A stretch of DNA of 64,000 nt. Source: Agreia sp. VKM Ac-1783 (lineage in GTDB: Bacteria > Actinomycetota > Actinomycetes > Actinomycetales > Microbacteriaceae). The DNA is taken from assembly GCF_900177765.1 (NCBI RefSeq), contig NZ_FXWI01000005.1:124001-188000 (forward strand). Reading direction: 5' to 3'. The stretch's first letter is position 1, and each line of letters starts with the position of its first letter. The position numbers and the translations under genes were made by a program. Below are positions 1 through 64,000 of this stretch, in pieces. Below the pieces are notes generated by a model, which saw nothing but the letters and a program-made list of their open reading frames with translations, ran no database searches and was not told where the DNA came from.

Positions 1-2
1 GC

Positions 3-47
3 GGCGCAGGAATCGATGCCGGCATGACGGTGGTGTCGGCACGATGA
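3..47 (+). CDS. C-terminal end of an upstream protein (partial)
   Basis: Only the last 14 codons are in the window, ending in a TGA that overlaps the ATG of the ABC ATPase in an ATGA junction, so the two are probably translationally coupled. The tail reads [12 protein letters not shown]. In MacB-type operons the gene before the ATPase usually encodes the periplasmic adaptor or peptidoglycan-binding protein, and the tail would fit one, but this is inferred from context. Confidence 0.45.
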
Positions 48-733
48 CGACTCCTGCGCTCCAGCTCGACCGCGTCAGCCGCATCCATCCCGGCGGTGTA
101 GCCGCCCTCGACGATGTCTCCCTGCAGGTCGACGCGGGGGAGCTGCTTGCGATCGTCGGACGCTCCGGCGCCGGCAAGTCGACGCTGCTCAACATTCTCG
201 GCACCCTCGACCGGCCTACAGAGGGGACGGTGCGCATAGGCGGCGTCGACACTCGCGAGCTCTCGGATCGAGCGCTGTCGGATTTGCGGGGCAGCACGAT
301 CGGATTCGTCTTTCAGAGTTTCCATCTGACCGACGGCGTCACCGCCGAGCAGAATGTCGCCACCGCCCTGCTCTACAGCGGTGTGCGCCGGCGCGAGCGC
401 CGTGGTCTCGCGCGTGCAGCGCTGGAGCGCGTCGGGCTCGGTCACCGCATCGGGCACGCGGCGCAGGACCTCTCAGGCGGTGAGCGCCAGCGGGTCGCCA
501 TCGCGCGGGCGATCGTGACCGACCCGCTCGTTGTGCTCGCAGACGAACCGACCGGCGCTCTCGATACGGCGAATGGAGAACGCGTGCTCGCTCTACTCGA
601 GCAACTGCACGACGAGGGAACCACTGTCGTCGTCATCACGCACGATGTCGAGCTCGCCGCACGACTGCCGCGGCGCGTCGAGCTGCTCGACGGACGGATC
701 GTCACCGACACCGAGGCGGTGGCTCATGCATGA
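44..733 (+). CDS. ABC transporter ATP-binding protein, MacB/LolD type
   Basis: This is the nucleotide-binding subunit of a MacB-like exporter; it hydrolyses ATP at the inner face of the membrane. The 229-residue protein has Walker A (GRSGAGKST, about residues 39-47), the ABC signature LSGGERQR (about 143) and Walker [10 protein letters not shown] (about 163). Length and motif spacing are normal for the LolD/MacB ATPase family. The gene starts on an ATGA overlap with the preceding frame, and its stop overlaps the start of the permease gene, which indicates one operon. The substrate cannot be told from sequence; antimicrobial peptides, lipoproteins and macrolides are the known range of the family. 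Confidence 0.93.
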
Positions 734-1913
734 GCGTCGCCCCCGCCTCGATATTCGCGATCTGTTCGAGGTCGGCACCGTCGGGCTCCGCACTCGACCC
801 CTGCGTGCGGTGCTCTCGGCGATCGGCGTCGCCATCGGCATCGCCACGTTGGTGGCCGTCACCGCCGTGCCCGCGTCTTCGCAGGCCGCACTCGACAAAA
901 CCCTCACCGCGCTCGGCGCCGACCTGTTGCGCGCTGATCCGAGGACAGGAGGCGACGGTGCACTCGTGCCGCTTCCTGCCGAGGCCGTCGGCATGCTGGA
1001 GCGAATCGGAACCGTGACCGGTGCCGCATCCGTCGGCAACACGCACGCCCCTGTGCGCAGCAACGAGCTGCGCAGCTACCCGGAGAGCGGCCTGACCACC
1101 CTCGCCGTTCGCGGCGACCTCGTGGGAGTGTTGCGAGCCGACGTGTCGTCTGGTCGCTGGCTCGACGGCAGCGACCTGCCGACGGCCGTGCTCGGCGTCG
1201 AGGCGGCCGAACGACTCGGCCTGTCTGAACTCCCTGATCGGCCGGTGGCGATCGATATCGGGGGTGTCGCATTCACGGTCGTCGGGGTGCTCGCTAAGAC
1301 CCCGCTCTCCGCCGATCTGCAGTCGGCGGTTCTGGTCGACGATGCTGCCGCGCGGCGCTGGCTCAGCTTCGATGGCGTGCCCACCGCCGCCTACGTCACC
1401 GGTATCGAGTCCTCGATAGAAGCCTTGCGTCCCATCGTCGCGGCGACTCTCTCCCCGAAAGCGAGCGGGCTCGTGCAGGTGAGCCAGCCCTCCGCCGTGC
1501 TCGCGGCCAAAGCTGCTGCCCGCGACAGCTTCGACGGTCTCTTTCTCGCTCTTGCTGCGGTCGCGCTCGTGATCGGGGGTATCGGCATCGCCAACACCAT
1601 GTTCGTCTCCGTGCTCGAACGACGCAGAGAGATAGGACTGCGCCGCGCACTCGGCGCACACCGCGGTCAGATCCAGGCGCAGTTTCTGGTGGAGGCGATC
1701 GTGTTGTGCGCGCTGGGCGGGGCAGCAGGGGTGCTACTCGGTCTGCTGGGCACTGCCGCCTGGAGCGGCTATCAGGGTTGGCCGTTGGTGGTGCCGGTGC
1801 AGACGGTGCTGGTCGGCATGGCCGCCTCTCTCGGCACGGGCGCGATCGCTGGACTCGCACCCTCCGTGCGCGCCGCTCGGCAGTCGCCGACCGCGGCGCT
1901 CGCGGCGACCTGA
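726..1913 (+). CDS. FtsX-like/MacB permease of the ABC exporter
   Basis: Membrane subunit paired with the ATPase just upstream. The chosen start is the ATG at 726, which overlaps the ATPase stop; the open frame runs further back to 531 but that part lies inside the ATPase gene. The 395-residue product has one N-terminal membrane helix (about residues 27-47), a long extracytoplasmic MacB_PCD domain, and three C-terminal helices starting near residues 271, 318 and 359. This is the standard four-helix FtsX/MacB layout. It should form a dimer with two ATPase subunits. A sensor kinase follows 8 bases after the stop, as in many bacitracin- or peptide-responsive export loci. Confidence 0.92.
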
Positions 1914-1971
1914 GCGCGCAATGCGGCTACGGCGAGGGCGGATGCGTGTAGGGACGCAGGACGATGAGAGC

Positions 1972-3780
1972 ATGGCATACGACATGGGCACAACGACGAG
2001 ACGCTCAGCAGAGGGTGCTCGACGCATGCCCCGGATGCTCGCTCGCTACCTCGCGGCTGGCTTGCTGCTCGTACTCGCCTCGGTGGGCGGAACCATCTGG
2101 CTCGCCCAGACCTCGGAGTTCAGCTACGACCAGCAGGCATCCGATGCTGATTTCGCGCGAGACGAGCAGGTGGTGGACGCGCTCACCACCTGGGCCGGCA
2201 GCCACGCGGACTGGCGCGACGTCGGACCCATGCTTCTTGAGCTCAGTCACGAGACGGGGCGCCGCATCGCGTTGATCGACGGCACGGGAGCGGTGATCGC
2301 CGACACCGCGCCCGGCCTGCCCCGTCCGGCGGACTCCACGAGGTTGCTCGACCCGCTCGAACCACGTGCCGACTCCGAGACGCTTGAATTGCAGCTGAGC
2401 GACGGCATCAGCGGGCCCTTTTCGCTTGATGAGGCGCAACGTGAGCAACTCACCTGGCAGGCGAGCGCGGTGGTGGAGTGTCTGGGTGATGCGACCGTGG
2501 GAACGGCGGTGTGGGCGACGGGTCGCCCCGTGGTCAACGGCTACGACGATGCGCCGGATTGTGGCCGTGCCGCATTGAACACGCTGTTGCCGAGCGAGCG
2601 AACCGCCCTCGACGAGCTCCGTGATCGCACGAACGCCTGCCTGCTCGCCGCAGATGCACCTCTCGTCTCCGACGTCGACCTCGACCTCTCTTTATCGAGC
2701 GCCCCCGCGCATCTCGCGCTGCGCACCGTGCCGGCAGGCGACGACGTCGTAGACGACTGCCTCCTGCAGGCGCGCGTCGACCAGTCCAGAGCGACGACGG
2801 CGCCCGCCGTGAACCTCGTGCTCACCGACCCGCGAGGCGACGCGCGCGGCCCGCTCGACGCGAGCCCTGGGTCGATTGCCCGTGTCGCGGTCTTCATCGT
2901 GGTGCTGCTGGCACTTCTGTCGGCAGCGGCGGCGCTCATCATCGTGCCGACCCTGCGCAGCGCGCGCCGACTCGAGACCGCCGTCGATCGCTTCAGTGCG
3001 GGCGACCGCGCGGCCCGCACGGGGCTGCATGCCCGCGACGATCTCGCCGGCGTCGGTGCCGCATTCGACCGTATGTCGAGCGAGATCGCCGGACACGAAG
3101 CGTCACGCCGACGGCTGCTCGGCGACATCGCCCACGAGCTGCGCAGCCCGCTCACGAACATCCGCGGATGGGTCGAGGCAGCAGACGATGGGCTCGGCCT
3201 CGACGATGCGGCCCTCCGTCGGCTGGTGCTCGACGAGGCGGGGCGCATGGAGCGGATTACCGGCGATCTGCAACTTCTCGCACTCGCAGAGTCGGGAGAC
3301 CTCGTGCTGGAGAGAAGGGCGAGCGACGCGGCTGCGGTCGTGCGAGAGCTCGCCGAGGCCTACCGGGCCCACGCGACGACCTCGGGTGTCGCGCTGAACG
3401 TCGAGGCTCCCAAGTCGCTTCCGCTTGAGACCGACCCCGCCCGTTTGCGGCAGATCCTCGACAACCTGCTCTCGAACGCACTGCGGCATACTCCGGCCGG
3501 CGGGCGCGTCGACCTCGAAGCGACGACGGATGCCGGCACCGTGCGTATCGCCGTGGTCGACACCGGTGAAGGCATCGCTGCGGCAGACCTGCCCCACGTC
3601 TTCGATCGGCTCTGGCGCGGCGAGCCGTCTCGGGTGCGCGCAGGACAGAGCACCGGCCTCGGGCTCTCGATCGCCCGCGGTCTAGCCGAGGCTTTGGGCG
3701 GAACGCTGCAGGCCCAGAGCGCCCTCGGCGAGGGCAGTCGCTTCGAGGTGTCGCTGCCTGTGCGCGTACCCCGTGCCTAG
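1972..3780 (+). CDS. Membrane sensor histidine kinase
   Basis: Bacterial two-component kinase with a large extracytoplasmic sensor region. From the ATG at 1972 it has a first membrane helix near residues 21-45, about 250 extracellular residues, a second helix near 301-327, HAMP, the H box IAHELRSPLTNIRGW (about 385), N box (DNLLSNALRHT), G1 (DTGEGIA) and G2 (GLGLSIARG). An earlier in-frame ATG at 1921 is possible. AGG at 1958-1960 lies 11 bases before the chosen start. No response regulator gene is next to it; a partner may lie upstream of the window. It probably senses the substrate of, or regulates, the ABC exporter genes before it (inference). Its stop overlaps the TetR gene stop in a CTAG. 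Confidence 0.88.
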   Translation: MAYDMGTTTRRSAEGARRMPRMLARYLAAGLLLVLASVGGTIWLAQTSEFSYDQQASDADFARDEQVVDALTTWAGSHADWRDVGPMLLELSHETGRRIALIDGTGAVIADTAPGLPRPADSTRLLDPLEPRADSETLELQLSDGISGPFSLDEAQREQLTWQASAVVECLGDATVGTAVWATGRPVVNGYDDAPDCGRAALNTLLPSERTALDELRDRTNACLLAADAPLVSDVDLDLSLSSAPAHLALRTVPAGDDVVDDCLLQARVDQSRATTAPAVNLVLTDPRGDARGPLDASPGSIARVAVFIVVLLALLSAAAALIIVPTLRSARRLETAVDRFSAGDRAARTGLHARDDLAGVGAAFDRMSSEIAGHEASRRRLLGDIAHELRSPLTNIRGWVEAADDGLGLDDAALRRLVLDEAGRMERITGDLQLLALAESGDLVLERRASDAAAVVRELAEAYRAHATTSGVALNVEAPKSLPLETDPARLRQILDNLLSNALRHTPAGGRVDLEATTDAGTVRIAVVDTGEGIAAADLPHVFDRLWRGEPSRVRAGQSTGLGLSIARGLAEALGGTLQAQSALGEGSRFEVSLPVRVPRA

Positions 3781-4397
3781 CGCACGAGGGAATGGTTCAT
3801 TGCCTGCGCGATCAGCTGGGAGTACGTCGCGATAGCGTCGGCCTCCGTGGTTGCTCCTTCGAGAACCGAGGTCGACAGAGATTCTCCAGCGCCCACCAGT
3901 GCAACGCAGAAAAGCTGCAGCTCCGAATCGGGCATACGCACATGAGGTCGAAGAACGGCCTCGAACATCTGCACTCCCGTGTCTACGAGCTCACGATAGA
4001 TGCGCGCCCGCTCTTCGTTGCCGCTCATCGCGGCCCCGATCGCGAAGAACTCACTGCTCGCATCGGTCGCGCACCGGATGTACGTGGAGGAGAGAGCGTC
4101 GATCGTCGCTTCGTATGCGAGATCACCCTGGGCCATCCCGTCTTGGAACGCCCGTTTTCGTTCCGCATCGACCCAGCGGTAGAGGGCGGTCAACAATGCC
4201 GAACGAGTCTCAAAGTGATCGTAGACAACAGGTTTCGACACTCCTGCCTGCTGTGCGAGAGCGCCGAGCGTCAAGGCGTCCACCCCCAGCTCCCGCACGA
4301 TGGAGAGCCCCTTCTCCAGCAGATCCTCTTGGCGAGCTTGCCAGGAGAGACGCCGCTTTGGCGGTTCCTCGTGCGACGCAATTGCTTCGATGGTCAT
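3777..4397 (-). CDS. TetR/AcrR family regulator
   Basis: One-component repressor. The 206-residue product has a TetR helix-turn-helix near residues 40-65 (LGALAQQAGVSKPVVYDHFE) and an all-helical ligand domain. It is divergent from the NAD(P)-binding protein gene at 4459. The 60 bases between them contain two copies of a 13-base palindrome, so it very likely represses itself and the neighbour. Its stop shares bases with that of the sensor kinase (convergent overlap). Confidence 0.9.
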   Translation of the reverse strand: MTIEAIASHEEPPKRRLSWQARQEDLLEKGLSIVRELGVDALTLGALAQQAGVSKPVVYDHFETRSALLTALYRWVDAERKRAFQDGMAQGDLAYEATIDALSSTYIRCATDASSEFFAIGAAMSGNEERARIYRELVDTGVQMFEAVLRPHVRMPDSELQLFCVALVGAGESLSTSVLEGATTEADAIATYSQLIAQAMNHSLVR

Positions 4398-4400
4398 TAG

Positions 4401-4436
4401 CTACCTTTGGTAGGTTACTGTTTCTACTAAAGGTAG
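4401..4436. promoter_or_regulatory. Paired TetR operator in the divergent promoter
   Basis: Two copies of a 13-base palindrome, CTACCTTTGGTAG at 4401-4413 and CTACTAAAGGTAG at 4424-4436, start 23 bases apart. The two copies are also inverted repeats of each other with one mismatch, so the region forms a larger 15-base inverted repeat (4399-4413 with 4424-4438). The left copy lies 4 bases from the TetR start and the right copy 23 bases from the TTG start at 4459. It is most simply read as the operator of the TetR protein at 3777-4397. Confidence 0.7.
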
Positions 4437-4458
4437 CTTAACGAAACGGAGACAGGCA

Positions 4459-5145
4459 TTGGATAGATCAGCAGGACGACCCGTGGCTCCGCGCGTCTTC
4501 ATCTTCGGCATCACGGGCAGGGTCGGTCGACTTCTTGCGAAACGGCTCAGGGCTCAGGAGGTGCCTGTTTCTGGCCTGGTGCGCACGCCGCAGCAAGCCG
4601 CGACTCTCGAGGGGGCCGAGATATCGACAGTGGTCGGTGATCTCACAACCGCGACCACAGAGGAGCTCGAGGCAATGATCACGAACTGCGATGTGGTCGT
4701 CTACGCGGCGGGCTCGAACGCTGGCCCCCAGGGCGTGACGGATGACATCGACCTCGTCGCTCTCGGCCGTGTAGCGGAGGCGATCGAGCATGTCGGGGCG
4801 ACGCGACTGATCCTTGTATCCGTTCTGCCCGAGGCGTGGCGTGAGCGTTCGCTCAGTGACGACGAGGAGCACTACTTCGCGGTCAAGAAGAGAGCGGAGG
4901 TTCGATTGACCCGTCGAGACATCAATTGGGTGATCCTCCGGCCATCCCTGCTGACCGATGACTCTGGAACGGGAAAAGTCTCGCTAGGCCCCGCCGAGGA
5001 GCACGGCGAAATACCCCGCGACGACGTGGCAGCTGTTCTCGAGGAGTTGGTGTTCGATTCGACCATCGACAGGCAGATCCTCGAGCTGAATGAAGGGCAG
5101 GTGCCCATCGTCGAAGCGGTCCGCGCCTACGAGTCTGATGCGTAG
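4459..5145 (+). CDS. NAD(P)-binding atypical SDR protein
   Basis: A 228-residue protein of the NAD(P)H-binding/NmrA-like SDR group (SDR_a5/YwnB type). The nucleotide-binding glycine motif is FGITGRVGRLL near residues 12-22, followed by a Rossmann pattern with DVVVYAAGSN near residue 77. The start is TTG at 4459, supported by GGAGAC at 4448-4453. Members act as redox sensors or reductases on small substrates; the substrate here is unknown. It is divergent from a TetR gene across a paired operator and is followed 27 bases later by another TetR gene. Confidence 0.85.
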   Translation: MDRSAGRPVAPRVFIFGITGRVGRLLAKRLRAQEVPVSGLVRTPQQAATLEGAEISTVVGDLTTATTEELEAMITNCDVVVYAAGSNAGPQGVTDDIDLVALGRVAEAIEHVGATRLILVSVLPEAWRERSLSDDEEHYFAVKKRAEVRLTRRDINWVILRPSLLTDDSGTGKVSLGPAEEHGEIPRDDVAAVLEELVFDSTIDRQILELNEGQVPIVEAVRAYESDA

Positions 5146-5154
5146 ACGTTCAAT

Positions 5155-5172
5155 GAGTGGTAGATTACTCAC
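5155..5172. promoter_or_regulatory. TetR operator upstream of its own gene
   Basis: The 18 bases GAGTGGTAGATTACTCAC end directly before the ATG at 5173. Read on the other strand they match 16 of 18 positions with the element at 5760-5777 before the MFS gene. Each element is itself an imperfect palindrome with GAGT/ACTC ends. Finding the element before both the regulator and the transporter, and so close to the start, supports autorepression. Confidence 0.65.
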
Positions 5173-5712
5173 ATGTCTAAAGAACGCATCCTCAGTACCG
5201 CTGACGCCCGACGAGCGGACGTGCTCGCGGCGGCCACGCAGGCCTTTGGTCGCACTGGCTACTGGGGAACGAACACCACTGAGATCGCGCGCGACGCGGG
5301 CATCTCTCAGGCATACCTCTATCGCCTCTTCGCGAACAAAGAGGAGCTGTTCGTCGCGGTGATCGGCGAGATTCACAATCTCTTCCGCGACGAGATCGAC
5401 CGCATCCTCGCGGAAACCCCTCGCGAGGATGCACTGCAGGCCCTTCTTTCTCCGAGCTCGACAGAGCGCACCGGCAGCAGCGATGCCGGCAAGGTTCTGC
5501 TGCACGCGTCGGCGGCGTCGAATGTCGAGCCCATCGGCGTGGCTGTGCGTCAGTGCTACAGCGACCAGGCCGACTACCTCTCTTCGCGCGGCTTGAATGA
5601 TGAGGAGATCCGCTCCTACTTCGCCTGGTCGCAGTATGCGAATGCGCTGCGATCCGCAGGAATCGGCGCCGACGTTGAGGGCGGGGCGCTGCAACGCCTC
5701 CTGCCTCACTAG
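5173..5712 (+). CDS. TetR/AcrR family regulator of the MFS exporter
   Basis: A 179-residue TetR protein. The DNA-binding part spans about residues 12-60 (TTEIARDAGISQAYLYRLFA), followed by a helical ligand-binding domain. It is unrelated in sequence to the TetR at 3777-4397 apart from the fold. It lies directly upstream of, and in the same direction as, the MFS transporter, and near-identical inverted elements are found before both genes. It is probably a drug-responsive repressor of its own transcription and of the exporter. Confidence 0.9.
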   Translation: MSKERILSTADARRADVLAAATQAFGRTGYWGTNTTEIARDAGISQAYLYRLFANKEELFVAVIGEIHNLFRDEIDRILAETPREDALQALLSPSSTERTGSSDAGKVLLHASAASNVEPIGVAVRQCYSDQADYLSSRGLNDEEIRSYFAWSQYANALRSAGIGADVEGGALQRLLPH

Positions 5713-5759
5713 CGGCGCATTTCCTTCCTTCGATGACCCCATAGTTCTTCATCGTTTTA

Positions 5760-5777
5760 GTGAGTGATTTACCACTC
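5760..5777. promoter_or_regulatory. TetR operator upstream of the MFS gene
   Basis: GTGAGTGATTTACCACTC matches the reverse complement of the element at 5155-5172 at 16 of 18 positions. It lies about 20 bases before the likely MFS start and would overlap the promoter or transcription start. Confidence 0.65.
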
Positions 5778-5796
5778 TATTTGAAAGGTGTTTCCT

Positions 5797-7185
5797 TTGT
5801 CTCAAATCCTGACCAGACGGCATCCGCTGCTTCTGCCTGTGCTGGCGTTCGCACAGTTTCTGCTCGCCGTTGACTACAACATCGTGCTCGTCGCCCTCCC
5901 CGACATGGGAGCCGAACTCGGAATGAGCGAGTCTGCGCTGCAGTGGGTGGTGAGCGCCTATGCGCTGGCTTTCGGCGGCTTGCTGCTCGTCGGCGGCCGC
6001 TTGAGTGATGTGTTCGGCCCGCGCCGGATGATCCTGCTCGGCCTCGCGCTGTTCGCTGCTGGCTCCTTGGTGGCGACTCTTGCCCCGGGCGCGGCCGTTC
6101 TGCTCATCGGCCGCGTGTTGCAGGGCGCGGGTGGCGCGCTCATATCGCCCGCCGTACTCGCAACGATCGCGGTCTCTTTTGACGAGGGCCCCGCACGATT
6201 CCGCGCCCTGGCGATCTGGTCGTCGGCGGGAGCGGTGGGACTCGCGCTCGGCTCGGCGCTCGGCGGAGTTCTGATGGCGTTCTTCACTTGGAGGGCGATC
6301 TTCCTCCTCCTCGTTCCGTTGGCGCTGATCGGGCTCGTCGTTGCGTGGCGCGCGACGTCCCGTGAGGAGCGCCCGGCGAATCGTGGATCGCTCGACTTTC
6401 CGGGCGCGATCTTTGCGGCGCTCGGAGTCGCGGCCATCGTCTTCGCCCTCGCGGAGCTACCCAACCGCGGCATCGACGCGAGCGTCCTTGTCTCGGGGGT
6501 TGCCGGCATCCTGTTGTTGATCGCGTTCGTCGTGCGAGAGAAGACTGCACGGTATCCGCTGCTGCAGCTGACTATGTTTCGTAGTCGGACTCTCACCGGT
6601 TCTTTGATCGCCATGGTTCTGTTCATGGGTTCCATCGGCACTAGCTACTACGTGTTCACGGTCTTCACCCAGAGCGTGCTCGGTGCCTCGGCGCTGCTCA
6701 CCGGGTTGGCGTTCCTTCCCTGGGGAGTGACGGCGCTTCTGGCATCGAATCTCGCAAAAGCAGCGCTGAACCGGCTTGGAGTGCGCGGTGCACTCATCGT
6801 CGGGCTCCTCATTGCGGCGGTCGGCAACGCGGGGTTCGCCTCCGCGCTGCACGCGGACGCACCTCTGTGGGTCGTCGTCGCGTGGACCGCATTGCTCGGG
6901 ATCGGACAGGCCGTGGGATTTGCCACGCTGTTCGCCGCGGCAGGAGCCGGTGTGCCGCCAGATCAGCAGGGTGTTGCTTCCGCGCTGATGTCCACGATCC
7001 AGCAGGTGGGAACGGCTCTCGGACTCGCGGTGCTCGTGGGGCTCGCGACGTGGACGACAACGACATCCACCCTGCACGGAGTCGAAGCCACGGCTGCTGG
7101 ACTGCAGGCAGCGACCTGGATCGGGGCGGCCATCCTGGCTGTCGGCGCGGCGGTCACCGCGATCGTGATCCCCTCGAGACGGTGA
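5797..7185 (+). CDS. MFS transporter, DHA2/EmrB-QacA-like
   Basis: Proton-coupled drug exporter of the major facilitator superfamily in the plasma membrane. It has 12-14 predicted helices, and the motif-A-like stretch GGRLSDVFGPRRM follows the second helix. The frame opens at GTG 5788, but the ribosome-binding sequence GAAAGG (5783-5788) would then be too close. The TTG at 5797, 8 bases after it, fits better and gives 462 residues. An operator shared with the TetR gene precedes it, so substrate-induced derepression is likely. The substrate is unknown. Confidence 0.9.
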   Translation: MSQILTRRHPLLLPVLAFAQFLLAVDYNIVLVALPDMGAELGMSESALQWVVSAYALAFGGLLLVGGRLSDVFGPRRMILLGLALFAAGSLVATLAPGAAVLLIGRVLQGAGGALISPAVLATIAVSFDEGPARFRALAIWSSAGAVGLALGSALGGVLMAFFTWRAIFLLLVPLALIGLVVAWRATSREERPANRGSLDFPGAIFAALGVAAIVFALAELPNRGIDASVLVSGVAGILLLIAFVVREKTARYPLLQLTMFRSRTLTGSLIAMVLFMGSIGTSYYVFTVFTQSVLGASALLTGLAFLPWGVTALLASNLAKAALNRLGVRGALIVGLLIAAVGNAGFASALHADAPLWVVVAWTALLGIGQAVGFATLFAAAGAGVPPDQQGVASALMSTIQQVGTALGLAVLVGLATWTTTTSTLHGVEATAAGLQAATWIGAAILAVGAAVTAIVIPSRR

Positions 7186-7253
7186 GCCGGGTCCGCATCC
7201 ACGCGAGGGGTCGTAGTCCGCTTGTGTCCGCCCAGATGTGCCACAGTTCTGCT

Positions 7254-7775
7254 ATGGCTTCTCCCCAATCGCTAACCGAGAGTGACCGTCGACTTGTCGC
7301 AGCCTGGGCCGCCGACTGCGCCGAGCGCGTTCTGCCTCTGTTCGAGGCGGAGGCCCCCGACGAAGACAGGCCGCGGGATGCGATTGCCCGGGCGCGCGCA
7401 TACGCTCGCGGCGAGCTCGACACGGCCGGCGAGATCCGGCGGCGCCTCGTGGCCAACCGCGCGGCGCAGGTGGTGAACTCGCCCGCGGCGAAAGCCGCAG
7501 CGTGGTCGGCCGGACAGGCATCCGGTGTCGTTCACATGGGCGCGCACGCGCTGGGCGCGGCCGCCTACGCCGCGAAGGCTGCTGGTCTTGCTGACCCGGA
7601 TGCCGGTGGCGCGGCTGAGATCGCCTGGCAACTCGAGCACATGAGCGAGCCGGTGCGTGCGGCGCTGCGACAACTGCCTTTGCTCGGCACGGATTCGTCG
7701 GGCCCGCTCGGCGCCGGACTCTTGGCGTCGGGAGTTCTCGGCGAGAACATCCGGCTGATTCAGGCGGGTCTGTAG
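7254..7775 (+). CDS. Imm-5-like putative immunity protein
   Basis: The 173-residue helical, alanine-rich product matches in pattern the 'putative immunity protein' (Imm-5-like) family: WAADCAERVLPLFE near residues 18-31 and RDAIARARAYARGE shortly after are the hallmark stretches. The ATG at 7254 is chosen; the open frame extends upstream but only inside the MFS gene. No polymorphic toxin gene is next to it, so if the family assignment is right it is an orphan. The biochemical role of the family is unproven. Confidence 0.7.
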   Translation: MASPQSLTESDRRLVAAWAADCAERVLPLFEAEAPDEDRPRDAIARARAYARGELDTAGEIRRRLVANRAAQVVNSPAAKAAAWSAGQASGVVHMGAHALGAAAYAAKAAGLADPDAGGAAEIAWQLEHMSEPVRAALRQLPLLGTDSSGPLGAGLLASGVLGENIRLIQAGL

Positions 7776-7826
7776 ATCAGCGCTGATAGCGTCGGCCGTG
7801 TTGACGATCGAGAGAATGGATGCGCA

Positions 7827-8306
7827 ATGCCCCTCTCCTCCACGAGCTGCTCTGGCGGTGTCGTCTCCCTGGCCTGGTCGCTTGCGGCACCGACCGAACG
7901 TGTGTGGTCGGCGTGGACTGACCCGACGATGCTCCCCTTCTGGCTGGGTGAAGCGGTCGCGTGTGACATCAGGAAGGGCGGCCTGCTCGTGGTCGACCAT
8001 GGTGGAGACACGCTTTCTCGAAGCGAGATTCTCGACGCTGAGGAACCGCATCGACTGCAGCTGACGTGGGAGTTTCCGGACGAGGCGCCTTCACGGCTGT
8101 CCATCACGCTCGAGAGCGCGGACGACGGCGCGGTCCTGCACCTCGTTCACTCGCAACTCGGCTCTCTCGAGAAGTCGTACGAGGCGGGGTGGATGACCCA
8201 TCTGACGTTTCTCGAAGCCGCCGTCGAGGGTGACCCACTGCCCATCTCGCAGTTCTGGAAACTGCACGACACGTTCCGCGCGCTGACAGCTGTCGACCCC
8301 GTTTAG
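7827..8306 (+). CDS. SRPBCC (AHSA1-type) domain protein
   Basis: A 159-residue single-domain START/Bet v1-like protein. Family signs are the N-terminal LAAPTERVWSAWTDPTMLPFW segment, the central LTWEFPDE strand, and a C-terminal helix with WMTHLTFLEAAVEG. Such proteins bind small hydrophobic ligands, and the ligand here is unknown. It stands alone between the immunity-like gene and the DUF2256/DUF3253 gene, all on the same strand with gaps of about 50 bases. Confidence 0.88.
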   Translation: MPLSSTSCSGGVVSLAWSLAAPTERVWSAWTDPTMLPFWLGEAVACDIRKGGLLVVDHGGDTLSRSEILDAEEPHRLQLTWEFPDEAPSRLSITLESADDGAVLHLVHSQLGSLEKSYEAGWMTHLTFLEAAVEGDPLPISQFWKLHDTFRALTAVDPV

Positions 8307-8346
8307 TTCGCGACCGCGGCGACGCTCTGGTTGGCAGAATAGAAAC

Positions 8347-8745
8347 GTGCCGCACCGTCAGTCCGCCCTGCAGAACGAGCCGAACGAGAAGGTGTGCGCA
8401 TCCTGCGGCCGGCCGATGCAGTGGAGAGCGAAGTGGGCCCAGAACTGGGCCGAGGTGAAGTACTGCTCCGACGCCTGCCGGCGCCGAGGCGTGAACGAGA
8501 CCGACAAGCGGCTCGAGGCCGTCATCGTGAGCCTCACGTCTGAGCGTCAGGATGCGCCCGTCACCCCTGAGGTCGTGGCACGAACCGTGGCGCCCGACGA
8601 CTGGCAGTCGCTCTACGAACCCGCCCGCCGCGCGGCAAGACGGCTCGCACACCGCGGCGAGGTCGACATCGTTCAGAACGGACGTGCCATCGACCCAGGC
8701 TTGGTGCGCCGGCCGTTCAGTATTCGAGCGGCTCTGCGCCGGTAG
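8347..8745 (+). CDS. DUF2256 and DUF3253 fusion protein
   Basis: A 132-residue two-domain protein. The N-terminus carries the DUF2256 zinc-binding pattern (CASCGRPM ... KYCSDACRRRG, two CxxC-like pairs within residues 15-45). The C-terminus is a DUF3253 winged-helix-like domain (DWQSLYEPARRAARRLAHRG). The start codon is GTG. Fusions of these domains are common in Actinobacteria, but the function is unknown; DNA or RNA binding would fit the fold. Confidence 0.85.
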   Translation: MPHRQSALQNEPNEKVCASCGRPMQWRAKWAQNWAEVKYCSDACRRRGVNETDKRLEAVIVSLTSERQDAPVTPEVVARTVAPDDWQSLYEPARRAARRLAHRGEVDIVQNGRAIDPGLVRRPFSIRAALRR

Positions 8746-8813
8746 TCGATCATCGTGCCGGATGCCGTGCGGGCCCCTCGAAGTCGCTCGCGCTGAGGAG
8801 TAATCTCGCTCGC

Positions 8814-9112
8814 ATGTGCAGGAACATCCGAGTACTCCACAATTTTGAACCCCCGACCAACGACGACGAGGTGCGCGAGGCGGCGCTGCAGTTCGTGCGC
8901 AAGGTCAGCGGATCCACCCACCCCTCTCACGTGCGAACACCGAGGCGTTCGAGTGCGCCATCGACGAAATCGCAGACGCGACGCGGCGACTGCTCGACGG
9001 ACTGGTGACGAACGCCCCTCCGAAGAGCAGGGAGCTCGAGGCGGTGAAGGGACGCGAGCGACATGAGAAGCGCATGGAACGCGAGGTGCGCATCCGCACG
9101 GCGACCGGTTAG
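8814..9112 (+). pseudogene. DUF2277 protein with a frameshift
   Basis: The first 39 codons encode the conserved DUF2277 start (MCRNIRVLHNFEPP, then LQFVRKVSGSTHPS). After the CAC codon at 8928-8930 the match leaves the frame. It resumes two bases later at 8933 and continues to a stop at 9110-9112 with the rest of the family pattern (TEAFECAIDEIADATRRLL, then PPKSRELEAVK). Two extra bases (GT, 8931-8932) or one lost base would explain it. It could be a real inactivation or an assembly error. Confidence 0.75.
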
Positions 9113-9351
9113 CGGGTGCGACTACCCGCGTGACTCTCGGTCACTCGGTGCCGTCACGAGCACGAAAGCGGGCCACTCTGTGTCCCGGTCTCCCACCTAA
9201 ACGATGTCGCCAGGCTTGAGTGCAAATGGGGCACGCTTTGGAATCTCATGATCGGCAGTCAACACGTATCGCACGCATTTAACTTTCAGACGCATCGCGC
9301 CCGGCATGGGTTCACTTCGGGCCCACCTCGGCGGCCAGTTACGATCTCCAC

Positions 9352-10413
9352 ATGGTGCAACAGTCAAGCTCCACTCTGCCGAAGAACTTTGAAGACCTTC
9401 TGGCTGAGGGCGACGAGGCAGCTGTGCTCGCCGTGTTCGACACCTGTGAGGTCGATGCGCGGGGCGGGTATTGGAAGAGCACAGCTCTTGGTTTTGCCAA
9501 CTGCCCTACAACCGTCGCCCGCTGGCTTGTCGATCATGGTGCCGATGTCGAAGCGGTCGACTCGGGCGGTATGACCCCTTTGCATCGACACGCAGGAGCA
9601 TGGAACGGACAGCCAGGGCTGCTGCTCGACCTCGGCGCGAACATTGAGTCGGTGACCAAGCATGGTGAGACGGCCCTGCACATAGCGGCGGGTAGGCACC
9701 GTGCGCAGAACGTGCGATTACTTGTCGAGCGCGGCGCGAATGTGTCGGCCGAAGCTCAACGTGGCCTCACGCCTGCTGCAATTGCTGTGAAGCTCTGTGA
9801 AAATGCCAGCATCGCAGAGACCGCCGAGATTCTTGAGATTCTCGTTGCGGCCGGTGCTGTGCTCAGCGAAGATCTGCGTGCTGACGCAGCGCGGATCGGC
9901 AAGCAATTCGAGTTCCATCGTGACAATTTCAACCGGGACAAGTTGGCTGAAGCTGACGCGGGTCTGCAGAAGATCTACGAGTTGCTGAAGGCCTCGCCGG
10001 TTCAGCGAAGGCGCATGCATGACGGATCTTCTGACATCGTGGTGACAGGGTCGACCTGGCAGCAACAGCACCGGGAGCTGTGGGACTTGCTCGTTCCCTC
10101 GCAGGGACCGGCGGCGACGGTACAAGGCGAAGTGATTCGCATCACAGGACGAATCTCAGACGAGCTCGATCGAAACGGCGGCGGCAACTGGGATCGCGAT
10201 TTCCAGCGGATGGCGGACGCTCTGCCCGAGTACCTGAGCTCATCGACACCGCTCCCCGCCGCCGATCTCAAGGCAGCGAGAAACGCAACGAGGCTTCTCA
10301 AGGGGAGGAAGCGGCTCGCCGTCGATCATGCGATGCTGTCGGAGTACGCGGTGAGGTGGGTGCGCGAGAACCCGCAACCGATCCCGTTGATCACGCCGAA
10401 GTACCGGCGATAG
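9352..10413 (+). CDS. Ankyrin-repeat protein
   Basis: A 353-residue, apparently cytoplasmic protein. Residues about 15-165 form four to five ankyrin repeats (for example GGMTPLHRHAG, HGETALHIAAG and RGLTPAAIAV, each followed by LL..GA). The rest, about residues 190-353, is a charged helical region with no recognised domain. No secretion signal is seen. Bacterial ankyrin proteins often act as binding modules in toxin/immunity or stress systems; here that is only a possibility. The codon usage is slightly more A+T-rich than in the flanking genes. Confidence 0.82.
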   Translation: MVQQSSSTLPKNFEDLLAEGDEAAVLAVFDTCEVDARGGYWKSTALGFANCPTTVARWLVDHGADVEAVDSGGMTPLHRHAGAWNGQPGLLLDLGANIESVTKHGETALHIAAGRHRAQNVRLLVERGANVSAEAQRGLTPAAIAVKLCENASIAETAEILEILVAAGAVLSEDLRADAARIGKQFEFHRDNFNRDKLAEADAGLQKIYELLKASPVQRRRMHDGSSDIVVTGSTWQQQHRELWDLLVPSQGPAATVQGEVIRITGRISDELDRNGGGNWDRDFQRMADALPEYLSSSTPLPAADLKAARNATRLLKGRKRLAVDHAMLSEYAVRWVRENPQPIPLITPKYRR

Positions 10414-10451
10414 CTCAAGGCGCGGGCCTGCCTGCGATGGTCGGCGGATGA

Positions 10452-10604
10452 ACTCTCCCGACCCCGATCGTTCTCTTCGACACCTTCGCCGAGCGCAGCC
10501 GCGAGGCGATGATCGCGACTCGCGACTCAAGCGCCGCATCCGATCTCAGCCGTGCTCACCTCGTCGCACTCCGCGACGGGCTCGGCTCGCACACTTCGTC
10601 GTGA
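10452..10604 (+). pseudogene. Possible relic of a Clp_N-type domain
   Basis: This open frame begins just after a stop and has no ATG, GTG or TTG until mid-frame, but its translation looks protein-like (VLFDTFAERSREAMIATRDS, then RAHLVALRDGL). The FxxFAxRSREAM pattern resembles the start of Clp N-terminal domains. With no start and only 50 codons it is best treated as a degraded fragment. Confidence 0.25.
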
Positions 10605-10630
10605 GTGATCCTCCCGATCCTGATCGCCGC

Positions 10631-11164
10631 TTAGCTGGGCAACTCGAATGTGCCGTCGATGGTTCCCTTGATGACAAGAGCCAGAAAAAGAAGGATGACG
10701 AAGCCGATAGTGGAGGCAGTCGACCAGACGGCGATGCGAGTCGCACTCCAGTAGTGGGACTTGGCTCCGGCTGCGCGCAAAGCGTGCATCCACTGGGCGA
10801 CACCTGACGTTGACGCGGCGCTGAATGATCCGGTGCGCGCGGCCATCGAGAAGTCGACTCGATACCCGGCACCTGCCACGCTGAAACTCGGCGTCGTGAA
10901 CCCGCCTCCGATCGCCACGTCGCGTATCGCGGCCTCGAAGAGTGTTTCGATGGGCGCGCCCGCCGTGTCGAGCGCTTCGAGGCGAAGGCGATCATCGCCT
11001 GTCCAGGTAAGCCGAGCCGGCACTGCAGACAGCTGAGTCGTGCCACGAAAGTAGTCGAGGTCTCGTACGGCTTTCGGATAGGTCACGCGCACAGCATATG
11101 GTCGGCGGGGCGTCGCCGCGGCCCATGCGGCCGGGATGGAGGTGGGCGCGGCTCGCCTGCTCAA
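10631..11164 (-). CDS. PH-like domain protein with C-terminal membrane anchor
   Basis: Unrecognised family. About 120 residues resemble a bacterial pleckstrin-homology-like beta domain (LSAVPARLTWTGDDRLRLEA), and one membrane helix lies near the end (TIGFVILLFLALVIKG), with a short tail after it. The first 25 residues are Ala/Pro/Arg-rich and look non-native; a GTG about 24 codons in could be the real start. The gene is followed on the same strand by no obvious partner; a lipoprotein gene lies just upstream. Confidence 0.6.
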   Translation of the reverse strand: MSRRAAPTSIPAAWAAATPRRPYAVRVTYPKAVRDLDYFRGTTQLSAVPARLTWTGDDRLRLEALDTAGAPIETLFEAAIRDVAIGGGFTTPSFSVAGAGYRVDFSMAARTGSFSAASTSGVAQWMHALRAAGAKSHYWSATRIAVWSTASTIGFVILLFLALVIKGTIDGTFELPS

Positions 11165-11194
11165 GCGGGAGAATCCGCGCCTATCGTTCCGCGA

Positions 11195-11590
11195 CTACTT
11201 CTTTTCGTACACGTCGAACTGGGTGACCGTCGGTGCGCCCAGCTTCTTGCCCGTGGTTCTCAGTTCGCAGATCCAGTCTCGAAATAATTCGGGACCTTTC
11301 ATGGGGAAATTTTTCGACGTGCCACTGACCCAGTACATGCCGAATTCTGCGTCTTCACGTGGTGCGCGCACAACGACGTCAAATACCTCTGAGTAGTAGC
11401 CTTGATGGTCGGTGACATCGGCGAAAGACAGCGTGTTCTGTGCGCACAGCACGACGGCTTCTTCGTAGGGCCCCTCGTAAAGAATCCGACTCGGCGGATC
11501 GAGATCCATCACATCCGAGCAGCCGGCGGGTCCGACCACGAGTCCGGAAACGAGCGTGAGCGCTGCGCCTATGCGAATTCGCCGTACCAT
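11195..11590 (-). CDS. Predicted lipoprotein
   Basis: From the ATG at 11590 the 131-residue product begins MVRRIRIG, followed by a hydrophobic stretch and the lipobox VGPAGC near residue 24. It should therefore be exported and lipid-anchored on the outer face of the membrane. The remaining 105 residues have no recognised domain. The frame is open 12 codons further upstream, but the signal peptide is then too long at its N end. Same strand as the membrane-anchored PH-like protein 30 bases downstream; a two-gene unit is possible. Confidence 0.75.
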   Translation of the reverse strand: MVRRIRIGAALTLVSGLVVGPAGCSDVMDLDPPSRILYEGPYEEAVVLCAQNTLSFADVTDHQGYYSEVFDVVVRAPREDAEFGMYWVSGTSKNFPMKGPELFRDWICELRTTGKKLGAPTVTQFDVYEKK

Positions 11591-11853
11591 CGGAGATCCA
11601 ATCGGTCGGCAGTGGGGTTGGCTCATGCTGGCGTGAAAGTTGTTGGCCTGTCAATACGCCATGGCTCGGCGGGCGCTTTGTATCCTCATCGAGCCGTTCG
11701 AGGGCTCGATCTCGACGGAACGCCGTCGATGTCAGAAGCGGAATACTGCGCGCGGGCCGGTCGCGCGGCCCGGTACTGCGACTGGGTAGCGCGGGCCAGT
11801 TGCTAGCGTCGTAGGTAGTTCGATCGTGATAGCGACAAAGGATGGTGATTCAG

Positions 11854-12039
11854 ATGAAGACAAAGACCTCGCCACTGGAGGTTGCAGCCCTCGTTGTTCT
11901 TGCCGGATTGGGCCTGTATTTCGCTGTCGTTGTTCCTGCTCTCACGATGACACTGCACGCGCTCCCCGTCGGACTCATCTTTCTGGCGGCCGCGGCCGCG
12001 CTGGTGATCTTCATGGTGCGACGCTCGCATCGACGCTGA
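11854..12039 (+). CDS. Small two-helix membrane protein
   Basis: A 61-residue product from ATG 11854 (GTG 11845 or ATG 11842 are alternatives; AAAGGA at 11836-11841 favours GTG 11845 by spacing). Two hydrophobic helices are separated by a short loop, and the C-terminus is basic (RRSHRR), as for a small plasma-membrane protein. No family was recognised. It ends a few bases from the convergent hydrolase gene. Confidence 0.65.
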   Translation: MKTKTSPLEVAALVVLAGLGLYFAVVVPALTMTLHALPVGLIFLAAAAALVIFMVRRSHRR

Positions 12040-12044
12040 CCCGC

Positions 12045-12824
12045 TTACCGGATGCGGTTCACAAACGGGTCGATGACAGCCCAGGTCGATTCCGGGGCCT
12101 CAAGGTGGGGGAGGTGTCCTGCGTCTGGGACGACGGCGAACTCCGCACCGGGAATGGCGCGGGCGACAGCCGGGCCATAGGCGGGCGTGACGATGCGGTC
12201 GCTGGCGCCGAACACGACGAGTGTCGGCACGGTGATCGCGTCGAGGCGCTCGAGGAGTGTCGCGTCGCTCATGCCGCGCCCCGCGATTGCAGCCATGGTC
12301 TGGCCGTTCGACTGCTGGATGGCGCGCTGCTCGTCGGTGAACGCCGCGGGGTCTCTGTAGCCGAGCTCGGGGTTGTGCCAGGCGGCCTCGGCGAGTTGGC
12401 GGGCGTCGAGCGCAAAGAAGTCCGCGACCGGCTCGCCCTCGACGACAGCGCCGACGCCGTCGATGTCGATCACGGCGCCGACCAGGCCGACGTAACGCTC
12501 GTCGGCGGACTGGATCGCCATCTCGAGTGCGATCCAGCCGCCGATCGACGACCCGACCACCACGACGTCGCGCTCGCCACGCTCGAGAAGGTTTTCGAGG
12601 TAGGCGGTTGCGAGCTGGGCGACGGATGCGATGTCGTCGGGTCTGCTCGTGCCGTTCCATCCCGGGTGGGTCGGGGCCAGAACGTGCATGGTCGCGGCGA
12701 GGTGGCCCGCGATCGGCGCGACGGTTTGGGGTCCGCCGCCGCCGTGCAACAGCAACAAGGTGCGCGCATCCGGATTGCCGGACTCGACGATGGGTGTGTC
12801 CTGGGGGAGCGAGGGAGTCATCAC
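12045..12824 (-). CDS. Alpha/beta hydrolase
   Basis: A 259-residue alpha/beta-hydrolase-fold enzyme. The oxyanion region is LLLLHGGGGP (about residue 22), the nucleophile elbow GSSIGGW (Ser about 92), the acid lies in the VVFGASDRIV stretch and the histidine in DAGHLPHLE. The substrate is not predictable. It is divergent from a MarR regulator gene, with 47 bases between them holding two short palindromes, so it is likely controlled by that regulator. Confidence 0.88.
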   Translation of the reverse strand: MMTPSLPQDTPIVESGNPDARTLLLLHGGGGPQTVAPIAGHLAATMHVLAPTHPGWNGTSRPDDIASVAQLATAYLENLLERGERDVVVVGSSIGGWIALEMAIQSADERYVGLVGAVIDIDGVGAVVEGEPVADFFALDARQLAEAAWHNPELGYRDPAAFTDEQRAIQQSNGQTMAAIAGRGMSDATLLERLDAITVPTLVVFGASDRIVTPAYGPAVARAIPGAEFAVVPDAGHLPHLEAPESTWAVIDPFVNRIR

Positions 12825-12835
12825 GGGCCTATCTA

Positions 12836-12870
12836 AGTATGTTTATGTACTGGTGTTGATACGCTAACAC
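12836..12870. promoter_or_regulatory. Divergent MarR operator region
   Basis: Between the hydrolase and MarR starts lie AGTA-8-TACT (12836-12851) and GTGTT-8-AACAC (12853-12870), two adjacent imperfect palindromes. Both are of the size MarR dimers bind and overlap the expected promoters of both genes. Which one is bound is unknown. Confidence 0.5.
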
Positions 12871-12871
12871 G

Positions 12872-13285
12872 ATGAGGACGAATCTGGAATCGCTGGGGCA
12901 GGCGATCAAGCAGGCGCAGTACCGCAATCACCGCACGATGGATGCCGCCCTGCGCGAGGTCGGGGTGAGCCTGGTTCAGTGGGACGCCCTGCGCGCGATC
13001 GACCGCATGCCCAGCGCATCCGGTCACGATCTGGCGGTTGCGACATTTCAGAGCGACCAGGCATTCGGCACGCTGGCCAACCGACTCGTCGACCGAGGGC
13101 TCATCTCACGCGCCGCAGGGCGCGGGCGGCGCATCGAACACGTCCTCACCGACGCGGGGCGGGAGGCGCTGCGAGAAGGGCACCGCGTCGCTGCGAACGT
13201 GCTCGAAGACCTCTTCGCCCCGCTCGACGAGGAGCAGCGCTCCACGCTCGAGGGGATTCTGCGGAGGCTCGTGCAGGAGCCGTAG
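12872..13285 (+). CDS. MarR family regulator
   Basis: A 137-residue winged-helix regulator. The helix-turn-helix and wing span about residues 45-95 (LAVATFQSDQAFGTLANRLV and RAAGRGRRIEHVLTDAG). The N- and C-terminal helices would form the dimer interface. It is divergent from the alpha/beta hydrolase gene and likely represses it and itself. Confidence 0.9.
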   Translation: MRTNLESLGQAIKQAQYRNHRTMDAALREVGVSLVQWDALRAIDRMPSASGHDLAVATFQSDQAFGTLANRLVDRGLISRAAGRGRRIEHVLTDAGREALREGHRVAANVLEDLFAPLDEEQRSTLEGILRRLVQEP

Positions 13286-13321
13286 ACCCGTGGTCCAAGA
13301 ACCCTCTTCTCGCCTGACGCT

Positions 13322-13669
13322 TTACTTCTTTTTGCCAAGCCCGCTCACCTGTTCGGCCTCGCCTGCATCCGTTGACGATGACGACGAAGTTTCCGGAATC
13401 CTGAGGCCTCCGCTGAACCACGGCTCGGGTTGTAGCTCAGTGCCTCTGGTTGCGCGGGTGCTCCTTGGGACTCTCTCGTTGCCACGCTTGTAGTTCCCCG
13501 TGATGCGCGCCATGAGCTGATGAGGCTCGTGCCCTACTTCGGCCAGAAACTGCTGGGCGGCGGCTCCTCGCAGGGTGGCGGCACGGCGTCCGTGATGGCT
13601 GATCACGACGTCGCCGCCAATTGACTCGTACGTGAAGCCGTCGGGTCGATTGGCCGTGCAACCCAGCAT
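13322..13669 (-). CDS. Conserved hypothetical protein
   Basis: A 115-residue protein, probably cytoplasmic. The middle segment (DVVISHHGRRAATLRG, then LMARITGNYKRGNER) looks like a family I believe is widespread in Actinobacteria with no assigned function. The C-terminal 30 residues are low in complexity (serine run, then GLGKKK). It is convergent with the MarR gene, with 37 bases between their ends. The ATG at 13669 is the only clear start. Confidence 0.6.
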   Translation of the reverse strand: MLGCTANRPDGFTYESIGGDVVISHHGRRAATLRGAAAQQFLAEVGHEPHQLMARITGNYKRGNERVPRSTRATRGTELQPEPWFSGGLRIPETSSSSSTDAGEAEQVSGLGKKK

Positions 13670-13891
13670 GCCTGACGGTGTGACGAAGCTTCAAGGCGGT
13701 TCGGTGGATGCGGCGCGCAGGCAGTTGGGTCGGGTCCTGGTAGCCGGGAACAACCGAAGAGCTGCTGCGCATCGCCCGCTGCTTGAATGACGTGGTCGGA
13801 CACCGTCTTGCGATGTTCAGCGTAAAACTCAGCGTTGCCGACATCAGCGTGCCGTCAGAGGCGATGTAATCTCGGCAGGCACTAACTAACG

Positions 13892-14110
13892 CTAGGTGGA
13901 AATTCTCCTGAATGTGTAACCGGCCTTCTTGATGTTGGCGTCGAAGAACCGCCCGTGACTCGTGGCGGACATGAGACCCTCGTAGATGAGGGGTGGCACG
14001 CCGGAGTACCGGTAAACCCCGCCCTGGTTGAAGGCAATCTCAAGTGTGCGCGTGCCGGGGTCGTACCCGACTTCGGAGAGGTTGCTGCTGATGACTGGAA
14101 CGCGGTTCAT
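13892..14110 (-). CDS. KTSC domain protein
   Basis: A 72-residue single KTSC domain, named for its likeness to the C-terminal part of some lysyl-tRNA synthetases. Landmarks are [20 protein letters not shown] (residues 8-27), [10 protein letters not shown] and [10 protein letters not shown]. It probably binds nucleic acid, though this is not proven. It overlaps the DUF2130 gene by 4 bases, so it is the last gene of a cassette OLD nuclease > DUF2130 > KTSC. Confidence 0.85.
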
Positions 14111-15522
14111 TCGTGATCTCCTTCGATCTCGCCTGAGGCCTCGAGTTCGGCGAACTTCGATGCCATTGTGGGGTTGCCTCGGGTAAGCCTTCTCAGGGTC
14201 ACATCCTGCGCTTTATCGTTGGCAAGTCGCAGGTTGCGCTCGGAGCCGAGCAGCGCTTCTTTCGCTTTTTGCAGCCTGTCGATCGACTTGTCGATCTCGT
14301 CGATGGCGGTATGAAAGCGGCGCGACGCCAGGTCATAGTTCTTGCCGAACGACGTCTTGAAGGTCTCGAGCTCGCTCTCGAAATTCGTTATGTCAACGTG
14401 CTGCGCCTTCACTAATGCGAGCTCGGTCTTGTACTTAAGGGAATTCGTGGCGGCGTCTCGGAGCAATGTGATCATCTGGATGAAGAACTGAGGCCGGATG
14501 ACGTAGGTCTTTGGATAGCGGTAGGAGACATCGACAATCCCGGTGTTGTAAAGGTCGTTGTCCGGCTCGAGCAGCGAGACGAGAATTGCGTACTCGCATC
14601 CTTTCTCGTTGCGGTCCTTATCGAGCTCCTTAAGAAAGTCCTCATTCTTTTTCTTTATGGCGGTGGTGTCGTTCTCGTTCTTCATCTCGAACATGATCGA
14701 AACGATTTCGGTGTTCGCCTCGTCCGAGTCGCGGAAGATGTAGTCGCCCTTGCTGCCAGTGCGAGCGTCGTTGTCCTTTTCGAAGTAGGCGCGAGGGAAT
14801 GCGGTCGAACGGATTCGATTGAACTCGATCTCGCAGTGCTGCTCCAGGGTCTCGCCGACCATTTTGGTCGAGAGTTTTGCTTTCATGTCCCGCAGTCGTT
14901 CGATCGCATCGTCGCGATCCTTTAGTTGCGTCTCGTACTTATCTTTCAAAGAAGTCTCTGCGAGTTGTTTTTCTAGCTGAACCTTCTCCAGCCCGTTCCT
15001 TAGTTCGTCACGCTCCTTCTCGACGACGCCGAGCGCTTCGGTAATCTCCAGCTTTTTGGCCAATTCAACGGATTCGAGTGTGGCCTTGAGCTGTTGGATC
15101 TCCGAGTCCTTTGCGGCCTCAGACTTCTGCGACTCAGAGGAGAGCTTTGCTTCCGCCAGCTCGACCGCTGACTGCTTATCGTGTTTGGCAGTCGCAAGGC
15201 TGTTGAGTGCGGCATCGCGCTCTTTTTCAATCGTGCTGAGTGCTTCCGCTATGGCCATCTTTTGTTGCAGCGCACCGGCATCTAGCTTTGCCTTGAGCTC
15301 GTTGATCTCGGCGTCCTTCATAGCTGTCGACTGCTGCTGTTCGCCGACCGTCTTTGCCTGGGCCAGCTCCAAAGCGTTTTGCTTGTCTTGTTCCGCGAGT
15401 TCGAGGCGTTCATGGAGTTGCTTTTCAAATGCTTCGTCACGAACTTGCTTAACGATGTCGGCGTAGCCCGCTTCGTCAATCGTGAACGTTCTCCCGCAAT
15501 GCGGACATTTGATTTCGTTCAT
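14107..15522 (-). CDS. DUF2130 protein: coiled coil plus PD-(D/E)XK-like core
   Basis: A 471-residue protein. The N-terminus has a lone CxxC (KCPHCGRTF, residues 5-13). Residues about 25-225 are a long Gln/Glu/Lys/Ala-rich coiled coil. The DUF2130 domain follows ([15 protein letters not shown]). Within it GSKGDYIF near residue 257 and IMFEMKNEN near residue 279 give the GD ... ExK pattern of PD-(D/E)XK nucleases. A second helical region ends the protein. It lies 29 bases after the OLD-like gene and overlaps the KTSC gene. A nuclease role is inferred from the motif; the family itself is uncharacterised. Confidence 0.85.
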
Positions 15523-15551
15523 TGTCTTGTTCCCCTATCGTCGCCGTGCGG

Positions 15552-17588
15552 TCAGATCGTCGTCTCAGTTCCTGCCGGCATAGGTTCGCCAGTGAGGGCG
15601 GCGATCTGTATAACTACCGCTCGGAAGATGCTCGGCAGATCGGCATCATCTGCCGAGAACACGGCATTCCGGTAGGCGAGAAGATTCTTGTTACTTCGTG
15701 AGGCGAGCGTGATCCCCACCGCGCTGAGGGCCGCGTCGAAGGTCTGCCAGGCTCCGAGTTCCTCTTCAATATCGTCGGTCCACATAGTGAAGTCGCCGCA
15801 TACGACGCTCGGGCTACCGAACGTGTAGGGGAGGGCTCCGACGGTGGCGGTGGAGATCGATGGCAACGCCGCAACCAGTCTTTCGGTTTCTGCCTTGTGG
15901 CTCCCGTGAGCGGTCGCCCGTTTAACTTGAATCTCGTCGTCGGTGAGGCCTTGATAAGTCTTGCGGGCCGCTGTTCCGTAATCACCGTCTGCAAGCACGT
16001 AGGTTGGTATGCCGAGCGCAACCAGGATCGCGCGTGCAACCCGCAAACCGCCTTTACCCTCGACGGACAGGACAGTTACTCCGAGCCGGTCTAGATCATT
16101 GCCAAGTTTCGTTGCCACTGCTTCGAGCACGATCCGGTCAGTCTGTCCCTCGACGAGGACGACAGCGTCGGCAAAAAAACCTTCGGAGAACTCCGTGGGG
16201 ACGTAAGAAACGATGGCCTTTTCGATGCTGTCCTGATTCAAGCCTGATGCGACCGCGACCGACGTGACGGAAGCCGTCGCCACGGAGGTCTCACCGTTTG
16301 CGTAGGTGAATCGGTGAAGGGCCTCGAACTGTTCAGGTTGAATGAAGTAAGGGCTGTGCGTCGCGAGGAGCACTTGAACGTTCGGCTGGCCACTTAATTC
16401 AAGCAAGGTCCTAGCGAATGATCGTGCGCGCACCGGATGCTGATATATCTCAGGCTCCTCGATCGCCACGATGATGCTCGGTAGAGCGCTGAGCGATTCC
16501 TCTAGACGAGTCTGTGTCGCGGCTTCATCCTCTCCTTCGTACGCTTCGTGAGTCTTTCGGGTGAGATCTTCGTCTGGAACCATGACCTGAAACATGGAGA
16601 TCATGACGGCTCGTTGTACTCCATGTCCTTGCCGGGAGACGTCGTTAGTGACTCCCGCGATGGTCACCGCGGTTGCGATCGACGGGTCAAGTTTGGGGAC
16701 GAACTCCGGCACGGTCGGTGTGAGCGTCACACTGGCGTTCGGTATCAGTGAAGCGAGGCGAGCGTTGATACGGCCAGCCTGGACACCGGTGGCGCCTTCG
16801 ATGCTGGTTCGGATCTCACCCGCGAGTTCGTTCACGGCATCAGCATGCTTCTCCAGCCACGCGGCCTGAGCGCGCGCACTGGCCGCTGCCATGAACGCAC
16901 CAACAAGTTCTGTCAGCGCGGTGCCCCGCGATGATGTCCCCACCTCACCTGCGATGCTGGTGGCCGCGGGAATGAGCACAAAGCGCACGCAATCTCGAAT
17001 TACGTTGGCCCCGTTCCACCCCATCATCTGGGTCGCGTCAGAATCTGCAATCTCGATGAGCAACGTCGTATGAGTGGCGTCCGATTCCCAGTCGATGAGT
17101 GCGTCAAAGATTGTGTCCTTGCTCGCAGTTCCGGCAAGCTCCGGGAGATCAGTGACGCTTTTTCTGAGCTCACGGTACATTCTGCGCCGGTCCGCAATGG
17201 GCTGGTCGGCGCGCAACTCAGCAAAGCCGGGGCCTTGCTTCGCGTTGCCGACGGTCTTGGTTTGTTTGGTGTCTGCGTACCAAGTACGACGAATTTCTGC
17301 CCTGTCGCCCCGGCCATACTGCTGCAATCGGTCGCGGTCCTTATCAGTGAGAGCGGTGAACGTGACAGTCACCTCGACGGTCGCACCAGGTTCGAGAATG
17401 CCGCCTTCTTTGCACCCATGGACATCGATTTCGGAGAGCGGCGTTGCGTTAAAGAACCAGTCCAGCGCATAAAGCACGGACGACTTTCCTGAACCATTTG
17501 CGCCTATGAATGCCCCATAGTCGTCGACTCGGAGCGTGATGTCTTTCAGGCTCCGGTAGTTGCGAATGGTGACCGTTTCGATGCGCAC
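15552..17588 (-). CDS. OLD-family ATPase with TOPRIM nuclease domain
   Basis: A 678-residue ABC-type ATPase joined to a TOPRIM domain, the architecture of OLD (overcoming lysogenization defect) nucleases. Walker A is GANGSGKSS (residues 29-37), a signature-like SRQGHGVQR lies near 318, Walker B is IIVAIEEPEIYQHP (about 373) and the H-loop ATHSPYF (about 408). The TOPRIM glutamate is in LVEGQTDR (about 477), with ADGDYG near 530. Class 1 OLDs act alone and class 2 (Gabija GajA) pair with a UvrD-like helicase; no helicase is present here, and DUF2130 and KTSC genes follow instead. The first gene of the cassette. Confidence 0.9.
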   Translation of the reverse strand: MRIETVTIRNYRSLKDITLRVDDYGAFIGANGSGKSSVLYALDWFFNATPLSEIDVHGCKEGGILEPGATVEVTVTFTALTDKDRDRLQQYGRGDRAEIRRTWYADTKQTKTVGNAKQGPGFAELRADQPIADRRRMYRELRKSVTDLPELAGTASKDTIFDALIDWESDATHTTLLIEIADSDATQMMGWNGANVIRDCVRFVLIPAATSIAGEVGTSSRGTALTELVGAFMAAASARAQAAWLEKHADAVNELAGEIRTSIEGATGVQAGRINARLASLIPNASVTLTPTVPEFVPKLDPSIATAVTIAGVTNDVSRQGHGVQRAVMISMFQVMVPDEDLTRKTHEAYEGEDEAATQTRLEESLSALPSIIVAIEEPEIYQHPVRARSFARTLLELSGQPNVQVLLATHSPYFIQPEQFEALHRFTYANGETSVATASVTSVAVASGLNQDSIEKAIVSYVPTEFSEGFFADAVVLVEGQTDRIVLEAVATKLGNDLDRLGVTVLSVEGKGGLRVARAILVALGIPTYVLADGDYGTAARKTYQGLTDDEIQVKRATAHGSHKAETERLVAALPSISTATVGALPYTFGSPSVVCGDFTMWTDDIEEELGAWQTFDAALSAVGITLASRSNKNLLAYRNAVFSADDADLPSIFRAVVIQIAALTGEPMPAGTETTI

Positions 17589-17839
17589 TTATTCCCAATC
17601 CTTCTGTCAGACCAACATGAATATCGCGTCAAGGAGCGTGTCGCGTGTCTGGACTAATCGGGGCGTTGTCTTCTATGTCCACCCCAGTGGAGAAATCCCA
17701 CAGGTCGACTCCCCCAAGCCCATACCCCAGTGTGTCCAATCACCGGGTCAATAGATAGAGGAATCGAGAATTGCTCGAAAGGCGTCGCCGTCGCGGCCGG
17801 CCTCGGGCTCGGCCCGCTCGAACGCACGCAACGTCGTGA

Positions 17840-18082
17840 GCGTATCGGCACGGGGAGGGAGCAGCGGCCGCTGATGTTCGCTCGGACGGCGGGAGGATTC
17901 ACGTGAGTGTGGAGAATCGGATCAGTCACACGCTGCGCGGTTCGGTCGCAGGCAGTGGCCTCGGGCTAGTCGGCATGAGGGAGCGCGTGGAGTCGTGCGG
18001 CGGGACGCTCTCGGTGTCTTCGGTCGATGATGTCTTTCGCGTGAGCGCCGTGCTCAGCCCGGTGGGAGCGCAGCTCGCATGA
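17840..18082 (+). pseudogene. C-terminal stump of a NarL-type sensor kinase
   Basis: The frame from 17840 to the TGA at 18080-18082 encodes only the end of a HATPase_c domain: AYRHGEG, then GGRIHVSVEN, then GSGLGLVGMRERVESCGG and a short tail. An in-frame TGA lies just upstream at 17837, and the dimerisation/H-box region and membrane part are missing. The stop overlaps the ATG of the response regulator (ATGA), which is the normal kinase-regulator junction. The front of the kinase has therefore been deleted or replaced, next to the OLD cassette. Confidence 0.8.
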
Positions 18083-18738
18083 CGAACATTCTGATCGTCG
18101 ACGACCAAGACGACATGCGGGCGGGGATCCGGTCGATGCTGCTGCTTGACCCCACGTTCGTTGTTGTGGGGGATCTGTCTGATGGGCTGCAGGTGCCCGC
18201 GTTTCTGCGGGACAAGGCGGTGGACCTGGTGCTGATGGACATTCGGATGCCCGGGATCGACGGGGTCGAGGCGACGCGGCGGATCCGGAAGGAACATCCG
18301 GCTTCAAATCTGCGCGTGATCGTTCTGACGACGTTCGACCAGGATGAGATCGTGCCTGCGGCGCTGCGCGCGGGGGCGAACGGGTTCCTGAGCAAGAAGG
18401 TAAGTCCTGCTGAGCTCGTGGCAGGCATCGCGGAGGTGGTTGCCGGTGGCGGGGCCCTGTCCGGGGCGGCTACTGCTGCACTGATCGGGCACATGACAGA
18501 CAGCCCGCCGCCTGCGATCGACAAGGAGTTGCTTGAGCGCTTCTCCGCTATGACGCCCCGCGAGCGCGATGTTGTCGTGGCCGTCGCGAGCGGACTCGAC
18601 AACCACGAGATCGCCGCGCAGATGTCGGTGTCGCCGTTCACGGTGAAGACCCACGCGGTGCGGGCGATGACGAAGGTCGGAGCGAGGGACAGGGCGCAGC
18701 TGGTGACGTTCACGTTCCGGGCGGTATTGTATCCGTGA
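18079..18738 (+). CDS. NarL/FixJ-type response regulator
   Basis: A 219-residue regulator. Receiver domain: acidic pair DDQDD (residues 8-12), phospho-acceptor Asp in LVLMDIRMPG (about 54), conserved Thr/Lys in VLTTFD and LSKKV. A LuxR-type HTH occupies about residues 150-215 (MTPRERDVVVAVASG, then VSPFTVKTH). It is intact, but its own kinase is reduced to a stump, so it must be unphosphorylated, cross-phosphorylated, or no longer functional. Confidence 0.92.
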   Translation: MTNILIVDDQDDMRAGIRSMLLLDPTFVVVGDLSDGLQVPAFLRDKAVDLVLMDIRMPGIDGVEATRRIRKEHPASNLRVIVLTTFDQDEIVPAALRAGANGFLSKKVSPAELVAGIAEVVAGGGALSGAATAALIGHMTDSPPPAIDKELLERFSAMTPRERDVVVAVASGLDNHEIAAQMSVSPFTVKTHAVRAMTKVGARDRAQLVTFTFRAVLYP

Positions 18739-19362
18739 CGTCAACCGCAGTGAGCGAACCGCCGGGTCCTCCATCGGCCCTGGAGCTTGGGTGGGGACGG
18801 CTTCAGCGGCCTAGGGCTCCATGACCGCACGGCGAATAGCTCCCAGCTATCATGATTGCCTCATGAAAGAAAGTTAAGAAAGTCCATCCGCGACGCGCCT
18901 GACGAGGCCAGCGGCCTTCAGCTTCAGATGGTCATGACTTTCGACCAGTCTGGCTGTCATGACGGTAAGCGCTCTAGGTGCGTTGATAGTAGTTGTCGGC
19001 GTTATAGGAGCCGCTGTCTTGAGCGCAAGGGCGTTGGCGCTCGCGCTACTCGCGTTCGGGGCACAGCTATGATCTCGCTCGCGCAAGGAATTGCGGCGGG
19101 ACAGGAGCTTGCAAGCGTCGAGAGGAGGAACGCCAGCGTCACCGCGCCGCCGGTGTCGAGCTGGCCGCCGAACGCGAGGAAGCCGCCGAGCCCGTCGATT
19201 GTTCTCGATCAGCACATTGAGGAACCACGCCCCTCGGCCGTTTGGGCCGCCACTCCGCCGACCTTTGAGCGCCTCTCTTCGCGTAAGCGAACGATCGTCT
19301 TCTTCCAAACAGTCGATGATCGGAAAGCACTCGATCCAGGGGGCTACGGTTCTGACCCATAA
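18739..19362. other. Gap with little coding sign
   Basis: About 620 bases between the response regulator and the DUF4393-like gene. Apart from the 37-codon membrane ORF at 18959-19072 I see no frame with a good start and protein-like composition. A short Glu/Arg-rich frame downstream of it, ending near 19220, could be a degraded coiled-coil fragment. No tRNA or clear terminator was seen. Confidence 0.5.
18959..19072 (+). CDS. Possible 37-residue membrane peptide
   Basis: From ATG 18959 the product is almost entirely hydrophobic (MTVSALGALIVVVGVIGAAV, a short SARA turn, then a second hydrophobic run LALALLAFG) and ends at a TGA that overlaps a further ATG. It resembles a small single- or double-pass membrane peptide. 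There is no convincing ribosome-binding site. Confidence 0.35.
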   Translation: MTVSALGALIVVVGVIGAAVLSARALALALLAFGAQL

Positions 19363-19404
19363 ATGTTGCGGAAGGTTCAGCTCTTCTTTGACTACAGTCT
19401 TGTC

Positions 19405-20217
19405 ATGGGCGAACTCGAAATTCCCGATCTGGCTGATCTCGGGTTGCCCGGTGCGTTGGCTGGCGCCGGGGCCCTAGGTATCTATTGGACGCTCGGACCC
19501 TCGATCAAGGCTGTAGGAAACTCGTTCGGTCAGTGGACCGAGTACCGCATGAACAACCTGCTTCGAATCGGAGAAAAGGTCAGCGCACGTCGCGAATTGC
19601 AGTCAGATCTCGATGACGGATCCCCACGAGCCGTTCACCCGCGCCTGGCCGCGGCACTCATTGAGAATTCATCGTGGGTAGATGACGATTTACATCAGGA
19701 GTACTTTGCGGGACTCATTGTTGGTGAGAAAAATGAGTCTGATGATGGTCTTTTCTACTCCCGCGTCGTATCGGAATTGACGGCTTCGCAAGTTAGGCTG
19801 CATTTTCTGATTTATCGCGCTTACGAAGGATCCTTCGCGACGATTCAAGCCCCACGCTTCAATGGAGGAGATGCTGCACTCAGGCAGCTCACGGTGCGCG
19901 CCTCAAAGTCGTCGTTTACGGGCGCGTTGCAACTTCGTTCTTTCGACTCTCCGTCTTGGGCAGCCGCAGTTCACGGTCTCGTAAGAGCTGGACTGGTCAC
20001 CGAAATAGCCCCAATATCCGCGGGCAGTGACACGATCGTGGCAGTCCCTAGCTTGCTTGGCGCGATTATTTATCACCGAGCGCTTAGCTACACAACGGAG
20101 GGCATAGACGCCATTCGATCTGACCGCGCGCAGCTCGAACGAATCGATGGACATTCATACGCGCCGTTTCCAGATGGCGTGGCGGGTCTGGCAGACGTCG
20201 TGATTGGCGCTGTCTGA
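19405..20217 (+). CDS. DUF4393/Abi-alpha-like protein
   Basis: A 270-residue protein (284 from the alternative ATG at 19363). One glycine-rich hydrophobic segment lies near the N-terminus (LPGALAGAGALGIYW). The middle (HPRLAAALIENSSWVDDDLH, then QEYFAGLIVG) resembles DUF4393, the 'Abi-alpha' group linked to abortive infection. The C-terminal half has a winged-helix-like pattern (AAAVHGLVRAGLVTEI). It is more A+T-rich than the surrounding core genes and lies upstream of the nuclease-NACHT gene on the same strand. The assignment is tentative. Confidence 0.6.
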   Translation: MGELEIPDLADLGLPGALAGAGALGIYWTLGPSIKAVGNSFGQWTEYRMNNLLRIGEKVSARRELQSDLDDGSPRAVHPRLAAALIENSSWVDDDLHQEYFAGLIVGEKNESDDGLFYSRVVSELTASQVRLHFLIYRAYEGSFATIQAPRFNGGDAALRQLTVRASKSSFTGALQLRSFDSPSWAAAVHGLVRAGLVTEIAPISAGSDTIVAVPSLLGAIIYHRALSYTTEGIDAIRSDRAQLERIDGHSYAPFPDGVAGLADVVIGAV

Positions 20218-20676
20218 CCGAATGCGGGAGCGTGTGGAAGAGGGTTCCGTCTCCCTGCACGTCCAGACCGTACCGCTATTCTGCGGGCATTAGGTTGAAC
20301 GCAATGGTGTTCAGATGAACGGTCATAGGGATGATGCGCACGCAGCTCTTGACGCCTGCTTGGTGCCAAGCGGCTCGGCCGCCGTCGTGGAAGTCGGTGC
20401 CCCGGGTCCTGGTGTCGGGTTTTACCAAGACGCACCATCGCAACACCGAGGTTCATTATTCGCCAGCAGTGCTGGATGCCAATCGGCAGGCGTCGAATTG
20501 GACACGCGCTTCCCAAATGAGATTTGGGCACCCCGGCGCTCTCACGAAAAACCTTGCGATTGCATTTAACGGCTTGAGCTAAGAGGGCGGAATGGGGTCA
20601 GTTGACATGCGAGAGCGCGCGAAGTCCGTTGTGACTTTCCTGATCACCCATAGGGCTTCTAGTCCAATATGGAGAG
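20218..20676. other. Gap between the DUF4393-like and NACHT genes
   Basis: About 460 bases. The only notable content is a minus-strand frame at 20276-20446 listed separately. The last 60 bases are A+T-richer and should carry the NACHT gene promoter. No repeat or RNA gene was recognised. Confidence 0.5.
20276..20446 (-). CDS. Possible small ORF or gene fragment
   Basis: A GTG-started frame of 56 codons on the minus strand whose translation looks protein-like (LVKPDTRTRGTDFHDGG, then WHQAGVKSCVRIIPMTVH). It follows two adjacent stops and has no ribosome-binding site. It may be the tail of a degraded gene left by island turnover. No family was recognised. Confidence 0.25.
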   Translation of the reverse strand: MLRWCVLVKPDTRTRGTDFHDGGRAAWHQAGVKSCVRIIPMTVHLNTIAFNLMPAE

Positions 20677-23600
20677 ATGGACTACGACTTCTCGACCCTG
20701 GGACCGACGAATTTTGAGCATTTGGCTCAAGCGCTGGTCGCCAAGACTGTAGGCGCTTCAATCACTGTTTTCGGGGTCGGTCCCGACGGTGGGCGGGAAG
20801 CCTCCTGGCTTGGTAACCAACTCTTCGAAAAAGATCCCGAGGGCGGTTTCGGGGTGCTGCAGGCCAAGTACAAGACCATCTCGTCCACCCCGTCGGAAAA
20901 TTTGGATTGGCTTAAGGAGCAAATCGGCGATGAGCTTCGAGATTGGGTAAAGCCTGACTCCAAACGAGAGCAGAAGCCAGACTCACTTCTTTTCGCGACA
21001 AACGTTCGACTAACCCCAGGTGACGGAGGCGGCAAAGAGCAGGCCCGTGACTTCGCGGAAGGCCTTGCAAAAAAGATTGGGTTGGACTCTACTCGGCTTC
21101 ACATCTGGAGTTACGACGAGATCCGTTCCTTACTTGATGGTGCCGACGATATCCGTCGCCGTTACGCGGCGTTTGTCACGCCGGGCGATATTCTCTCGCG
21201 AATTCTCGATGACCTGAACGCTCAAGATAAGGCCCTGACCGAAGCGCTGGCCTTATACACGGCTCGGACTTTGGTGGACGATGACCTCCTCAACCTGACC
21301 CAGGCCGGAACTGTAAATGACCAACGGGTGAGTGTTTCTGATGTCTTTGTAGACCTTCCTGTCGTGAGCGCTGAACGTGCCCAAGACGCAAGAACACTTC
21401 AACGCCTGCACAGAGAGTCCGAGGACGAACTTGGTGTTGCCTCGCGGATGATTCGTGCATTCAGTGGGATTGGAACAGGTACCGATGCAGAAGTTAAGAA
21501 CGAAAGGATTGGCAATAATCGAGCAGTTCTGGTGGGTGGTCCCGGACAAGGGAAAAGTACTATCACGCAATGGCTGGCGCAGGTCTATCGCTCAGAGTTT
21601 CTGCGCGAATCGCGCATAGCTGAGTCAGAAGAAGTAGACGACGTAATAAAACGTCTTGAGAATCGAATGAGTGAGGTTGGGATTGAATCGCCAAGGTCCC
21701 GACCCTGGCCGTTTCGGCTCATCCTCTCAAATTTCGCGGATTACCTTACCCAGCATCCTCAATCGAGCCTGCTGAGCTACATGTCTCACGAGATATCCGA
21801 TAGGTCCCCGGTAGAAGTGGATGCAGCTGCGCTTCGAGGATGGCTGTCTTCATACCCCTGGCTTCTGCTCATCGATGGACTCGACGAGGTACCCAGTTCG
21901 AGCAATCGAGATCAGGTCATGGAGAGTATTGCGGCATTTTTTCGGGATGTAAAACTCCTTGATGCAGACGTTCTCGCTCTGGCCACGACGAGACCGCAAG
22001 GGTACAACGACGAATTTTCACCAAAGGTCTATAAGCATTTTCACTTACTGCCGCTCAATGCGAATCAGGCGCTTGCTTACGCCCAAGGCCTCGTTGTTGT
22101 CCGAACAGGCAAGGGGACAATTCAGTCCGCCAAGACCATTGAGAGATTGACGCGAGCCAGGGGAGAGGAATCAACCGCAAACCTTTTCGAGTCGCCACTC
22201 CAGGTCACGATTCTCACCGTTCTACTGGAAAAGATTGGAAGTGCTCCTCGTGACCGATGGCGACTTTTCTCTCAGTACTACAAGGTGATCTCCGACAGGG
22301 AGCAGGAGAAACAAGGAGAACTGTCAGAACTCCTTCAGAAGTACGAATCGGAGGTAGCTCACATCCACCGAATAGTCGGCATGGAGCTTCAAAATCGCAG
22401 CTCGCAAGCGGGAGGGGCTTCCTCTTTTCTCACGGTGGAAGAATTTGACGGCATCATTAAGGAGCGTTTTAGGGCAATTGGCTATACGGAGGAGGGGCTT
22501 GAGCAAATACGTGACAACTTCAAAAGACTGGTCACTGACCGCCTGGTCTTCCTGACAATATTGAACGCGTCGCGGGTGGGATTCGAGCTGAGAAGCTTTC
22601 AGGAATTTATGGCGGCGGAGCACATCGTGCACCAGCGTGAATCGGAGATTATCGCCGAAATCCGATCAAGGGCTTTGACTCCGTTCTGGAGGAACGTCGT
22701 ACTATTTGCCATTGGTTCAGTGTTCGCCAATAGGGACTTCCTTAGGTCGGATATTCCTCTTATGTGCGCCGACATCGATTCGTCGGGAGGACCAGAGGAC
22801 ATCACTCGTCCAGGTGCGTATCTGGCCTTGGATATTCTTAAGGAGGGTATTGTCCAGGCGCAGCCGCTCTACGGACGGGCCCTCGCCGTAACAATGATGA
22901 AGCTAATGGACGGACCGCTTAACCGTGATCTCACGACGCTGAGGGCTCTTTCCGACACTGAGGCTCTTGAAGTTATCCGAAACATAGCGTCTGAGACTTC
23001 AACGGCTGGTTTGTCGACGTGGCTGAACCGAGCCCTAAGTCTCGACGCGATCGATGCCGAACCCGCACTCCAAAAACTTTTTGCTCACGCAGGTGCAGAA
23101 CTTCGAAAATTGCTAGTAAGTCTTGCGCAATCCGTCCCAACGCTTGCGGCCCGCGACTTCGTTCGTGATGAGGCTTTCAAACAGAGCCCATTCCCTACTT
23201 TGTCAATGACCGAGATCTTTTCCCGAAGGGGAGATGAGTGGGATGAAGGTAGCCAGGACGTCCGGTGGGACGTACAAAAAAGCGTGGTTACCTACCCGCG
23301 TTTTAGAAGTTTTAACGTGCGCTTCAAAAGAGACGAGAACGAGAATCTACTCATTCGAGCAAACTCCGTGCTTCCTGATGAAAGTTCAGCCAGAGTATGG
23401 CAAAGCTTGGCATCAAGCCAGGGGGAAGGCGAGGACTGGGAGGCAATTAAGGCATCCGGCCGATTTGCTCACGATCCTGGGCCTGAGCAGCTCGCCCAGG
23501 CCCTCGAAGCCTTCGCCAGTTCGACCTGGGAACTTTCGCACTCCTACTACGGTCTTCCGTGGGTCTTGGTCACTTGCCTACAGAACGCAGGACTGTATGC

Positions 23601-24603
23601 GGCTACCTTCGGACGCGAGCGCCTGAGAAATCGACTACTTCGACTGGCTGATCTGGCTAGGCACGGGTCTTTGGGGACCTTCGACGACTGGGAAGCGGCC
23701 GAGAGGAGGTGGGCAAGCTCTCTAGCGGTAACGGATTTATCGACGCCGCCGGAAGTCGACTCGGGCGATGAAAATGAGTGGGATATGCCTGTCTGGCCTG
23801 CACTTTCCTCCGTGGGCTTCGTCTCTACCATCGGAATGATACTTTCTCGGTCGCGGCTTCCGGGCGACGATGATTCTGCCGATTCGACTTTCCTGAGCGC
23901 CTTAATGAGACAGGATCAATTCCTGTCTCCCGGTGGCCACCGAACTAATCTGCGAACTGCTGCGTTGATGGCCGCCTCAACCATCGCCGACGATATCGAC
24001 AGGAAGGGTACGACTCCACCTTCATTTGTCTTCCAGCTCGAGGAGGCTCGATGGTTGGCCTCTGCACTTGCCACACCGGGGGTTACTCAATACGCATCTT
24101 GGCTCTTAAATGTTCCTGGCGATCTGAGCGAAGAACCAGGGCGGTCCATAATTAAGCTGCTGGGAGAATCAAACTTCGAGCCCGGTCGTCGCAATGATGC
24201 GCTGGGGCTTCGACTTATAAGCGGCCCTTCCGACGATCTTTGGGCGTCGTACCGGCTGGCTGTTCTCTGGTCGCCGCTTCTGGCACGTGATCTGCCAGAA
24301 AAGTTGTCACGCCTCGGCCCCGCCGTGTCGAGTGACCAGAGGAAACTCGAAAGAATTGCCGAACTTCTCACGGCCAGTAAGGCGGAAATAGCAGCCGGTC
24401 GCTTTGACGACGCGCTGGTTTGGATGAGTGATGAAACGGACTCGCTCAATAGCGACTGGTTCGAGGCGACAATGGCGACGATGGACCATGAATTCGCAAT
24501 GGTCGCCACCACAAGATTTGCCAAGGTGACTCAAGATTCTCATCCGTTCGTGGCCGATCAAATGATGAGCTCGGCGCAAGAACTCGAAGAGGAGAACGAC
24601 TAG
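20677..24603 (+). CDS. Mrr-like nuclease fused to NACHT ATPase
   Basis: A 1308-residue STAND-type NTPase. Residues about 8-150 form an Mrr-like PD-(D/E)XK domain: FEHLAQAL, GPDGGREA (Asp near 37) and LQAKYK (Gln 62, Lys 64). The NACHT core has Walker A GGPGQGKST (287-295), Walker B LLLIDGLDEVP (396-406) and ATTRPQGY (436-443), followed by LFESPLQVTILTVLLE and a YYKVISDREQEK segment. The remaining 700 or so residues are helical and would be the sensor. This is the layout of bacterial NACHT/Avs-like anti-phage proteins in which ligand binding assembles the nuclease. Base composition is visibly more A+T-rich than in flanking core genes. Target and trigger are unknown. Confidence 0.88.
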   Translation: MDYDFSTLGPTNFEHLAQALVAKTVGASITVFGVGPDGGREASWLGNQLFEKDPEGGFGVLQAKYKTISSTPSENLDWLKEQIGDELRDWVKPDSKREQKPDSLLFATNVRLTPGDGGGKEQARDFAEGLAKKIGLDSTRLHIWSYDEIRSLLDGADDIRRRYAAFVTPGDILSRILDDLNAQDKALTEALALYTARTLVDDDLLNLTQAGTVNDQRVSVSDVFVDLPVVSAERAQDARTLQRLHRESEDELGVASRMIRAFSGIGTGTDAEVKNERIGNNRAVLVGGPGQGKSTITQWLAQVYRSEFLRESRIAESEEVDDVIKRLENRMSEVGIESPRSRPWPFRLILSNFADYLTQHPQSSLLSYMSHEISDRSPVEVDAAALRGWLSSYPWLLLIDGLDEVPSSSNRDQVMESIAAFFRDVKLLDADVLALATTRPQGYNDEFSPKVYKHFHLLPLNANQALAYAQGLVVVRTGKGTIQSAKTIERLTRARGEESTANLFESPLQVTILTVLLEKIGSAPRDRWRLFSQYYKVISDREQEKQGELSELLQKYESEVAHIHRIVGMELQNRSSQAGGASSFLTVEEFDGIIKERFRAIGYTEEGLEQIRDNFKRLVTDRLVFLTILNASRVGFELRSFQEFMAAEHIVHQRESEIIAEIRSRALTPFWRNVVLFAIGSVFANRDFLRSDIPLMCADIDSSGGPEDITRPGAYLALDILKEGIVQAQPLYGRALAVTMMKLMDGPLNRDLTTLRALSDTEALEVIRNIASETSTAGLSTWLNRALSLDAIDAEPALQKLFAHAGAELRKLLVSLAQSVPTLAARDFVRDEAFKQSPFPTLSMTEIFSRRGDEWDEGSQDVRWDVQKSVVTYPRFRSFNVRFKRDENENLLIRANSVLPDESSARVWQSLASSQGEGEDWEAIKASGRFAHDPGPEQLAQALEAFASSTWELSHSYYGLPWVLVTCLQNAGLYAATFGRERLRNRLLRLADLARHGSLGTFDDWEAAERRWASSLAVTDLSTPPEVDSGDENEWDMPVWPALSSVGFVSTIGMILSRSRLPGDDDSADSTFLSALMRQDQFLSPGGHRTNLRTAALMAASTIADDIDRKGTTPPSFVFQLEEARWLASALATPGVTQYASWLLNVPGDLSEEPGRSIIKLLGESNFEPGRRNDALGLRLISGPSDDLWASYRLAVLWSPLLARDLPEKLSRLGPAVSSDQRKLERIAELLTASKAEIAAGRFDDALVWMSDETDSLNSDWFEATMATMDHEFAMVATTRFAKVTQDSHPFVADQMMSSAQELEEEND

Positions 24604-24812
24604 CCTCGCTTCGAAGGGTCGAACTAACGGCCGCATGGAACAAAACTAGGTCTCCAGCAAAAGGTGGCGTGCAAAATGGCTGAAATGGCTTGTCCGTCCT
24701 GGGTTTAGATTTTCGCATCACCAAGCCTGGTGGAGTCGAAGGTTTCATACCGCACTATCCATGAGTTCATCGCGGGGTTGTGACGTTGCCCGCGTCCCGA
24801 TCTGCCGCAACA

Positions 24813-24827
24813 TAGACTGACCCAGTG
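24813..24827 (+). promoter_or_regulatory. Likely -10 box for a leaderless transcript
   Basis: TAGACT at 24813-24818 lies 6 bases before the GTG start of the aminotransferase gene (24825). No ribosome-binding sequence is present. That spacing places the transcription start at or next to the GTG, as in the leaderless genes common in Actinobacteria. Confidence 0.5.
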
Positions 24828-25931
24828 AGTGACTCCTCCATTCCCCCCGTCAAGCTGCGCCCCGAAATCCTCGCTTTGCCGCCGTATAAGCAGGGCACCT
24901 CTATAGAGGGAGGGTTCAAGCTCTCCAGCAACGAGAACCCCTTTCCGCCGCTGCCCGGGGTGCTCGAGGCCGTGCAGCAGGCGAGCGCCTCGCTCAATCG
25001 CTATCCGAATGCCGCCGCGCCCGACCTCACCGCCAAGCTTGCCGAGCGGTTCGGCGTGAGCGCTGACGAGGTCATCATCGGGGCCGGGTCGGTCTCGCTC
25101 TTGGTCCAGCTCGTGCAGGCTGCAGCCGGCGCGGCTGACGAGGTCGTCTATTCGTGGCGGTCGTTCGAGGCCTACCCCTGGATGCCCACACTCACCGGCG
25201 CGGTCAGCGTCAAGGTTCCCAACACCGACGACCACCGGCACGACCTGCCAGCGATGCTCGACGCCATCACCGAGCGCACCCGCCTGATCATCGTGTGCAG
25301 CCCCAACAACCCCACCGGAACGATCGTCACCCAGACCGAGTTCGAAGAGTTCATGGATGCTGTTCCGAGCGATCTGCTCGTGATTCTCGACGAGGCCTAT
25401 GCCGAATTTGTCACCGATGAGGATGCCGTCGACGGCGCCGCCCTGCTCGGCCACTACCCGAACCTCGTTGTGCTGCGCACCTTCTCCAAGGCCTACGGGC
25501 TGGCCGGCCTGCGCGTCGGCTACGGAATCGGTCCGGCGGCCATCCTGCAGGCGGCGCGCACGACCGCCATTCCGCTCGGAATCACCGATCAGGCGCAGCA
25601 CGCCGCGGTCGTGAGCTTGGGCGACGAAACCGAACTCGAACAAAGAGTCAGCGACATCGCCGAGCGCCGCGACACCCTCTGGGCCGCGCTTATCGACCAG
25701 GGGTGGGACGCCCCGAAGCCACAGGGAAACTTCATCTGGCTACCCACCGGAGAGCACACGGCACACGCCGCCGTCGTATATGCCGAAAATGGAATAGTAG
25801 TCCGCGCATTCCACCCCGAGGGTGTGCGGATTTCGATCGGCGAGCACGAATCTGTAGAGAAACTCATCGCTATCTCGGCAAAGCTTGTCGCAACCCTCTC
25901 AGAGGGCCCGTCGACGCACCCGATAGCGTAG
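24825..25931 (+). CDS. hisC: Histidinol-phosphate aminotransferase-like enzyme
   Basis: PLP-dependent class I/II aminotransferase of 368 residues. It has the HisC family landmarks: LSSNENPF near residue 32, SPNNPTGT near 162, ILDEAYAEF near 189, and the PLP lysine in [15 protein letters not shown] near 224. In Actinobacteria such proteins convert imidazole-acetol phosphate to histidinol phosphate and/or transaminate aromatic amino acids (the Pat group); the two cannot be separated here. There is no his operon around it. The start is GTG, probably leaderless. It lies directly before the 2-oxoacid dehydrogenase operon. Confidence 0.88.
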
Positions 25932-25962
25932 GCACACAAGCGAAAGACAAGAGGGTTCATCT

Positions 25963-27084
25963 ATGACCACTCCTCCGCCCGCGGTTCAATTTCTGGCCAC
26001 AGACGGTTCCTTCGCTCCCAGCGCCGGGAGCGACGAGTACCTGCCCTATATAGAGGCGCTTAGCGACGAACAGCACGAGCAGTTCTATCGCGACATGGCC
26101 GTCATCCGGCGCTTCGACACCGAGTGCACCAACCTGCAGCGCCAGGGGCAGATGGCCCTGTGGCCGCCGAGCCACGGACAAGAGGCGGCGCAGGTCGGAT
26201 CGGCCCGCGCCACACGCGCGCAAGACCACATCTTCCCCAGCTACCGCGAGCACGTCGTCGCGAAGATCCGCGGCGTCGACCTCATGGGCATCGTCGAGCT
26301 GATGCGCGGCACCACCCTCGGTGGGTGGGACGTGAACGACCCGAAGAACGGCAACTTCCACGGCTACACCTTGGTGCTCGGCACGCAGACCCTGCACGCC
26401 ACGGGCTACGGCATGGGCATCAACTTCGACGGCGCCGTCGGCACGGGCAACCCCGACACCGACACTGCCGTGATCGTCTACTTCGGCGACGGCTCCACCA
26501 GCGAGGGCGACGTCAACGAGGCCATGGTCTTCGCGGCCAGCTACCAGACGCCCACCGTCTTCTTCTTGCAGAACAACCAGTGGGCCATCTCGGTTCCGGT
26601 GAGCACCCAGGCAAAAGTCCCTCTCTACCTGCGCCCCCGCGGCTTCGGCATTCCGAGTGTGCAGGTCGATGGCAACGACGTTCTCGCCAGCTACGCGGTG
26701 AGCGCCAAGCACCTCGACGACGCCCGCAACGGACTGGGGCCCAGCTATATCGAGGCCCAGACGTACCGCATCGGCGCGCACACGACATCCGACGACCCCA
26801 CCCGCTACCAGAACGACGAGCAGCTGGCCTACTGGGTCGCCCGCGACCCGATTCTGCGCTTCGAGGCGTTCCTCAAGAACAAGGGCGCGAGCGAAGCTTT
26901 CTTTAAAGACGTAGAGGCCGAGGCGGCCGACTTCGCGGCAGACATCCGGCACCGCACCCTCGAGCTGCCCAACCCCACGATCGACAACCTGTTCGACCAC
27001 GTCTACAGCGAGCCGCACCCGCTCGTCGCCGAGCAGAAGGCCTGGCTCGCGAACTACGAGGCGTCGTTCGGAGGAGACAAGTAA
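25963..27084 (+). CDS. bkdA: 2-oxoacid dehydrogenase E1 alpha subunit
   Basis: Thiamine-diphosphate-binding alpha chain (373 residues) of a two-subunit E1, most like branched-chain or pyruvate E1 alpha. The TPP motif starts at GDGSTSEGD (about residue 175) and ends in NNQWA about 30 residues on. Other landmarks are PSYREHVV and the YRIGAHTTSDDPTRY loop. It catalyses decarboxylation of the 2-oxoacid with E1 beta and transfers the acyl group to E2 lipoate. Its stop overlaps the E1 beta start (ATGA-type, TAATGG). BkdA is the better guess given the separate alpha/beta genes, but the substrate is not certain. Confidence 0.9.
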   Translation: MTTPPPAVQFLATDGSFAPSAGSDEYLPYIEALSDEQHEQFYRDMAVIRRFDTECTNLQRQGQMALWPPSHGQEAAQVGSARATRAQDHIFPSYREHVVAKIRGVDLMGIVELMRGTTLGGWDVNDPKNGNFHGYTLVLGTQTLHATGYGMGINFDGAVGTGNPDTDTAVIVYFGDGSTSEGDVNEAMVFAASYQTPTVFFLQNNQWAISVPVSTQAKVPLYLRPRGFGIPSVQVDGNDVLASYAVSAKHLDDARNGLGPSYIEAQTYRIGAHTTSDDPTRYQNDEQLAYWVARDPILRFEAFLKNKGASEAFFKDVEAEAADFAADIRHRTLELPNPTIDNLFDHVYSEPHPLVAEQKAWLANYEASFGGDK

Positions 27085-28064
27085 TGGCCGTCGAAGAACT
27101 TCCGCTAGCGAAGGCCATCAATGCTGGCCTGCGCAAGGCCATGCGCGACAACGACAAAGTGCTGCTCATGGGTGAAGACATCGGCACGCTCGGAGGAGTG
27201 TTCCGGGTGACCGAGGGCATCAAGGCCGAGTTCGGCGACAAGCGAGTGCTCGACACGCCCCTCGCCGAGTCGGGCATCGTCGGCACCGCCATCGGCCTCG
27301 CCCTGCGCGGCTACCGGCCCGTCTGCGAGATCCAGTTCGACGGCTTCGTCTACCCCGCCTTCAACCAGATCACCACGCAGCTCGCCAAGCTCACCAACCG
27401 CGGACGCGGAACCCTGCGCATGCCCGTGGTCATCCGCATTCCTTACGGCGCCCACATCGGCGCGATCGAGCACCACATGGAGAGCCCCGAGGCGTACTTC
27501 GCGCACACGGCCGGCCTGCGCGTGGTCAGCCCGTCGACCCCCAACGACGCCTACTGGATGATCCAGGAGTCGATCGAGTCGAACGACCCCGTGATCTTCT
27601 TCGAGCCCAAGAGCCGCTACTGGCCCAAGGGCCCGGTCGAACTGGATGCCTCGGCCTCGCCGCTGCACGCCAGTCGCCTCGCGCGCACGGGCACGGATGC
27701 GACCCTCGTCGGCCACGGCGCCATGGTCACCATGATGCTGCAGGCCGCCGAGCTCGCCGCCACCGAGGGCGTGAGCCTCGAGGTCATCGACCTTCGCTCG
27801 ATCAGCCCCATCGACTACACGCCCATTCTCGACTCGGTCACCAAGACCGGACGCCTGGTCGTGTGCCAGGAGGCTGCCGGCTTCGTCAGCGTCGGCTCCG
27901 AGATCGCGGCCACCGTCGCCGAGCGGGCGTTCTACTCGCTGCAGGCTCCGGTAATCCGGGTGTCGGGCTTCGACGTTCCCATGCCCGCGCCTCGCATCGA
28001 GAACCTGTACTTGCCCGACGTCGACCGCATCCTCGAAGCGGTCGACCGGTCGCTGGCGTTCTAG
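27084..28064 (+). CDS. bkdB: 2-oxoacid dehydrogenase E1 beta subunit
   Basis: A 326-residue beta chain of the E1 heterotetramer. The N-terminal pyrimidine-binding domain has LLMGEDIGTLGGVFRVT (about 28-44) and the TPP-contact acidic residue in it, and the C-terminal transketolase domain includes GRLVVCQEAAGF. It follows E1 alpha with one base of overlap and precedes E2, so stoichiometric expression is expected. Confidence 0.92.
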   Translation: MAVEELPLAKAINAGLRKAMRDNDKVLLMGEDIGTLGGVFRVTEGIKAEFGDKRVLDTPLAESGIVGTAIGLALRGYRPVCEIQFDGFVYPAFNQITTQLAKLTNRGRGTLRMPVVIRIPYGAHIGAIEHHMESPEAYFAHTAGLRVVSPSTPNDAYWMIQESIESNDPVIFFEPKSRYWPKGPVELDASASPLHASRLARTGTDATLVGHGAMVTMMLQAAELAATEGVSLEVIDLRSISPIDYTPILDSVTKTGRLVVCQEAAGFVSVGSEIAATVAERAFYSLQAPVIRVSGFDVPMPAPRIENLYLPDVDRILEAVDRSLAF

Positions 28065-28075
28065 ACCTATGAATT

Positions 28076-28124
28076 CCCTTCGACGGGCTCAGGGAACGAG
28101 CCGTTCCCTGAGCCCGTCGAAGGG
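28076..28124. repeat. Perfect 23-bp inverted repeat inside the operon
   Basis: Arms at 28076-28098 and 28102-28124 are perfect inverted repeats of 23 bases, with a 3-base loop. The arm begins CCCTTCGACGGGCTCAGGGA; the same 20 bases recur as a single copy at 41894-41913. It sits in the gap between E1 beta and E2. As RNA it would make a very stable hairpin that could protect the upstream message or attenuate E2. Confidence 0.9.
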
Positions 28125-28151
28125 CCCGTTCCAATCGCAAAGGATGGCATC

Positions 28152-29645
28152 GTGACCACCTCGCACTTCAACCTCCCCGACGTCGGCGAAGGCCTCACCG
28201 AGGCCGAGATCGTCTCGTGGCGCGTCGCCCCCGGTGACACCGTCGCCATCAACGACGTGCTCGTCGAGATCGAGACCGCCAAGTCGCTCGTCGAACTGCC
28301 CTCTCCGTTCGAGGGCGTCGTCGAAGGACTGCTCGTGGCCGAGGGCGACACCGTCGACGTGGGAACGCCGATCATCACCGTCACCTCCTCCGGCTCGGGA
28401 GCGGTCGCCCCCGCACCCGTTCCCGGATTCGAGACGCCCATCACCGCCGCCGCTATGCCCGCGTCGGCACCGGCCTCGGTTCCCGCCGCACCGGCGCCGA
28501 CCGCTCATCACGTCGCTCCCGCGGTCGCGTCGTCGCCCGCGGTCGTCGAGGCCGAGCAGGTGCGAGCGGATGCCGCCGCTTCCGTCTCGAAGGAATCAGA
28601 CAGCTCCTCGGGCGCGGTCCTCGTCGGGTACGGCATCAAGGGCCACGTCGCCAGCCGCCGGCCCAGCCGCGCTGGCGCCGCAACGGCCGGGGCCAAGCCG
28701 GCCACGGCATCCGCGGCACCCGCCTCGAGCGGCCAGCCGCAGGCATCCGGCGCCCGCGCCCCTCGCGTGCCCGTGCTGACCGGCCTGCCGATCATCGCCA
28801 AGCCGCCGATTCGCAAGCTGGCCAAAGACCTCGACGTGAACCTGGCCGAGGTGCAGCCCACGGGCCCGATCGGCGACATCACTCGTGCCGACGTGGTGCG
28901 TCACGCAGAGCAGGCGAAGGTGTTCCACAACATCGAGACGCCGCAGTGGGCCGACACGCGTGAAGAGATCATTCCGGTGAAGGGCGTGCGCAAGCAGATC
29001 GCGAAGGCCATGACGCACTCCGCGTTCTCGGCGCCGCACGTGAGCCTGTTCGTCGACGTCGACGCCACGCGCACTATGGAGTTCGTGAAGCGTCTGAAGA
29101 CGTCGACCGACTTCACGGGCGTGAAGGTCTCGCCGCTGCTGATCATGGCGCGCGCGATGATCTGGGCCGTGCGCCGCAACCCGATGGTGAACTCCGCGTG
29201 GGGCGACAAGGAGATCACGGTTCGCAACTACGTGAATCTGGGCATCGCGGCTGCGACGCCGCGCGGGCTCATCGTTCCGAACGTGAAGGATGCGCAGGAC
29301 ATGTCGCTGCTCGAGCTCGCCACGGCGCTAGAGCAGCTCACGCTGACCGCGCGCGAGGGGCGCACCTCGCCGGCGGATCAGGCCAACGGCACGATCACCA
29401 TCACGAACATCGGTGTCTTCGGCATGGACACGGGCACGCCCATCCTGAACCCGGGCGAGGTCGCGATCGTCGCCCTGGGAACGATCAAGCAGAAGCCGTG
29501 GGTTGTCGATGGCGAGGTGCGTCCGAGGTTTGTGACGACTGTGGGAGCGAGCTTCGATCACCGTGTCGTCGACGGTGACGTGGCGAGCCGGTTCCTGGCC
29601 GACGTCGCGAGCATCATCGAGGAGCCGGCGCTGCTGCTCGACTAG
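28152..29645 (+). CDS. bkdC: Dihydrolipoamide acyltransferase (E2)
   Basis: A 497-residue E2 core enzyme. The N-terminal lipoyl domain has its lysine in [14 protein letters not shown] (about residue 42). A long Ala/Pro linker follows, then an E1/E3-binding domain ([20 protein letters not shown], about 220-240), and the catalytic domain ends in the [14 protein letters not shown] signature. It carries one lipoyl domain only. The start is GTG 28152 with AAAGGA 7 bases upstream. No E3 (lipoamide dehydrogenase) gene is nearby, so a shared one must be used. Confidence 0.93.
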
Positions 29646-29654
29646 CTTCCTTGC

Positions 29655-29870
29655 GCTGGTCGAGTAGCCAGAGGCCGCCTGCGGCCGAAGCGTATCGAGA
29701 CCACGGGTGGTGATCTCCTTGCGCTGGTCGAGTAGGTCGCTCAGCGACCGTATCGAGACCACGAGTGGTGATCTCCTCCGCTGGTCGAGTAGGTCGCTCA
29801 GCGACCGTATCGAGACCACGCTGGTGATCTCGATACGCGGGCTCCTTCGTCGCGCCGCTACTCGATCAGC
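29655..29870. repeat. BIME-like intergenic repeat cluster, four copies
   Basis: Three direct copies of a unit that starts CTGGTCGAGTAG and ends GTATCGAGACCAC (29655-29704, 29723-29763, 29780-29819) are followed by one inverted, diverged copy (29823-29870, TGATCTCGATACG ... CTACTCGATCAGC). Copies 2 and 3 contain an internal palindrome GGTCGCTCAGCGACC. The cluster fills the gap between E2 and the convergent ferredoxin gene. Related copies are at 30321-30400 and 32714-32809. Confidence 0.9.
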
Positions 29871-29890
29871 GCAGAGCGGTGCGCTGGCGC

Positions 29891-30181
29891 TCAGTCGTAG
29901 CGGACCGAGATGGGCTCGTCTCCGTCGGGCACTGCCTGGCAGCCGAGAATCAGGTCGTTCGCCAGGTCATCTTCGTCGAGGATCTCGTTGATGGCCATGG
30001 TCACGCTGCCGCCGGTCAGGCGCGCGATGCACCCGCCGCAGTAGCCCTCTCCGCACGCGTAGGGAACCTTGATGCCACGGGACTTCAAGAAGACGGCGAG
30101 CGGCACGGCCGGCGGCCACAGTAGTTCGTGCTGTTCGCCGTCGAACTCCACGACGAGTGGATTGCCGGTGTCGCTCGCCAT
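29891..30181 (-). CDS. 2Fe-2S ferredoxin
   Basis: A 96-residue plant-type ferredoxin. Three cluster cysteines are in ACGEGYCGGC (residues about 43-52) and the fourth in LGCQAVP near residue 80. The fold length is normal. It is an electron carrier in the cytoplasm; the partner oxygenase or reductase is not encoded nearby. Start ATG at 30181; convergent with E2 across the repeat cluster. Confidence 0.9.
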   Translation of the reverse strand: MASDTGNPLVVEFDGEQHELLWPPAVPLAVFLKSRGIKVPYACGEGYCGGCIARLTGGSVTMAINEILDEDDLANDLILGCQAVPDGDEPISVRYD

Positions 30182-30320
30182 GCCTACTCGCTTACTCCTG
30201 GAAGGGATCGATCGGTTGCCTGGTTGAGAACTGGGTGGCCCGACACGAGTGCGCGCTCAAGCCGTGTCAAAGCCTCGAGAAGCGTAACTCAGAGCAGCCC
30301 TGCGAGCCACTGCACTGTCG

Positions 30321-30400
30321 TCTTCGGCCGAAGCGTATCGAGACCACCCGGGGTGATCTCGATACGCCGGCTCCTTCGTCGCGCGACTACTCGATCGGCG
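30321..30400. repeat. BIME-like repeat, head-to-head pair
   Basis: One partial unit (CCGAAGCGTATCGAGACCAC) faces an inverted unit (TGATCTCGATACG ... CTACTCGAT). Together they give a hairpin with GTATCGAGA paired to TCTCGATAC. Same family as 29655-29870. It lies between the ferredoxin start and the end of the membrane protein gene. Confidence 0.85.
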
Positions 30401-30459
30401 CAAACAGGCGTCTCACCAATAGGGCCCCGCAGTGGGGACTCCTGGCGGCGGTCGGAGAG

Positions 30460-31095
30460 TCAGGCGCCGGTTGCTACTCGGAGGGCGAGCCACACCGAGG
30501 TTGTGCCCACCGTCGTCCACAGGGTGATCGCGACGGCCTGCCAGAGGAGAACCCATGCCCGCGGGGTACCTCCGGCGACCAGGATGGCCGACGTGATCTG
30601 AGTCGGGATCGCCAGCGGCCCGAGGATGCTCGCGCCCGGAACGCCGAAGCGCAAGAGCCACCTGTTGAAGCGCTGGCGACCCTTGGAGAGCGGTTTCTCG
30701 GGCTTCGGCTCGGCTGAGTCCGCAGCGAGCTCGCCGACGTCGACCGTGGCGATGCTCGTGGTCGGAACACCCGCCGTCGACGAGCCGACCCCGACACCGC
30801 CTGCGCGCATCCGCTTCGCCGAAGCCGACGCACGCGCCGCCCGCCGGTCGACGACCGCGGTGCGGGCCCGCGAGCTCAGCAGCACAACGAGCAGCACGCA
30901 CAGAAAGTTGCCCGTGGCGCCGGCGATGGCGGCAGCGATCGGATTCACTCCGCCGATGACACCGATCATGGAGGCGAGCTCGCCTTCAACGAAAGGAACG
31001 GCTCCGGCGAGCACGAGGATGAGGGGTTGGAGGAACTCGGGCACCTGGGCGACGAGGTCTTGAAAATTGCTGACAAGCTGTTCGATGGGGTTCAT
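30460..31095 (-). CDS. Small multi-drug export family membrane protein
   Basis: From ATG 31095 (MNPIEQLVSNFQD) the product has 211 residues. It has two or three N-terminal helices with PFVEGELASMIGV, a variable charged loop of about 60 residues, then helices containing RFGVPGASILGPLAIP. This is the pattern of the Sm_multidrug_ex (PF06695) family, whose function is poorly defined. It is divergent from a second membrane protein gene across a MerR-type operator. Confidence 0.8.
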   Translation of the reverse strand: MNPIEQLVSNFQDLVAQVPEFLQPLILVLAGAVPFVEGELASMIGVIGGVNPIAAAIAGATGNFLCVLLVVLLSSRARTAVVDRRAARASASAKRMRAGGVGVGSSTAGVPTTSIATVDVGELAADSAEPKPEKPLSKGRQRFNRWLLRFGVPGASILGPLAIPTQITSAILVAGGTPRAWVLLWQAVAITLWTTVGTTSVWLALRVATGA

Positions 31096-31122
31096 GAGAG
31101 TCAGTAGAAACCGTGTTCTCTG

Positions 31123-31170
31123 CACAGGGTCAAGCGCCCTTGACCCTGTGGTGGGAACAGGGTGTCTCCT
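31123..31170. promoter_or_regulatory. MerR-type promoter/operator
   Basis: A perfect 12-base inverted repeat (CACAGGGTCAAG at 31123-31134, CTTGACCCTGTG at 31139-31150) overlaps TTGACC at 31140-31145. After it lies ACCCTGT-7-ACAGGGT (31143-31163). TTGACC followed by a 19-base spacer places the -10 region at 31165-31170, the unusual spacing MerR proteins correct by twisting DNA. Transcription would begin near 31177, the ATG of the membrane gene. Confidence 0.6.
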
Positions 31171-31176
31171 GTGGTC

Positions 31177-31851
31177 ATGACACAGAAAACGTACGAACCC
31201 GAAGTACTCGCCTCACACAACCGGCGGCCCCGGATGGTGCGCCGCCCCTTCGAGATCATCGGCGCGAACAAGCGCGCCTACGTCGCCATCAGCACGATGG
31301 CCTATGGCTTGGTGGCCGTCGGCTTCCTCGTGGGAATCATGTTCCCCGAGCTCAGTCGCGCCCAGGCGCAGACGCAGCAGACCGACGGCACGGCTGATCT
31401 GATCACCTCTCTCCTCAGCAACCCCTGGCTGCTTGCGGTGGTCATCTTCGCCGTCAACATCGGAAGGCTCAGCGCGCTCACGATCGTGCTGCCATCGCTT
31501 GTCGTGCCCTTCTTGGGCCTGCCGCTGTTCGCGTACTGGTCGTTCATGACCGGAGTCACCATCGCCCCGACGACCGACATGGCGTGGGTGGCCCTCATCC
31601 CGCATTCCCTGACGGTCGTGATCGAGCTGCAGGCATACATCCTGCTTCTGCTCGGCGTCTACCTGCTCGGCCGGTCGTCGATGTGGCCGCGCTCCGCCGA
31701 CGCGATCACTCACCGCCGGGGCTACCTGAGCGGCCTGCAGATGCTGGGCTGGCTCGCCCTGCCCGCCCTCGTTCTGCTCGTGATCGGCGCGCTCTACGAG
31801 TCGTTCTCGCTGCTCTACCTCGTGCACCCTCTCTCGTTGTGGCTGCTGTGA
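31177..31851 (+). CDS. Polytopic membrane protein, SpoIIM-like
   Basis: From ATG 31177 the 224-residue protein has five or so membrane helices, with a cytoplasmic N-terminus (RRPRMVRRPFEIIGANKRAY). The hydrophobic pattern and IIGANKRAYVAISTMAYGLV resemble the SpoIIM/stage II sporulation M group, an unassigned transporter-like family. A GTG at 31162 is the alternative start. It is controlled by a MerR-type promoter and followed by a MerR regulator gene. Confidence 0.65.
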   Translation: MTQKTYEPEVLASHNRRPRMVRRPFEIIGANKRAYVAISTMAYGLVAVGFLVGIMFPELSRAQAQTQQTDGTADLITSLLSNPWLLAVVIFAVNIGRLSALTIVLPSLVVPFLGLPLFAYWSFMTGVTIAPTTDMAWVALIPHSLTVVIELQAYILLLLGVYLLGRSSMWPRSADAITHRRGYLSGLQMLGWLALPALVLLVIGALYESFSLLYLVHPLSLWLL

Positions 31852-31884
31852 ACCGGTGGGATGCCGTGACGGCGGCACCGATGT

Positions 31885-31915
31885 TTGACACTGTGGGGTG
31901 CACAGGCACCTCGAT
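31885..31915 (+). promoter_or_regulatory. MerR-type promoter of the regulator gene
   Basis: TTGACA at 31885-31890 is followed by a 19-base spacer containing CTGTG-5-CACAG (31891-31905), and a -10 region at 31910-31915. The start TTGACACTGTGG closely matches TTGACCCTGTGG of the promoter at 31140. The shared sequence suggests the same MerR protein controls both. Confidence 0.6.
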
Positions 31916-31962
31916 CGCCGCCCGCCCCCTGGCGATGCCGAGAACCGAAGGGAGCATGCGAC

Positions 31963-32697
31963 ATGCCGTGGAGCACCCGTGAAGTGGCCGACCTCGCCGG
32001 AACGACCGTGAACACCGTGCGGCACTACCACCGCATCGGCCTGCTCGCCGAGCCGGTGCGCATGTCGAACGGCTACAAGCAATATCAGGTCGCCCACCTC
32101 GTGCGGCTGCTGCAGATCAGGCGGCTGCGCGACCTCGGCGTTCCGCTCGATCAGATCGAGCAAGTGGGCTTCGGTGCAGACTCTCCGGCGGATGCCCTCC
32201 GCGCGATCGACGCCGACCTCGCGTCGAGCATCGGACGGCTGCAGCGGGCCCGCGCGGAGGTTCGGGCCATCCTCGACGGCACCTCGGTCACGGGCGTTCC
32301 GGCCGGATTCGAGAACGTCGCAGCGAAGCTCACGAAACCGGAGCAGTCGCTCATGCTCATCTACAACCAGCTCTACGACGACCGTGCGATGTCCGACCTG
32401 CGTCAGATGGCCGAGATCGATCCGGATGCGGTCGATGAGGAATTCGAGAACCTGGCGCCCGATGCCGACGAAGCCACGCGCATCCGGTTGGCGGAGCATT
32501 TCGGGCCCGTATTTGCGAAGCTCTTCACCGAGTACCCCTGGCTGGTGACGCCCGGAGCGCACCTGACGAAAGGTTCACACGTCGTTCGCGAAACGATCGA
32601 TGAATCGGTGCGAGTGACATACAACGCCGCCCAGCTCGAGGTGATGGCCAGGGCCGGCGTCATCGCCCGCGAACTCACCGATGAGCACCATGACTGA
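31963..32697 (+). CDS. MerR family regulator
   Basis: A 244-residue regulator. The N-terminal MerR HTH reads STREVADLAGTTVNTVRHYH (residues 4-23), followed by the dimer helix (residues about 75-115) and a C-terminal effector domain of about 130 helical residues with no Cys pair, so it is not a metal sensor of the MerR/CueR type. ATG 31963 has GAAGGGA 9 bases upstream. It probably controls itself and the membrane gene at 31177 (shared operator). Confidence 0.88.
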   Translation: MPWSTREVADLAGTTVNTVRHYHRIGLLAEPVRMSNGYKQYQVAHLVRLLQIRRLRDLGVPLDQIEQVGFGADSPADALRAIDADLASSIGRLQRARAEVRAILDGTSVTGVPAGFENVAAKLTKPEQSLMLIYNQLYDDRAMSDLRQMAEIDPDAVDEEFENLAPDADEATRIRLAEHFGPVFAKLFTEYPWLVTPGAHLTKGSHVVRETIDESVRVTYNAAQLEVMARAGVIARELTDEHHD

Positions 32698-32713
32698 TCA
32701 CCAGGCTCTGCCC

Positions 32714-32809
32714 GGTGATCTCGATACGTCGGCTCCTTCGTCGCGCGACTACTCGATCATCGAGACGTGCGCTGGTCGAGTAGGTCGCTCAGCGACCGTA
32801 TCGAGACCC
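32714..32809. repeat. BIME-like repeat, tail-to-tail pair
   Basis: An inverted unit (TGATCTCGATACG ... CTACTCGAT, 32714-32760) is followed by a direct unit (GCTGGTCGAGTAG ... TATCGAGACC, 32771-32809). Same family as the clusters at 29655 and 30321. It starts 17 bases after the MerR stop codon. Confidence 0.85.
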
Positions 32810-32824
32810 TGTCGCGCCAGTAGG

Positions 32825-32878
32825 ACCCCGCGCGGACAGTAGTGCCCGGTGCGCCGGTACATGTTGTCCGCGCGGGGT
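32825..32878. repeat. Long-stem hairpin (14-bp perfect arms)
   Basis: ACCCCGCGCGGACA (32825-32838) and TGTCCGCGCGGGGT (32865-32878) are perfect inverted repeats around a 26-base loop. It sits between convergent genes (MerR + strand, hypothetical - strand), where it may act as a bidirectional terminator, though it lacks a T-run. Confidence 0.8.
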
Positions 32879-32901
32879 ACTACTGCCGGGTGCAGCCGCC
32901 T

Positions 32902-33861
32902 CTACTCGCGGGCAGCCGCGCGGGCGAGGTTGAGCAGCAGGCTCGCCGCGTAGTCGCGGTTGTCGTCGGTGATCGCCGGAAGCGTGGGGGCGGAGTGGTC
33001 GTTCGACACCCGGAACGTCTTCGTTTCGGCCTCCCAGACGAAGCCGTCGACGTCTTCCAACGCGGTGCGGAACAGCGGCTCCATGAGGTCTTTGGAGTAC
33101 ACCGCCTTGTTCGTGATGGCGATGCCGTACACACCCGCGAACGTCGCGCTCGAGAGCGAGACGAGCAGCACCTCGTCGGCGGGAAGATTCCACTTGGCCG
33201 ACAACTTGTTCAGCGCCTTGACGTCTTTGGGGCGAGCAGGAAGCCTGAAGTCGGAGCCCATCCGGCTCGCGAGAACGAGCTGCTCGACTGTCTGGGTGGC
33301 TTCAGCGCTGGGTGCACTCCCGTGGCCGGCGACGGAGCGGCCGGCCACCTGCACGGCTGCGACGACGGCGGACAGGTAGGCAGCGGCATCCACAGCGGTT
33401 GTCGGCTCGAGCATGCCCGCGATCTGCGCGAGATCAATGGATGCGCCGCCCACCTCGAGCGATTCGCCCGCCACCCGAATGCACGCGGGGTCGACGCTGT
33501 CGGTCGCGAACTGGGCTGAGCTGTTGCCCACGTCGTCGAGGTAGACAGTGCGATCGGTGACGAGAATGCCGTTGGAACGGCGGCGGAGCAACAGGTCGAT
33601 GGAGTGGAAACCCCAGTAGACCAGGGGCAACTCGCCATCGCTGACGGCGTTGCACAGCTGCAGTTGCTCGACGGCCTTCCAGAACACAGACTCGGCGTCG
33701 TCGAATTCGGGGTGCGTGGTCTGCCCGGCGAGAAAGACGAAGGAGTTGTTCGACGGGGGCACGGGCACCGCCGCAACGGCGGACATCAGCCCGTCGAATG
33801 CATCACGTCGATCGGCGGGGAGGCTGCTGAGGTATTCGGTCAGGTTGCTCGCTGCGGGCAA
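32902..33861 (-). CDS. Uncharacterised protein with two PH-like segments
   Basis: A 319-residue cytoplasmic protein, family not recognised. Two segments share a beta-strand pattern: GILVTDRTVYLDD (about residue 98) and GIAITNKAVYSKDL (about 247). This pattern is typical of PH-like 'regulated by unknown ligand' domains in proteins near TerB or kinases. The rest is helical. It has no close neighbour on the same strand; the hairpin pair at 33947-34268 lies upstream. Confidence 0.65.
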   Translation of the reverse strand: MPAASNLTEYLSSLPADRRDAFDGLMSAVAAVPVPPSNNSFVFLAGQTTHPEFDDAESVFWKAVEQLQLCNAVSDGELPLVYWGFHSIDLLLRRRSNGILVTDRTVYLDDVGNSSAQFATDSVDPACIRVAGESLEVGGASIDLAQIAGMLEPTTAVDAAAYLSAVVAAVQVAGRSVAGHGSAPSAEATQTVEQLVLASRMGSDFRLPARPKDVKALNKLSAKWNLPADEVLLVSLSSATFAGVYGIAITNKAVYSKDLMEPLFRTALEDVDGFVWEAETKTFRVSNDHSAPTLPAITDDNRDYAASLLLNLARAAARE

Positions 33862-33946
33862 GATGGCGCTCCTATCGCTGATCGTGTGATGCGACCATCT
33901 TGGCGTATGGCCGTGTCATGGAGTGCGGCGGCCCCGGAGCTGCCTC

Positions 33947-34037
33947 GCTAACTGAGGACATCTTTGGCGAGTGCCGTCGCAGCCCCTCGACGGTTAGCGG
34001 ATCGACCGAGCGGCCTCCGACAATGTCCTCAGTTAGC
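33947..34037. repeat. Long-stem hairpin (15-bp perfect arms)
   Basis: GCTAACTGAGGACAT (33947-33961) pairs perfectly with ATGTCCTCAGTTAGC (34023-34037). The 61-base interior has its own hairpin (CCGTCG ... CGACGG) and CGG-5-CCG, so the whole could fold into a multi-branched RNA or cruciform. Confidence 0.85.
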
Positions 34038-34187
34038 GCGGCGGCAGATGAAGGATCGACACTGCCACCAGAGGTCGCGCTACAACTCAGGAGATCTCGA
34101 CCCCTCGTGCACGAAAAGACCGGTTCCGCCCAGCTTCTCCTGAATACGACCAGCGAGCCACTACTCGACCTTCAGCTGGCGGCCCGA

Positions 34188-34268
34188 GCTAAGTCAGCAC
34201 GATGTCGACGACGCGCCGCCGAGCGAGGTGTCCAGCCCGGCGAGTCCACCTTTTCGTGCTGACTTAGC
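34188..34268. repeat. Long-stem hairpin (15-bp perfect arms)
   Basis: GCTAAGTCAGCACGA (34188-34202) pairs perfectly with TCGTGCTGACTTAGC (34254-34268) around a 51-base interior that contains AGGTG ... CACCT. Its arm begins like the neighbour's (GCTAA), but otherwise the sequences differ. It ends about 57 bases before the GNAT start. Confidence 0.85.
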
Positions 34269-34325
34269 CCCGCCACGCTCACTCGTCGCGAGCGGGCGGC
34301 AGCAGCCTGATGTCACCATGGAGCG

Positions 34326-34787
34326 ATGGAGCCCCTCATCCGTGCCGCGACTGATGCGGATGCCAGCGAATTGGCGTGGCTCAGTCTCATCGTGTGGGAC
34401 GAGGCGTACGGAGACCTCATCGATCCGACAGTGTTGCGCGCGCGCCACGACGAGCCTGCGGATTCTCGCGCTGCGCGTTGGTCGACGCGCGTAGAAAACG
34501 AGAATGTGCTCGTTGCGGTCGAGGATGGCGCAATCGTCGGCTTCGCCCGAGTCACAGACAGACCGAAGACGGAACTCCTCTCGCTCTACACGCGGAGAAG
34601 TCACTGGCGATCGGGGCTCGGAACTCGATTGCTGAACGAGAGTCTGCAGGGAGCGGCCGCCGAGTTGTGGGTGTTCGAGAGCAACGCACGAGCACTGCGC
34701 TTCTACGAGCACCACGGATTTCGTCTCGACGGACAGCGGCGTGACGACCAGCCCTACGGGTTCGAGTTGCACATGATTCGACCCTGA
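34326..34787 (+). CDS. GNAT family N-acetyltransferase
   Basis: A 153-residue acetyltransferase. Motif A, the acetyl-CoA pyrophosphate loop, is LYTRRSHWRSGLGTRLLNES (about 92-111), and motif B is FESNARALRFYEHHGFRLDG (about 118-137). The acceptor substrate is unknown. Single gene after the hairpin-bearing gap. Confidence 0.88.
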   Translation: MEPLIRAATDADASELAWLSLIVWDEAYGDLIDPTVLRARHDEPADSRAARWSTRVENENVLVAVEDGAIVGFARVTDRPKTELLSLYTRRSHWRSGLGTRLLNESLQGAAAELWVFESNARALRFYEHHGFRLDGQRRDDQPYGFELHMIRP

Positions 34788-34881
34788 GCTTCGTTGAACA
34801 GGATGCTTCGACGGGGAGTCAGCGTGTCGTCGACACAAGGGCGGCGAGGCGACAATCCACCCAGTACTAGCGAAGCCGGGA

Positions 34882-35193
34882 CTACTCGTCGAGGTCGTCG
34901 AGCTCTCTCAGAGCGTGAGCAGCCCGATCGATCCGATCCTTCTCGGGTGAGTCCCACCAGCGGGGCCCGCGCTCGCCCAGGCCGTGCTTCGCCAGGTCGG
35001 TGCGCCGTCGCGCGGAGGCCACCGCCTCATCGTCGCCCGCCTTCTTCGCGCTGCGCACTCCCGAGCGGCCCCGGCCCAGATGACTCTTCAGTCGGGCCAC
35101 CACGCCCTCATCGAGAACGGGGTCTGTGCGACGCCACTTGCGGCCATTGATGACCAGCCAGCGGTCGTCGTCGACAGACCCCGCCTCAGACAC
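34882..35193 (-). CDS. Small conserved actinobacterial protein ('Tol'-like)
   Basis: A 103-residue basic protein from GTG 35193. It resembles a group often labelled 'biopolymer transporter Tol' by annotation transfer, although it has no membrane segment: NGRKWRRTDPVLDEGV, a charged helix with SAKKAGDDEAVASARRR, then LGERGPRWWDSPEKDR. The true function is unknown. The frame is open upstream to 35256 but that part looks non-native. Confidence 0.65.
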   Translation of the reverse strand: MSEAGSVDDDRWLVINGRKWRRTDPVLDEGVVARLKSHLGRGRSGVRSAKKAGDDEAVASARRRTDLAKHGLGERGPRWWDSPEKDRIDRAAHALRELDDLDE

Positions 35194-35216
35194 GTTCGTC
35201 GCGCGAGAACGCGGCT

Positions 35217-35357
35217 CTAGGCCGCGATCAACTCGTGCTCGAGCTGCGCCGTCCACGAACCAGAGGGGTTCTCCACGGGAGTCCCATCGGGCTCGGTTCC
35301 CTTGTCGGGGTCGATCTCGTCGGGCTTGGGGGTGTGCTCGGGGCGAGGGTCACTCAT
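35217..35357 (-). CDS. Small acidic protein
   Basis: A 46-residue acidic, proline-rich, probably disordered protein (MSDPRPEHTPKPDEIDP ... TAQLEHELIAA). ATG 35357 has the strong GGAGGAG about 6 bases upstream. Its start overlaps the stop of the 40-codon ORF at 35350-35472, so the two are translationally coupled. No family was recognised. Confidence 0.65.
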   Translation of the reverse strand: MSDPRPEHTPKPDEIDPDKGTEPDGTPVENPSGSWTAQLEHELIAA

Positions 35358-35472
35358 CGTCTGCTCCTCCTCCGGATGCGGTGTCCTCACCGCTCTCGGG
35401 ATTGCTTCCGTCGGATGCCGAGCCATCGGGCAGCTCATCGGCATCCGGCTTTTTGGATTCGTTCGTCGTCAT
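35350..35472 (-). CDS. 40-residue acidic ORF
   Basis: From ATG 35472, preceded by AAAGGAG at ideal spacing, the frame encodes MTTNESKKPDADELPDG followed by a Ser/Gly/Glu-rich tail and stops at 35350 inside the start region of the next ORF (ATGAGTGA). The ribosome-binding site and the coupling make it a likely real gene. It is probably unstructured. Confidence 0.6.
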   Translation of the reverse strand: MTTNESKKPDADELPDGSASDGSNPESGEDTASGGGADDE

Positions 35473-35546
35473 GTGTGCTCCTTTCCGTCCGCGACGTTAC
35501 GCCCACACGCTTGCCCGACGGCAGGGGTTGACGCGTGGCCGACGGT

Positions 35547-36746
35547 TCAGCGCGAGAGCAGGGCCCGTGCGCTGCGCACGACGAGATCGCGGTCGGTCGT
35601 GAGCGCGAACTCGTAGAGCCCCTCGCGATGCCGCGACGTATCGATCTCTCTCGCGGTGAGAGCGGCGGCGTAGTCGGCGGTGAGCAGAACGACATCCCAT
35701 TCGGCGGCCAGCGGGTCGTCGTCGTCGACCGTCACGCTGCGGGCCGGATGCGGGAGGGCCGCCGACGCGCCGGTCGAGTAGGCCGTCAGCAGGCATCCGG
35801 ATTCGATCAGACGTTCGTAGCGGAGCCGGGTGTTCTCGCTGATGTTGTCTTCGGCCTGAAAAGTCGAGAGCAGCACGGCAGAGTCGCCGGCCGCCGCGGC
35901 CCGCTCCTCGAGCAGGATGCTGACCTGCACGAGCATCGCGCGGTCGCCGGTTCGCAAGGCAGTCGTGGCCGAGACGACGCCGAACGGCGTGATCTCGATC
36001 GGGTCGACCGCCCGCATCTCGCTGTGTCTGCCCTGTCCCGACCGTCGAACGCTGACGCCCGGGGCGTCGTGTGCGGTTTCGCTCGGCTTGCCGAAGTGCC
36101 AGCCCTGGGCCACGGATGCGCCGAGCGCCCGCGCCCGCGTGATGTGCTCGGCGGTCTCGACGCCCTCGGCCAGAACGAGCGCGCCGCTTCTCTCGGCGTA
36201 CGAGGCGAGCGCCGTCATCATCGTGGCTGCCGTGCGGTCGGGCTGGCGGCGGATGAGGTCCATGTCGAGCTTCACGATCTCTGGCGCGAGAAGCGGAAGC
36301 AGCGCGAGCGAGGCGGGTTCGGCGCCCAGGTCGTCGATGGCGATGAGATGGCCGGCGGCGCGGAGGGCAGCCGCGGCGGTGAGGAGGGCTCCGGGATCGG
36401 CGGTGAGCGCCCGCTCGGTGATCTCGATGACCAGAGGGGGAGCGCTCAGCAGCGGCGCGGTGATGAATCCGTTGACGAGGCTGATCGGCTCGACGTTCAC
36501 GAACAGCGAGTGAGGTGAGAGCAGGCCTCGTGCCGCCGCGGCACGCAGAGCGGCCTCGATGAAGTACGAATCGAGCTCGTCGGCCTCGCCTCTCTCATAG
36601 GCATCGTGAAGAAGCCGATCCGGAGCCAGGGGAGCGCCGTTGACGAAGGGGCGGCTGAGTGCCTCATGAGCCACCACGCGACCTGTATCGATATCGACCA
36701 CGGGCTGGAAATGGGTCGTCAGCCCATCGATACCGAATGTCCGCAT
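35547..36746 (-). CDS. EAL domain protein with C-terminal DICT domain
   Basis: From ATG 36746 the 399-residue protein begins with an EAL domain (c-di-GMP phosphodiesterase). Catalytic landmarks are present: HEALSRP, FVNVEP, VIEITER, AIDDLGAE, IVKLDMD, LAEGVET and AQGWHFGKP. Loop 6 is DDLGAE rather than DDFGTG, so activity may be altered. Residues about 240-399 match the DICT sensory domain pattern. There is no membrane segment. It would degrade or sense c-di-GMP in the cytoplasm; no GGDEF gene is in the window. The frame is open to 36893 but the extra residues overlap the MerR gene. Confidence 0.85.
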   Translation of the reverse strand: MRTFGIDGLTTHFQPVVDIDTGRVVAHEALSRPFVNGAPLAPDRLLHDAYERGEADELDSYFIEAALRAAAARGLLSPHSLFVNVEPISLVNGFITAPLLSAPPLVIEITERALTADPGALLTAAAALRAAGHLIAIDDLGAEPASLALLPLLAPEIVKLDMDLIRRQPDRTAATMMTALASYAERSGALVLAEGVETAEHITRARALGASVAQGWHFGKPSETAHDAPGVSVRRSGQGRHSEMRAVDPIEITPFGVVSATTALRTGDRAMLVQVSILLEERAAAAGDSAVLLSTFQAEDNISENTRLRYERLIESGCLLTAYSTGASAALPHPARSVTVDDDDPLAAEWDVVLLTADYAAALTAREIDTSRHREGLYEFALTTDRDLVVRSARALLSR

Positions 36747-36792
36747 ACCTCCATTAACGCAGTGCGTCTGCTGAGCGCCTATTCGGGGTTGT

Positions 36793-37542
36793 CTACCGGA
36801 GGTTCGTGTCGATCCACACGTGGATCGCCGCGCGAATCGTCTCGGCGTTGGCCTGTCCGCCGTATGTGGCGGCGAAGCGTGGATCGGTGACATACAGGTC
36901 AGAGAGCCCGGAGTAGGAGTTCTTATCGGGTCGGCGTCCGTTCCAGTGCTCCGTCACCCATGCATGGTGCTTGCCGATCAGGTCTTGGAATGCAGCGGAG
37001 GTCGGATCGACACCCGACTCGGCGGCCTCACGGAGGGCAGCGTTCACGTCGAGGCTGCGCTCATCGTCGGCCCTGCGCTCAACGTCGGTCATCTGTTCGC
37101 GACGCTCGGCGCTGCGTTCCCACGCGTCGTCTCCCCAGCGCTCTCGTACCTCGGTCTCGTACTGGCTCGGGTCGAAGCCAGCGAAGATCTCGTCGATGCT
37201 CATGTCTTGGCCTTTCTGTACCGCCTCGAGCGTTTGGCTGACGACGGTGATCTGTTGGTTGGTTCGGTCTCTGCGTTCTTCGAGGAACGCAAGGTGCGAT
37301 TCGATCGTCTCGACGAGTGATGTCTCGTCGTCGAGAGCGAGGTGGATCGCGGCGAGCGGCAGTTCGAGCGCTCGCAGGGAGAGGATTCTGTAGAGGCGCG
37401 ACATCTCTGCCTGCCCGTAGAACCGATAGCCGTTGCTCGCCACCCGTGACGGGCGGAGCAGGCCGATCTGTTCGTAGTGTCGAAGCGTGCGGCTGGTGAG
37501 CCCGGTCGCCCGGGCCACGTCCTTGATCGGCCACTCCTGCAT
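36793..37542 (-). CDS. TipA-like MerR regulator with TipAS domain
   Basis: A 249-residue regulator. The MerR HTH is at residues 4-24 (WPIKDVARATGLTSRTLRHY), a dimer coiled coil spans about 75-110, and the C-terminal TipAS domain carries the HHAWVTEHW and TYGGQANAETIRAAI parts. TipAS proteins bind thiopeptides or other hydrophobic drugs. AGGAGG 8 bases upstream supports ATG 37542; an ATG at 37575 would be nearly leaderless from the promoter seen upstream. Confidence 0.9.
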   Translation of the reverse strand: MQEWPIKDVARATGLTSRTLRHYEQIGLLRPSRVASNGYRFYGQAEMSRLYRILSLRALELPLAAIHLALDDETSLVETIESHLAFLEERRDRTNQQITVVSQTLEAVQKGQDMSIDEIFAGFDPSQYETEVRERWGDDAWERSAERREQMTDVERRADDERSLDVNAALREAAESGVDPTSAAFQDLIGKHHAWVTEHWNGRRPDKNSYSGLSDLYVTDPRFAATYGGQANAETIRAAIHVWIDTNLR

Positions 37543-37582
37543 GGCTAGACCCTCCTGCCTTGTTTTCTTCTTCATGGTTGCA

Positions 37583-37613
37583 ACCATTCCAGTTGACGCA
37601 ACGGCAGAGTCAA
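37583..37613 (-). promoter_or_regulatory. TipA-type promoter with 19-bp spacer
   Basis: On the minus strand TTGACT (37608-37613) and AATGGT (37583-37588) are 19 bases apart, and TTGAC ... GTCAA (37593-37597 with 37609-37613) forms a palindrome covering the spacer. This is the classic arrangement for self-activation by a MerR regulator. Confidence 0.6.
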
Positions 37614-37716
37614 GAGCGTGCTTGGGCTAGACCATGCGCCCAGAGCGAACCGCTCTGGGCCCGCGGCCCGCCGAGGCTTAGTGTCTGAATCACCACCGCA
37701 TCCGAGAGGACCCATC

Positions 37717-38469
37717 ATGCAGCTGCTCTTCGTACACGGCGCACTCGTTCGCGACGGAGCCTGGTGGTGGCAACCCGCAGCCGACCTGCTCGAGCGGCGC
37801 ACCGGCATCCGGAGTCGCGCCGTGGCGCTGCCGTCGTGCGGCGAGCGCGCGCCCGGCGGCGACAGTGAATCGGATGCCGCGGGCGGGCTCGTCGCAGACG
37901 CCGCGGCCCTGCGCCGCGAGCTCGACGACACCGACGAGGCGATCGTGGTCGGCCATTCCTATGGCGGAACCGTCATCGCCGAGGCGGGAGCGCATCCGGC
38001 TGTGAGGAGCCTGCTCTACATCTCGTCGTACCTGCCCGACATCGGCCAAGCGCAGGGCGCGATCATGAGCGGCGAGGCGGATCCGGTGGCGATCCGAGAC
38101 AACGGTGACGGCACGCTCGGCGTCTCAGGCTACGACGCCGCCTCGTTCGGTGCGCGGTTCATGCAGGATGCCGATGCCGCGACCCAGCGTGAGGCTTGGA
38201 AGCGCGTCACGGCTCAGGATGCGCGGGCGTTCGTGACTCCGACGACGGCGGCCGGATGGCAGGGAGTCGACTCGACCTATCTCGTGTGCGGCGAGGATCG
38301 CAGCACGTCGCTCGAGCTGCAGCGTTTTCACGCGGCGCGGGCCACGCGCTCGGTCGAGGTGCCGACGGGGCACCACCCGTTCATCACCCGACCAGACCTC
38401 GTCGTCGACGAGCTGGTCAAGCAGGCCCAGCGGACGCCAGGGCCTGCTTCAGAGTCGCGTTCGCGCTGA
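37717..38469 (+). CDS. Alpha/beta hydrolase
   Basis: A 250-residue alpha/beta hydrolase of the salicylate-esterase-like type: oxyanion LFVHGALVRDGAWWW (residues 4-18), nucleophile elbow VVGHSYGGTV (Ser about 80), histidine in PTGHHPFITRP near the end. GAGAGGA 7 bases upstream supports ATG 37717. It is divergent from the TipA-like gene and overlaps the end of the DUF4259 gene by 53 bases. Confidence 0.88.
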   Translation: MQLLFVHGALVRDGAWWWQPAADLLERRTGIRSRAVALPSCGERAPGGDSESDAAGGLVADAAALRRELDDTDEAIVVGHSYGGTVIAEAGAHPAVRSLLYISSYLPDIGQAQGAIMSGEADPVAIRDNGDGTLGVSGYDAASFGARFMQDADAATQREAWKRVTAQDARAFVTPTTAAGWQGVDSTYLVCGEDRSTSLELQRFHAARATRSVEVPTGHHPFITRPDLVVDELVKQAQRTPGPASESRSR

Positions 38470-38827
38470 CCCATTCCTCGGCGTCCTCGTCTTCCCACAG
38501 CTCGGTCAGCTCGCTGTCGGGAGAGGTGGCGGCGGTCAGCGCGTCGAGCGCCAGAGCCACGAGGTCGGCGTCGGGGCGACCGGCTCGCTGCGCGAACGAT
38601 GCCACGGACTCCGTGTAGGCATCCGTCTGCGTCGGGCGGTCGAGGCCGTGGGCGACCACCTCGGCGGCCGCGATGGCGATGACCGCATCGTCTGAGTCGA
38701 CCTCGCTCTCGCCTGCGACCGCTGTCAGCGCGTCGCGCACGATCGACCAGTCGGGGGCTTCAGCCAAGTCATACGCCCAGTCGCTCGCCGAGTCGCTTCC
38801 GAAAGGTTGTCCGCTCCAGGTGCCCAT
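38417..38827 (-). CDS. DUF4259 protein
   Basis: A 136-residue acidic protein beginning MGTWSGQPFGSDSASDWAYD, the DUF4259 hallmark; helical throughout, with LWEDEDAEEWVSA near the end. The family function is unknown. The much longer open frame reaching 39802 is antisense noise over the membrane genes. The 3' end overlaps the hydrolase gene convergently. Confidence 0.85.
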   Translation of the reverse strand: MGTWSGQPFGSDSASDWAYDLAEAPDWSIVRDALTAVAGESEVDSDDAVIAIAAAEVVAHGLDRPTQTDAYTESVASFAQRAGRPDADLVALALDALTAATSPDSELTELWEDEDAEEWVSANATLKQALASAGPA

Positions 38828-38896
38828 GGCTCCACGATAGATCAGCACCGCTAGTGCGCGGGATAGTCTGGAGGCACTGATGGTCGGAGACGCGTG

Positions 38897-39526
38897 ATGA
38901 GTTCGAGGTGGGCGCGAGTAGCGCGCGGGTTCCTCGTCGCCGCTTTCTCCGTCTTCGTCGCTATGTTCTCGCACGCGATCGCCGGCGGTTCTGCTCCGGG
39001 CGCCGTCGGCCTGGGGCTCGCCCTCACTTTTGCCACTCTGGCCAGCATCGCGATGGTGGGCAGGCGTCTGAACATGGTGCGCATGACCGCGTCGGTCATC
39101 GCGAGCCAGTTCGCGTTTCACCTGCTCTTCTCTGTGGGAGCCTCGACCAGCTCGCGGTTTCACCAGGCCGGACACCACGGCGTCGTTTCGGTGACGACGG
39201 GCGCGGCATCCGGCAGCGGCATGCAGATGATTCATGGCGACGCGTCGATGTGGGTCTGGCACGCGGTCGCCGCGGTGCTCACCATCGCCTTCCTCTGGCG
39301 CGGCGAACGCGCTGTCTGGCGGGTGCTGGCCACGGCATCCCGTCGTCTCTTCGTGGTGCTGATCGGCGCCTTCGTCGTCGTGCCCGTGCGCACGACCGGC
39401 GCGGCGCTCGCGGCCGTGCCGGCATCCGTTTGCGCTCTTCGCGACGACCTCGGGGTCGTGCTCTCGGCGCTGAGGCACCGCGGTCCGCCGGTCGGTGCGC
39501 TCTCCGCCGTCTCCTCCCTGGTCTAG
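38897..39526 (+). CDS. Membrane protein of a copper/oxidase-linked pair
   Basis: A 209-residue protein with about four membrane helices, and histidines placed in loops (FHQAGHHG, IHGDASMWVWHA). No firm family. It lies 140 bases before the CopD-CtaG fusion gene on the same strand. In Actinobacteria such His-bearing membrane proteins often neighbour copper-handling genes, so a role in copper import or oxidase assembly is inferred from context. GTG 38894 is an equal alternative start. Confidence 0.7.
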   Translation: MSSRWARVARGFLVAAFSVFVAMFSHAIAGGSAPGAVGLGLALTFATLASIAMVGRRLNMVRMTASVIASQFAFHLLFSVGASTSSRFHQAGHHGVVSVTTGAASGSGMQMIHGDASMWVWHAVAAVLTIAFLWRGERAVWRVLATASRRLFVVLIGAFVVVPVRTTGAALAAVPASVCALRDDLGVVLSALRHRGPPVGALSAVSSLV

Positions 39527-39665
39527 CTCCGCTCTCTGCGATGCGTGCCTCGGCGGGGCTCGACGGGAGCCGTTCCCCTCGATTCCGCAGATCATCTGCA
39601 GCCGGGCACGCGCGAACGCGCGGCTCTCAGCCTTTCGTCCGGCCGCGCAACCAGGAGCATCCGTC

Positions 39666-41717
39666 GTGACCCAACAGACAGACGTCGACACCACACGAGG
39701 CGAGATGACGACGCGCACCGTGTCGCTCGCCCACATCGGCTGGATCGAGATCGTCCTGCTGCTCTGCGTGCCGGGCAGTGTCGCCCTCGCGCTCGCCGGC
39801 ATGGTCTACACCGGTGCGTTCACGAACATCCTCATGGATCCCGGGGTGCTCACGACCCGAGGCCTCCCGATCGCCCGTGTGGTGCACGACGCCGCGGCCG
39901 CCGTGACGATCGGACTCCTCGTGCTGGCGTCGGTGGCGCTACCCGGGCAGAAGAAGATACCCGGCGTCGTGAGCTACACGCAGTGGACCGCTGCGCGCTG
40001 GGCCGCCCGATCGGCTGCTGTGTGGGCTGCGGCCGCGATCGTCGGCCTCTTTCTCACCGCGTCGAATGCCATGGGGCCGGTGTCGTCGTCGGTGTTCACC
40101 ACCCAGTTCATCTTCTTCGCGACCGAACTCGAACTCGGCCAGTCGCTGCTCGTGTCGATCGTCTGCATCCTGATCGCCTTCGTCACCCTGCTGCTGAGCA
40201 GGCGCGTGTCGTGGGTCGCCTTCGCGACGGTGATGAGCATCCTGTCGCTGCTGCCTCTGTCGTTGTCGGGCCACGCCGCCGGATCAGACGAGCACGCCAA
40301 CGCGGTCAACAGTCTGGCGATCCACCTCATCGGCGTCACCGTCTGGGCGGGTGGCCTCACGGCCTTGATTCTGCTGCGGCGACGACTGGGGTCGAGCCTG
40401 CCCGTGGTGGTCGCCCGCTACTCGGTGCTGGCCGGGTGGGCGTTCGTGGCTGTCGCGGTGTCGGGCACGATCAACGCGATGCTACGCCTGTCGTCTCCGG
40501 CCGACCTGCTGGGTGGCTACGGCCTGCTGATCCTCATCAAGATCGTGATCCTGGTTCTTCTCGGACTCGCCGGAATCTGGCACCGGCGACGGGTCATCCC
40601 GCAGCTCGTGCGGCATCCCGATCGCCCCGGGCTCTTCGCTCGCCTCGCGGTCGCCGAGATCGTGCTGATGGCCGTGGCCATGGGTGTCTCGGTTGCGTTG
40701 TCGCGCAGCCAGCCGCCGGTGTCGCAGGAGCCCGTCGGTGCCGGCGACACCCGCCGCGGACTGCTCGGCTTCCCGTTTCCCGAGCCTGTCGACACCTGGC
40801 GCATGCTCACGTCGGTGCACGTGGACTGGCTCTTCCTCTCGGCCGGCGTCGTTCTGGCCGGGCTGTACATCGCCGCGGTCGTTCGGCTGCGTCGGCGGGG
40901 CGACGCGTGGCCCGTGATGCGCACGGTCAGCTGGGTCGCCGGATGCGTCGGGCTAATCTATACGACCAGTGGCGGCCCCGGGGTCTACGGCGCCGTTCAC
41001 TTCAGCACCCACATGATCCAGCACATGGGGCTCATGATGTTCGTGCCGCCGCTGCTCGTTCTCGGTGGACCGATCCTGCTCGCCCTGCGGGTTCTGCCGA
41101 AGCGGCATGACGGCAGCCGGGGTCCGCGCGAGTGGATCCTCATCATGGTGCACTCGCGCTACCTCAAGGTGCTGTCGTACCCGGCCGTCGCCGGAGTGAT
41201 CTTCGCCGGCAGCCTGGTGGCGTTCTACTACACCGACTGGTTCCAGTACTCGCTGCAGACCCACCAGGGGCACATCCTCATGTGTCTGCACTTTCTCGCC
41301 AGCGGCTACCTGTTCTTCTGGGTCCTCATCGGAGTCGACCCCGGGCCGGGCCGGCCGAGCTACCCGCTGCGGCTCATCCTGCTGCTCGCCACGCTGGCGT
41401 TCCACGCCTTCTTCGGCCTCGCCATCATGTCGGCCACGAACGTGCTCGCGATCGACTGGTGGCACGCGCTCGGCTACACCGACACTGCGGCGCTGCTCGC
41501 CGATCAGCAGGTGGGAGGCGCGATCGCGTGGGGCGCGGGAGAGCTGCCGGTCGTGCTGGTCGCCCTGATGGTGGTGCGGCAGTGGGTGGTGTCCGACGAG
41601 CGCACGGCGAAGCGCACCGACCGCACGGCAGACCGCGACGGCGACGCCGAACTGCGCGCCTACAACGAGCGGCTGCTGAAGATCGGCGACCGCGACCGCC
41701 GGAGCGGCGACGCGTAA
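39666..41717 (+). CDS. CopD and CtaG (Caa3) fusion membrane protein
   Basis: A 683-residue polytopic protein with about 15 helices. The N-terminal half is CopD-like (NSLAIHLIGVTVWAGGLTAL, about 217-236; copper import). The C-terminal half is a Caa3_CtaG domain (HFSTHMIQHMGLMMFVPPLL, about 444-463; assembly of the copper centres of cytochrome oxidase). The start is GTG 39666 with AGGAG 8 bases upstream. The fusion is normal for Actinobacteria. No CopC/YcnI gene is adjacent. Confidence 0.92.
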   Translation: MTQQTDVDTTRGEMTTRTVSLAHIGWIEIVLLLCVPGSVALALAGMVYTGAFTNILMDPGVLTTRGLPIARVVHDAAAAVTIGLLVLASVALPGQKKIPGVVSYTQWTAARWAARSAAVWAAAAIVGLFLTASNAMGPVSSSVFTTQFIFFATELELGQSLLVSIVCILIAFVTLLLSRRVSWVAFATVMSILSLLPLSLSGHAAGSDEHANAVNSLAIHLIGVTVWAGGLTALILLRRRLGSSLPVVVARYSVLAGWAFVAVAVSGTINAMLRLSSPADLLGGYGLLILIKIVILVLLGLAGIWHRRRVIPQLVRHPDRPGLFARLAVAEIVLMAVAMGVSVALSRSQPPVSQEPVGAGDTRRGLLGFPFPEPVDTWRMLTSVHVDWLFLSAGVVLAGLYIAAVVRLRRRGDAWPVMRTVSWVAGCVGLIYTTSGGPGVYGAVHFSTHMIQHMGLMMFVPPLLVLGGPILLALRVLPKRHDGSRGPREWILIMVHSRYLKVLSYPAVAGVIFAGSLVAFYYTDWFQYSLQTHQGHILMCLHFLASGYLFFWVLIGVDPGPGRPSYPLRLILLLATLAFHAFFGLAIMSATNVLAIDWWHALGYTDTAALLADQQVGGAIAWGAGELPVVLVALMVVRQWVVSDERTAKRTDRTADRDGDAELRAYNERLLKIGDRDRRSGDA

Positions 41718-41733
41718 GGGAGCTGTGACGGCG

Positions 41734-41800
41734 CAAACGGGAGGAGCCACGCGCATCTGACGCACATGGAGCGTCGATGTGCGAAATCTCCTCCCGTTTG
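41734..41800. repeat. Long-stem hairpin after CtaG
   Basis: CAAACGGGAGGAG (41734-41746) pairs perfectly with CTCCTCCCGTTTG (41788-41800). The interior contains a second stem, CGCACAT ... ATGTGCG. It starts 16 bases after the stop codon and may terminate the transcript, but it lacks a T-run. Confidence 0.8.
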
Positions 41801-41806
41801 TCGCTT

Positions 41807-41867
41807 CGGGCGGAGATTCCTGCCATCCGGTGGCCTCTGCGCCCCGGTGGGTACGAATCTCCGCCCG
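41807..41867. repeat. Second long-stem hairpin, adjacent
   Basis: CGGGCGGAGATTC (41807-41819) pairs perfectly with GAATCTCCGCCCG (41855-41867), only 6 bases after the previous hairpin. The arms are unrelated in sequence to those of the first hairpin. Confidence 0.8.
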
Positions 41868-41893
41868 ATCGGCTGTACTTGCGTCGCCGGCAG

Positions 41894-41913
41894 CCCTTCG
41901 ACGGGCTCAGGGA
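41894..41913. repeat. Single copy of the 28076 hairpin arm
   Basis: The 20 bases CCCTTCGACGGGCTCAGGGA are identical to the left arm of the hairpin at 28076-28124. Here no inverted partner follows. It shows the element is dispersed in the genome. Confidence 0.8.
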
Positions 41914-41961
41914 GCGACGCGGCAGTATCGAGATCGGGCCGCGATCGCCGACACTGGATGC

Positions 41962-42345
41962 ATGACGAACGTTTTCGGGATCGATGTCGCCGCCGAACTG
42001 CAGCAGGTCGACAAGCACTGGACTCCTCGGGTCGTGGGCCGGGTGAACGACCAGTACATCAAGGTGGCGAAGCTGCTCGGCGAGCTGGTGTGGCACGCGC
42101 ACGACCAGGAGGACGAGATGTTCCTCGTGGTTTCGGGGCGCCTTCGCATCCAATTGGAGGGCGGCGACGAGGTCGTGCTCGACCCCGGCCAGTTCTACGT
42201 CGTTCCCCGCGGAGTTCGCCACAACCCCGTGGCCGAGAGCGAGGTCGAGATCGTGCTCATCGAGACGGTGACCACCGCGCACACGGGCGACGTCGCATCC
42301 GAGAGATCTGTGCCGATCGAGCAGCAGCTGGGGTCTTTCAGCTGA
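41962..42345 (+). CDS. Cupin domain protein
   Basis: A 127-residue single-domain cupin. Metal ligands are in WHAHDQEDEMFLVVSG (about residues 44-59: two His and Glu) and the second motif PGQFYVVPRGVRHNPVA (about 76-92). Such small cupins bind sugars, acids or metals; the role here is unknown. ATG 41962 is chosen because upstream frame lies in the repeat-bearing gap. Confidence 0.88.
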   Translation: MTNVFGIDVAAELQQVDKHWTPRVVGRVNDQYIKVAKLLGELVWHAHDQEDEMFLVVSGRLRIQLEGGDEVVLDPGQFYVVPRGVRHNPVAESEVEIVLIETVTTAHTGDVASERSVPIEQQLGSFS

Positions 42346-42682
42346 CGCGACCGGCGCCTGTCACGCCGATCGCTTCGCGTGTTGCCAGTTCGGTTGACGC
42401 GAACTGCCAACTCGCGCGATCCAGGTGACCCGAACTGGCAACTCGCGTTCGCCTCGACGGGGGAGGGGTCCGTTCCGGCAGTCGGCAACTCGGCGCCATA
42501 ATTCATCCCTTCGGATGAGCTGGAAGGCGGGTCTGGTCCTCCGCGTGGATAAGACTGGAAGACGTGCGAACGAACGGTGCTTGTGGGCCTTGTCGCCGGT
42601 GTTGGGCGGCTCATAGCGTCTAGCCCTGTCGGCACAAGACGAGCTTCGTCTCACCTCGCCGGCCCAACGCAAGGAGAATGAC
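42346..42682. other. Gap before the secreted repeat protein
   Basis: About 340 bases. The first third holds the hairpin repeat at 42381-42442. The rest should contain the promoter and the ribosome-binding site (AAGGAG at 42670-42675) of the secreted protein. No gene was seen. Confidence 0.6.
42381..42442. repeat. Nested inverted repeat, shared with 59281
   Basis: GTTGCCAGTTCGG (42381-42393) pairs with CCGAACTGGCAAC (42430-42442). Inside it CAGTTCG-7-CGAACTG (42386-42406) forms a smaller hairpin. The inner hairpin and the GCAAC tail recur at 59281-59306, so unlike the other long hairpins this one belongs to a repeated family. Confidence 0.75.
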
Positions 42683-43423
42683 ATGGATCACTCACACGAC
42701 AGCATCCCCTCGAGCAGTCGCAGCACAGGGTCGGCCTTCCGACGGGTCGGAGCGACGGTCGCGGTGGCGTGCGCCGTCACCGGTTCCATCATCGGGCTCG
42801 GCGCCATGGGTGCGCTTGCTGCGCCGACCAGTTCCTCGGTCGCTGCGCCGACAGCTGCCGGTGCGTCGACGACCGGAACGGCGGAGCAGCCGGCGATGTC
42901 GGGGAGCATGGACGCGGGCGTTCAGAAGGCCAAGGCGACCTACAGCGATGAAGACCGGGCCGCCTTCGCAGCATCGCCCTACGTCGACGATGCAGTCAAC
43001 CTCGCCGCAATCTGGGGAACCATTCCCGAGATGGCCAAGGGTAAGGCCGGCTCCAAGATCAAGGCTGGCGTCGCGCTGCCCTTCGCTCCCGGCGAGGCAC
43101 TGACCTACGCCTATACGCCCGACCAGCAGCGAGTCGCTTTGCAGATGGCGGGCAACTTCGACGATGCTCTTCGCCTGGCCAGTACGTGGGAATCAGGGAG
43201 CCTGCTCGATGCGAAGGCCGCGGTCGGAGCAAAGCTCCTGGCTCACCAGCCGGTGCCGACCTACTCGAGCTTCACCGAGGAGCAGGATGCTCGCGCCTTC
43301 AGCCTCTGGGGCTACTCGGATGCTGATGCCGCGCAGCTCGCGGGCCTGTGGCAGACCGACACGCACAGCGCGGTCGTGCGTGCCGGAGCAAAAATCCTCG
43401 CGGGTCAACAGCTTCCCCTGTAA
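42683..43423 (+). CDS. Secreted protein with three internal repeats
   Basis: A 246-residue protein. A signal peptide is likely: a hydrophilic, His/Ser-rich start, a hydrophobic core (VAVACAVTGSIIGLGAMGA), cleavage near ALAAP. A Thr/Ser/Ala linker follows, then three diverged modules of about 50 residues. Each contains a D-A...LA..W core and ends AG.K...G..LP: VDDAVNLAAIWG, FDDALRLASTWE and DADAAQLAGLWQ. No known domain. Probably exported to the surface or medium. AAGGAG upstream supports the ATG. Confidence 0.8.
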   Translation: MDHSHDSIPSSSRSTGSAFRRVGATVAVACAVTGSIIGLGAMGALAAPTSSSVAAPTAAGASTTGTAEQPAMSGSMDAGVQKAKATYSDEDRAAFAASPYVDDAVNLAAIWGTIPEMAKGKAGSKIKAGVALPFAPGEALTYAYTPDQQRVALQMAGNFDDALRLASTWESGSLLDAKAAVGAKLLAHQPVPTYSSFTEEQDARAFSLWGYSDADAAQLAGLWQTDTHSAVVRAGAKILAGQQLPL

Positions 43424-43473
43424 TCAGAGCTGAGAGGCCCCATTCCTTCAACGACGGACGGCACTGAACGACC

Positions 43474-44619
43474 ATGATTCTGAACGAGCGCATCGGTTTT
43501 GAAATCGAGCTCCTCGCCCCGGCTGGAGCAGATCGGGGTACGCTCGCGGAGCGCCTCGCCCTGGAACAGGGCGGGCGGGTCGTGCGGTTCTTTCATACCG
43601 ATTCGGAGCCGTCACTTGTGCCGGGAATGGGGCACTTCTGGCACCTGACCCCCGGATTCACGGTGCATGACAGTCACGGGGCTCCCCTCGCCTCGCTTGT
43701 CGACGACATCACCATCGTCGCCGACCTCAGGCGCGACATGCAGCCAGCGATACAGGCCGCCGGGCGCCACGCCGCCGGTCCGAGTCGGCAGGCAGACGAA
43801 CACTCCTATCGCATCTTGTCCGACGACGCCCGCCTGCTGCGTCTCATCGCAGACCATACGCATCCGGATACGCCTTTTGCTCGGGTGCTCGACGACGTGG
43901 GCGTTCTCTTCGGAACCTCGGTCGAGACGATCGACACCGTGCGGCGGCTGCGCGACCGTGCGGGAGCGAGCATCGCCATGGCCACGTCGCTGGCACGAGG
44001 GCGTGAACGCCCGTGCGAGATCGTCACACCACCCCTGAGTCGCGATCATGAGGCCGCGCTCGAGATGCTGCTGCGGCCGGCCCGTGAACTCGAGTTCACG
44101 GTGCCGGTCGAAGCAGCGGTGCATCTGCATTTCGATGGGGCTCCCTACCGTTCGGTGGCTGCGTTCTCCAACCTGGTGCGCCTCTTCGGGCACTGGCGAG
44201 AGGCGCTGCATGTGGCGCTCGGCACCAACCCGGCGTGCACCCGGCTGCAGCCCCTGCCGCCGGCGCTTCTCGAGCTCGTCGATCGACCGGATGCCGCCGG
44301 CCTCGCCGAGACCGAACGCTGGGGCGGTCTGCAGACGGCAGCCATGGCCACCGGCCTGACCAAATATTTCGACATCAACCTCATCGCGCTGCTCACCGAC
44401 CGGCCGCCGCGCGACACGGTGGAGGTGCGCATCCTGCCCGCATCGCTGTACGCGGCAGACATCGTTCGCCGAGCCGCCTTCGTCGAGGCGTTGCTCTCCC
44501 GGTGCATCGAGCCCCGTCCGTTCCCCCGGCCGACGGGGGCTGACCCCTCCGCGCAGGCCGCGGAGCTTGCCGCCATGGTGGGAATCGTACATACGAACGT
44601 GAAGGCGACGACGCGGTGA
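43474..44619 (+). CDS. Amidoligase-family enzyme
   Basis: A 381-residue protein of the putative amidoligase (COOH-NH2 ligase) family, which uses an ATP-grasp-unrelated glutamine-synthetase-like fold. Family landmarks are RIGFEIELLAP (residues 6-16), AAVHLHFDGAPYRS (about 210-223), KYFDINLIAL and VEVRILPASL. Such enzymes join amino or carboxyl groups on peptides or cell-wall material; the substrate here is unknown. It lies 50 bases after the secreted repeat protein and 7 bases before a two-component kinase, so these may form one unit. Confidence 0.8.
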   Translation: MILNERIGFEIELLAPAGADRGTLAERLALEQGGRVVRFFHTDSEPSLVPGMGHFWHLTPGFTVHDSHGAPLASLVDDITIVADLRRDMQPAIQAAGRHAAGPSRQADEHSYRILSDDARLLRLIADHTHPDTPFARVLDDVGVLFGTSVETIDTVRRLRDRAGASIAMATSLARGRERPCEIVTPPLSRDHEAALEMLLRPARELEFTVPVEAAVHLHFDGAPYRSVAAFSNLVRLFGHWREALHVALGTNPACTRLQPLPPALLELVDRPDAAGLAETERWGGLQTAAMATGLTKYFDINLIALLTDRPPRDTVEVRILPASLYAADIVRRAAFVEALLSRCIEPRPFPRPTGADPSAQAAELAAMVGIVHTNVKATTR

Positions 44620-44626
44620 CGGTAGC

Positions 44627-45904
44627 GTGAGCGGCGTGCCCACGACCAGGCGGATTCGCGCGTCCTTCGCTGTCTCGGAGCGACGGCGACTCGTCGTCAT
44701 CATCGCGGCCGGGGCCGTGTATCTCGTCGCCCTGGCGGTCGCGTTGCGCTTGGAGTGGTATCCGCAAGGACTTCCGGGCTACGTCTACCTCGGGGTGGCC
44801 GCGGTCGCCGGCGCTGCGACCGCGCGCCGCTGGCCCTTGGAGGCCCTCGTACTCGTCACGTCGTTCACGGCGTACACGACTCTGGCTCCTCTGCCGGTAG
44901 AGCTCTACGGTCTGTATGTGGGAGCGCCGCAGGCCCTCGTGCCCCTCGCCATCGTCTCGTTCATCATGATCTCGGACGACGGCCCGGTGTTCGCACCGGC
45001 CGCCACCTTCGGCACCCTCGCGGTGCTCACCATCCTGCCGTGGCGAGACATCATCAGCGTTCTTCTCGAGAACCAACCGCTGGATCAGGCCCTCCGGCTC
45101 GACAGCGGTCAAGACAGGTCGGTTCTGGTGGCGGAGCTGGCCGCCTGTGTTCTGGTGGTCGTCTTCGCGCTGATGCTACGTCGACAGCGAAGCGCGGCCG
45201 CAGAGCTGGCCCTGAGAAACCTGGAACTCACTCAGCTGCGGGCCGTCGAGGTCGCCCGCATCGCCGAGCAGGAGCGCACGCGCATCGCCCGCGACATGCA
45301 CGACGAGGTGGCCCATCACGTCGCAGCCCTCGTCATCCGCGCGCAGGCAGCCTCGCGAGTCGCCGACACACAGCCCGAGCAACTCGCCCAGGCGGTGAAA
45401 GACATCGCCGAGGGCGGCCAAGACGTGCTCGCGCGCATCCGCACCGTGGTGCGCGTTCTCAAGTCCACGCCGGTGCGTGACACGGAGGCCCCGCTGCCTC
45501 TCGCCGACGAGCTCGAAGCACTCTTCGAGCGGGTGAGATCGATCGGCTACCGGGTAGACGACACCGTGCGGCTCGACGACGATGTTCCGCCGGCACATGC
45601 GGTGGCGATCATGCGGGTGGTGCAGGAGTCCGTGACTAACACGATGCTGCACTCCGCTTCGCGCTGGTTGCGGGTCGTCGTCGCCGAGGAACCGGCCGTG
45701 TGGACGGTGCGAGTGAGTGATCCTGGGCCTGCCAGGGAGCGGTTTCCTGACCTGCCGAAGGGCGGATCCGGGCTGGCGTCACTGGAGGAAAGACTCACGC
45801 ACCTCGGAGGCAGGGTCACGACCGGCGCCGACGCGGGCGGCTGGGCAGTGACCGCCAAGATCCCCCGTTCAGTTGTCGCCACCCGACGCGAGAAGACAGC
45901 ATGA
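44627..45904 (+). CDS. NarL-type sensor histidine kinase
   Basis: A 425-residue kinase: four or five N-terminal membrane helices (residues about 20-170), a short linker, HisKA_3 with the H box RIARDMHDEVAHHVAALV (about 222-239), and a HATPase_c domain ending GGSGLASLEERLTHLGG. The start is GTG 44627. No extracellular sensor domain, so it senses within the membrane. It overlaps its response regulator by ATGA. Confidence 0.92.
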   Translation: MSGVPTTRRIRASFAVSERRRLVVIIAAGAVYLVALAVALRLEWYPQGLPGYVYLGVAAVAGAATARRWPLEALVLVTSFTAYTTLAPLPVELYGLYVGAPQALVPLAIVSFIMISDDGPVFAPAATFGTLAVLTILPWRDIISVLLENQPLDQALRLDSGQDRSVLVAELAACVLVVVFALMLRRQRSAAAELALRNLELTQLRAVEVARIAEQERTRIARDMHDEVAHHVAALVIRAQAASRVADTQPEQLAQAVKDIAEGGQDVLARIRTVVRVLKSTPVRDTEAPLPLADELEALFERVRSIGYRVDDTVRLDDDVPPAHAVAIMRVVQESVTNTMLHSASRWLRVVVAEEPAVWTVRVSDPGPARERFPDLPKGGSGLASLEERLTHLGGRVTTGADAGGWAVTAKIPRSVVATRREKTA

Positions 45905-46575
45905 CCATCCGCGTGCTCGTTGTCGACGACCAGCCGATTGCCCGCGCGGGCATCGCCGCCATGCTCGACGCCGAGAGCGACATCGACGTGGTCGGCCAGA
46001 GCGCGGATGGCGAAGCTGCTGTGCGTGACGCACACGCGCTCGGCCCCGACGTGGTCGTCACCGACATCCGGATGCCGCGACTCGACGGAATCTCGGCGAC
46101 CCGGCGCATCCTGGCTGATCTCGAGTGCGCGGTCGTGCTGATCACGACCTTCGATGACGACGAATACCTCTTCGACGGCATTGCTGCGGGAGCCTCGGGC
46201 TTCCTGCTGAAAGACTCCGGGCCTGATCTTCTCGCGGCGGCGGTGCGATCGGCCGCGCGAGGGGACTCGCTGATCGACCCCGCCATGACTCGGGCTCTGA
46301 TCGAGCAGACAGTCGCGCCCGCTCGGCCAGAGGTGACACGCGCGCCGGATGCGCAGCAGCTCGCCTTGCTGAACGAGCTGAGCGAGCGCGAACGCGTGGT
46401 GCTCGGGGCCGTGGCCAGGGGCTTGAGCAACGTGGAGATCGCGGCCGAGCTCTGGGTGAGCGTACCGACGGTCAAGTCGCACATCTCGAGCGTGCTCGCG
46501 AAGACGGGTACGCGGACTCGTGTGCAGGCTGCGGTCTTCGCCTACGAGTGCGGGTTCATGACGCCGGGGGCGTAG
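45901..46575 (+). CDS. NarL-type response regulator
   Basis: A 224-residue partner of the kinase upstream. Receiver domain with VVDDQPIARAG (residues 7-17), phospho-acceptor Asp in VVVTDIRMPRLDG (about 54), LITTFDDDEY and FLLKDSG. LuxR HTH near residues 160-215 (LSERERVVLGAVARG, then VSVPTVKSHISSVL). Coupled by the 4-base overlap. Confidence 0.93.
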   Translation: MTIRVLVVDDQPIARAGIAAMLDAESDIDVVGQSADGEAAVRDAHALGPDVVVTDIRMPRLDGISATRRILADLECAVVLITTFDDDEYLFDGIAAGASGFLLKDSGPDLLAAAVRSAARGDSLIDPAMTRALIEQTVAPARPEVTRAPDAQQLALLNELSERERVVLGAVARGLSNVEIAAELWVSVPTVKSHISSVLAKTGTRTRVQAAVFAYECGFMTPGA

Positions 46576-46585
46576 GAACGGCCGC

Positions 46586-46948
46586 TTATGCGGTCGCCTC
46601 GCGAAGGGCGATCTCGACCATTTGGATGGCATGGGTCGGCTGAACTCCTAGCCGTCGCGTCAGCGCCGCGAAGTCGGCTGCCGCCATCTCGACGTCGCTC
46701 CGAGCCTGGTCGTTCGAGAAGGCGACGATCGTGCCGGCACGGCCTCTCGTCTCTACGATCCCGTCGGACTCGAGCTCTCGGTAGGCACGAGCCACGGTAT
46801 TCGAGGCGAGGCCGAGATCTGCCGCAAGCCTTCTGACGGTGGGTAGGCGCGTGCCGTGCAGCAGCTGACCGGTGTGAATCAGCTCTTGCAACTGACGTCG
46901 GATCTGCTCGTAGGGCGGAATGCCGGAGTTCGGATGGACGGTGATCAT
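46586..46948 (-). CDS. GntR regulator, YtrA subfamily
   Basis: A 120-residue short GntR protein: winged helix at residues about 10-75 (PPYEQIRRQLQELIHTGQL, LASNTVARAYRELESDGI) and a short helical dimer tail. The short C-terminal part defines the YtrA group, which usually represses its own operon of membrane or ABC genes. Its start overlaps the stop of the membrane protein gene by ATGA. The operon order is membrane protein then regulator. Confidence 0.88.
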   Translation of the reverse strand: MITVHPNSGIPPYEQIRRQLQELIHTGQLLHGTRLPTVRRLAADLGLASNTVARAYRELESDGIVETRGRAGTIVAFSNDQARSDVEMAAADFAALTRRLGVQPTHAIQMVEIALREATA

Positions 46949-47865
46949 CGATGGCTCGATACGACTGGTGCCGAGCCGTCGGCGAGTGCTGATGTGGCAA
47001 AAGTGGGGCCCCGGGACCACAACGGGTACAACACTGCCGCTGCGAGGAATGCGGCTCCGGCGCTGGCGGCCAGCCATGGCAGCGAGAGGCCCAGCCCGGG
47101 CACAAGCGAAACGTCGAGATTCATGATCACGTCTGCAATCGAGAGGGCAATCGAGGCCAGTCCGAGACCCATTGTGGTCGTCGCCAGGTCTCGTACGGCG
47201 AGCCATCGAACCACATCATTGCTCACCAGCTGCGCCTCGTTGCTCGCAATGCTCGGCCTTCCGACGAGAATTCTGCCCAACAGTTCGAACGCGACGAGGG
47301 CGGATGCGCCGAGCACAAGCAGCAGGAGAGAGGGAGAAGGAGCAGGGGAGAATCCGCCGAAGCGGGGTGACGTCGCGGTCACCACCGCACTCAGCACTCC
47401 GAGCGTTGCGGCGCCGCAGACGGATACCCACGCCGCGGTCCGCAGCCAGGTCGGTGTGGTGTCGGCGAGAGTGGCGCGCTGCACGTGCGCCACTCTGGGC
47501 CCTGCGGCCGTGGCGCGGCGGCGGCCCAAGCCGACCCACGAGCATCCGAATGCTGCGCCGGCTGCGGCGCCCAGCACAAGAAGATCGACCGCCGGCCCAC
47601 GACGGTCGGCGCCTATCCACCAGACGTACAGAGCGGAACCCGAAGTTCCCACTGCGATGCCTACGGCGATCGCAGTCAGTCGGCGCGTCCACCAGCGACG
47701 GGTCGCAACCGCAGACTCACTACGTGGTTCTCCTGCGGGAATGTCGCGGACAGCCGCGGTCGCCGCGCGGGTCGTGACCGGTCGCGAGTACGCGAGGAAC
47801 AGCGTGACAACGGCTACTCCGAGCAGCGTCAGCAGCGTCGGACCGGAAGTAGAACTGAATACCAT
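46945..47865 (-). CDS. Polytopic membrane protein, GntR-linked
   Basis: A 306-residue protein from ATG 47865 (the frame is open to 47922, but the extra residues lie over the promoter palindrome). It has about seven membrane helices, in the DUF1648-like style common beside YtrA-type GntR genes. No firm family. Coupled to the GntR gene downstream. Confidence 0.7.
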   Translation of the reverse strand: MVFSSTSGPTLLTLLGVAVVTLFLAYSRPVTTRAATAAVRDIPAGEPRSESAVATRRWWTRRLTAIAVGIAVGTSGSALYVWWIGADRRGPAVDLLVLGAAAGAAFGCSWVGLGRRRATAAGPRVAHVQRATLADTTPTWLRTAAWVSVCGAATLGVLSAVVTATSPRFGGFSPAPSPSLLLLVLGASALVAFELLGRILVGRPSIASNEAQLVSNDVVRWLAVRDLATTTMGLGLASIALSIADVIMNLDVSLVPGLGLSLPWLAASAGAAFLAAAVLYPLWSRGPTFATSALADGSAPVVSSHR

Positions 47866-47875
47866 AGCGCGACCC

Positions 47876-47893
47876 CTTTGTCTCAATACAAAG
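47876..47893. promoter_or_regulatory. Probable GntR operator
   Basis: CTTTGT-6-ACAAAG is a palindrome 10 bases before the membrane protein start, and TACAAA recurs at 47904-47909. The element is unusually A+T-rich for the region. YtrA-type repressors usually bind such sites before their operons. Confidence 0.5.
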
Positions 47894-47911
47894 AGAGTAC
47901 TGATACAAAAC

Positions 47912-48496
47912 TTAATACACAACCCTGCGGAGGAGTGCCGGGGCTGCCGCGGCGAACAGGCTCGCGGCCGACCCGCAGCCGACTATGGCGAGGATGAGGT
48001 TCGCGTCGCCGCTGATCACGCCCACGACGGCGCCGACCGCTGCCGAGGCGAGCAGTGCCGCCCCGAGCCAGTAGAAACCTCGCCAGAAGAGTCGCCCGAA
48101 GAAAAGAAAGTGGAGGCCGACGACCGCCGAGACGAGGGCGATTCTGAACTGGCTCTGCTCGGTGCCGGTCAGAACGAGGTTTCCTCCGACGATGGCGAGC
48201 ACCTCGGCGACGACGATGATCACGTATGCGCGGGACGAGAACAGGGTGCGACCGCGGGCTGGGCCGCCGTCTCTCGCCGTCCGCGTCAGCCGTCTCACTG
48301 CCGCGATGACGATCACGAGGCCGAGCAGGGAGGCGGCGACTTGGATGCAGAGGGCTGCGAAATCTGGCAGACCCGACGACCCCCAGAATCCCCATGCCAC
48401 ACCGAAGGCGCCGGAGATGATCGATCCGATGAGCGACCCTCGGTCGGACGTCGCGATGTCGGCTCGCAGACGCTGGTGTTCAGGCATCTCGTTCAT
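47912..48496 (-). CDS. Membrane protein
   Basis: A 194-residue product from ATG 48496 (MNEMPEHQRLRADIATSDRG), with five to six membrane helices and a basic cytoplasmic loop (RRLTRTARDGGPARGR). It resembles unnamed small polytopic proteins found beside GntR/MarR genes. It lies just upstream of the GntR-linked membrane gene on the same strand, with the palindrome between them. Confidence 0.7.
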   Translation of the reverse strand: MNEMPEHQRLRADIATSDRGSLIGSIISGAFGVAWGFWGSSGLPDFAALCIQVAASLLGLVIVIAAVRRLTRTARDGGPARGRTLFSSRAYVIIVVAEVLAIVGGNLVLTGTEQSQFRIALVSAVVGLHFLFFGRLFWRGFYWLGAALLASAAVGAVVGVISGDANLILAIVGCGSAASLFAAAAPALLRRVVY

Positions 48497-48552
48497 GCGG
48501 GCACGATAACACCGCGCCCTGTCCCAGCGTCGTTGGGCGTAGTCTTCAGGCC

Positions 48553-49074
48553 ATGATCGAGTTGCCTGAGCCGCCCCGATTGACCGTGCCGTCGACCGCG
48601 CTGAAGACGTCCTACCTCGTCGGCGAGCAGGCAGACATGCGGCATCGCGGATCGGATGCGTCGTGGTTGAAGGATGCGAGCCTCGACTTCGACGCCTATG
48701 TCGCCGAGCGAACGGGTGTGCGCGAACGCTGGGGTGTCGCGTCCGAGCTGTTCTGGTTCGCATCGGGGGAGTACTACATCGGCTCGCTCGTGATCAGGCA
48801 TGAGCTCACCGACGACGAAGGCGGCGGCCACATCGGCTATCACGTCGTCTATCCCTGGCAGCGTCAGGGTCACGCGACCCGGATGCTGCGGGAGGCTTTG
48901 GTGAAGTGCGCCGGCCTGGGCATCGAGCGGGCGTTGCTGACGGTCGCGCCCGAGAACGCCGCGTCGATCGAGGTCGTCCGACGCAATGGCGGCGTCGAAG
49001 ACCTCCTCAACCATGAGGGCGAGATGCGCTTCTGGATCAATACGGTCGCACGGGCTGACGCAGAACCGTCTTGA
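48553..49074 (+). CDS. GNAT family N-acetyltransferase
   Basis: A 173-residue acetyltransferase. Motif A is GYHVVYPWQRQGHATRMLRE (about 98-117) and motif B TVAPENAASIEVVRRNGG (about 137-154). ATG 48553. It overlaps the end of the GyrI-like gene convergently by 38 bases. The substrate is unknown. Confidence 0.9.
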   Translation: MIELPEPPRLTVPSTALKTSYLVGEQADMRHRGSDASWLKDASLDFDAYVAERTGVRERWGVASELFWFASGEYYIGSLVIRHELTDDEGGGHIGYHVVYPWQRQGHATRMLREALVKCAGLGIERALLTVAPENAASIEVVRRNGGVEDLLNHEGEMRFWINTVARADAEPS

Positions 49075-49651
49075 GCTTCTGCGGCGCCGTTCTGCGAGCG
49101 TCGCTCAGATAGACCTCATGGTGCAGCCCGTTGAACGTCAGCCCGTTCTGCGGCAGATACTCGTCGTGAAGTCGAGCGAGGGTCGGCCCTTCGTCGTCGT
49201 ACGACCCCACGTGCAGAATCTGGATGCTGCGCCCCTCGTCGAGCGTGATCAGTCGCGTCAACGTCAGGGCCGGGTTCGGCTTCTTGGCGGCGACCGTCGA
49301 GAGGGCGGCGGCGACGTCGTCTGCCGTGATCCACTCGGGCTGGTTGATCAGCGCCGTCCACCGCCACGAGTCTTTGTCGCGTGACACGAAGGCGTCGGTG
49401 TCATCGGCGGTCCAGAGCGCTTCGAGCGGACCCACCACGAAGTCGCGCCCGTGCGCTTTGCTGGCGAACTTGATCGTGTACGAGGTCGAGAACAGTGCTT
49501 CGATGGCCGCGGCGTAGGCGGGGGCCGTGTTCGGGTCGCCTTCGCCGTCGACGGCGAGGTAGTTCAGCGGCGGCACCACCACATCGCTGAACGTCGTGGC
49601 CGACGGGGAGTAGAGCGCCGCGTGCTCTTTCTTCACGTCGTACTTCTGCAT
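49037..49651 (-). CDS. GyrI-like small-molecule-binding protein
   Basis: A 204-residue stand-alone GyrI-like domain: VVPPLNYLAVDGEGDPNTAP (about 25-44), the central IKFASKAHGRDFVVGPLEAL and the HVGSYDDEGPTLARLHDEYL segment (about 146-165). Such proteins bind and sometimes hydrolyse cyclic or aromatic ligands. No regulator domain is attached. Confidence 0.88.
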   Translation of the reverse strand: MQKYDVKKEHAALYSPSATTFSDVVVPPLNYLAVDGEGDPNTAPAYAAAIEALFSTSYTIKFASKAHGRDFVVGPLEALWTADDTDAFVSRDKDSWRWTALINQPEWITADDVAAALSTVAAKKPNPALTLTRLITLDEGRSIQILHVGSYDDEGPTLARLHDEYLPQNGLTFNGLHHEVYLSDARRTAPQKLKTVLRQPVRPY

Positions 49652-49699
49652 GATCCGCAGACTAACGGGGCCGCGCTGCTGCCGCTACGGAGAGAACGA

Positions 49700-49730
49700 C
49701 GAAGACCCGGGTCGTGGACCCGGGCCTTCG
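49700..49730 (-). terminator. Hairpin terminator of the SmtB/His-rich operon
   Basis: The 14-base arms of 49700-49713 and 49717-49730 pair with one mismatch around a 3-base loop, 20 bases after the His-rich gene stop. The downstream sequence on the minus strand is only moderately T-rich, as usual in Actinobacteria. Confidence 0.7.
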
Positions 49731-49750
49731 TCGTGACGTTCTGATCGAGA

Positions 49751-50047
49751 TCAGTGCTCGTCGTAGTGCTCGCCGTGCGCGGCGTGCTTGTGACCGTCGT
49801 GGTTGTAGTCGGTGTGGTCACCGTGCTCGACGGCCTCGTGGCCGCAGTCGGCTCCGTGGGCGTGCTCGTCGACGGTGTGCTCGGCGACGCTCTCGTGCTC
49901 GTCGTAGTGGTCGTCGTGCAGAGCGTGGTGGTGGGTGCCGTGCACGTAGTCGGTGTGGCCCTCGTGCTCGACGGCCTCGTGGCCGCAGTCCGCTCCGTGG
50001 GAGTGCTCGACGACGGTGTGCTCGGCGTGGATCTCGGTGGTGCTCAT
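49751..50047 (-). CDS. His-rich tandem-duplicated metal-binding protein
   Basis: A 98-residue, very His/Asp/Glu-rich protein. It has two near-identical halves of about 44 residues, each with HGADCGHEAVEH and HTDY, and ends HYDEH. No signal peptide. It looks like a zinc (or nickel/cobalt) buffer or chaperone. It follows the SmtB-type regulator gene by 4 bases, so it is part of its operon. The opposite strand gives a Val-rich open frame that is only a shadow. Confidence 0.85.
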   Translation of the reverse strand: MSTTEIHAEHTVVEHSHGADCGHEAVEHEGHTDYVHGTHHHALHDDHYDEHESVAEHTVDEHAHGADCGHEAVEHGDHTDYNHDGHKHAAHGEHYDEH

Positions 50048-50051
50048 GTTC

Positions 50052-50357
50052 TTACTCTTTCTCTTCGGGTGTGTCTTCGGTGACGTGTGCGATCGCGTCG
50101 TCTACGACGTGCGCGATGTGATGGTCGGCGAGCTGATACTCGGCCTCGCGGCCTATTCGGGAGACGGTGATGATGCCCGCCTGACGCAGCGTCTTGAGAT
50201 GCTGCGATACGAGCGGCTGCGACATCCCGCTGAGACCCGTGAGCTCGCTGACCGTGGCGGGCTTGCTCGACAGGAGCCTCAGCAGGACCAGCCGAGACTC
50301 CGACCCCAGCACCTTGAAGAGTGCGGCGGTGGCTTCGAGTCCTGCTTCTGCTGCCAT
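50052..50357 (-). CDS. ArsR/SmtB-type zinc-responsive repressor
   Basis: A 101-residue winged-helix repressor. HTH around residues 36-66 (ATVSELTGLSGMSQPLVSQH). The C-terminal helix ADHHIAHVVDDAIAHVTE reproduces the alpha5 site of SmtB/CzrA exactly (Asp, His, then His 11 residues later and Glu 3 after that), which binds zinc. No alpha3 cysteines. It probably represses itself and the His-rich protein until zinc rises. Confidence 0.9.
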   Translation of the reverse strand: MAAEAGLEATAALFKVLGSESRLVLLRLLSSKPATVSELTGLSGMSQPLVSQHLKTLRQAGIITVSRIGREAEYQLADHHIAHVVDDAIAHVTEDTPEEKE

Positions 50358-50382
50358 GACTCGAGTTCATCACACGTATAAA

Positions 50383-50423
50383 CAAATGACAATACATTTA
50401 TGCAATCGATAATGATCGTCATT
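50383..50423. promoter_or_regulatory. Metal-regulator operator region
   Basis: An A+T-rich stretch before the SmtB-type gene contains CAAATG-6-CATTTA (50383-50400) and AATGA-3-TCATT (50411-50423). The second resembles zinc-regulator (Zur or SmtB) half sites. Which regulator binds is not known. Confidence 0.45.
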
Positions 50424-50432
50424 TACGCCGCG

Positions 50433-50888
50433 CTAGCCGGGGTGCGAGGCTAGTCGCTGCAGAGTGGACGTGAGTGATGCGCACTCGGTCGTGGTCAGCG
50501 TGTTGAAGTAAGCAGCGTCGGCCGATTCGACGTCGCGGGTGGCCGTGTTCGCCAGCTCGACTCCCTGCTTGGTGGGGTGCAAGGCAAAAGCTCGTCTGTC
50601 CTCGGGGTGCGGTTCCCGGCGAAGATACCCTTTGGTTTCGAGCGTGCGGAGCACTTGCGAGGTCATCATCACATCGAGTTCGGCGTGCCGCGCGAGATCG
50701 CGCTGAGTCACCGGCTGGGTGCGGTCCATCCAGGTGAGCGACGCGAGGAGCACGTATTGAACGTGGGTCAGGTCGTGGGGCGCGAGAGCTGCGCGGATCT
50801 GCCTCTGCCACGCGTTACTCGCTCGCCAGAGGGCGAGCCCGGGGCTCGATTGGGCATCCGGATAGTGAGTGTCGAGGTCGCCAGGCAT
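50433..50888 (-). CDS. MarR family regulator
   Basis: A 151-residue MarR protein: RDLARHAELDVMMTSQVLRT (about 65-84) is the recognition region and REPHPEDRRAFALHPT the wing. It follows the SRPBCC gene on the same strand with a 4-base gap, so the two form an operon under the palindrome at 51333-51350. Confidence 0.9.
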   Translation of the reverse strand: MPGDLDTHYPDAQSSPGLALWRASNAWQRQIRAALAPHDLTHVQYVLLASLTWMDRTQPVTQRDLARHAELDVMMTSQVLRTLETKGYLRREPHPEDRRAFALHPTKQGVELANTATRDVESADAAYFNTLTTTECASLTSTLQRLASHPG

Positions 50889-50892
50889 GGTT

Positions 50893-51318
50893 CTACTCTG
50901 AGGGATTTTCCGCCGCAGACAAGAGTTCGGCCATGGCTACCGGGAAGTCGCCGCTGATTTGCGGTCCAAGCGCTGGTCCTACCTCGTCGGAGCCGGGACC
51001 GTCGATGAAGAGTGTGTGCGTTACCGTCGTGCCGCCGCCTGGCGCGGGCGTGAGGTCATGTCGAAACGTCAGTTCAAGATCGCCGAAAACCGTTCGGTCG
51101 GCATACGTGGTGTCAGTGACCAACGCGACGATCGTCGACTGCATCGGTTCCTGGCCCTGGGGCGTGATCGTGAGCGTCGTTCCGACGGCGAACGGTCCGT
51201 GCAGCTCGAAGGAGTCTGAATTGGGGCCGATCGATGTGCCGGAGTGCAGCTTCGTCAGTGCGCCCCAGACCGCTGATGCGCTGGCGGTCGTCGTCTGCTC
51301 GTAGTTCGTGGTCCACAT
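50893..51318 (-). CDS. SRPBCC family protein
   Basis: A 141-residue START-like protein (polyketide cyclase/dehydrase-like): TTTASASAVWGALTKL near the start and VTHTLFIDGPGSDEVGPALG in the second half. The ATG has AGGAGGA 7 bases upstream. First gene of an operon with a MarR regulator, an arrangement typical of ligand-inducible detoxification or metabolism; the ligand is unknown. Confidence 0.88.
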   Translation of the reverse strand: MWTTNYEQTTTASASAVWGALTKLHSGTSIGPNSDSFELHGPFAVGTTLTITPQGQEPMQSTIVALVTDTTYADRTVFGDLELTFRHDLTPAPGGGTTVTHTLFIDGPGSDEVGPALGPQISGDFPVAMAELLSAAENPSE

Positions 51319-51332
51319 GGCAATCCTCCTAG

Positions 51333-51350
51333 TAGTAAGTGCGCTTACTA
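51333..51350. promoter_or_regulatory. MarR operator
   Basis: TAGTAAG-TGCG-CTTACTA is a perfect 7-base inverted repeat with a 4-base centre, 14 bases upstream of the SRPBCC start. The size and symmetry fit a MarR dimer and autoregulation by the operon's own regulator. Confidence 0.7.
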
Positions 51351-51488
51351 TATCACTCCGAGGTGTGTCGGCGGAAGCGGCGGCTTATGGCCCGCAGCCG
51401 CGCCGCTATAGCTGGCCCACCGACTTTGTCAACGGTTCAAAACGGCTTCGACGCCTGCCGGTAGAACGGAACAGACGAAGGGATCACC

Positions 51489-52025
51489 ATGAGTTCACGG
51501 GCATCCTGGACTGCTCCGCATCTGCCCGACGAGGAGTCGGCGCTGCGGCGGGCCAAGCGCCCCCGCAGCATCCTCGCGGGCCCGTACGGGCATCCGTTTC
51601 ACGCTTTGATGATCACCGTGCCGATCGGCGCCTGGACTGCGAGCCTGGTGTTCGACATCCTCGCTCTGTTCGGCGTGGAGCCCGAGGCCTTCTCGCTCGC
51701 TGCGCAATGGCTGGTCGCGATCGGCATTGTCGGCGCACTGCTGGCCGCTGTCTTCGGCCTCATGGATCTCTCGAAGCTGACGAGCGGCACTAGGGCGCGC
51801 CTCATCGCCCTCACTCACATGGTCTTCAACACCATCGCGATTCTGCTCTTCGCGGGCAGCTTCATCGTCAGGCTCACGCAGCCGGATCAGGTGAGCGTCG
51901 CCGGGTTCGTGCTGAGTGTCGTCGCCATGCTCTGTGTCGGCTTCTCGGGCTTCTTGGGCGGCGAACTGACCTATCGGTACGGGGTGCGAGTGGCCGACGA
52001 GGAAACGCAGCAGCGCGGTTACTGA
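51489..52025 (+). CDS. DUF2231 membrane protein
   Basis: A 178-residue protein with four membrane helices. DUF2231 landmarks are GPYGHPFHALMITVPIGAWT (about 36-55), followed by paired helices and GFLGGELTYRYGVRV near the end. The histidines could bind haem or metal; function unproven. ATG 51489 with a GAAGGGA ribosome-binding site. Confidence 0.88.
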   Translation: MSSRASWTAPHLPDEESALRRAKRPRSILAGPYGHPFHALMITVPIGAWTASLVFDILALFGVEPEAFSLAAQWLVAIGIVGALLAAVFGLMDLSKLTSGTRARLIALTHMVFNTIAILLFAGSFIVRLTQPDQVSVAGFVLSVVAMLCVGFSGFLGGELTYRYGVRVADEETQQRGY

Positions 52026-52304
52026 TCGCGCCCAACGAAGAGATTAACTCGAAACGCAATCTGCTCGTCGGCGCGATCGGAGTCGGCCTCCTCGCTCTCG
52101 TCGTCAATAGATCGGGGCGCCCGAGCCGCTAGCTGCGGCTCCGGGGATGCGTCGGCGCTGCTCTCAGGCGCGTCTGGTGCGCATCGGAGGGCGACCTCTC
52201 AGCATCGGGTCATTGTCGGGTGATCGGGACTCGTGTAGGAAAGACAATAGACGATCGTCTAACGAGAATGCTTCCTTCTCGTCGCCTGACCCGAAAGGCT
52301 CCCT

Positions 52305-53288
52305 ATGTTCCGCCTGTCCTATCGCTCTACTCTGCTGAGAGGGAGCGTCGTCGCCGCCGTCGCTCTTGCCACGAGCGTCGCCGCCGTCGCTCCGTCTGCC
52401 TGGGCTTCGGATTCCGGCGACCGCGTGATTGCTTCCGTCGAGCTTCCGCACGTTCTGCCGACACAGACCAGCGCCGAACAAGCCCAGCGCGCTGTCGAGT
52501 ACTGGACGCCGGAGCGGATGATGGCTGCGGAGCGGGAGACGGACTCCGGTGAGAGGACGACCGCGACCGGCAGTGACGAGTTCGTCGACTCGGCCGAAGG
52601 CACCACGACAACCGCGACGCCGGTGTCTGTGGCCCAACAGGTCGCTGCGGTTTCGCATATCGGCCGTGTCTTCTACACACTCAACGGTATCGATCATGCG
52701 TGCAGCGCCAATGTGGTGCAGTCGGCGAACCGCTCCACCGTCGCGACCGCGGGCCACTGCATGACCGGCGACGGCGGATTCTCCGCGAACTCCGTGTTCG
52801 TGCCCGCCTATGAGAATGGCGATGCTCCTTACGGAAGGTGGCCGGTCGTTGCCGGCGAAATCGCGGGAGGCTTCACGGAGAACAACGCCGATCAAGCCGA
52901 CGACACCGGATTCCTCGTGGTTGCGCACGACGACGACGCCGATATCACCAGCGTGGTCGGTGCCTCGCCTGTTGTCTTCAATCAGTCGCAAGCTCAGGAA
53001 GGCAGCGTCTTCGGGTACCCGGCCGCGGGTCGCTTCGACGGCGAGACGCTCCAGGCCTGCAGTGGTCAGTTCGCGGCCTATGCCGGCCCGCAACAGATCG
53101 ACTTGCCCTGTGACATGAACGAGGGCGTGTCGGGTGGGCCGATGTTCGAGGGCGACAGCCCTGAGGGTGCGCAGTTCGCCAACGAAGATGCTCGGTACAA
53201 CGACTACTCCCACATAATCGGTCCCATCTGGCAGGACAACGAGAAGTCGGCCTACGATCTGGCCGCCGCGATGAATCCAGGCGAATAA
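52305..53288 (+). CDS. Secreted trypsin-like serine protease
   Basis: A 327-residue exported protein: signal peptide with cleavage near SAWA-SD (about residue 35), a propeptide-like region, then a chymotrypsin-fold domain. The triad is visible: His in ATAGHCM (about 151), Asp in QADDTGF (about 199), Ser in GVSGGPM (about 275). Two Cys pairs (DHAC with GHC; LQAC with LPC) probably form disulfides. The substrate is unknown. Single gene. Confidence 0.88.
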   Translation: MFRLSYRSTLLRGSVVAAVALATSVAAVAPSAWASDSGDRVIASVELPHVLPTQTSAEQAQRAVEYWTPERMMAAERETDSGERTTATGSDEFVDSAEGTTTTATPVSVAQQVAAVSHIGRVFYTLNGIDHACSANVVQSANRSTVATAGHCMTGDGGFSANSVFVPAYENGDAPYGRWPVVAGEIAGGFTENNADQADDTGFLVVAHDDDADITSVVGASPVVFNQSQAQEGSVFGYPAAGRFDGETLQACSGQFAAYAGPQQIDLPCDMNEGVSGGPMFEGDSPEGAQFANEDARYNDYSHIIGPIWQDNEKSAYDLAAAMNPGE

Positions 53289-53304
53289 CCAACCGCGCGT
53301 TCGT

Positions 53305-53970
53305 TCAGCCGACGTGGGTGTGCTGGTCGCCGTCGAGCAGCATGCCGACCGAGGTCGCGCAGGTGTCGCCGCGCCAGGCTTCGATGCCCTCGCGAATGGC
53401 GAAGCCCGCGATCACAAGTCCTGCCACCGCGTCTGCCCACCACCAACCGAAGAGACTGTTCAGCACGAGGCCCACGAGCACGGCTGCAGACAGGTCGGTG
53501 CAGATCAGTGTCTGCTTCGAGTCTGCGACCGCCGTCGCCGACCCCAGCTCGCGACCGGCGCGCCGTTCTGCCAGCGACAGGAATGGCATGATGACCACGC
53601 TCAGGGCCGTGATCACGATGCCGATTGGGGAGTGCCGCACCTCCTCGCCGCCGACGAGTGCCGCGACCGACGACACCATCACGTATGCGGCAAGGGCGAA
53701 GAAGGCCACTGCGATCACCCGCAGTGTGCCCTTCTCCCAGTGCTCGGGATCGCGTCGTGTGAACTGCCACGCGACGGCCGCCGCCGACAGAACCTCGATA
53801 ACAGAGTCGAGCCCGAAACCGATAAGCGCCGCCGACGACGCGAGGGAGCCGGCCGTGATGGCCACGATCGCCTCGACCACGTTGTACGCGATCGTCGCGC
53901 CGACGATCAGCCGGATGCGGCGCTGAAGAAGCCGGCGTCTCTCGGGGGCCGCGGCGGGCGCGATCGTCAT
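53305..53970 (-). CDS. CDF (cation diffusion facilitator) exporter
   Basis: From ATG 53970 the 221-residue protein has five to six helices and the conserved GFGLDSVIEVLSAAAV (metal-binding Asp in helix 2) and ICTDLSAAVLVGL stretches. It lacks a long C-terminal domain. It lies directly after the CmtR-like regulator with an ATGA overlap, so it is likely a heavy-metal (Cd, Pb, Zn) exporter. Confidence 0.88.
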   Translation of the reverse strand: MTIAPAAAPERRRLLQRRIRLIVGATIAYNVVEAIVAITAGSLASSAALIGFGLDSVIEVLSAAAVAWQFTRRDPEHWEKGTLRVIAVAFFALAAYVMVSSVAALVGGEEVRHSPIGIVITALSVVIMPFLSLAERRAGRELGSATAVADSKQTLICTDLSAAVLVGLVLNSLFGWWWADAVAGLVIAGFAIREGIEAWRGDTCATSVGMLLDGDQHTHVG

Positions 53971-54305
53971 GCGCACACGCATCCGGGGCCGTCGCAGCAG
54001 TCGGGCTCGACGAACAGAACGACCCTCAGCAGTTCGTCGAGGGCGGGCGCAAGGTGCTCGTCGGCCAGCCGGTAGGCGGTGCGTCGGCCCTCGGACAGTG
54101 CTTCGACCAGGCCGCATCCGCGCAGGCACGCGAGCTGGTTCGACATGACCTGGCGTGAGACGGCGAGGCGATCGGCCAAATCAGACGGGTAGGCCGGCGC
54201 CTCCCGCAGGGCCAGCAGGATGCCGGCGCGGGTCGGATCGCCGAGGGCATGACCCAGCCGAGAGAGTGCTGCGGTGTGCGAGAGCGTTGCAGTGGCCGTG
54301 GACAT
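53967..54305 (-). CDS. cmtR: CmtR-like ArsR metal sensor
   Basis: A 112-residue ArsR-family repressor. The recognition helix is VSRQVMSNQLACLRGCG (about 50-66); the two cysteines in LACLRGCG match the alpha4 Cys pair of mycobacterial CmtR, and the C-terminal tail DCCDGPGCVCA supplies more thiolates. CmtR binds Cd and Pb through such cysteines. It is coupled to the CDF exporter. A very long minus-strand frame in this register (to 55892) is only antisense to the neighbours. Confidence 0.88.
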   Translation of the reverse strand: MSTATATLSHTAALSRLGHALGDPTRAGILLALREAPAYPSDLADRLAVSRQVMSNQLACLRGCGLVEALSEGRRTAYRLADEHLAPALDELLRVVLFVEPDCCDGPGCVCA

Positions 54306-54309
54306 TTCT

Positions 54310-54337
54310 CGATAGTACAGCGAATCGTGAACTATCG
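54310..54337. promoter_or_regulatory. Probable CmtR-like operator
   Basis: CGATAGT-14-ACTATCG (54310-54316 with 54331-54337) is a perfect 7-base inverted repeat, 5 bases before the regulator start. It fits autorepression of the regulator-exporter pair. Confidence 0.6.
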
Positions 54338-54355
54338 GGTGTGCCGTCCGACGGC

Positions 54356-55357
<1,002 letters not shown>

Positions 55358-55479
55358 TCACTGAGCTGTGCGACCATTCTGTCTCGCCGGGGCATCCGCT
55401 GGTCGCATATCGACCTAACTCGGCGCCGTTGGGTCGATTCGTGACAGACGGATGCGCTCTCGATAGCGGATGTCGCCGC

Positions 55480-56286
55480 TCAGATCGTGATCGACACCTC
55501 GACCGCGTGGTCCGCCTCGGTCTCGCCGAGGGAGACCTGGCGCACCTCACGCCCGGTGAAGGTGATGCCGCGCTCGGCCAGCCCGTCGAAGAGGGCCACG
55601 ATCGCGGGATGGGTCGCTCCGTCGGCGAGGGTCTCTCCACGGGTAGGTCGCCACAGAGCCGTGAGCTCGGTGCGCTCGGGCAGCACGCCGACGGATGCCT
55701 GTGGCCCCACGGTCTGCACGTCGAGTTCCGTCGCGGTCGGCCAGCAGAGAACCAGCTCGACGGCATCCTGATCACGACCCCGGAGGGCCGTCCAGGGCTG
55801 GCCGTCAGGGGAGACACCGGCGTTCTGCAGAATGCCGAACAACTCGCCGAATGCGGCGTTGGCGTCGTCATTGCTCTGATCGACGTCGTCATCCAGCCCG
55901 ACCTCGAGCACCCGAGCGATATAGGGCCGCTCGGGCATCCGTCGTTCGCTCACCACGACAGGAACGGCGAGCCCGCGCAGTTCGGCCTCTGCCGCGTCGA
56001 ATGCGCGATCCTCTGCCGCACGGTCGGCCAGAATCTGTCGCCGCTGCGCGTCGAGCGCATCGAGGGCGGCATCGGATGCGATCGCCTGGGTGACCGCGGG
56101 AAGCGGTACGCCCGCCTCGCGCAGCGCCCGAACAACGACGCCCGCGCGAACCTGGCCCTCGTCGTACTCTCGATACCCCGAGAGCTCGTCGACATCCGCC
56201 GGAGGCAAGACGCCCCTGTCGTCGTAGTGCCGCAGCGCCTTCACGCTCAAACCTGTTATGCCGGAGAACTCGCCGATCTTCATCAT
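55480..56286 (-). CDS. MerR regulator with effector-binding domain
   Basis: A 268-residue regulator: MerR HTH MKIGEFSGITGLSVKALRHY (residues 2-21), dimer helix (about 75-105), and a GyrI-like effector-binding C-terminal domain (about 110-268). Two ATGs in a row begin the gene. The promoter upstream has the MerR spacing and lies so close that the message would begin near the ATG. It likely regulates itself; its target is uncertain. Confidence 0.9.
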   Translation of the reverse strand: MMKIGEFSGITGLSVKALRHYDDRGVLPPADVDELSGYREYDEGQVRAGVVVRALREAGVPLPAVTQAIASDAALDALDAQRRQILADRAAEDRAFDAAEAELRGLAVPVVVSERRMPERPYIARVLEVGLDDDVDQSNDDANAAFGELFGILQNAGVSPDGQPWTALRGRDQDAVELVLCWPTATELDVQTVGPQASVGVLPERTELTALWRPTRGETLADGATHPAIVALFDGLAERGITFTGREVRQVSLGETEADHAVEVSITI

Positions 56287-56292
56287 GAGTCC

Positions 56293-56323
56293 AGCATCGC
56301 GGCTCCCCCAAGGGGAGGGTCAA
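56293..56323 (-). promoter_or_regulatory. MerR-type promoter, 19-bp spacer
   Basis: On the minus strand TTGACC (56318-56323) and GATGCT (56293-56298) are 19 bases apart with the palindrome CTCCCC-TTG-GGGGAG between them. The -10 box is 6 bases before the double ATG, indicating a leaderless start. Confidence 0.65.
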
Positions 56324-56342
56324 ATCGAAGGACAGAAATGGC

Positions 56343-57068
56343 TCAGTTGGCGCCTAGGAGGCGGGTGACCTTCTCGTAGAACTCGGCGGGATCACCCGCA
56401 AGCGACGCTTTGACCATCTGGGTCCAGTCGTCGACGATCACCTCGATCTTTCCGGCCGTCACACCATCGAGCGAGAGGCGGGCGACGTCCCGCGGGTCGG
56501 TCTTCGGGCCGTCGTACGATGCCATGAGGTCGGTATCCGCTGCGCCGAGCAGAACGCCCTGCACAAGCGTTCCCTGGGCGGCGAGTTCGAGCCGAACACC
56601 ATTGGTCATGTTCCACTCGGCCGCTTTCGCTGCGGCGTAACCTCCTGCGCCCGGGCCGGAGAACCATGACAGGGCCGAGAGCACGTTCACGATGGCTCCT
56701 CCGCCATGGGCTGCCAAGACCGGTGCGAACTCCCGGATCACATCGAGCGTTCCCCAGAAGTGTGTGTCGAGCTCGCGTCGGATCTCGCTCAGTTCGCCCG
56801 TGACAAGCCGTGCTCCGGTCGAGATGCCGGCGTTGTTCACCAGCACGGTCACGTCGTTCGCGACTGCTGCGGCGGCGGCGACGGACTCGTGATCCAGCAG
56901 GTCGAGCCGCAGGGGAACGACGCGGGCGTCGTCGAACTCCAGTGTTTCGGGGCGTCGCGCCGTGGCGTAGACCTTGGATGCGCCGCGTTCGAGCAACTCG
57001 AGAACGAACTGTCGGCCGATGCCGCGGTTGGCTCCGGTGACGAGGGCGACCTGATCTGTGATCTTCAT
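56343..57068 (-). CDS. SDR family oxidoreductase
   Basis: From ATG 57068 the 241-residue classical SDR has VTGANRGIGRQF (residues 9-20), VLVNNAGIS (about 73-81), the catalytic Ser in NVLSALSWF (about 129) and the YxxxK in GYAAAKAAEW (about 147). The cofactor is probably NADP(H). It is divergent from a small MerR gene with an operator between them. Confidence 0.9.
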   Translation of the reverse strand: MKITDQVALVTGANRGIGRQFVLELLERGASKVYATARRPETLEFDDARVVPLRLDLLDHESVAAAAAVANDVTVLVNNAGISTGARLVTGELSEIRRELDTHFWGTLDVIREFAPVLAAHGGGAIVNVLSALSWFSGPGAGGYAAAKAAEWNMTNGVRLELAAQGTLVQGVLLGAADTDLMASYDGPKTDPRDVARLSLDGVTAGKIEVIVDDWTQMVKASLAGDPAEFYEKVTRLLGAN

Positions 57069-57143
57069 GGTGTGTTGGTGCTTTCTGGGTAGAGCGTCGA
57101 TGCTGCGGAGCGGATGCTCGACAGCCATCGACTACGCTAAATG

Positions 57144-57165
57144 TTGACGTTGACGTCAAGGTCAA
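57144..57165. promoter_or_regulatory. Divergent MerR operator
   Basis: TTGAC ... TGACGTCA ... GTCAA, a near-perfect 22-base palindrome (57144-57165), lies between the SDR and MerR starts. TTGACC on the minus strand (57160-57165) could be the -35 of the SDR promoter with the long MerR spacer. Confidence 0.6.
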
Positions 57166-57212
57166 ATGCAACCGGCACATTCCCGGAACTATTTTTGAAA
57201 TGAAGGACACTC

Positions 57213-57581
57213 ATGCGAATAGGAGAGGTCGCCCGCCAAGCCGGTGTCAGCACACGAGCGCTTCGCTATTACGAAGAGCAGGGCTTGCTCGGGTCTGAAC
57301 GCACCCCCACCGGTCAACGCAGCTACGCCGAATCGGCGGTCGAACGAGTGCAGCTGATCCAGCAGTTCTTCACTGCTGGCCTGCCCAGCCGAACGATCCA
57401 TCAGTTGCTGCCCTGCGTCGACAGCGGGCACGCTACGGCCGAGGTCTTCGAGGTGCTCGAGACGGAGCGACAGCGAATCACTGCCGCGATGGCCGATCTG
57501 GCTGCCGCCCGCGATGCGCTCGACCGCATGATCGACATGGCCCACAACCCGACCCCAGAACACTGCCCCGCTCTGCGGTAA
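57213..57581 (+). CDS. Small MerR family regulator
   Basis: A 122-residue SoxR/MerR-like regulator: HTH MRIGEVARQAGVSTRALRYY (1-20), wing, dimer helix, and a short tail with DMAHNP; Cys at residues near 69 and 119 do not form an SoxR cluster motif. Divergent from the SDR gene, which is its probable target, as in the SoxR-like/SDR pairs of Actinobacteria. Confidence 0.9.
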   Translation: MRIGEVARQAGVSTRALRYYEEQGLLGSERTPTGQRSYAESAVERVQLIQQFFTAGLPSRTIHQLLPCVDSGHATAEVFEVLETERQRITAAMADLAAARDALDRMIDMAHNPTPEHCPALR

Positions 57582-57670
57582 CGCCTCGTCGCTCACGCTG
57601 CGCGATACTCTGGACACCATTCCCCGCTGAACGCTGAGCGGTCTGACGCCCCCACCCCAAGGAGACGCCC

Positions 57671-58564
57671 ATGTCGGTCGGCCTGCTCGCCGTCGTCGAT
57701 GACATTCTGACCGCCGCCCTCAAAGCGAGCGCCAAGACAGCCGGAGTCGTGATCGATGACGCGGCCGTCACGCCGCAGTACGTTCAGGGTCTGACGCCCG
57801 CTCGTGAACTGCCGGTCGTGTGGAAGATCGCGCTCGGAAGCCTGGTCAACAAGTTCGTCATCATCATTCCGATCGCGTTGCTGCTCTCGGCGTTCGCGCC
57901 CTGGGTGCTGCCGTTCCTGCTCATCATCGGAGGCACATACCTGTGCTTCGAGGGGGCTGAGAAGGTGACCGAGTGGTTCGGTGTGCATCACGAGGCTGCC
58001 GATGAAGAGCAGAAAACCGAGAAGAAGCTCGTCTTCGGCGCCATTCGCACCGACCTCATTCTGAGCACCGAGATCATGCTCATCGCGCTCGACAGCCTCG
58101 ACCCCGACTTCGGCATCTGGCTCACGCTCGGCGCGCTCATCGTCATCGGCCTCGGCATGACTCTGCTGGTCTACGGCGCCGTGGCGCTGCTGGTGAAGAT
58201 CGACGACATCGGGCTGCGTTTTATGAAGAGTGAGTCTCGTGGCGTGCGCCGCTTCGGTGCCCGCGTCGTGGCCGCGATGCCCGCCGTCTTCCGCGTCATC
58301 AGCATCGTGGGCACCGTCGCCATGCTCTGGGTCGGTGGCCACCTGGTGATCACGAATCTGGCTGAGACGTTCTGGCACGGTCCGTACGACCTGCTTCACG
58401 TGATCACGCACGCCGTCGAGGCCGCCGGCCCCGTCATCGTCTGGCTCGCCGACACCGCGGTGTCGTTCGTGTTCGGACTGGTGCTCGGCATGGTCATCGT
58501 CGTGATCCTTACCGGCATCTCGCGCCTGCGAAACCGCAACCAGCCGGCATCCGTCGCACACTGA
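57671..58564 (+). CDS. DUF808 membrane protein
   Basis: A 297-residue inner-membrane protein of the DUF808/YedI family. Landmarks are the start MSVGLLAVVDDILTAALKAS, DDAAVTPQYVQGLTPARELP (about 41-60), VNKFVIIIPIALLLS, and FEGAEKVTEW. Seven or so helices. The family function is unknown. Confidence 0.9.
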   Translation: MSVGLLAVVDDILTAALKASAKTAGVVIDDAAVTPQYVQGLTPARELPVVWKIALGSLVNKFVIIIPIALLLSAFAPWVLPFLLIIGGTYLCFEGAEKVTEWFGVHHEAADEEQKTEKKLVFGAIRTDLILSTEIMLIALDSLDPDFGIWLTLGALIVIGLGMTLLVYGAVALLVKIDDIGLRFMKSESRGVRRFGARVVAAMPAVFRVISIVGTVAMLWVGGHLVITNLAETFWHGPYDLLHVITHAVEAAGPVIVWLADTAVSFVFGLVLGMVIVVILTGISRLRNRNQPASVAH

Positions 58565-58599
58565 TCGGCCGACTCATCCGGCCGCGAGGCGATCGAGTC

Positions 58600-58903
58600 T
58601 TCAGCCCTGCCAGAGCGCGAGCTTCGGCGGGTTCATCGAGATCCAGACGTCGGCGACCAGAAGCTCGTCGAGTTGGCCGAATCGGATGCGCGGGGCCGGG
58701 CGCGCGATCTCGCCGGCCCCCGAGAAGAGCGGCTCATCGACCTCGTGCGATCGTATGCCTCGGTCGAGGGGCTGCGGGCGCCGATCATCTCGATCCCGCT
58801 ACCGGGCGGGATGGGCGCCGCCATGCGCAGCGGGGCACTGCTTCCAGGCCCGGATGCGCAGCTCGGCACGCTCACGTTCTCGGAGTGGATGCGCTCTCGA
58901 TAG
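58600..58903 (+). pseudogene. Truncated SDR/NmrA-like gene (C-terminal relic)
   Basis: The frame ending at 58903 encodes a tail typical of atypical SDR (NAD-epimerase/NmrA) proteins: ARDLAGPREERLIDLVR, then ISIPLPGGMGAAMRSGALLP and TLTFSEWMRSR. The Rossmann half is absent: upstream bases belong to no matching frame. It follows the DUF808 stop by about 40 bases. A deletion remnant. Confidence 0.7.
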
Positions 58904-59047
58904 CAGGGTTCGAGGCAGGCGAAGCGGGTCGTCTGCCCCATCCGCGCGAGAAATGGTAGCCCCTTCATTTGCTTGAGTCGGATTCACATTGCGCAGTACG
59001 GTGGCCGCAGAATGCGGCGCCCCAGACCCCGGTGCCGAGGAGTGATC

Positions 59048-59239
59048 ATGGGAAAACTGATCTATGGTGATGCAGAAATCGAGATCGAGTTCGACGATCG
59101 CGCGTTGACGCACGTTCAACTCGTTTTGGGCTCCAAGCTTCGGCGCGGAGAGAGTTTCTTCTTCTCGTGGAAAGACGCCGTCGCCGCCGCTCGGGCCTAC
59201 TGCGCCGACCGAGAGGGGGCGGATGCGGCGATCGACTGA
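59048..59239 (+). CDS. DUF7882-type small protein
   Basis: A 63-residue protein: MGKLIYGDAEIEIEFDDRAL, then LVLGSKLRRGESFFFSWKDA. This is a small family widespread in Microbacteriaceae, sometimes mislabelled 'ATP-dependent DNA ligase'. Members are usually near 100 residues, so this one is a short version. ATG 59048 is chosen because the family begins with MGKLIYG. Function unknown. Confidence 0.8.
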   Translation: MGKLIYGDAEIEIEFDDRALTHVQLVLGSKLRRGESFFFSWKDAVAAARAYCADREGADAAID

Positions 59240-59280
59240 CGCGGTCGAGCTGATCTGCCGCTGGCCTCCGATCGAGGTGA

Positions 59281-59306
59281 CAGTTCGGTTCACTCGAACT
59301 GGCAAC
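59281..59306. repeat. Hairpin repeat related to 42381
   Basis: CAGTTCG-7-CGAACTG followed by GCAAC. It matches the inner hairpin of 42381-42442, apart from the loop. It lies between the DUF7882-type gene and the CPBP protease. Confidence 0.7.
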
Positions 59307-59389
59307 ACGGCGGCTCGAGCTCGCGCAAAGTGGAAACACGAGGCCGCTCGCAGTTGCGTGGTTGTCGGCACGTGTCCAGGGTTAAGGGT

Positions 59390-60280
59390 GTGACCATCAC
59401 TACGCCTACGCTCCCGCGCGCGACCTCGCCCTCGATGAAGCCGACCTCGCTCGGCCGGGTGGTGCTCATCGCCTGCGCGGTGATCGCCGCAGCGTCGCTC
59501 GCGACCGTCATGATCGCTCTGCCGGGAGGGGCGCCGACATCGCCCGATCCCGGTGCACCGGTCGTGCCCTGGTGGGTCGTCCTTCTGCCCGCGGTCGTCG
59601 GAATCGCGCTTGTGACCGTGCTGCCGCTGCGGGCTCCTGCTCAACCCGCCGTCGTCGAGAACAGGTCCCGTCACGCCGCAGCGACATGGAGTCTGCTGGC
59701 GCTCGCCATCGCATTCCCGCTCGTTTCCGGGGTGTTCGATCTGGGCGGGGGAGAAGGCTACGTGCTCGCGAAGCTGGTTCTTCTCATAGCGATTCCCGCC
59801 GTGATCGTCGGTGTTCTGCGCGGTATGCGTCTGGAGAGAGTTCGAGGCTCGTGGCGCTGGTGGGCGGCGGCCGTTGTGGTGGCGGTATGGGCGCTACTCT
59901 CGCAGGTTGCGCCCTGGAACCCTCGGCCAGATTTGTCGGGCATCGACCCTGTCGTTCTCGTCGTGACAGCAACGGCGACGGCGATCACAGCGGGGGTGGG
60001 CGAAGAACTCTTCTACCGCCGGTGGCTACAGACCCGCCTCGAGGCTTCACTGGGTGTCTGGCCTGGCATCGCGCTCGCATCGTTCGGGTTCGCCCTGATG
60101 CACCTGGGCTCTCACTCGACGGGCGCGCCTGTTCTCGACGTCGCGCGCGTCGTCGTCGCGCAGGGGTCGTTCGGACTCTTCCTGGGAGTGCTCTGGTGGA
60201 AGTATCGCAACCTGACGGCGATCGTCGCCGCCCACGTGATCATGAACGGGTGGCCCGTCGCGGCTGAGCTAGTGAGTTAA
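59390..60280 (+). CDS. CPBP family intramembrane metalloprotease
   Basis: A 296-residue protein from GTG 59390 with about eight helices. The CPBP (CAAX protease/Abi) motifs are GVGEELFYRRWLQ (EExxR), GFALMHLGSH (FxxxH) and a final HVIMNGW. The family cleaves or processes within the membrane; some members are bacteriocin self-immunity proteins. Substrate unknown. Single gene. Confidence 0.88.
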   Translation: MTITTPTLPRATSPSMKPTSLGRVVLIACAVIAAASLATVMIALPGGAPTSPDPGAPVVPWWVVLLPAVVGIALVTVLPLRAPAQPAVVENRSRHAAATWSLLALAIAFPLVSGVFDLGGGEGYVLAKLVLLIAIPAVIVGVLRGMRLERVRGSWRWWAAAVVVAVWALLSQVAPWNPRPDLSGIDPVVLVVTATATAITAGVGEELFYRRWLQTRLEASLGVWPGIALASFGFALMHLGSHSTGAPVLDVARVVVAQGSFGLFLGVLWWKYRNLTAIVAAHVIMNGWPVAAELVS

Positions 60281-60304
60281 CGGTCCTGCAGAAAAAACGG
60301 TGGC

Positions 60305-60658
60305 TCAGGCCGGCTGCCACAACTCGATGCGGTTTCCCTCTGGATCGGTGACCCAGCCGAACCTGCCGACTCCATCCATGTTCTCTACGCGGGAGTCGAC
60401 GTCGGCGCCGCGGGAGCGAAGCTGTTCGAGCATCGCGTCGAGGTTTGGCACCCGAAAGTTCAGCATCACCTGCTGCTTCGCCGATCCGAAATAGTCGCTG
60501 CCTCTCTCGAACGCTGCGAAGACCGTCGGCCCGGACTCCTGCTGCCACGGAGCGGTCGGGTCGACACCCACGCCGAGATTGTCGCGGTACCAGGCCGTGA
60601 GTGCGTCGGGATCAACGGAACGAATAAAGACGCCGCCGATGCCGAGAACATTTTCCAT
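60305..60658 (-). CDS. VOC family (glyoxalase-like) protein
   Basis: A 117-residue vicinal-oxygen-chelate protein: FIRSVDPDALTAWYRDNLGV (about 11-30), and TDPEGNRIELWQP at the end with the metal-ligand Glu. Two beta-alpha-beta-beta-beta units. Probably acts on or binds a small hydrophobic metabolite. Convergent with the CPBP gene. Confidence 0.88.
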   Translation of the reverse strand: MENVLGIGGVFIRSVDPDALTAWYRDNLGVGVDPTAPWQQESGPTVFAAFERGSDYFGSAKQQVMLNFRVPNLDAMLEQLRSRGADVDSRVENMDGVGRFGWVTDPEGNRIELWQPA

Positions 60659-60782
60659 GCCGCCATACTGCCGCGGGCGGCGACGCTCGTCCAGCGCCAA
60701 TTCGGGGCTCGGAGGTCCATAGACTCTTGCGTTATCGGCAAGAGTCCATGCCATCAAGCCAACACGCGCTTAGCGTTGAACC

Positions 60783-61823
60783 ATGTCCTCAACACACTTC
60801 CCCCCACTAGCCCCGACCCTCGACGACCACGCCGATGTGGTCGTCGTCGGGGGCGGCGCTGCCGGTCTCGCCGCGTCGATCGCCCTCGCTCGCTCCCGCC
60901 GCTCCGTGATCGTCGTCGACGCGGGGCAGCCGCGCAACGCTCCCGCGGCGGGGGCGCACAACGTGCTCGGCCACGAGGGCATCCCTCCGCTCGAGCTGCT
61001 CGCGAGCGGCCGAGCCGAAGCCGAAGCGTACGGCGTTCGCATCCTGAACGGCCTCGTGACCGGCGCATCCGGTGTCGCTGACGCCTTCACGCTCGAGATC
61101 GACGGCGGCGCGACCTGCGTCACGGCTCGTCGCGTCATTCTCGCAACGGGGTTGGTCGACGATCTGCCCGACATTCCCGGAGTCGGAGAGGCATGGGGGC
61201 ACAGCGTTCTGCACTGTCCGTTCTGCCACGGTTGGGAGGTGCGCGACCAGCGCATCGCCGTGATCGGGCGGAGCGAGAATGCCATGCATCAGGTGCTGCT
61301 GTTCAGCCAGCTCAGCGACGACGTCGCGCTGTTTCTGCACGACGCGCCCGAGCCCAGCGACGAGCAGTGGGAGCAGCTCGCCGCGCTCGGCGTACGGGTC
61401 GTGACCCCGCGGGTAAAGCGGCTCGTCGTCGATGGCGCCCAAGTGCGCGCGGTCGAGGTGGATGGCGGTCGGTCGTTCGAGATGGATGCCGTCGTCGTCG
61501 CGCCCGTGTTTCTCGCGCGCACGGAGCTCTTCGAGGCACTCGGAGGGGAGCGCACGATCACCTCGTTCGGCGAGCACGTCGAAGGCGACCCCCGGGGAGT
61601 GACCGCCGTGCCGGGCGCTTTCGTCGCCGGCAACACGGGACAGCCCATGGCGATGGTCGCCGCCGCGGCAGCATCGGGGGTCATGGCCGGGGCCGCCGCG
61701 CACGGAGACCTCGCGGCCGCAGACCTGGCGCGAGCCGTGGCACGGCGGGCGCGGCCGTTCTCATCAGCGATGGAGCAGAGAGCCACCGAGGCGGTTCTCG
61801 GCGATCGGCGACACGGGATCTGA
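60783..61823 (+). CDS. Thioredoxin-reductase-like FAD oxidoreductase
   Basis: A 346-residue enzyme: FAD-binding VVVVGGGAAGLAASIALAR (residues 19-37), NAD(P)-binding IAVIGRSENAMHQ (about 159), and the redox-active CPFCHGWE (about 145; the family's CxxC variant), then GNTGQPMAMVAAAA. Belongs to the FAD-dependent TrxR-like oxidoreductases beyond classical TrxB; no thioredoxin is nearby. Start ATG 60783. Confidence 0.88.
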   Translation: MSSTHFPPLAPTLDDHADVVVVGGGAAGLAASIALARSRRSVIVVDAGQPRNAPAAGAHNVLGHEGIPPLELLASGRAEAEAYGVRILNGLVTGASGVADAFTLEIDGGATCVTARRVILATGLVDDLPDIPGVGEAWGHSVLHCPFCHGWEVRDQRIAVIGRSENAMHQVLLFSQLSDDVALFLHDAPEPSDEQWEQLAALGVRVVTPRVKRLVVDGAQVRAVEVDGGRSFEMDAVVVAPVFLARTELFEALGGERTITSFGEHVEGDPRGVTAVPGAFVAGNTGQPMAMVAAAAASGVMAGAAAHGDLAAADLARAVARRARPFSSAMEQRATEAVLGDRRHGI

Positions 61824-61825
61824 GG

Positions 61826-62827
61826 TCAGTTCGCGGCTGCGGTGTAGCGTTCGGCCAGTTCGCCGAACGCCGTCGCCAGCTGCGGGGGTTCGACGACCTC
61901 TATCGATGCATCGAACCGTCCGAGCGAGGCGGCCAGCGCTCTCCACGACCACGACCCGGCGGTCAGGCTGCAGCTGTCGCCGCCGACGTCCTCGACGACT
62001 CCATCGCCAGCGAACGGCAGCACGTCGCGCGCGGGCAGGCCGAGAATCACGGTGCCTCGGCACGGCCACGAATTGGCGCTCGCGGAACCTTTGAATCGCG
62101 CCGAGACGAACGTGCGCGCATCGCCGCCCGGCACCTCGCGCCGAACGAAGCGCGGCCCGGTCGGCGTGCGTGGTCGGATGCGATCGGCTCGGAAGACCCG
62201 CCAGTCCGCCCTGTCGAGATCCCAGGCCAACAGGTACCAGCGCCCGCTCGCGGTGATGAGGTGGTGCGGTTCGACGCGACGGGGTGGTTGAGGGGCCGCG
62301 GCCGCGGCGTCGCCGCCGTCTACTCGGCTCGAGTCCGATCCACTGCTCTCGTAGTCGAAGCGCAGCACCTCGCGCCCCCGCACCGCCGCCGAGAGGGCGA
62401 TCAGCGCATCCGGTGTCACCGAGACCTTCGCCGATTGGCCCGCCGCCGCTATCGCCTCGAACTCGAGCGCGTCGAGCCTGTGCCGCAACCGCGACGGCAT
62501 GACCTGCCGAACCGTCGTCAGCGCGCGCAGGGCTGCCTCCTCGACCGCGACACCGCTCACGGCCGCCGCCTTCAGCGCCACGGCCAGCGCGACGACCTGC
62601 TCGTCGTCGAACAGTAGCGGCGGCAACTCGCTGCCCGCGTCGAGGCGGTATCCGCCATCCGGCCCCATCGTGGCCTGGATGCTGTAGCCCATCTCGCGCA
62701 AGCGATCGACGTCACGGCGCACCGTGCGGTGACTGATGTCGAGTCGCTCTGCGAGCAGGGCTCCCGGCCAGTCGCGCCGGGTCTGCAGCAGAGACAGCAA
62801 CGTGAGGAGTCGCGAGGTCGAGGCCAT
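61826..62827 (-). CDS. YafY-type WYL-domain regulator
   Basis: A 333-residue regulator: DeoR-like HTH (SRLLTLLSLLQTRRDWPGAL and ISHRTVRRDVDRLREMGY, residues 4-48), a WYL domain with RWYLLAWDLDRADWRVFRAD (about 206-225), and a WCX extension. It is divergent from the VOC gene at 62931 and probably controls it. WYL domains bind ligands such as nucleic acids or nucleotides. Confidence 0.92.
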   Translation of the reverse strand: MASTSRLLTLLSLLQTRRDWPGALLAERLDISHRTVRRDVDRLREMGYSIQATMGPDGGYRLDAGSELPPLLFDDEQVVALAVALKAAAVSGVAVEEAALRALTTVRQVMPSRLRHRLDALEFEAIAAAGQSAKVSVTPDALIALSAAVRGREVLRFDYESSGSDSSRVDGGDAAAAAPQPPRRVEPHHLITASGRWYLLAWDLDRADWRVFRADRIRPRTPTGPRFVRREVPGGDARTFVSARFKGSASANSWPCRGTVILGLPARDVLPFAGDGVVEDVGGDSCSLTAGSWSWRALAASLGRFDASIEVVEPPQLATAFGELAERYTAAAN

Positions 62828-62834
62828 GTTCCGA

Positions 62835-62853
62835 TCCTAGATCCGGTCTAGGA
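62835..62853. promoter_or_regulatory. Probable WYL-regulator operator
   Basis: TCCTAG-ATCCGGT-CTAGGA is a perfect 6-base inverted repeat with a 7-base centre, 8 bases from the regulator start and 78 bases from the VOC start. Its place in the divergent gap suggests it is the regulator's binding site. Confidence 0.55.
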
Positions 62854-62930
62854 CAAGAACTGGCCTATACCGCTGCGACAGTGGATGTCGTCGGGCAACC
62901 GCGCCGGCACCCTCACCGTCAGGAGCAGTC

Positions 62931-63443
62931 ATGAGCATCACCACCACAACCCACCTCAACTTCGCCGGCCAGGCGCGCGAGGCGCTCGAGTTCTACCACT
63001 CGGTCTTCGGTGGCAGCATCACGATCGCCAGCTACAGCGACTTCGGCATGCCCGCCGAGGCTCCGGGAGCTCAGAACGTGGTCTTCGGCCAGGTCGAGAG
63101 CGAGGCCGGCTTCCGGGTCATGGCCTACGACATCCCGGGGCAGGCGGGCGATGCTCCGGATGCCGCTGGCGCGGCCACCGCTGACATCGCGGCCGGTGCG
63201 GGCACTCGTCGCGCCGGCACTCACCGCGAGAACGGCATGACCATCACTGATCAGTCGTTCTTCGTGTCGGTGCGCGGCGAGACTCTCGCCGAAGTCGAGG
63301 GCTATTGGAGCGCGCTGTCGGTCGGCGCATCCATCGTCGAGCCGCTGGCAGCATCCGCCTGGAGCCCGGGCTTCGGCATGCTCACCGACAGCTTCGGTGT
63401 GACCTGGATCCTCGACGTGGCGGCGGCCTATCCGGCTGAGTAG
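62931..63443 (+). CDS. VOC family protein, PhnB-like
   Basis: A 170-residue PhnB/YdcJ-like vicinal-oxygen-chelate protein: THLNFAGQAREALEFYHSVF (about 7-26), with GGSITIASYSDFGMP and the terminal DSFGVTWILDV. It carries an Ala-rich insert (about 80-105) not usual in the family. ATG 62931 with AGGAG 8 bases upstream. Confidence 0.88.
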   Translation: MSITTTTHLNFAGQAREALEFYHSVFGGSITIASYSDFGMPAEAPGAQNVVFGQVESEAGFRVMAYDIPGQAGDAPDAAGAATADIAAGAGTRRAGTHRENGMTITDQSFFVSVRGETLAEVEGYWSALSVGASIVEPLAASAWSPGFGMLTDSFGVTWILDVAAAYPAE

Positions 63444-63459
63444 TCGTAGCTGAAGCGCG

Positions 63460-63519
63460 GTGAGATGTCGCAGATGGCCGGCTGCGCTCGAGTCGCGCGC
63501 GCCATCTGCGACATGTCAC
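63460..63519. terminator. Long-stem hairpin between convergent genes
   Basis: Arms at 63460-63478 and 63501-63519 pair at 18 of 19 positions (GATGTCGCAGATGGC with GCCATCTGCGACATG) around a 22-base loop. It spans the LtrA stop codon and starts 17 bases after the VOC stop, so it can serve as a bidirectional terminator. Confidence 0.7.
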
Positions 63520-64000
63520 CTGTTCGTGCGGATGCGTCGCGCATTGATGGCGATGCACGCGAGCACGAGGGCGATGATCCCGGCCGCTGCTGCGACGAGT
63601 GCTTCGGAGTCGAGGTGTGTCGAGAGGGGCAGCAGAATCCAGGGCAAGACGATGCCTGCCGGACCCCAGGCCACGATCTCTCCCCACGGAGCGCGGTAGC
63701 GCAGCGATTCAGCAGCGCTCGCCACGAAGAACAGGCTGATTCCGGCGCTGAGGGAGACCGCGGCGCCCGGAGCCAGGTGGTGTCCGGCTTCGGCGACCGC
63801 TGTGCCCAGCGCCGACGCGAACAGCGTGATGCCTGCCACCAACAGGAACGGCAGGTACATCACCGTGTCGCGCAGTCCGCCGACGTTCCCGCGCAATTGC
63901 AGTCTCTTCAACCCGCTCTCGACAGATGAGGTGGCGTAGGTGAAGTAGAACCAGGCGAGCATCGAGACGGCCGCGAACCCCAGGAGGGCGGCGAGGCCCG
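63516..64000 (-). CDS. Low temperature requirement protein A-like (partial)
   Basis: The C-terminal part of a polytopic membrane protein; the gene continues beyond the window. Landmarks are MLAWFYFTYATSS, then LRDTVMYLPFLLVAGIT and AAESLRYR. The helix pattern fits the LtrA family (low temperature requirement A), of uncertain function. About four to five helices are visible. Confidence 0.8.
   Translation of the reverse strand, partial: GLAALLGFAAVSMLAWFYFTYATSSVESGLKRLQLRGNVGGLRDTVMYLPFLLVAGITLFASALGTAVAEAGHHLAPGAAVSLSAGISLFFVASAAESLRYRAPWGEIVAWGPAGIVLPWILLPLSTHLDSEALVAAAAGIIALVLACIAINARRIRTNR

Follow-up and report, generated by a model that had tools for sequence, protein, structure and literature searches.

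The locus raises the question whether three adjoining genes, for an OLD-family ATPase-TOPRIM protein, a DUF2130 protein and a KTSC-domain protein, belong to one system, and what that system would do. They lie in the window, the 64,000-nt stretch of Agreia sp. VKM Ac-1783 (NZ_FXWI01000005.1) that was analysed and whose numbering is used throughout (Table 1). The OLD and DUF2130 genes are 29 nt apart, and the DUF2130 stop overlaps the KTSC start by 4 nt; coordinates, minus strand and spacings agree exactly with an earlier sequence-only reading. The three genes form an operon, in favour of which the tight spacing and the translational overlap count. A sigma-70-like promoter was not found.

Table 1. 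Features of the locus (positions in the 64,000-nt window)
Feature	Position	Strand	Remarks
KTSC-domain gene	13892..14110	-	72 aa; PF13619
DUF2130 gene	14107..15522	-	471 aa; PF09903
PD-(D/E)XK core of DUF2130	14443..14856	-	about residues 223-360; VIA-align and conserved residues
OLD-family ATPase-TOPRIM gene	15552..17588	-	678 aa; GTG start
Insert carrying the trio, approximate extent	13884..17779		comparison with sibling genomes, composition
Left remnant of split histidine-kinase gene	13753..13883	+	matches L239 6488-6618 and L240 2695-2565
Right remnants of split histidine-kinase gene	17780..18078	+	inner stretch missing at ~17840
Response regulator paired with the broken kinase	18079..18738	+	Pfam Response_reg and GerE

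The operon occupies an insert of about 3.9 kb that holds only these three genes, has a low G+C content (56.6%) and splits a histidine-kinase gene. In two sibling genomes the kinase gene at the same site is intact, and because it is split here by an insert with nothing but the trio, the three genes probably arrived together as a unit. The response regulator is conserved in the sibling genomes and marks native flank. To the right of the insert, 17780-17842 equals L239 6594-6656, and the sequence from 17840 equals L239 6875 onward. Neither a terminal inverted repeat nor a clear direct repeat was found at the insert ends. The kinase remnants overlap by 25 nt on the sibling map; this could be a target duplication, with copies too degenerate to tell. 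The open reading frame list of the insert contains no further gene-sized frame, and the absence of a helicase claimed earlier holds for the insert as judged from this list, with Pfam run on the three genes.

All three domain assignments were upheld by strong Pfam family matches that are not due to chance. The first protein is an ABC-type ATPase followed by TOPRIM in a single chain, the arrangement that defines the OLD family, with AAA_15 (8e-36) and OLD-like_TOPRIM (2.4e-20) both over their cut-offs and a PADLOC Old model match of 1.3e-55. Its best solved relative is TsOLD of T. scotoductus (6p74, 7.2e-20). PF09903 covers residues 191-448 of the second protein (9.6e-88), and the third matches PF13619 (1.7e-24) with 85.8 bits against a gathering cut-off of 25. 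The PADLOC models gave no match to DUF2130 or KTSC.

According to AlphaFold2 models the DUF2130 protein consists of an N-terminal CPHC motif, a coiled coil of about 185 residues, a PD-(D/E)XK core and C-terminal helices. The core has the helix-three strands-helix-strand topology with an E...D...ExK set of residues. The 'GD...ExK' motif noticed in the sequence-only reading is real: D260, E279 and K281, together with E224, are identical in all 120 DUF2130 proteins compared, which fall into two divergent subfamilies. Alignment with PD-(D/E)XK nucleases by VIA-align gave Z scores of 7.4-9.2 and rmsd values of 3.1-4.6 over 98-138 residues, and a separate comparison of the core was similar (Z up to 8.8). 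Foldseek alone was weak (best E 0.016), as were sequence matches to the PDB, which were mostly to coiled coils. The predicted fold and the E...D...ExK residues are common to the cores of VC1899, Can2, Cdn1, McrC and BstEII, whereas identity to these is 7-18% and the CPHC motif and long coiled coil are extra in DUF2130. The core is thus a predicted PD-(D/E)XK nuclease, which agrees with the fold proposed earlier; the claim of two nuclease-type proteins in one operon is supported too.

This domain plan also brings a host function to mind. RmuC combines a coiled coil with a PD-(D/E)XK domain, and the trio could be an RmuC-like DNA-repair or recombination complex instead of a defence system. The structural neighbours of the DUF2130 core include Hjc, Mus81 and EndoMS besides restriction enzymes, and the OLD protein is weakly similar to RecF and Rad50 models, which would fit such a role. 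However, DUF2130 is patchy, being present in 5 of 99 genomes, that of the window among them, and in 32 of 300 in another order (4 of them seeds); it occurs in 61 plasmid records, 49 of which are conjugative or mobilizable; and the trio itself is an insert. A repair complex is therefore improbable. Counting against the defence reading, phage records contained no DUF2130 relative, and viral contigs supplied two DUF2130 loci only.

The sequence-only reading, which is supported in part, had named the three genes not being neighbours in other genomes as a refutation, and this point speaks against the trio as a conserved system: of 120 DUF2130 loci, the window alone has a KTSC gene at a distance of 150 nt or less in the same orientation. 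Searches that started from DUF2130 (99 relatives), from OLD (396 genomes within the order, E<=1e-40) and from KTSC (the 99 relatives and, at E<=1e-12, 394 genomes within the class and 369 from a different class) found no second trio. The nearest OLD relatives in the 396 genomes (52% and 40% identity) have neither DUF2130 nor KTSC beside them. What is conserved is looser: OLD with DUF2130, KTSC as third gene in SIR2-HerA operons and, once, KTSC before OLD.

In 16 of the 120 loci, the window included, DUF2130 has an OLD gene at most 150 nt away and in the same orientation; two of the OLD labels used carry caveats (L190, a 365-aa ATPase with TOPRIM unchecked, and L024, truncated at 267 aa), and L170 (identical to L043) and L198 (broken) were dropped. 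Among the counted loci, 80 are the best 80 of 584, a choice that favours close relatives. Less bias attaches to the set drawn from the order of Trinickia soli, in which four seeds and a weak match, G749, were not retrieved a second time; of its 27 distinct loci, 5 have OLD, 1 a Gabija-like pair, 3 HerA, 1 restriction-modification genes and 17 none. To explain the OLD label, the DUF2130 tree requires 12 changes, and supported branches force 6 of these; the label is only slightly more clustered than shuffled labels (mean 15.3 changes; 3 of 500 as low), and partner exchange is very frequent. Other defence neighbours of DUF2130 are type III and type I restriction systems, SIR2-HerA and DUF4297-HerA, which it directly adjoins (SIR2, HerA and like labels being partly assigned by eye), and two Gabija-like pairs with DUF2130 as additional gene (L073, L196).

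These counts bear on a rival explanation, in which a stand-alone class 1-like OLD, a stand-alone DUF2130 nuclease and KTSC merely travel together as common defence-island genes. Because 93 of the 120 DUF2130 loci are without any scored partner label (a category that takes in loci with other defence-like genes, such as L174 and L177), DUF2130 may act alone. OLD relatives without DUF2130 exist on plasmids and in genomes, KTSC lacks OLD, DUF2130 and SIR2-HerA in 7 of its 9 other places in the relatives, and the very frequent exchange of partners counts for cargo as well. Against this stand the spacing and position of the genes. Besides the 4-nt overlap in the window, a 2-nt gap recurs in 8 loci and a Citrobacter plasmid, and OLD-model matches in the 120 loci gather at the immediate same-strand position (16 there and 7 in other positions; a crude slot model gives p ~2e-11). 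Of the four best plasmid OLD records, two (H61, H62) have DUF2130 directly after the OLD gene, one (H63) has none and the fourth has a DUF2130 remnant (H64, H58), so that three of four retain it in some form. In the OLD tree one lineage of about 626 aa has 10 rows, 9 of them with DUF2130 or its remnant; this ratio is inflated because 7 of the 10 were reached via DUF2130. We regard mere co-travel as rather unlikely.

KTSC recurs in other company. It is the final, small and tightly coupled gene in SIR2-HerA, in E2-ThiF and in the present operon. In 6 plasmid regions, from a set of 12 hand-picked partly for a listed ATP-binding gene, the SIR2-HerA operon closes with KTSC, and of 8 SIR2-HerA loci close to DUF2130, 5 include it; the KTSC genes overlap the HerA genes or stand at most 26 nt away. 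Solved relatives are 7x8c, 4rgi and the C-terminus of a HerA (8wiv), to which the domain is fused. PMC9503650 refers to a coupling of KTSC genes to HerA-like ATPases; 8WIV is not named in the literature searched, a weak absence since most subscription papers lie outside it. Of seven other KTSC places in the 394 and 369 genomes (1.5-kb scan), one adjoins OLD, one HerA and five neither; at L247 KTSC stands 89 nt before an OLD, and DUF2130 is absent out to 14 kb. Of the 16 OLD-DUF2130 pairs, 4 are flanked by a distant KTSC-like protein, as against 0 of the 104 other DUF2130 loci. In 6 of 13 genomes with DUF2130 loci KTSC has no match anywhere, and in 5 of these 6 OLD directly adjoins DUF2130.

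Comparison with described systems places the operon presumably outside the known OLD classes. Class 1 OLD proteins (P2 Old, TsOLD) likewise combine ABC ATPase and TOPRIM in one chain without a helicase. However, PMC10568477 describes them as single genes away from other candidate defence genes, and as far as the class is known from that description the OLD gene here differs, since it shares an operon with a second predicted nuclease and KTSC. Gabija (class 2) also has an OLD protein with a gene partner, but GajA matches more weakly (1.6e-7) and the partner here is a PD-(D/E)XK protein, not a UvrD-like GajB; UvrD references gave no hit across the 18 kb that surround the trio. Class 3, that of retrons, requires an adjacent reverse transcriptase and a non-coding RNA; the reading-frame list of the insert bears on the first of these and shows no further gene-sized frame. 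In class 4 (PARIS) ATPase and TOPRIM are separate genes, though the same paper notes fused forms; here both are in one 678-aa chain. SIR2-HerA operons are often closed by KTSC too, but OLD stands in the place of the ATPase of SIR2-HerA and DUF4297-HerA, and no match to SIR2, DUF4297 or HerA was found in the same 18 kb. The OLD-DUF2130 pair has no account in the literature searched, which includes part of PMC11291478 and excludes most subscription papers, so this absence is weak as well.

In view of the above, we consider a mobile, modular operon of three exchangeable parts, most likely directed against phages or plasmids, to have about an even chance of being correct, the defence role being presumed from context. 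We infer a physical complex in which OLD would be an ATP-gated sensor and nicking nuclease, and DUF2130 a second nuclease, of PD-(D/E)XK type, which is carried on a coiled-coil arm and recruited to OLD. KTSC could bind DNA and act as a small adaptor, either anchoring the nuclease to the ATPase or picking out odd DNA structures. OLD, with KTSC, would bind foreign DNA that is being replicated, at ends or junctions of unusual form; opened by the binding or depletion of ATP, its TOPRIM site would then make a nick, after which DUF2130 would cut the opposite strand or degrade from the nick. Alternatively, KTSC could be a brake that keeps both nucleases inactive until it is lost or displaced by invading DNA. 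Its position as last, small and coupled gene would suit a control protein. However, most OLD-DUF2130 pairs have no adjoining KTSC, and the fusion to HerA in 8wiv suggests a structural part, which makes a brake quite doubtful. Returning to the modular defence operon, a wider proposal is that OLD-DUF2130 is a further, undescribed OLD defence class and that DUF2130 and KTSC are plug-ins, the former as nuclease arm and the latter as DNA adaptor, borrowed repeatedly by otherwise unrelated defence ATPases (OLD, HerA, Gabija, restriction helicases); we put this forward tentatively, as possible and somewhat short of evenly balanced.

The repeated pairing of the two predicted nucleases in distant bacteria suggests a little-studied mix-and-match defence against viruses or plasmids, with nuclease and adaptor parts that appear to be common to unrelated immune systems. 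DUF2130, which just 3 papers of the literature searched name, once each, would gain its first role from a recurrent pairing with OLD, and such a pair would bring a defined second nuclease to OLD proteins.

In the trio, the OLD and DUF2130 genes are separated by 29 nt and the DUF2130 and KTSC genes overlap by 4 nt. When solved structures were searched by sequence, the closest to the window OLD was the class 1 TsOLD of T. scotoductus (6p74), GajA, the class 2 OLD of Gabija, being less close. The matches of KTSC were two solved proteins of its own family and, in a HerA (8wiv), the last 67 residues; DUF2130 gave weak matches only, mostly coiled-coil. The three genes lie, with little besides, in ~3.9 kb between the pieces of a histidine kinase. 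This kinase is intact (450 aa) and adjoins the response regulator in two siblings of the same genus (L239 5765-7117; L240 2066-3418), whose maps are consistent with each other. In a third sibling (L236) the right-hand part is present and the kinase frame is short too, at 191 aa. Genome searches found neither DUF2130 nor KTSC in these three siblings (G002, G004 and G007). The G+C content of the insert is 56.6%, versus 64.7-69.2% in the genes next to it (regulator, MarR, hydrolase). A single insert in a split kinase suggests that the trio either came in as a unit or was put together on site, of which the former is simpler. The third-position G+C of KTSC (0.81) is nearer to that of the neighbouring genes (0.82-0.86) than is that of DUF2130 (0.70) or OLD (0.66), so that KTSC may have had a history of its own. 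A further stretch of low G+C (54-56%), with Abi_alpha-like and NACHT-like genes, lies on the right of the regulator and looks like another defence island; the N-terminus of the NACHT-like protein matches REase-type argonaute-associated models (PADLOC 3.1e-8).

Positions of the features discussed, in the window and in loci of other genomes and plasmids
Feature	Locus	Position	Strand	Remark
OLD gene	window	15552-17588	minus	strong family match
DUF2130 gene	window	14107-15522	minus	strong family match
KTSC gene	window	13892-14110	minus	strong family match
Kinase piece, left	window	13753-13883		matches L239 6488-6618
Kinase piece, right of insert	window	17780-17842		matches L239 6594-6656
Kinase piece, further right	window	from 17840 on		matches L239 6875 on
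Ankyrin-repeat protein gene	window	9352-10413	plus	left of island; Pfam Ank_2 1e-11; PADLOC PDC-M72A 2.7e-13
Abi_alpha-like protein gene	window	19363-20217	plus	similarity sub-threshold, 0.0046
1308-aa NACHT-like protein gene	window	20677-24603	plus	NACHT 7.9e-5, below cut-off
KTSC + 621-aa OLD-family gene	L247	4898-7374	minus	KTSC directly ahead of OLD
E2/UBC, ThiF, KTSC in row	L209	2180-5213		haloarchaeal plasmid; KTSC-ThiF overlap 4 nt
DUF2130-SIR2-HerA-KTSC operon	L186	4492-9147	plus	DUF2130-SIR2 overlap 4 nt
OLD-DUF2130-SIR2-HerA-KTSC, one strand	L068	6150-12665	plus	Osedax symbiont
75-aa family gene beside OLD	L011	5564-5800
75-aa family gene beside OLD	L029	9523-9801
75-aa family gene beside OLD	L033	2060-2290
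75-aa family gene beside OLD	L175	6037-6375
75-aa family gene beside OLD	L103	7586-7813

The trio is not conserved as such. The sequence-only reading had expected the three genes to be neighbours in other genomes, and this did not hold: among 120 DUF2130 loci (122 examined, one broken and one duplicate dropped) KTSC lies within 150 nt of DUF2130 on the same strand at the window only. DUF2130 is present in five of 99 genomes, the window's own included; two of the others lack OLD and KTSC nearby (L007, L008), one holds a fragment (L009), and in G087 (L010) the DUF2130 that comes after an OLD is shortened beside a transposase. OLD was found at E≤1e-40 in four of 396 genomes of the order, again counting the window's own. 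The nearest to the window OLD (52%, G277) has neither DUF2130 nor KTSC beside it, nor has that of G370, and G382 carries an OLD-DUF2130 pair with a 74-nt gap and without KTSC. KTSC occurs at 10 places in nine of the 99 genomes, including the window's; at two of the other nine places it stands with SIR2 and HerA, at seven neither with these nor with OLD or DUF2130. In G1013 (L247), a genome of the class, 89 nt separate a KTSC frame from the 621-aa OLD that it precedes on the same strand, with no DUF2130 in the 14 kb opened around them; a nearby gene resembles, by eye, a tyrosine recombinase. At L109 (6611-11441), genes resembling, by eye, a CBASS nucleotidyltransferase and a membrane effector come after the closest relative (52%) of the window OLD.

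Within the 120 loci, OLD (own profile, 150-900 aa, within 150 nt, same strand) adjoins DUF2130 in 16 and is its most frequent partner among those scored. Eight more have HerA-type genes no further than 1.5 kb away, on either strand; a Gabija-like UvrD adjoins DUF2130 in two and restriction genes do so in one, and 93 loci have no scored partner. On the DUF2130 tree the OLD label changes 12 times, six of them forced by starred branches, against a mean of 15.3 for shuffled labels (3/500 as low as 12); the HerA label needs eight changes for eight rows. From this range of neighbours and these label changes, DUF2130 is a promiscuous partner. Such frequent exchange would also fit the strongest rival explanation, that the trio genes are adjacent merely through clustering in defence islands. 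Against this rival, a 2-nt OLD-DUF2130 gap recurs in eight of the loci and on a Citrobacter plasmid, and OLD matches are in excess at the immediate position (16, with seven elsewhere). The Citrobacter island runs WYL, helicase, DUF4391, OLD, DUF2130, DNA methyltransferase and DEAD/DEAH helicase, the last two of which we interpret as a type III restriction pair. Since the two other members of the window OLD's branch both lack DUF2130, its pairing looks independent of the ~626-aa OLD lineage that also pairs with DUF2130. In Lactococcus plasmid pNP40 (L092 6001-9871) a TrlF-family AAA-like ATPase comes 46 nt after DUF2130.

The whole DUF2130 protein was modelled with AlphaFold2 from 75 aligned sequences (mean pLDDT 78.5) as an N-terminus with CPHC, a helix of ~185 residues and a core of helix 226-241, strands 246-250, 260-266 and 272-281, helix 290-307 and strand 311-316. 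The core modelled alone was better (pLDDT 81.4, pTM 0.76). Structural alignment, run with both core and whole protein, ranked for the core Tk-TIP26 (Z 9.2, rmsd 3.3, 98 residues), Can2 (8.9, 3.6, 122), VC1899 (8.6, 3.2, 119), McrC (8.4, 3.9, 116) and Cdn1 (8.2, 3.7, 125), followed by BstEII, BsaWI, EndoMS, Hjc and NucC; these neighbours we take to be PD-(D/E)XK proteins. Z values of 8-9 are a modest margin over other folds (first unrelated proteins: chimallin, 6.3; acetyl-CoA carboxylase, 5.7) and Foldseek was weak (best E 0.016 and 0.021, AspBHI both times), so that conserved residues carry weight: E224, D260, E279 and K281 are identical in all 120 proteins, across two subfamilies that very long branches set apart. 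The PD-(D/E)XK fold proposed from sequence is thus well supported for the predicted core, and nuclease activity is likely.

KTSC is not confined to OLD operons. It closes a SIR2-HerA operon in six of 12 plasmid regions opened, a non-random selection (Sulfitobacter, Rhizobium, E. coli, Pseudoalteromonas, Mesorhizobium, Bradyrhizobium), follows E2-ThiF in Haloarcula, and is in neither arrangement in Deinococcus, Halalkalicoccus, Agrobacterium, where it abuts a short ATP-binding gene, Klebsiella and Nostoc. KTSC is present in five of eight SIR2-HerA loci near DUF2130 (L022, L068, L184, L186, L212) and absent from the others (L063, L070, L181). One paper mentions, in a single sentence, the coupling of HerA-like ATPases with DNA-binding KTSC genes (PMC9503650). 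L186, whose DUF2130 is of a divergent subfamily (~430 aa, CPNC motif), and L068, which reads as if two systems were joined, have the same two accessory parts as the window around a different engine. An unnamed 75-aa family flanks the OLD-DUF2130 pair in L011 (Trinickia soli), L029, L033 and L175; in L103 it stands beside an OLD that has no DUF2130. By profile comparison it is probably a distant KTSC (probability 80%, E 1.4e-5); Pfam KTSC is sub-threshold in three of the five proteins, and a plasmid copy (L246) reached 4e-8 with our own KTSC profile. The family occurs in 4/16 OLD-linked versus 0/104 other DUF2130 loci (Fisher p 2e-4). Five more copies on plasmids speak against a special tie to OLD, having none nearby by annotation or own profile: Thermus, Rhizobium (beside SbcD), Arcobacter (near SbcC), Legionella and Tritonibacter. 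Several DNA-handling operons thus seem to have KTSC or KTSC-like proteins as small components.

In the best-supported model, OLD would sense and nick under ATP control, DUF2130 would deliver a second cut from an arm, and KTSC would be an adaptor facing DNA; what triggers these steps, how they are ordered and how the three proteins touch are inferred. The domain plan of the window OLD is like that of class 1 and class 2 OLDs. By context it seems to belong to none of the described classes: class 1 is a single gene, whereas the window OLD is not, and class 2 has UvrD, for which the 18 kb around the trio gave no match, so that the class 1/2 likeness does not extend to context; class 3 has a reverse transcriptase, no such gene being seen at the window OLD, and class 4 is split, the window OLD unsplit. 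OLD-based nuclease systems are already known, and no description of OLD with DUF2130 and KTSC was found in the literature searched.
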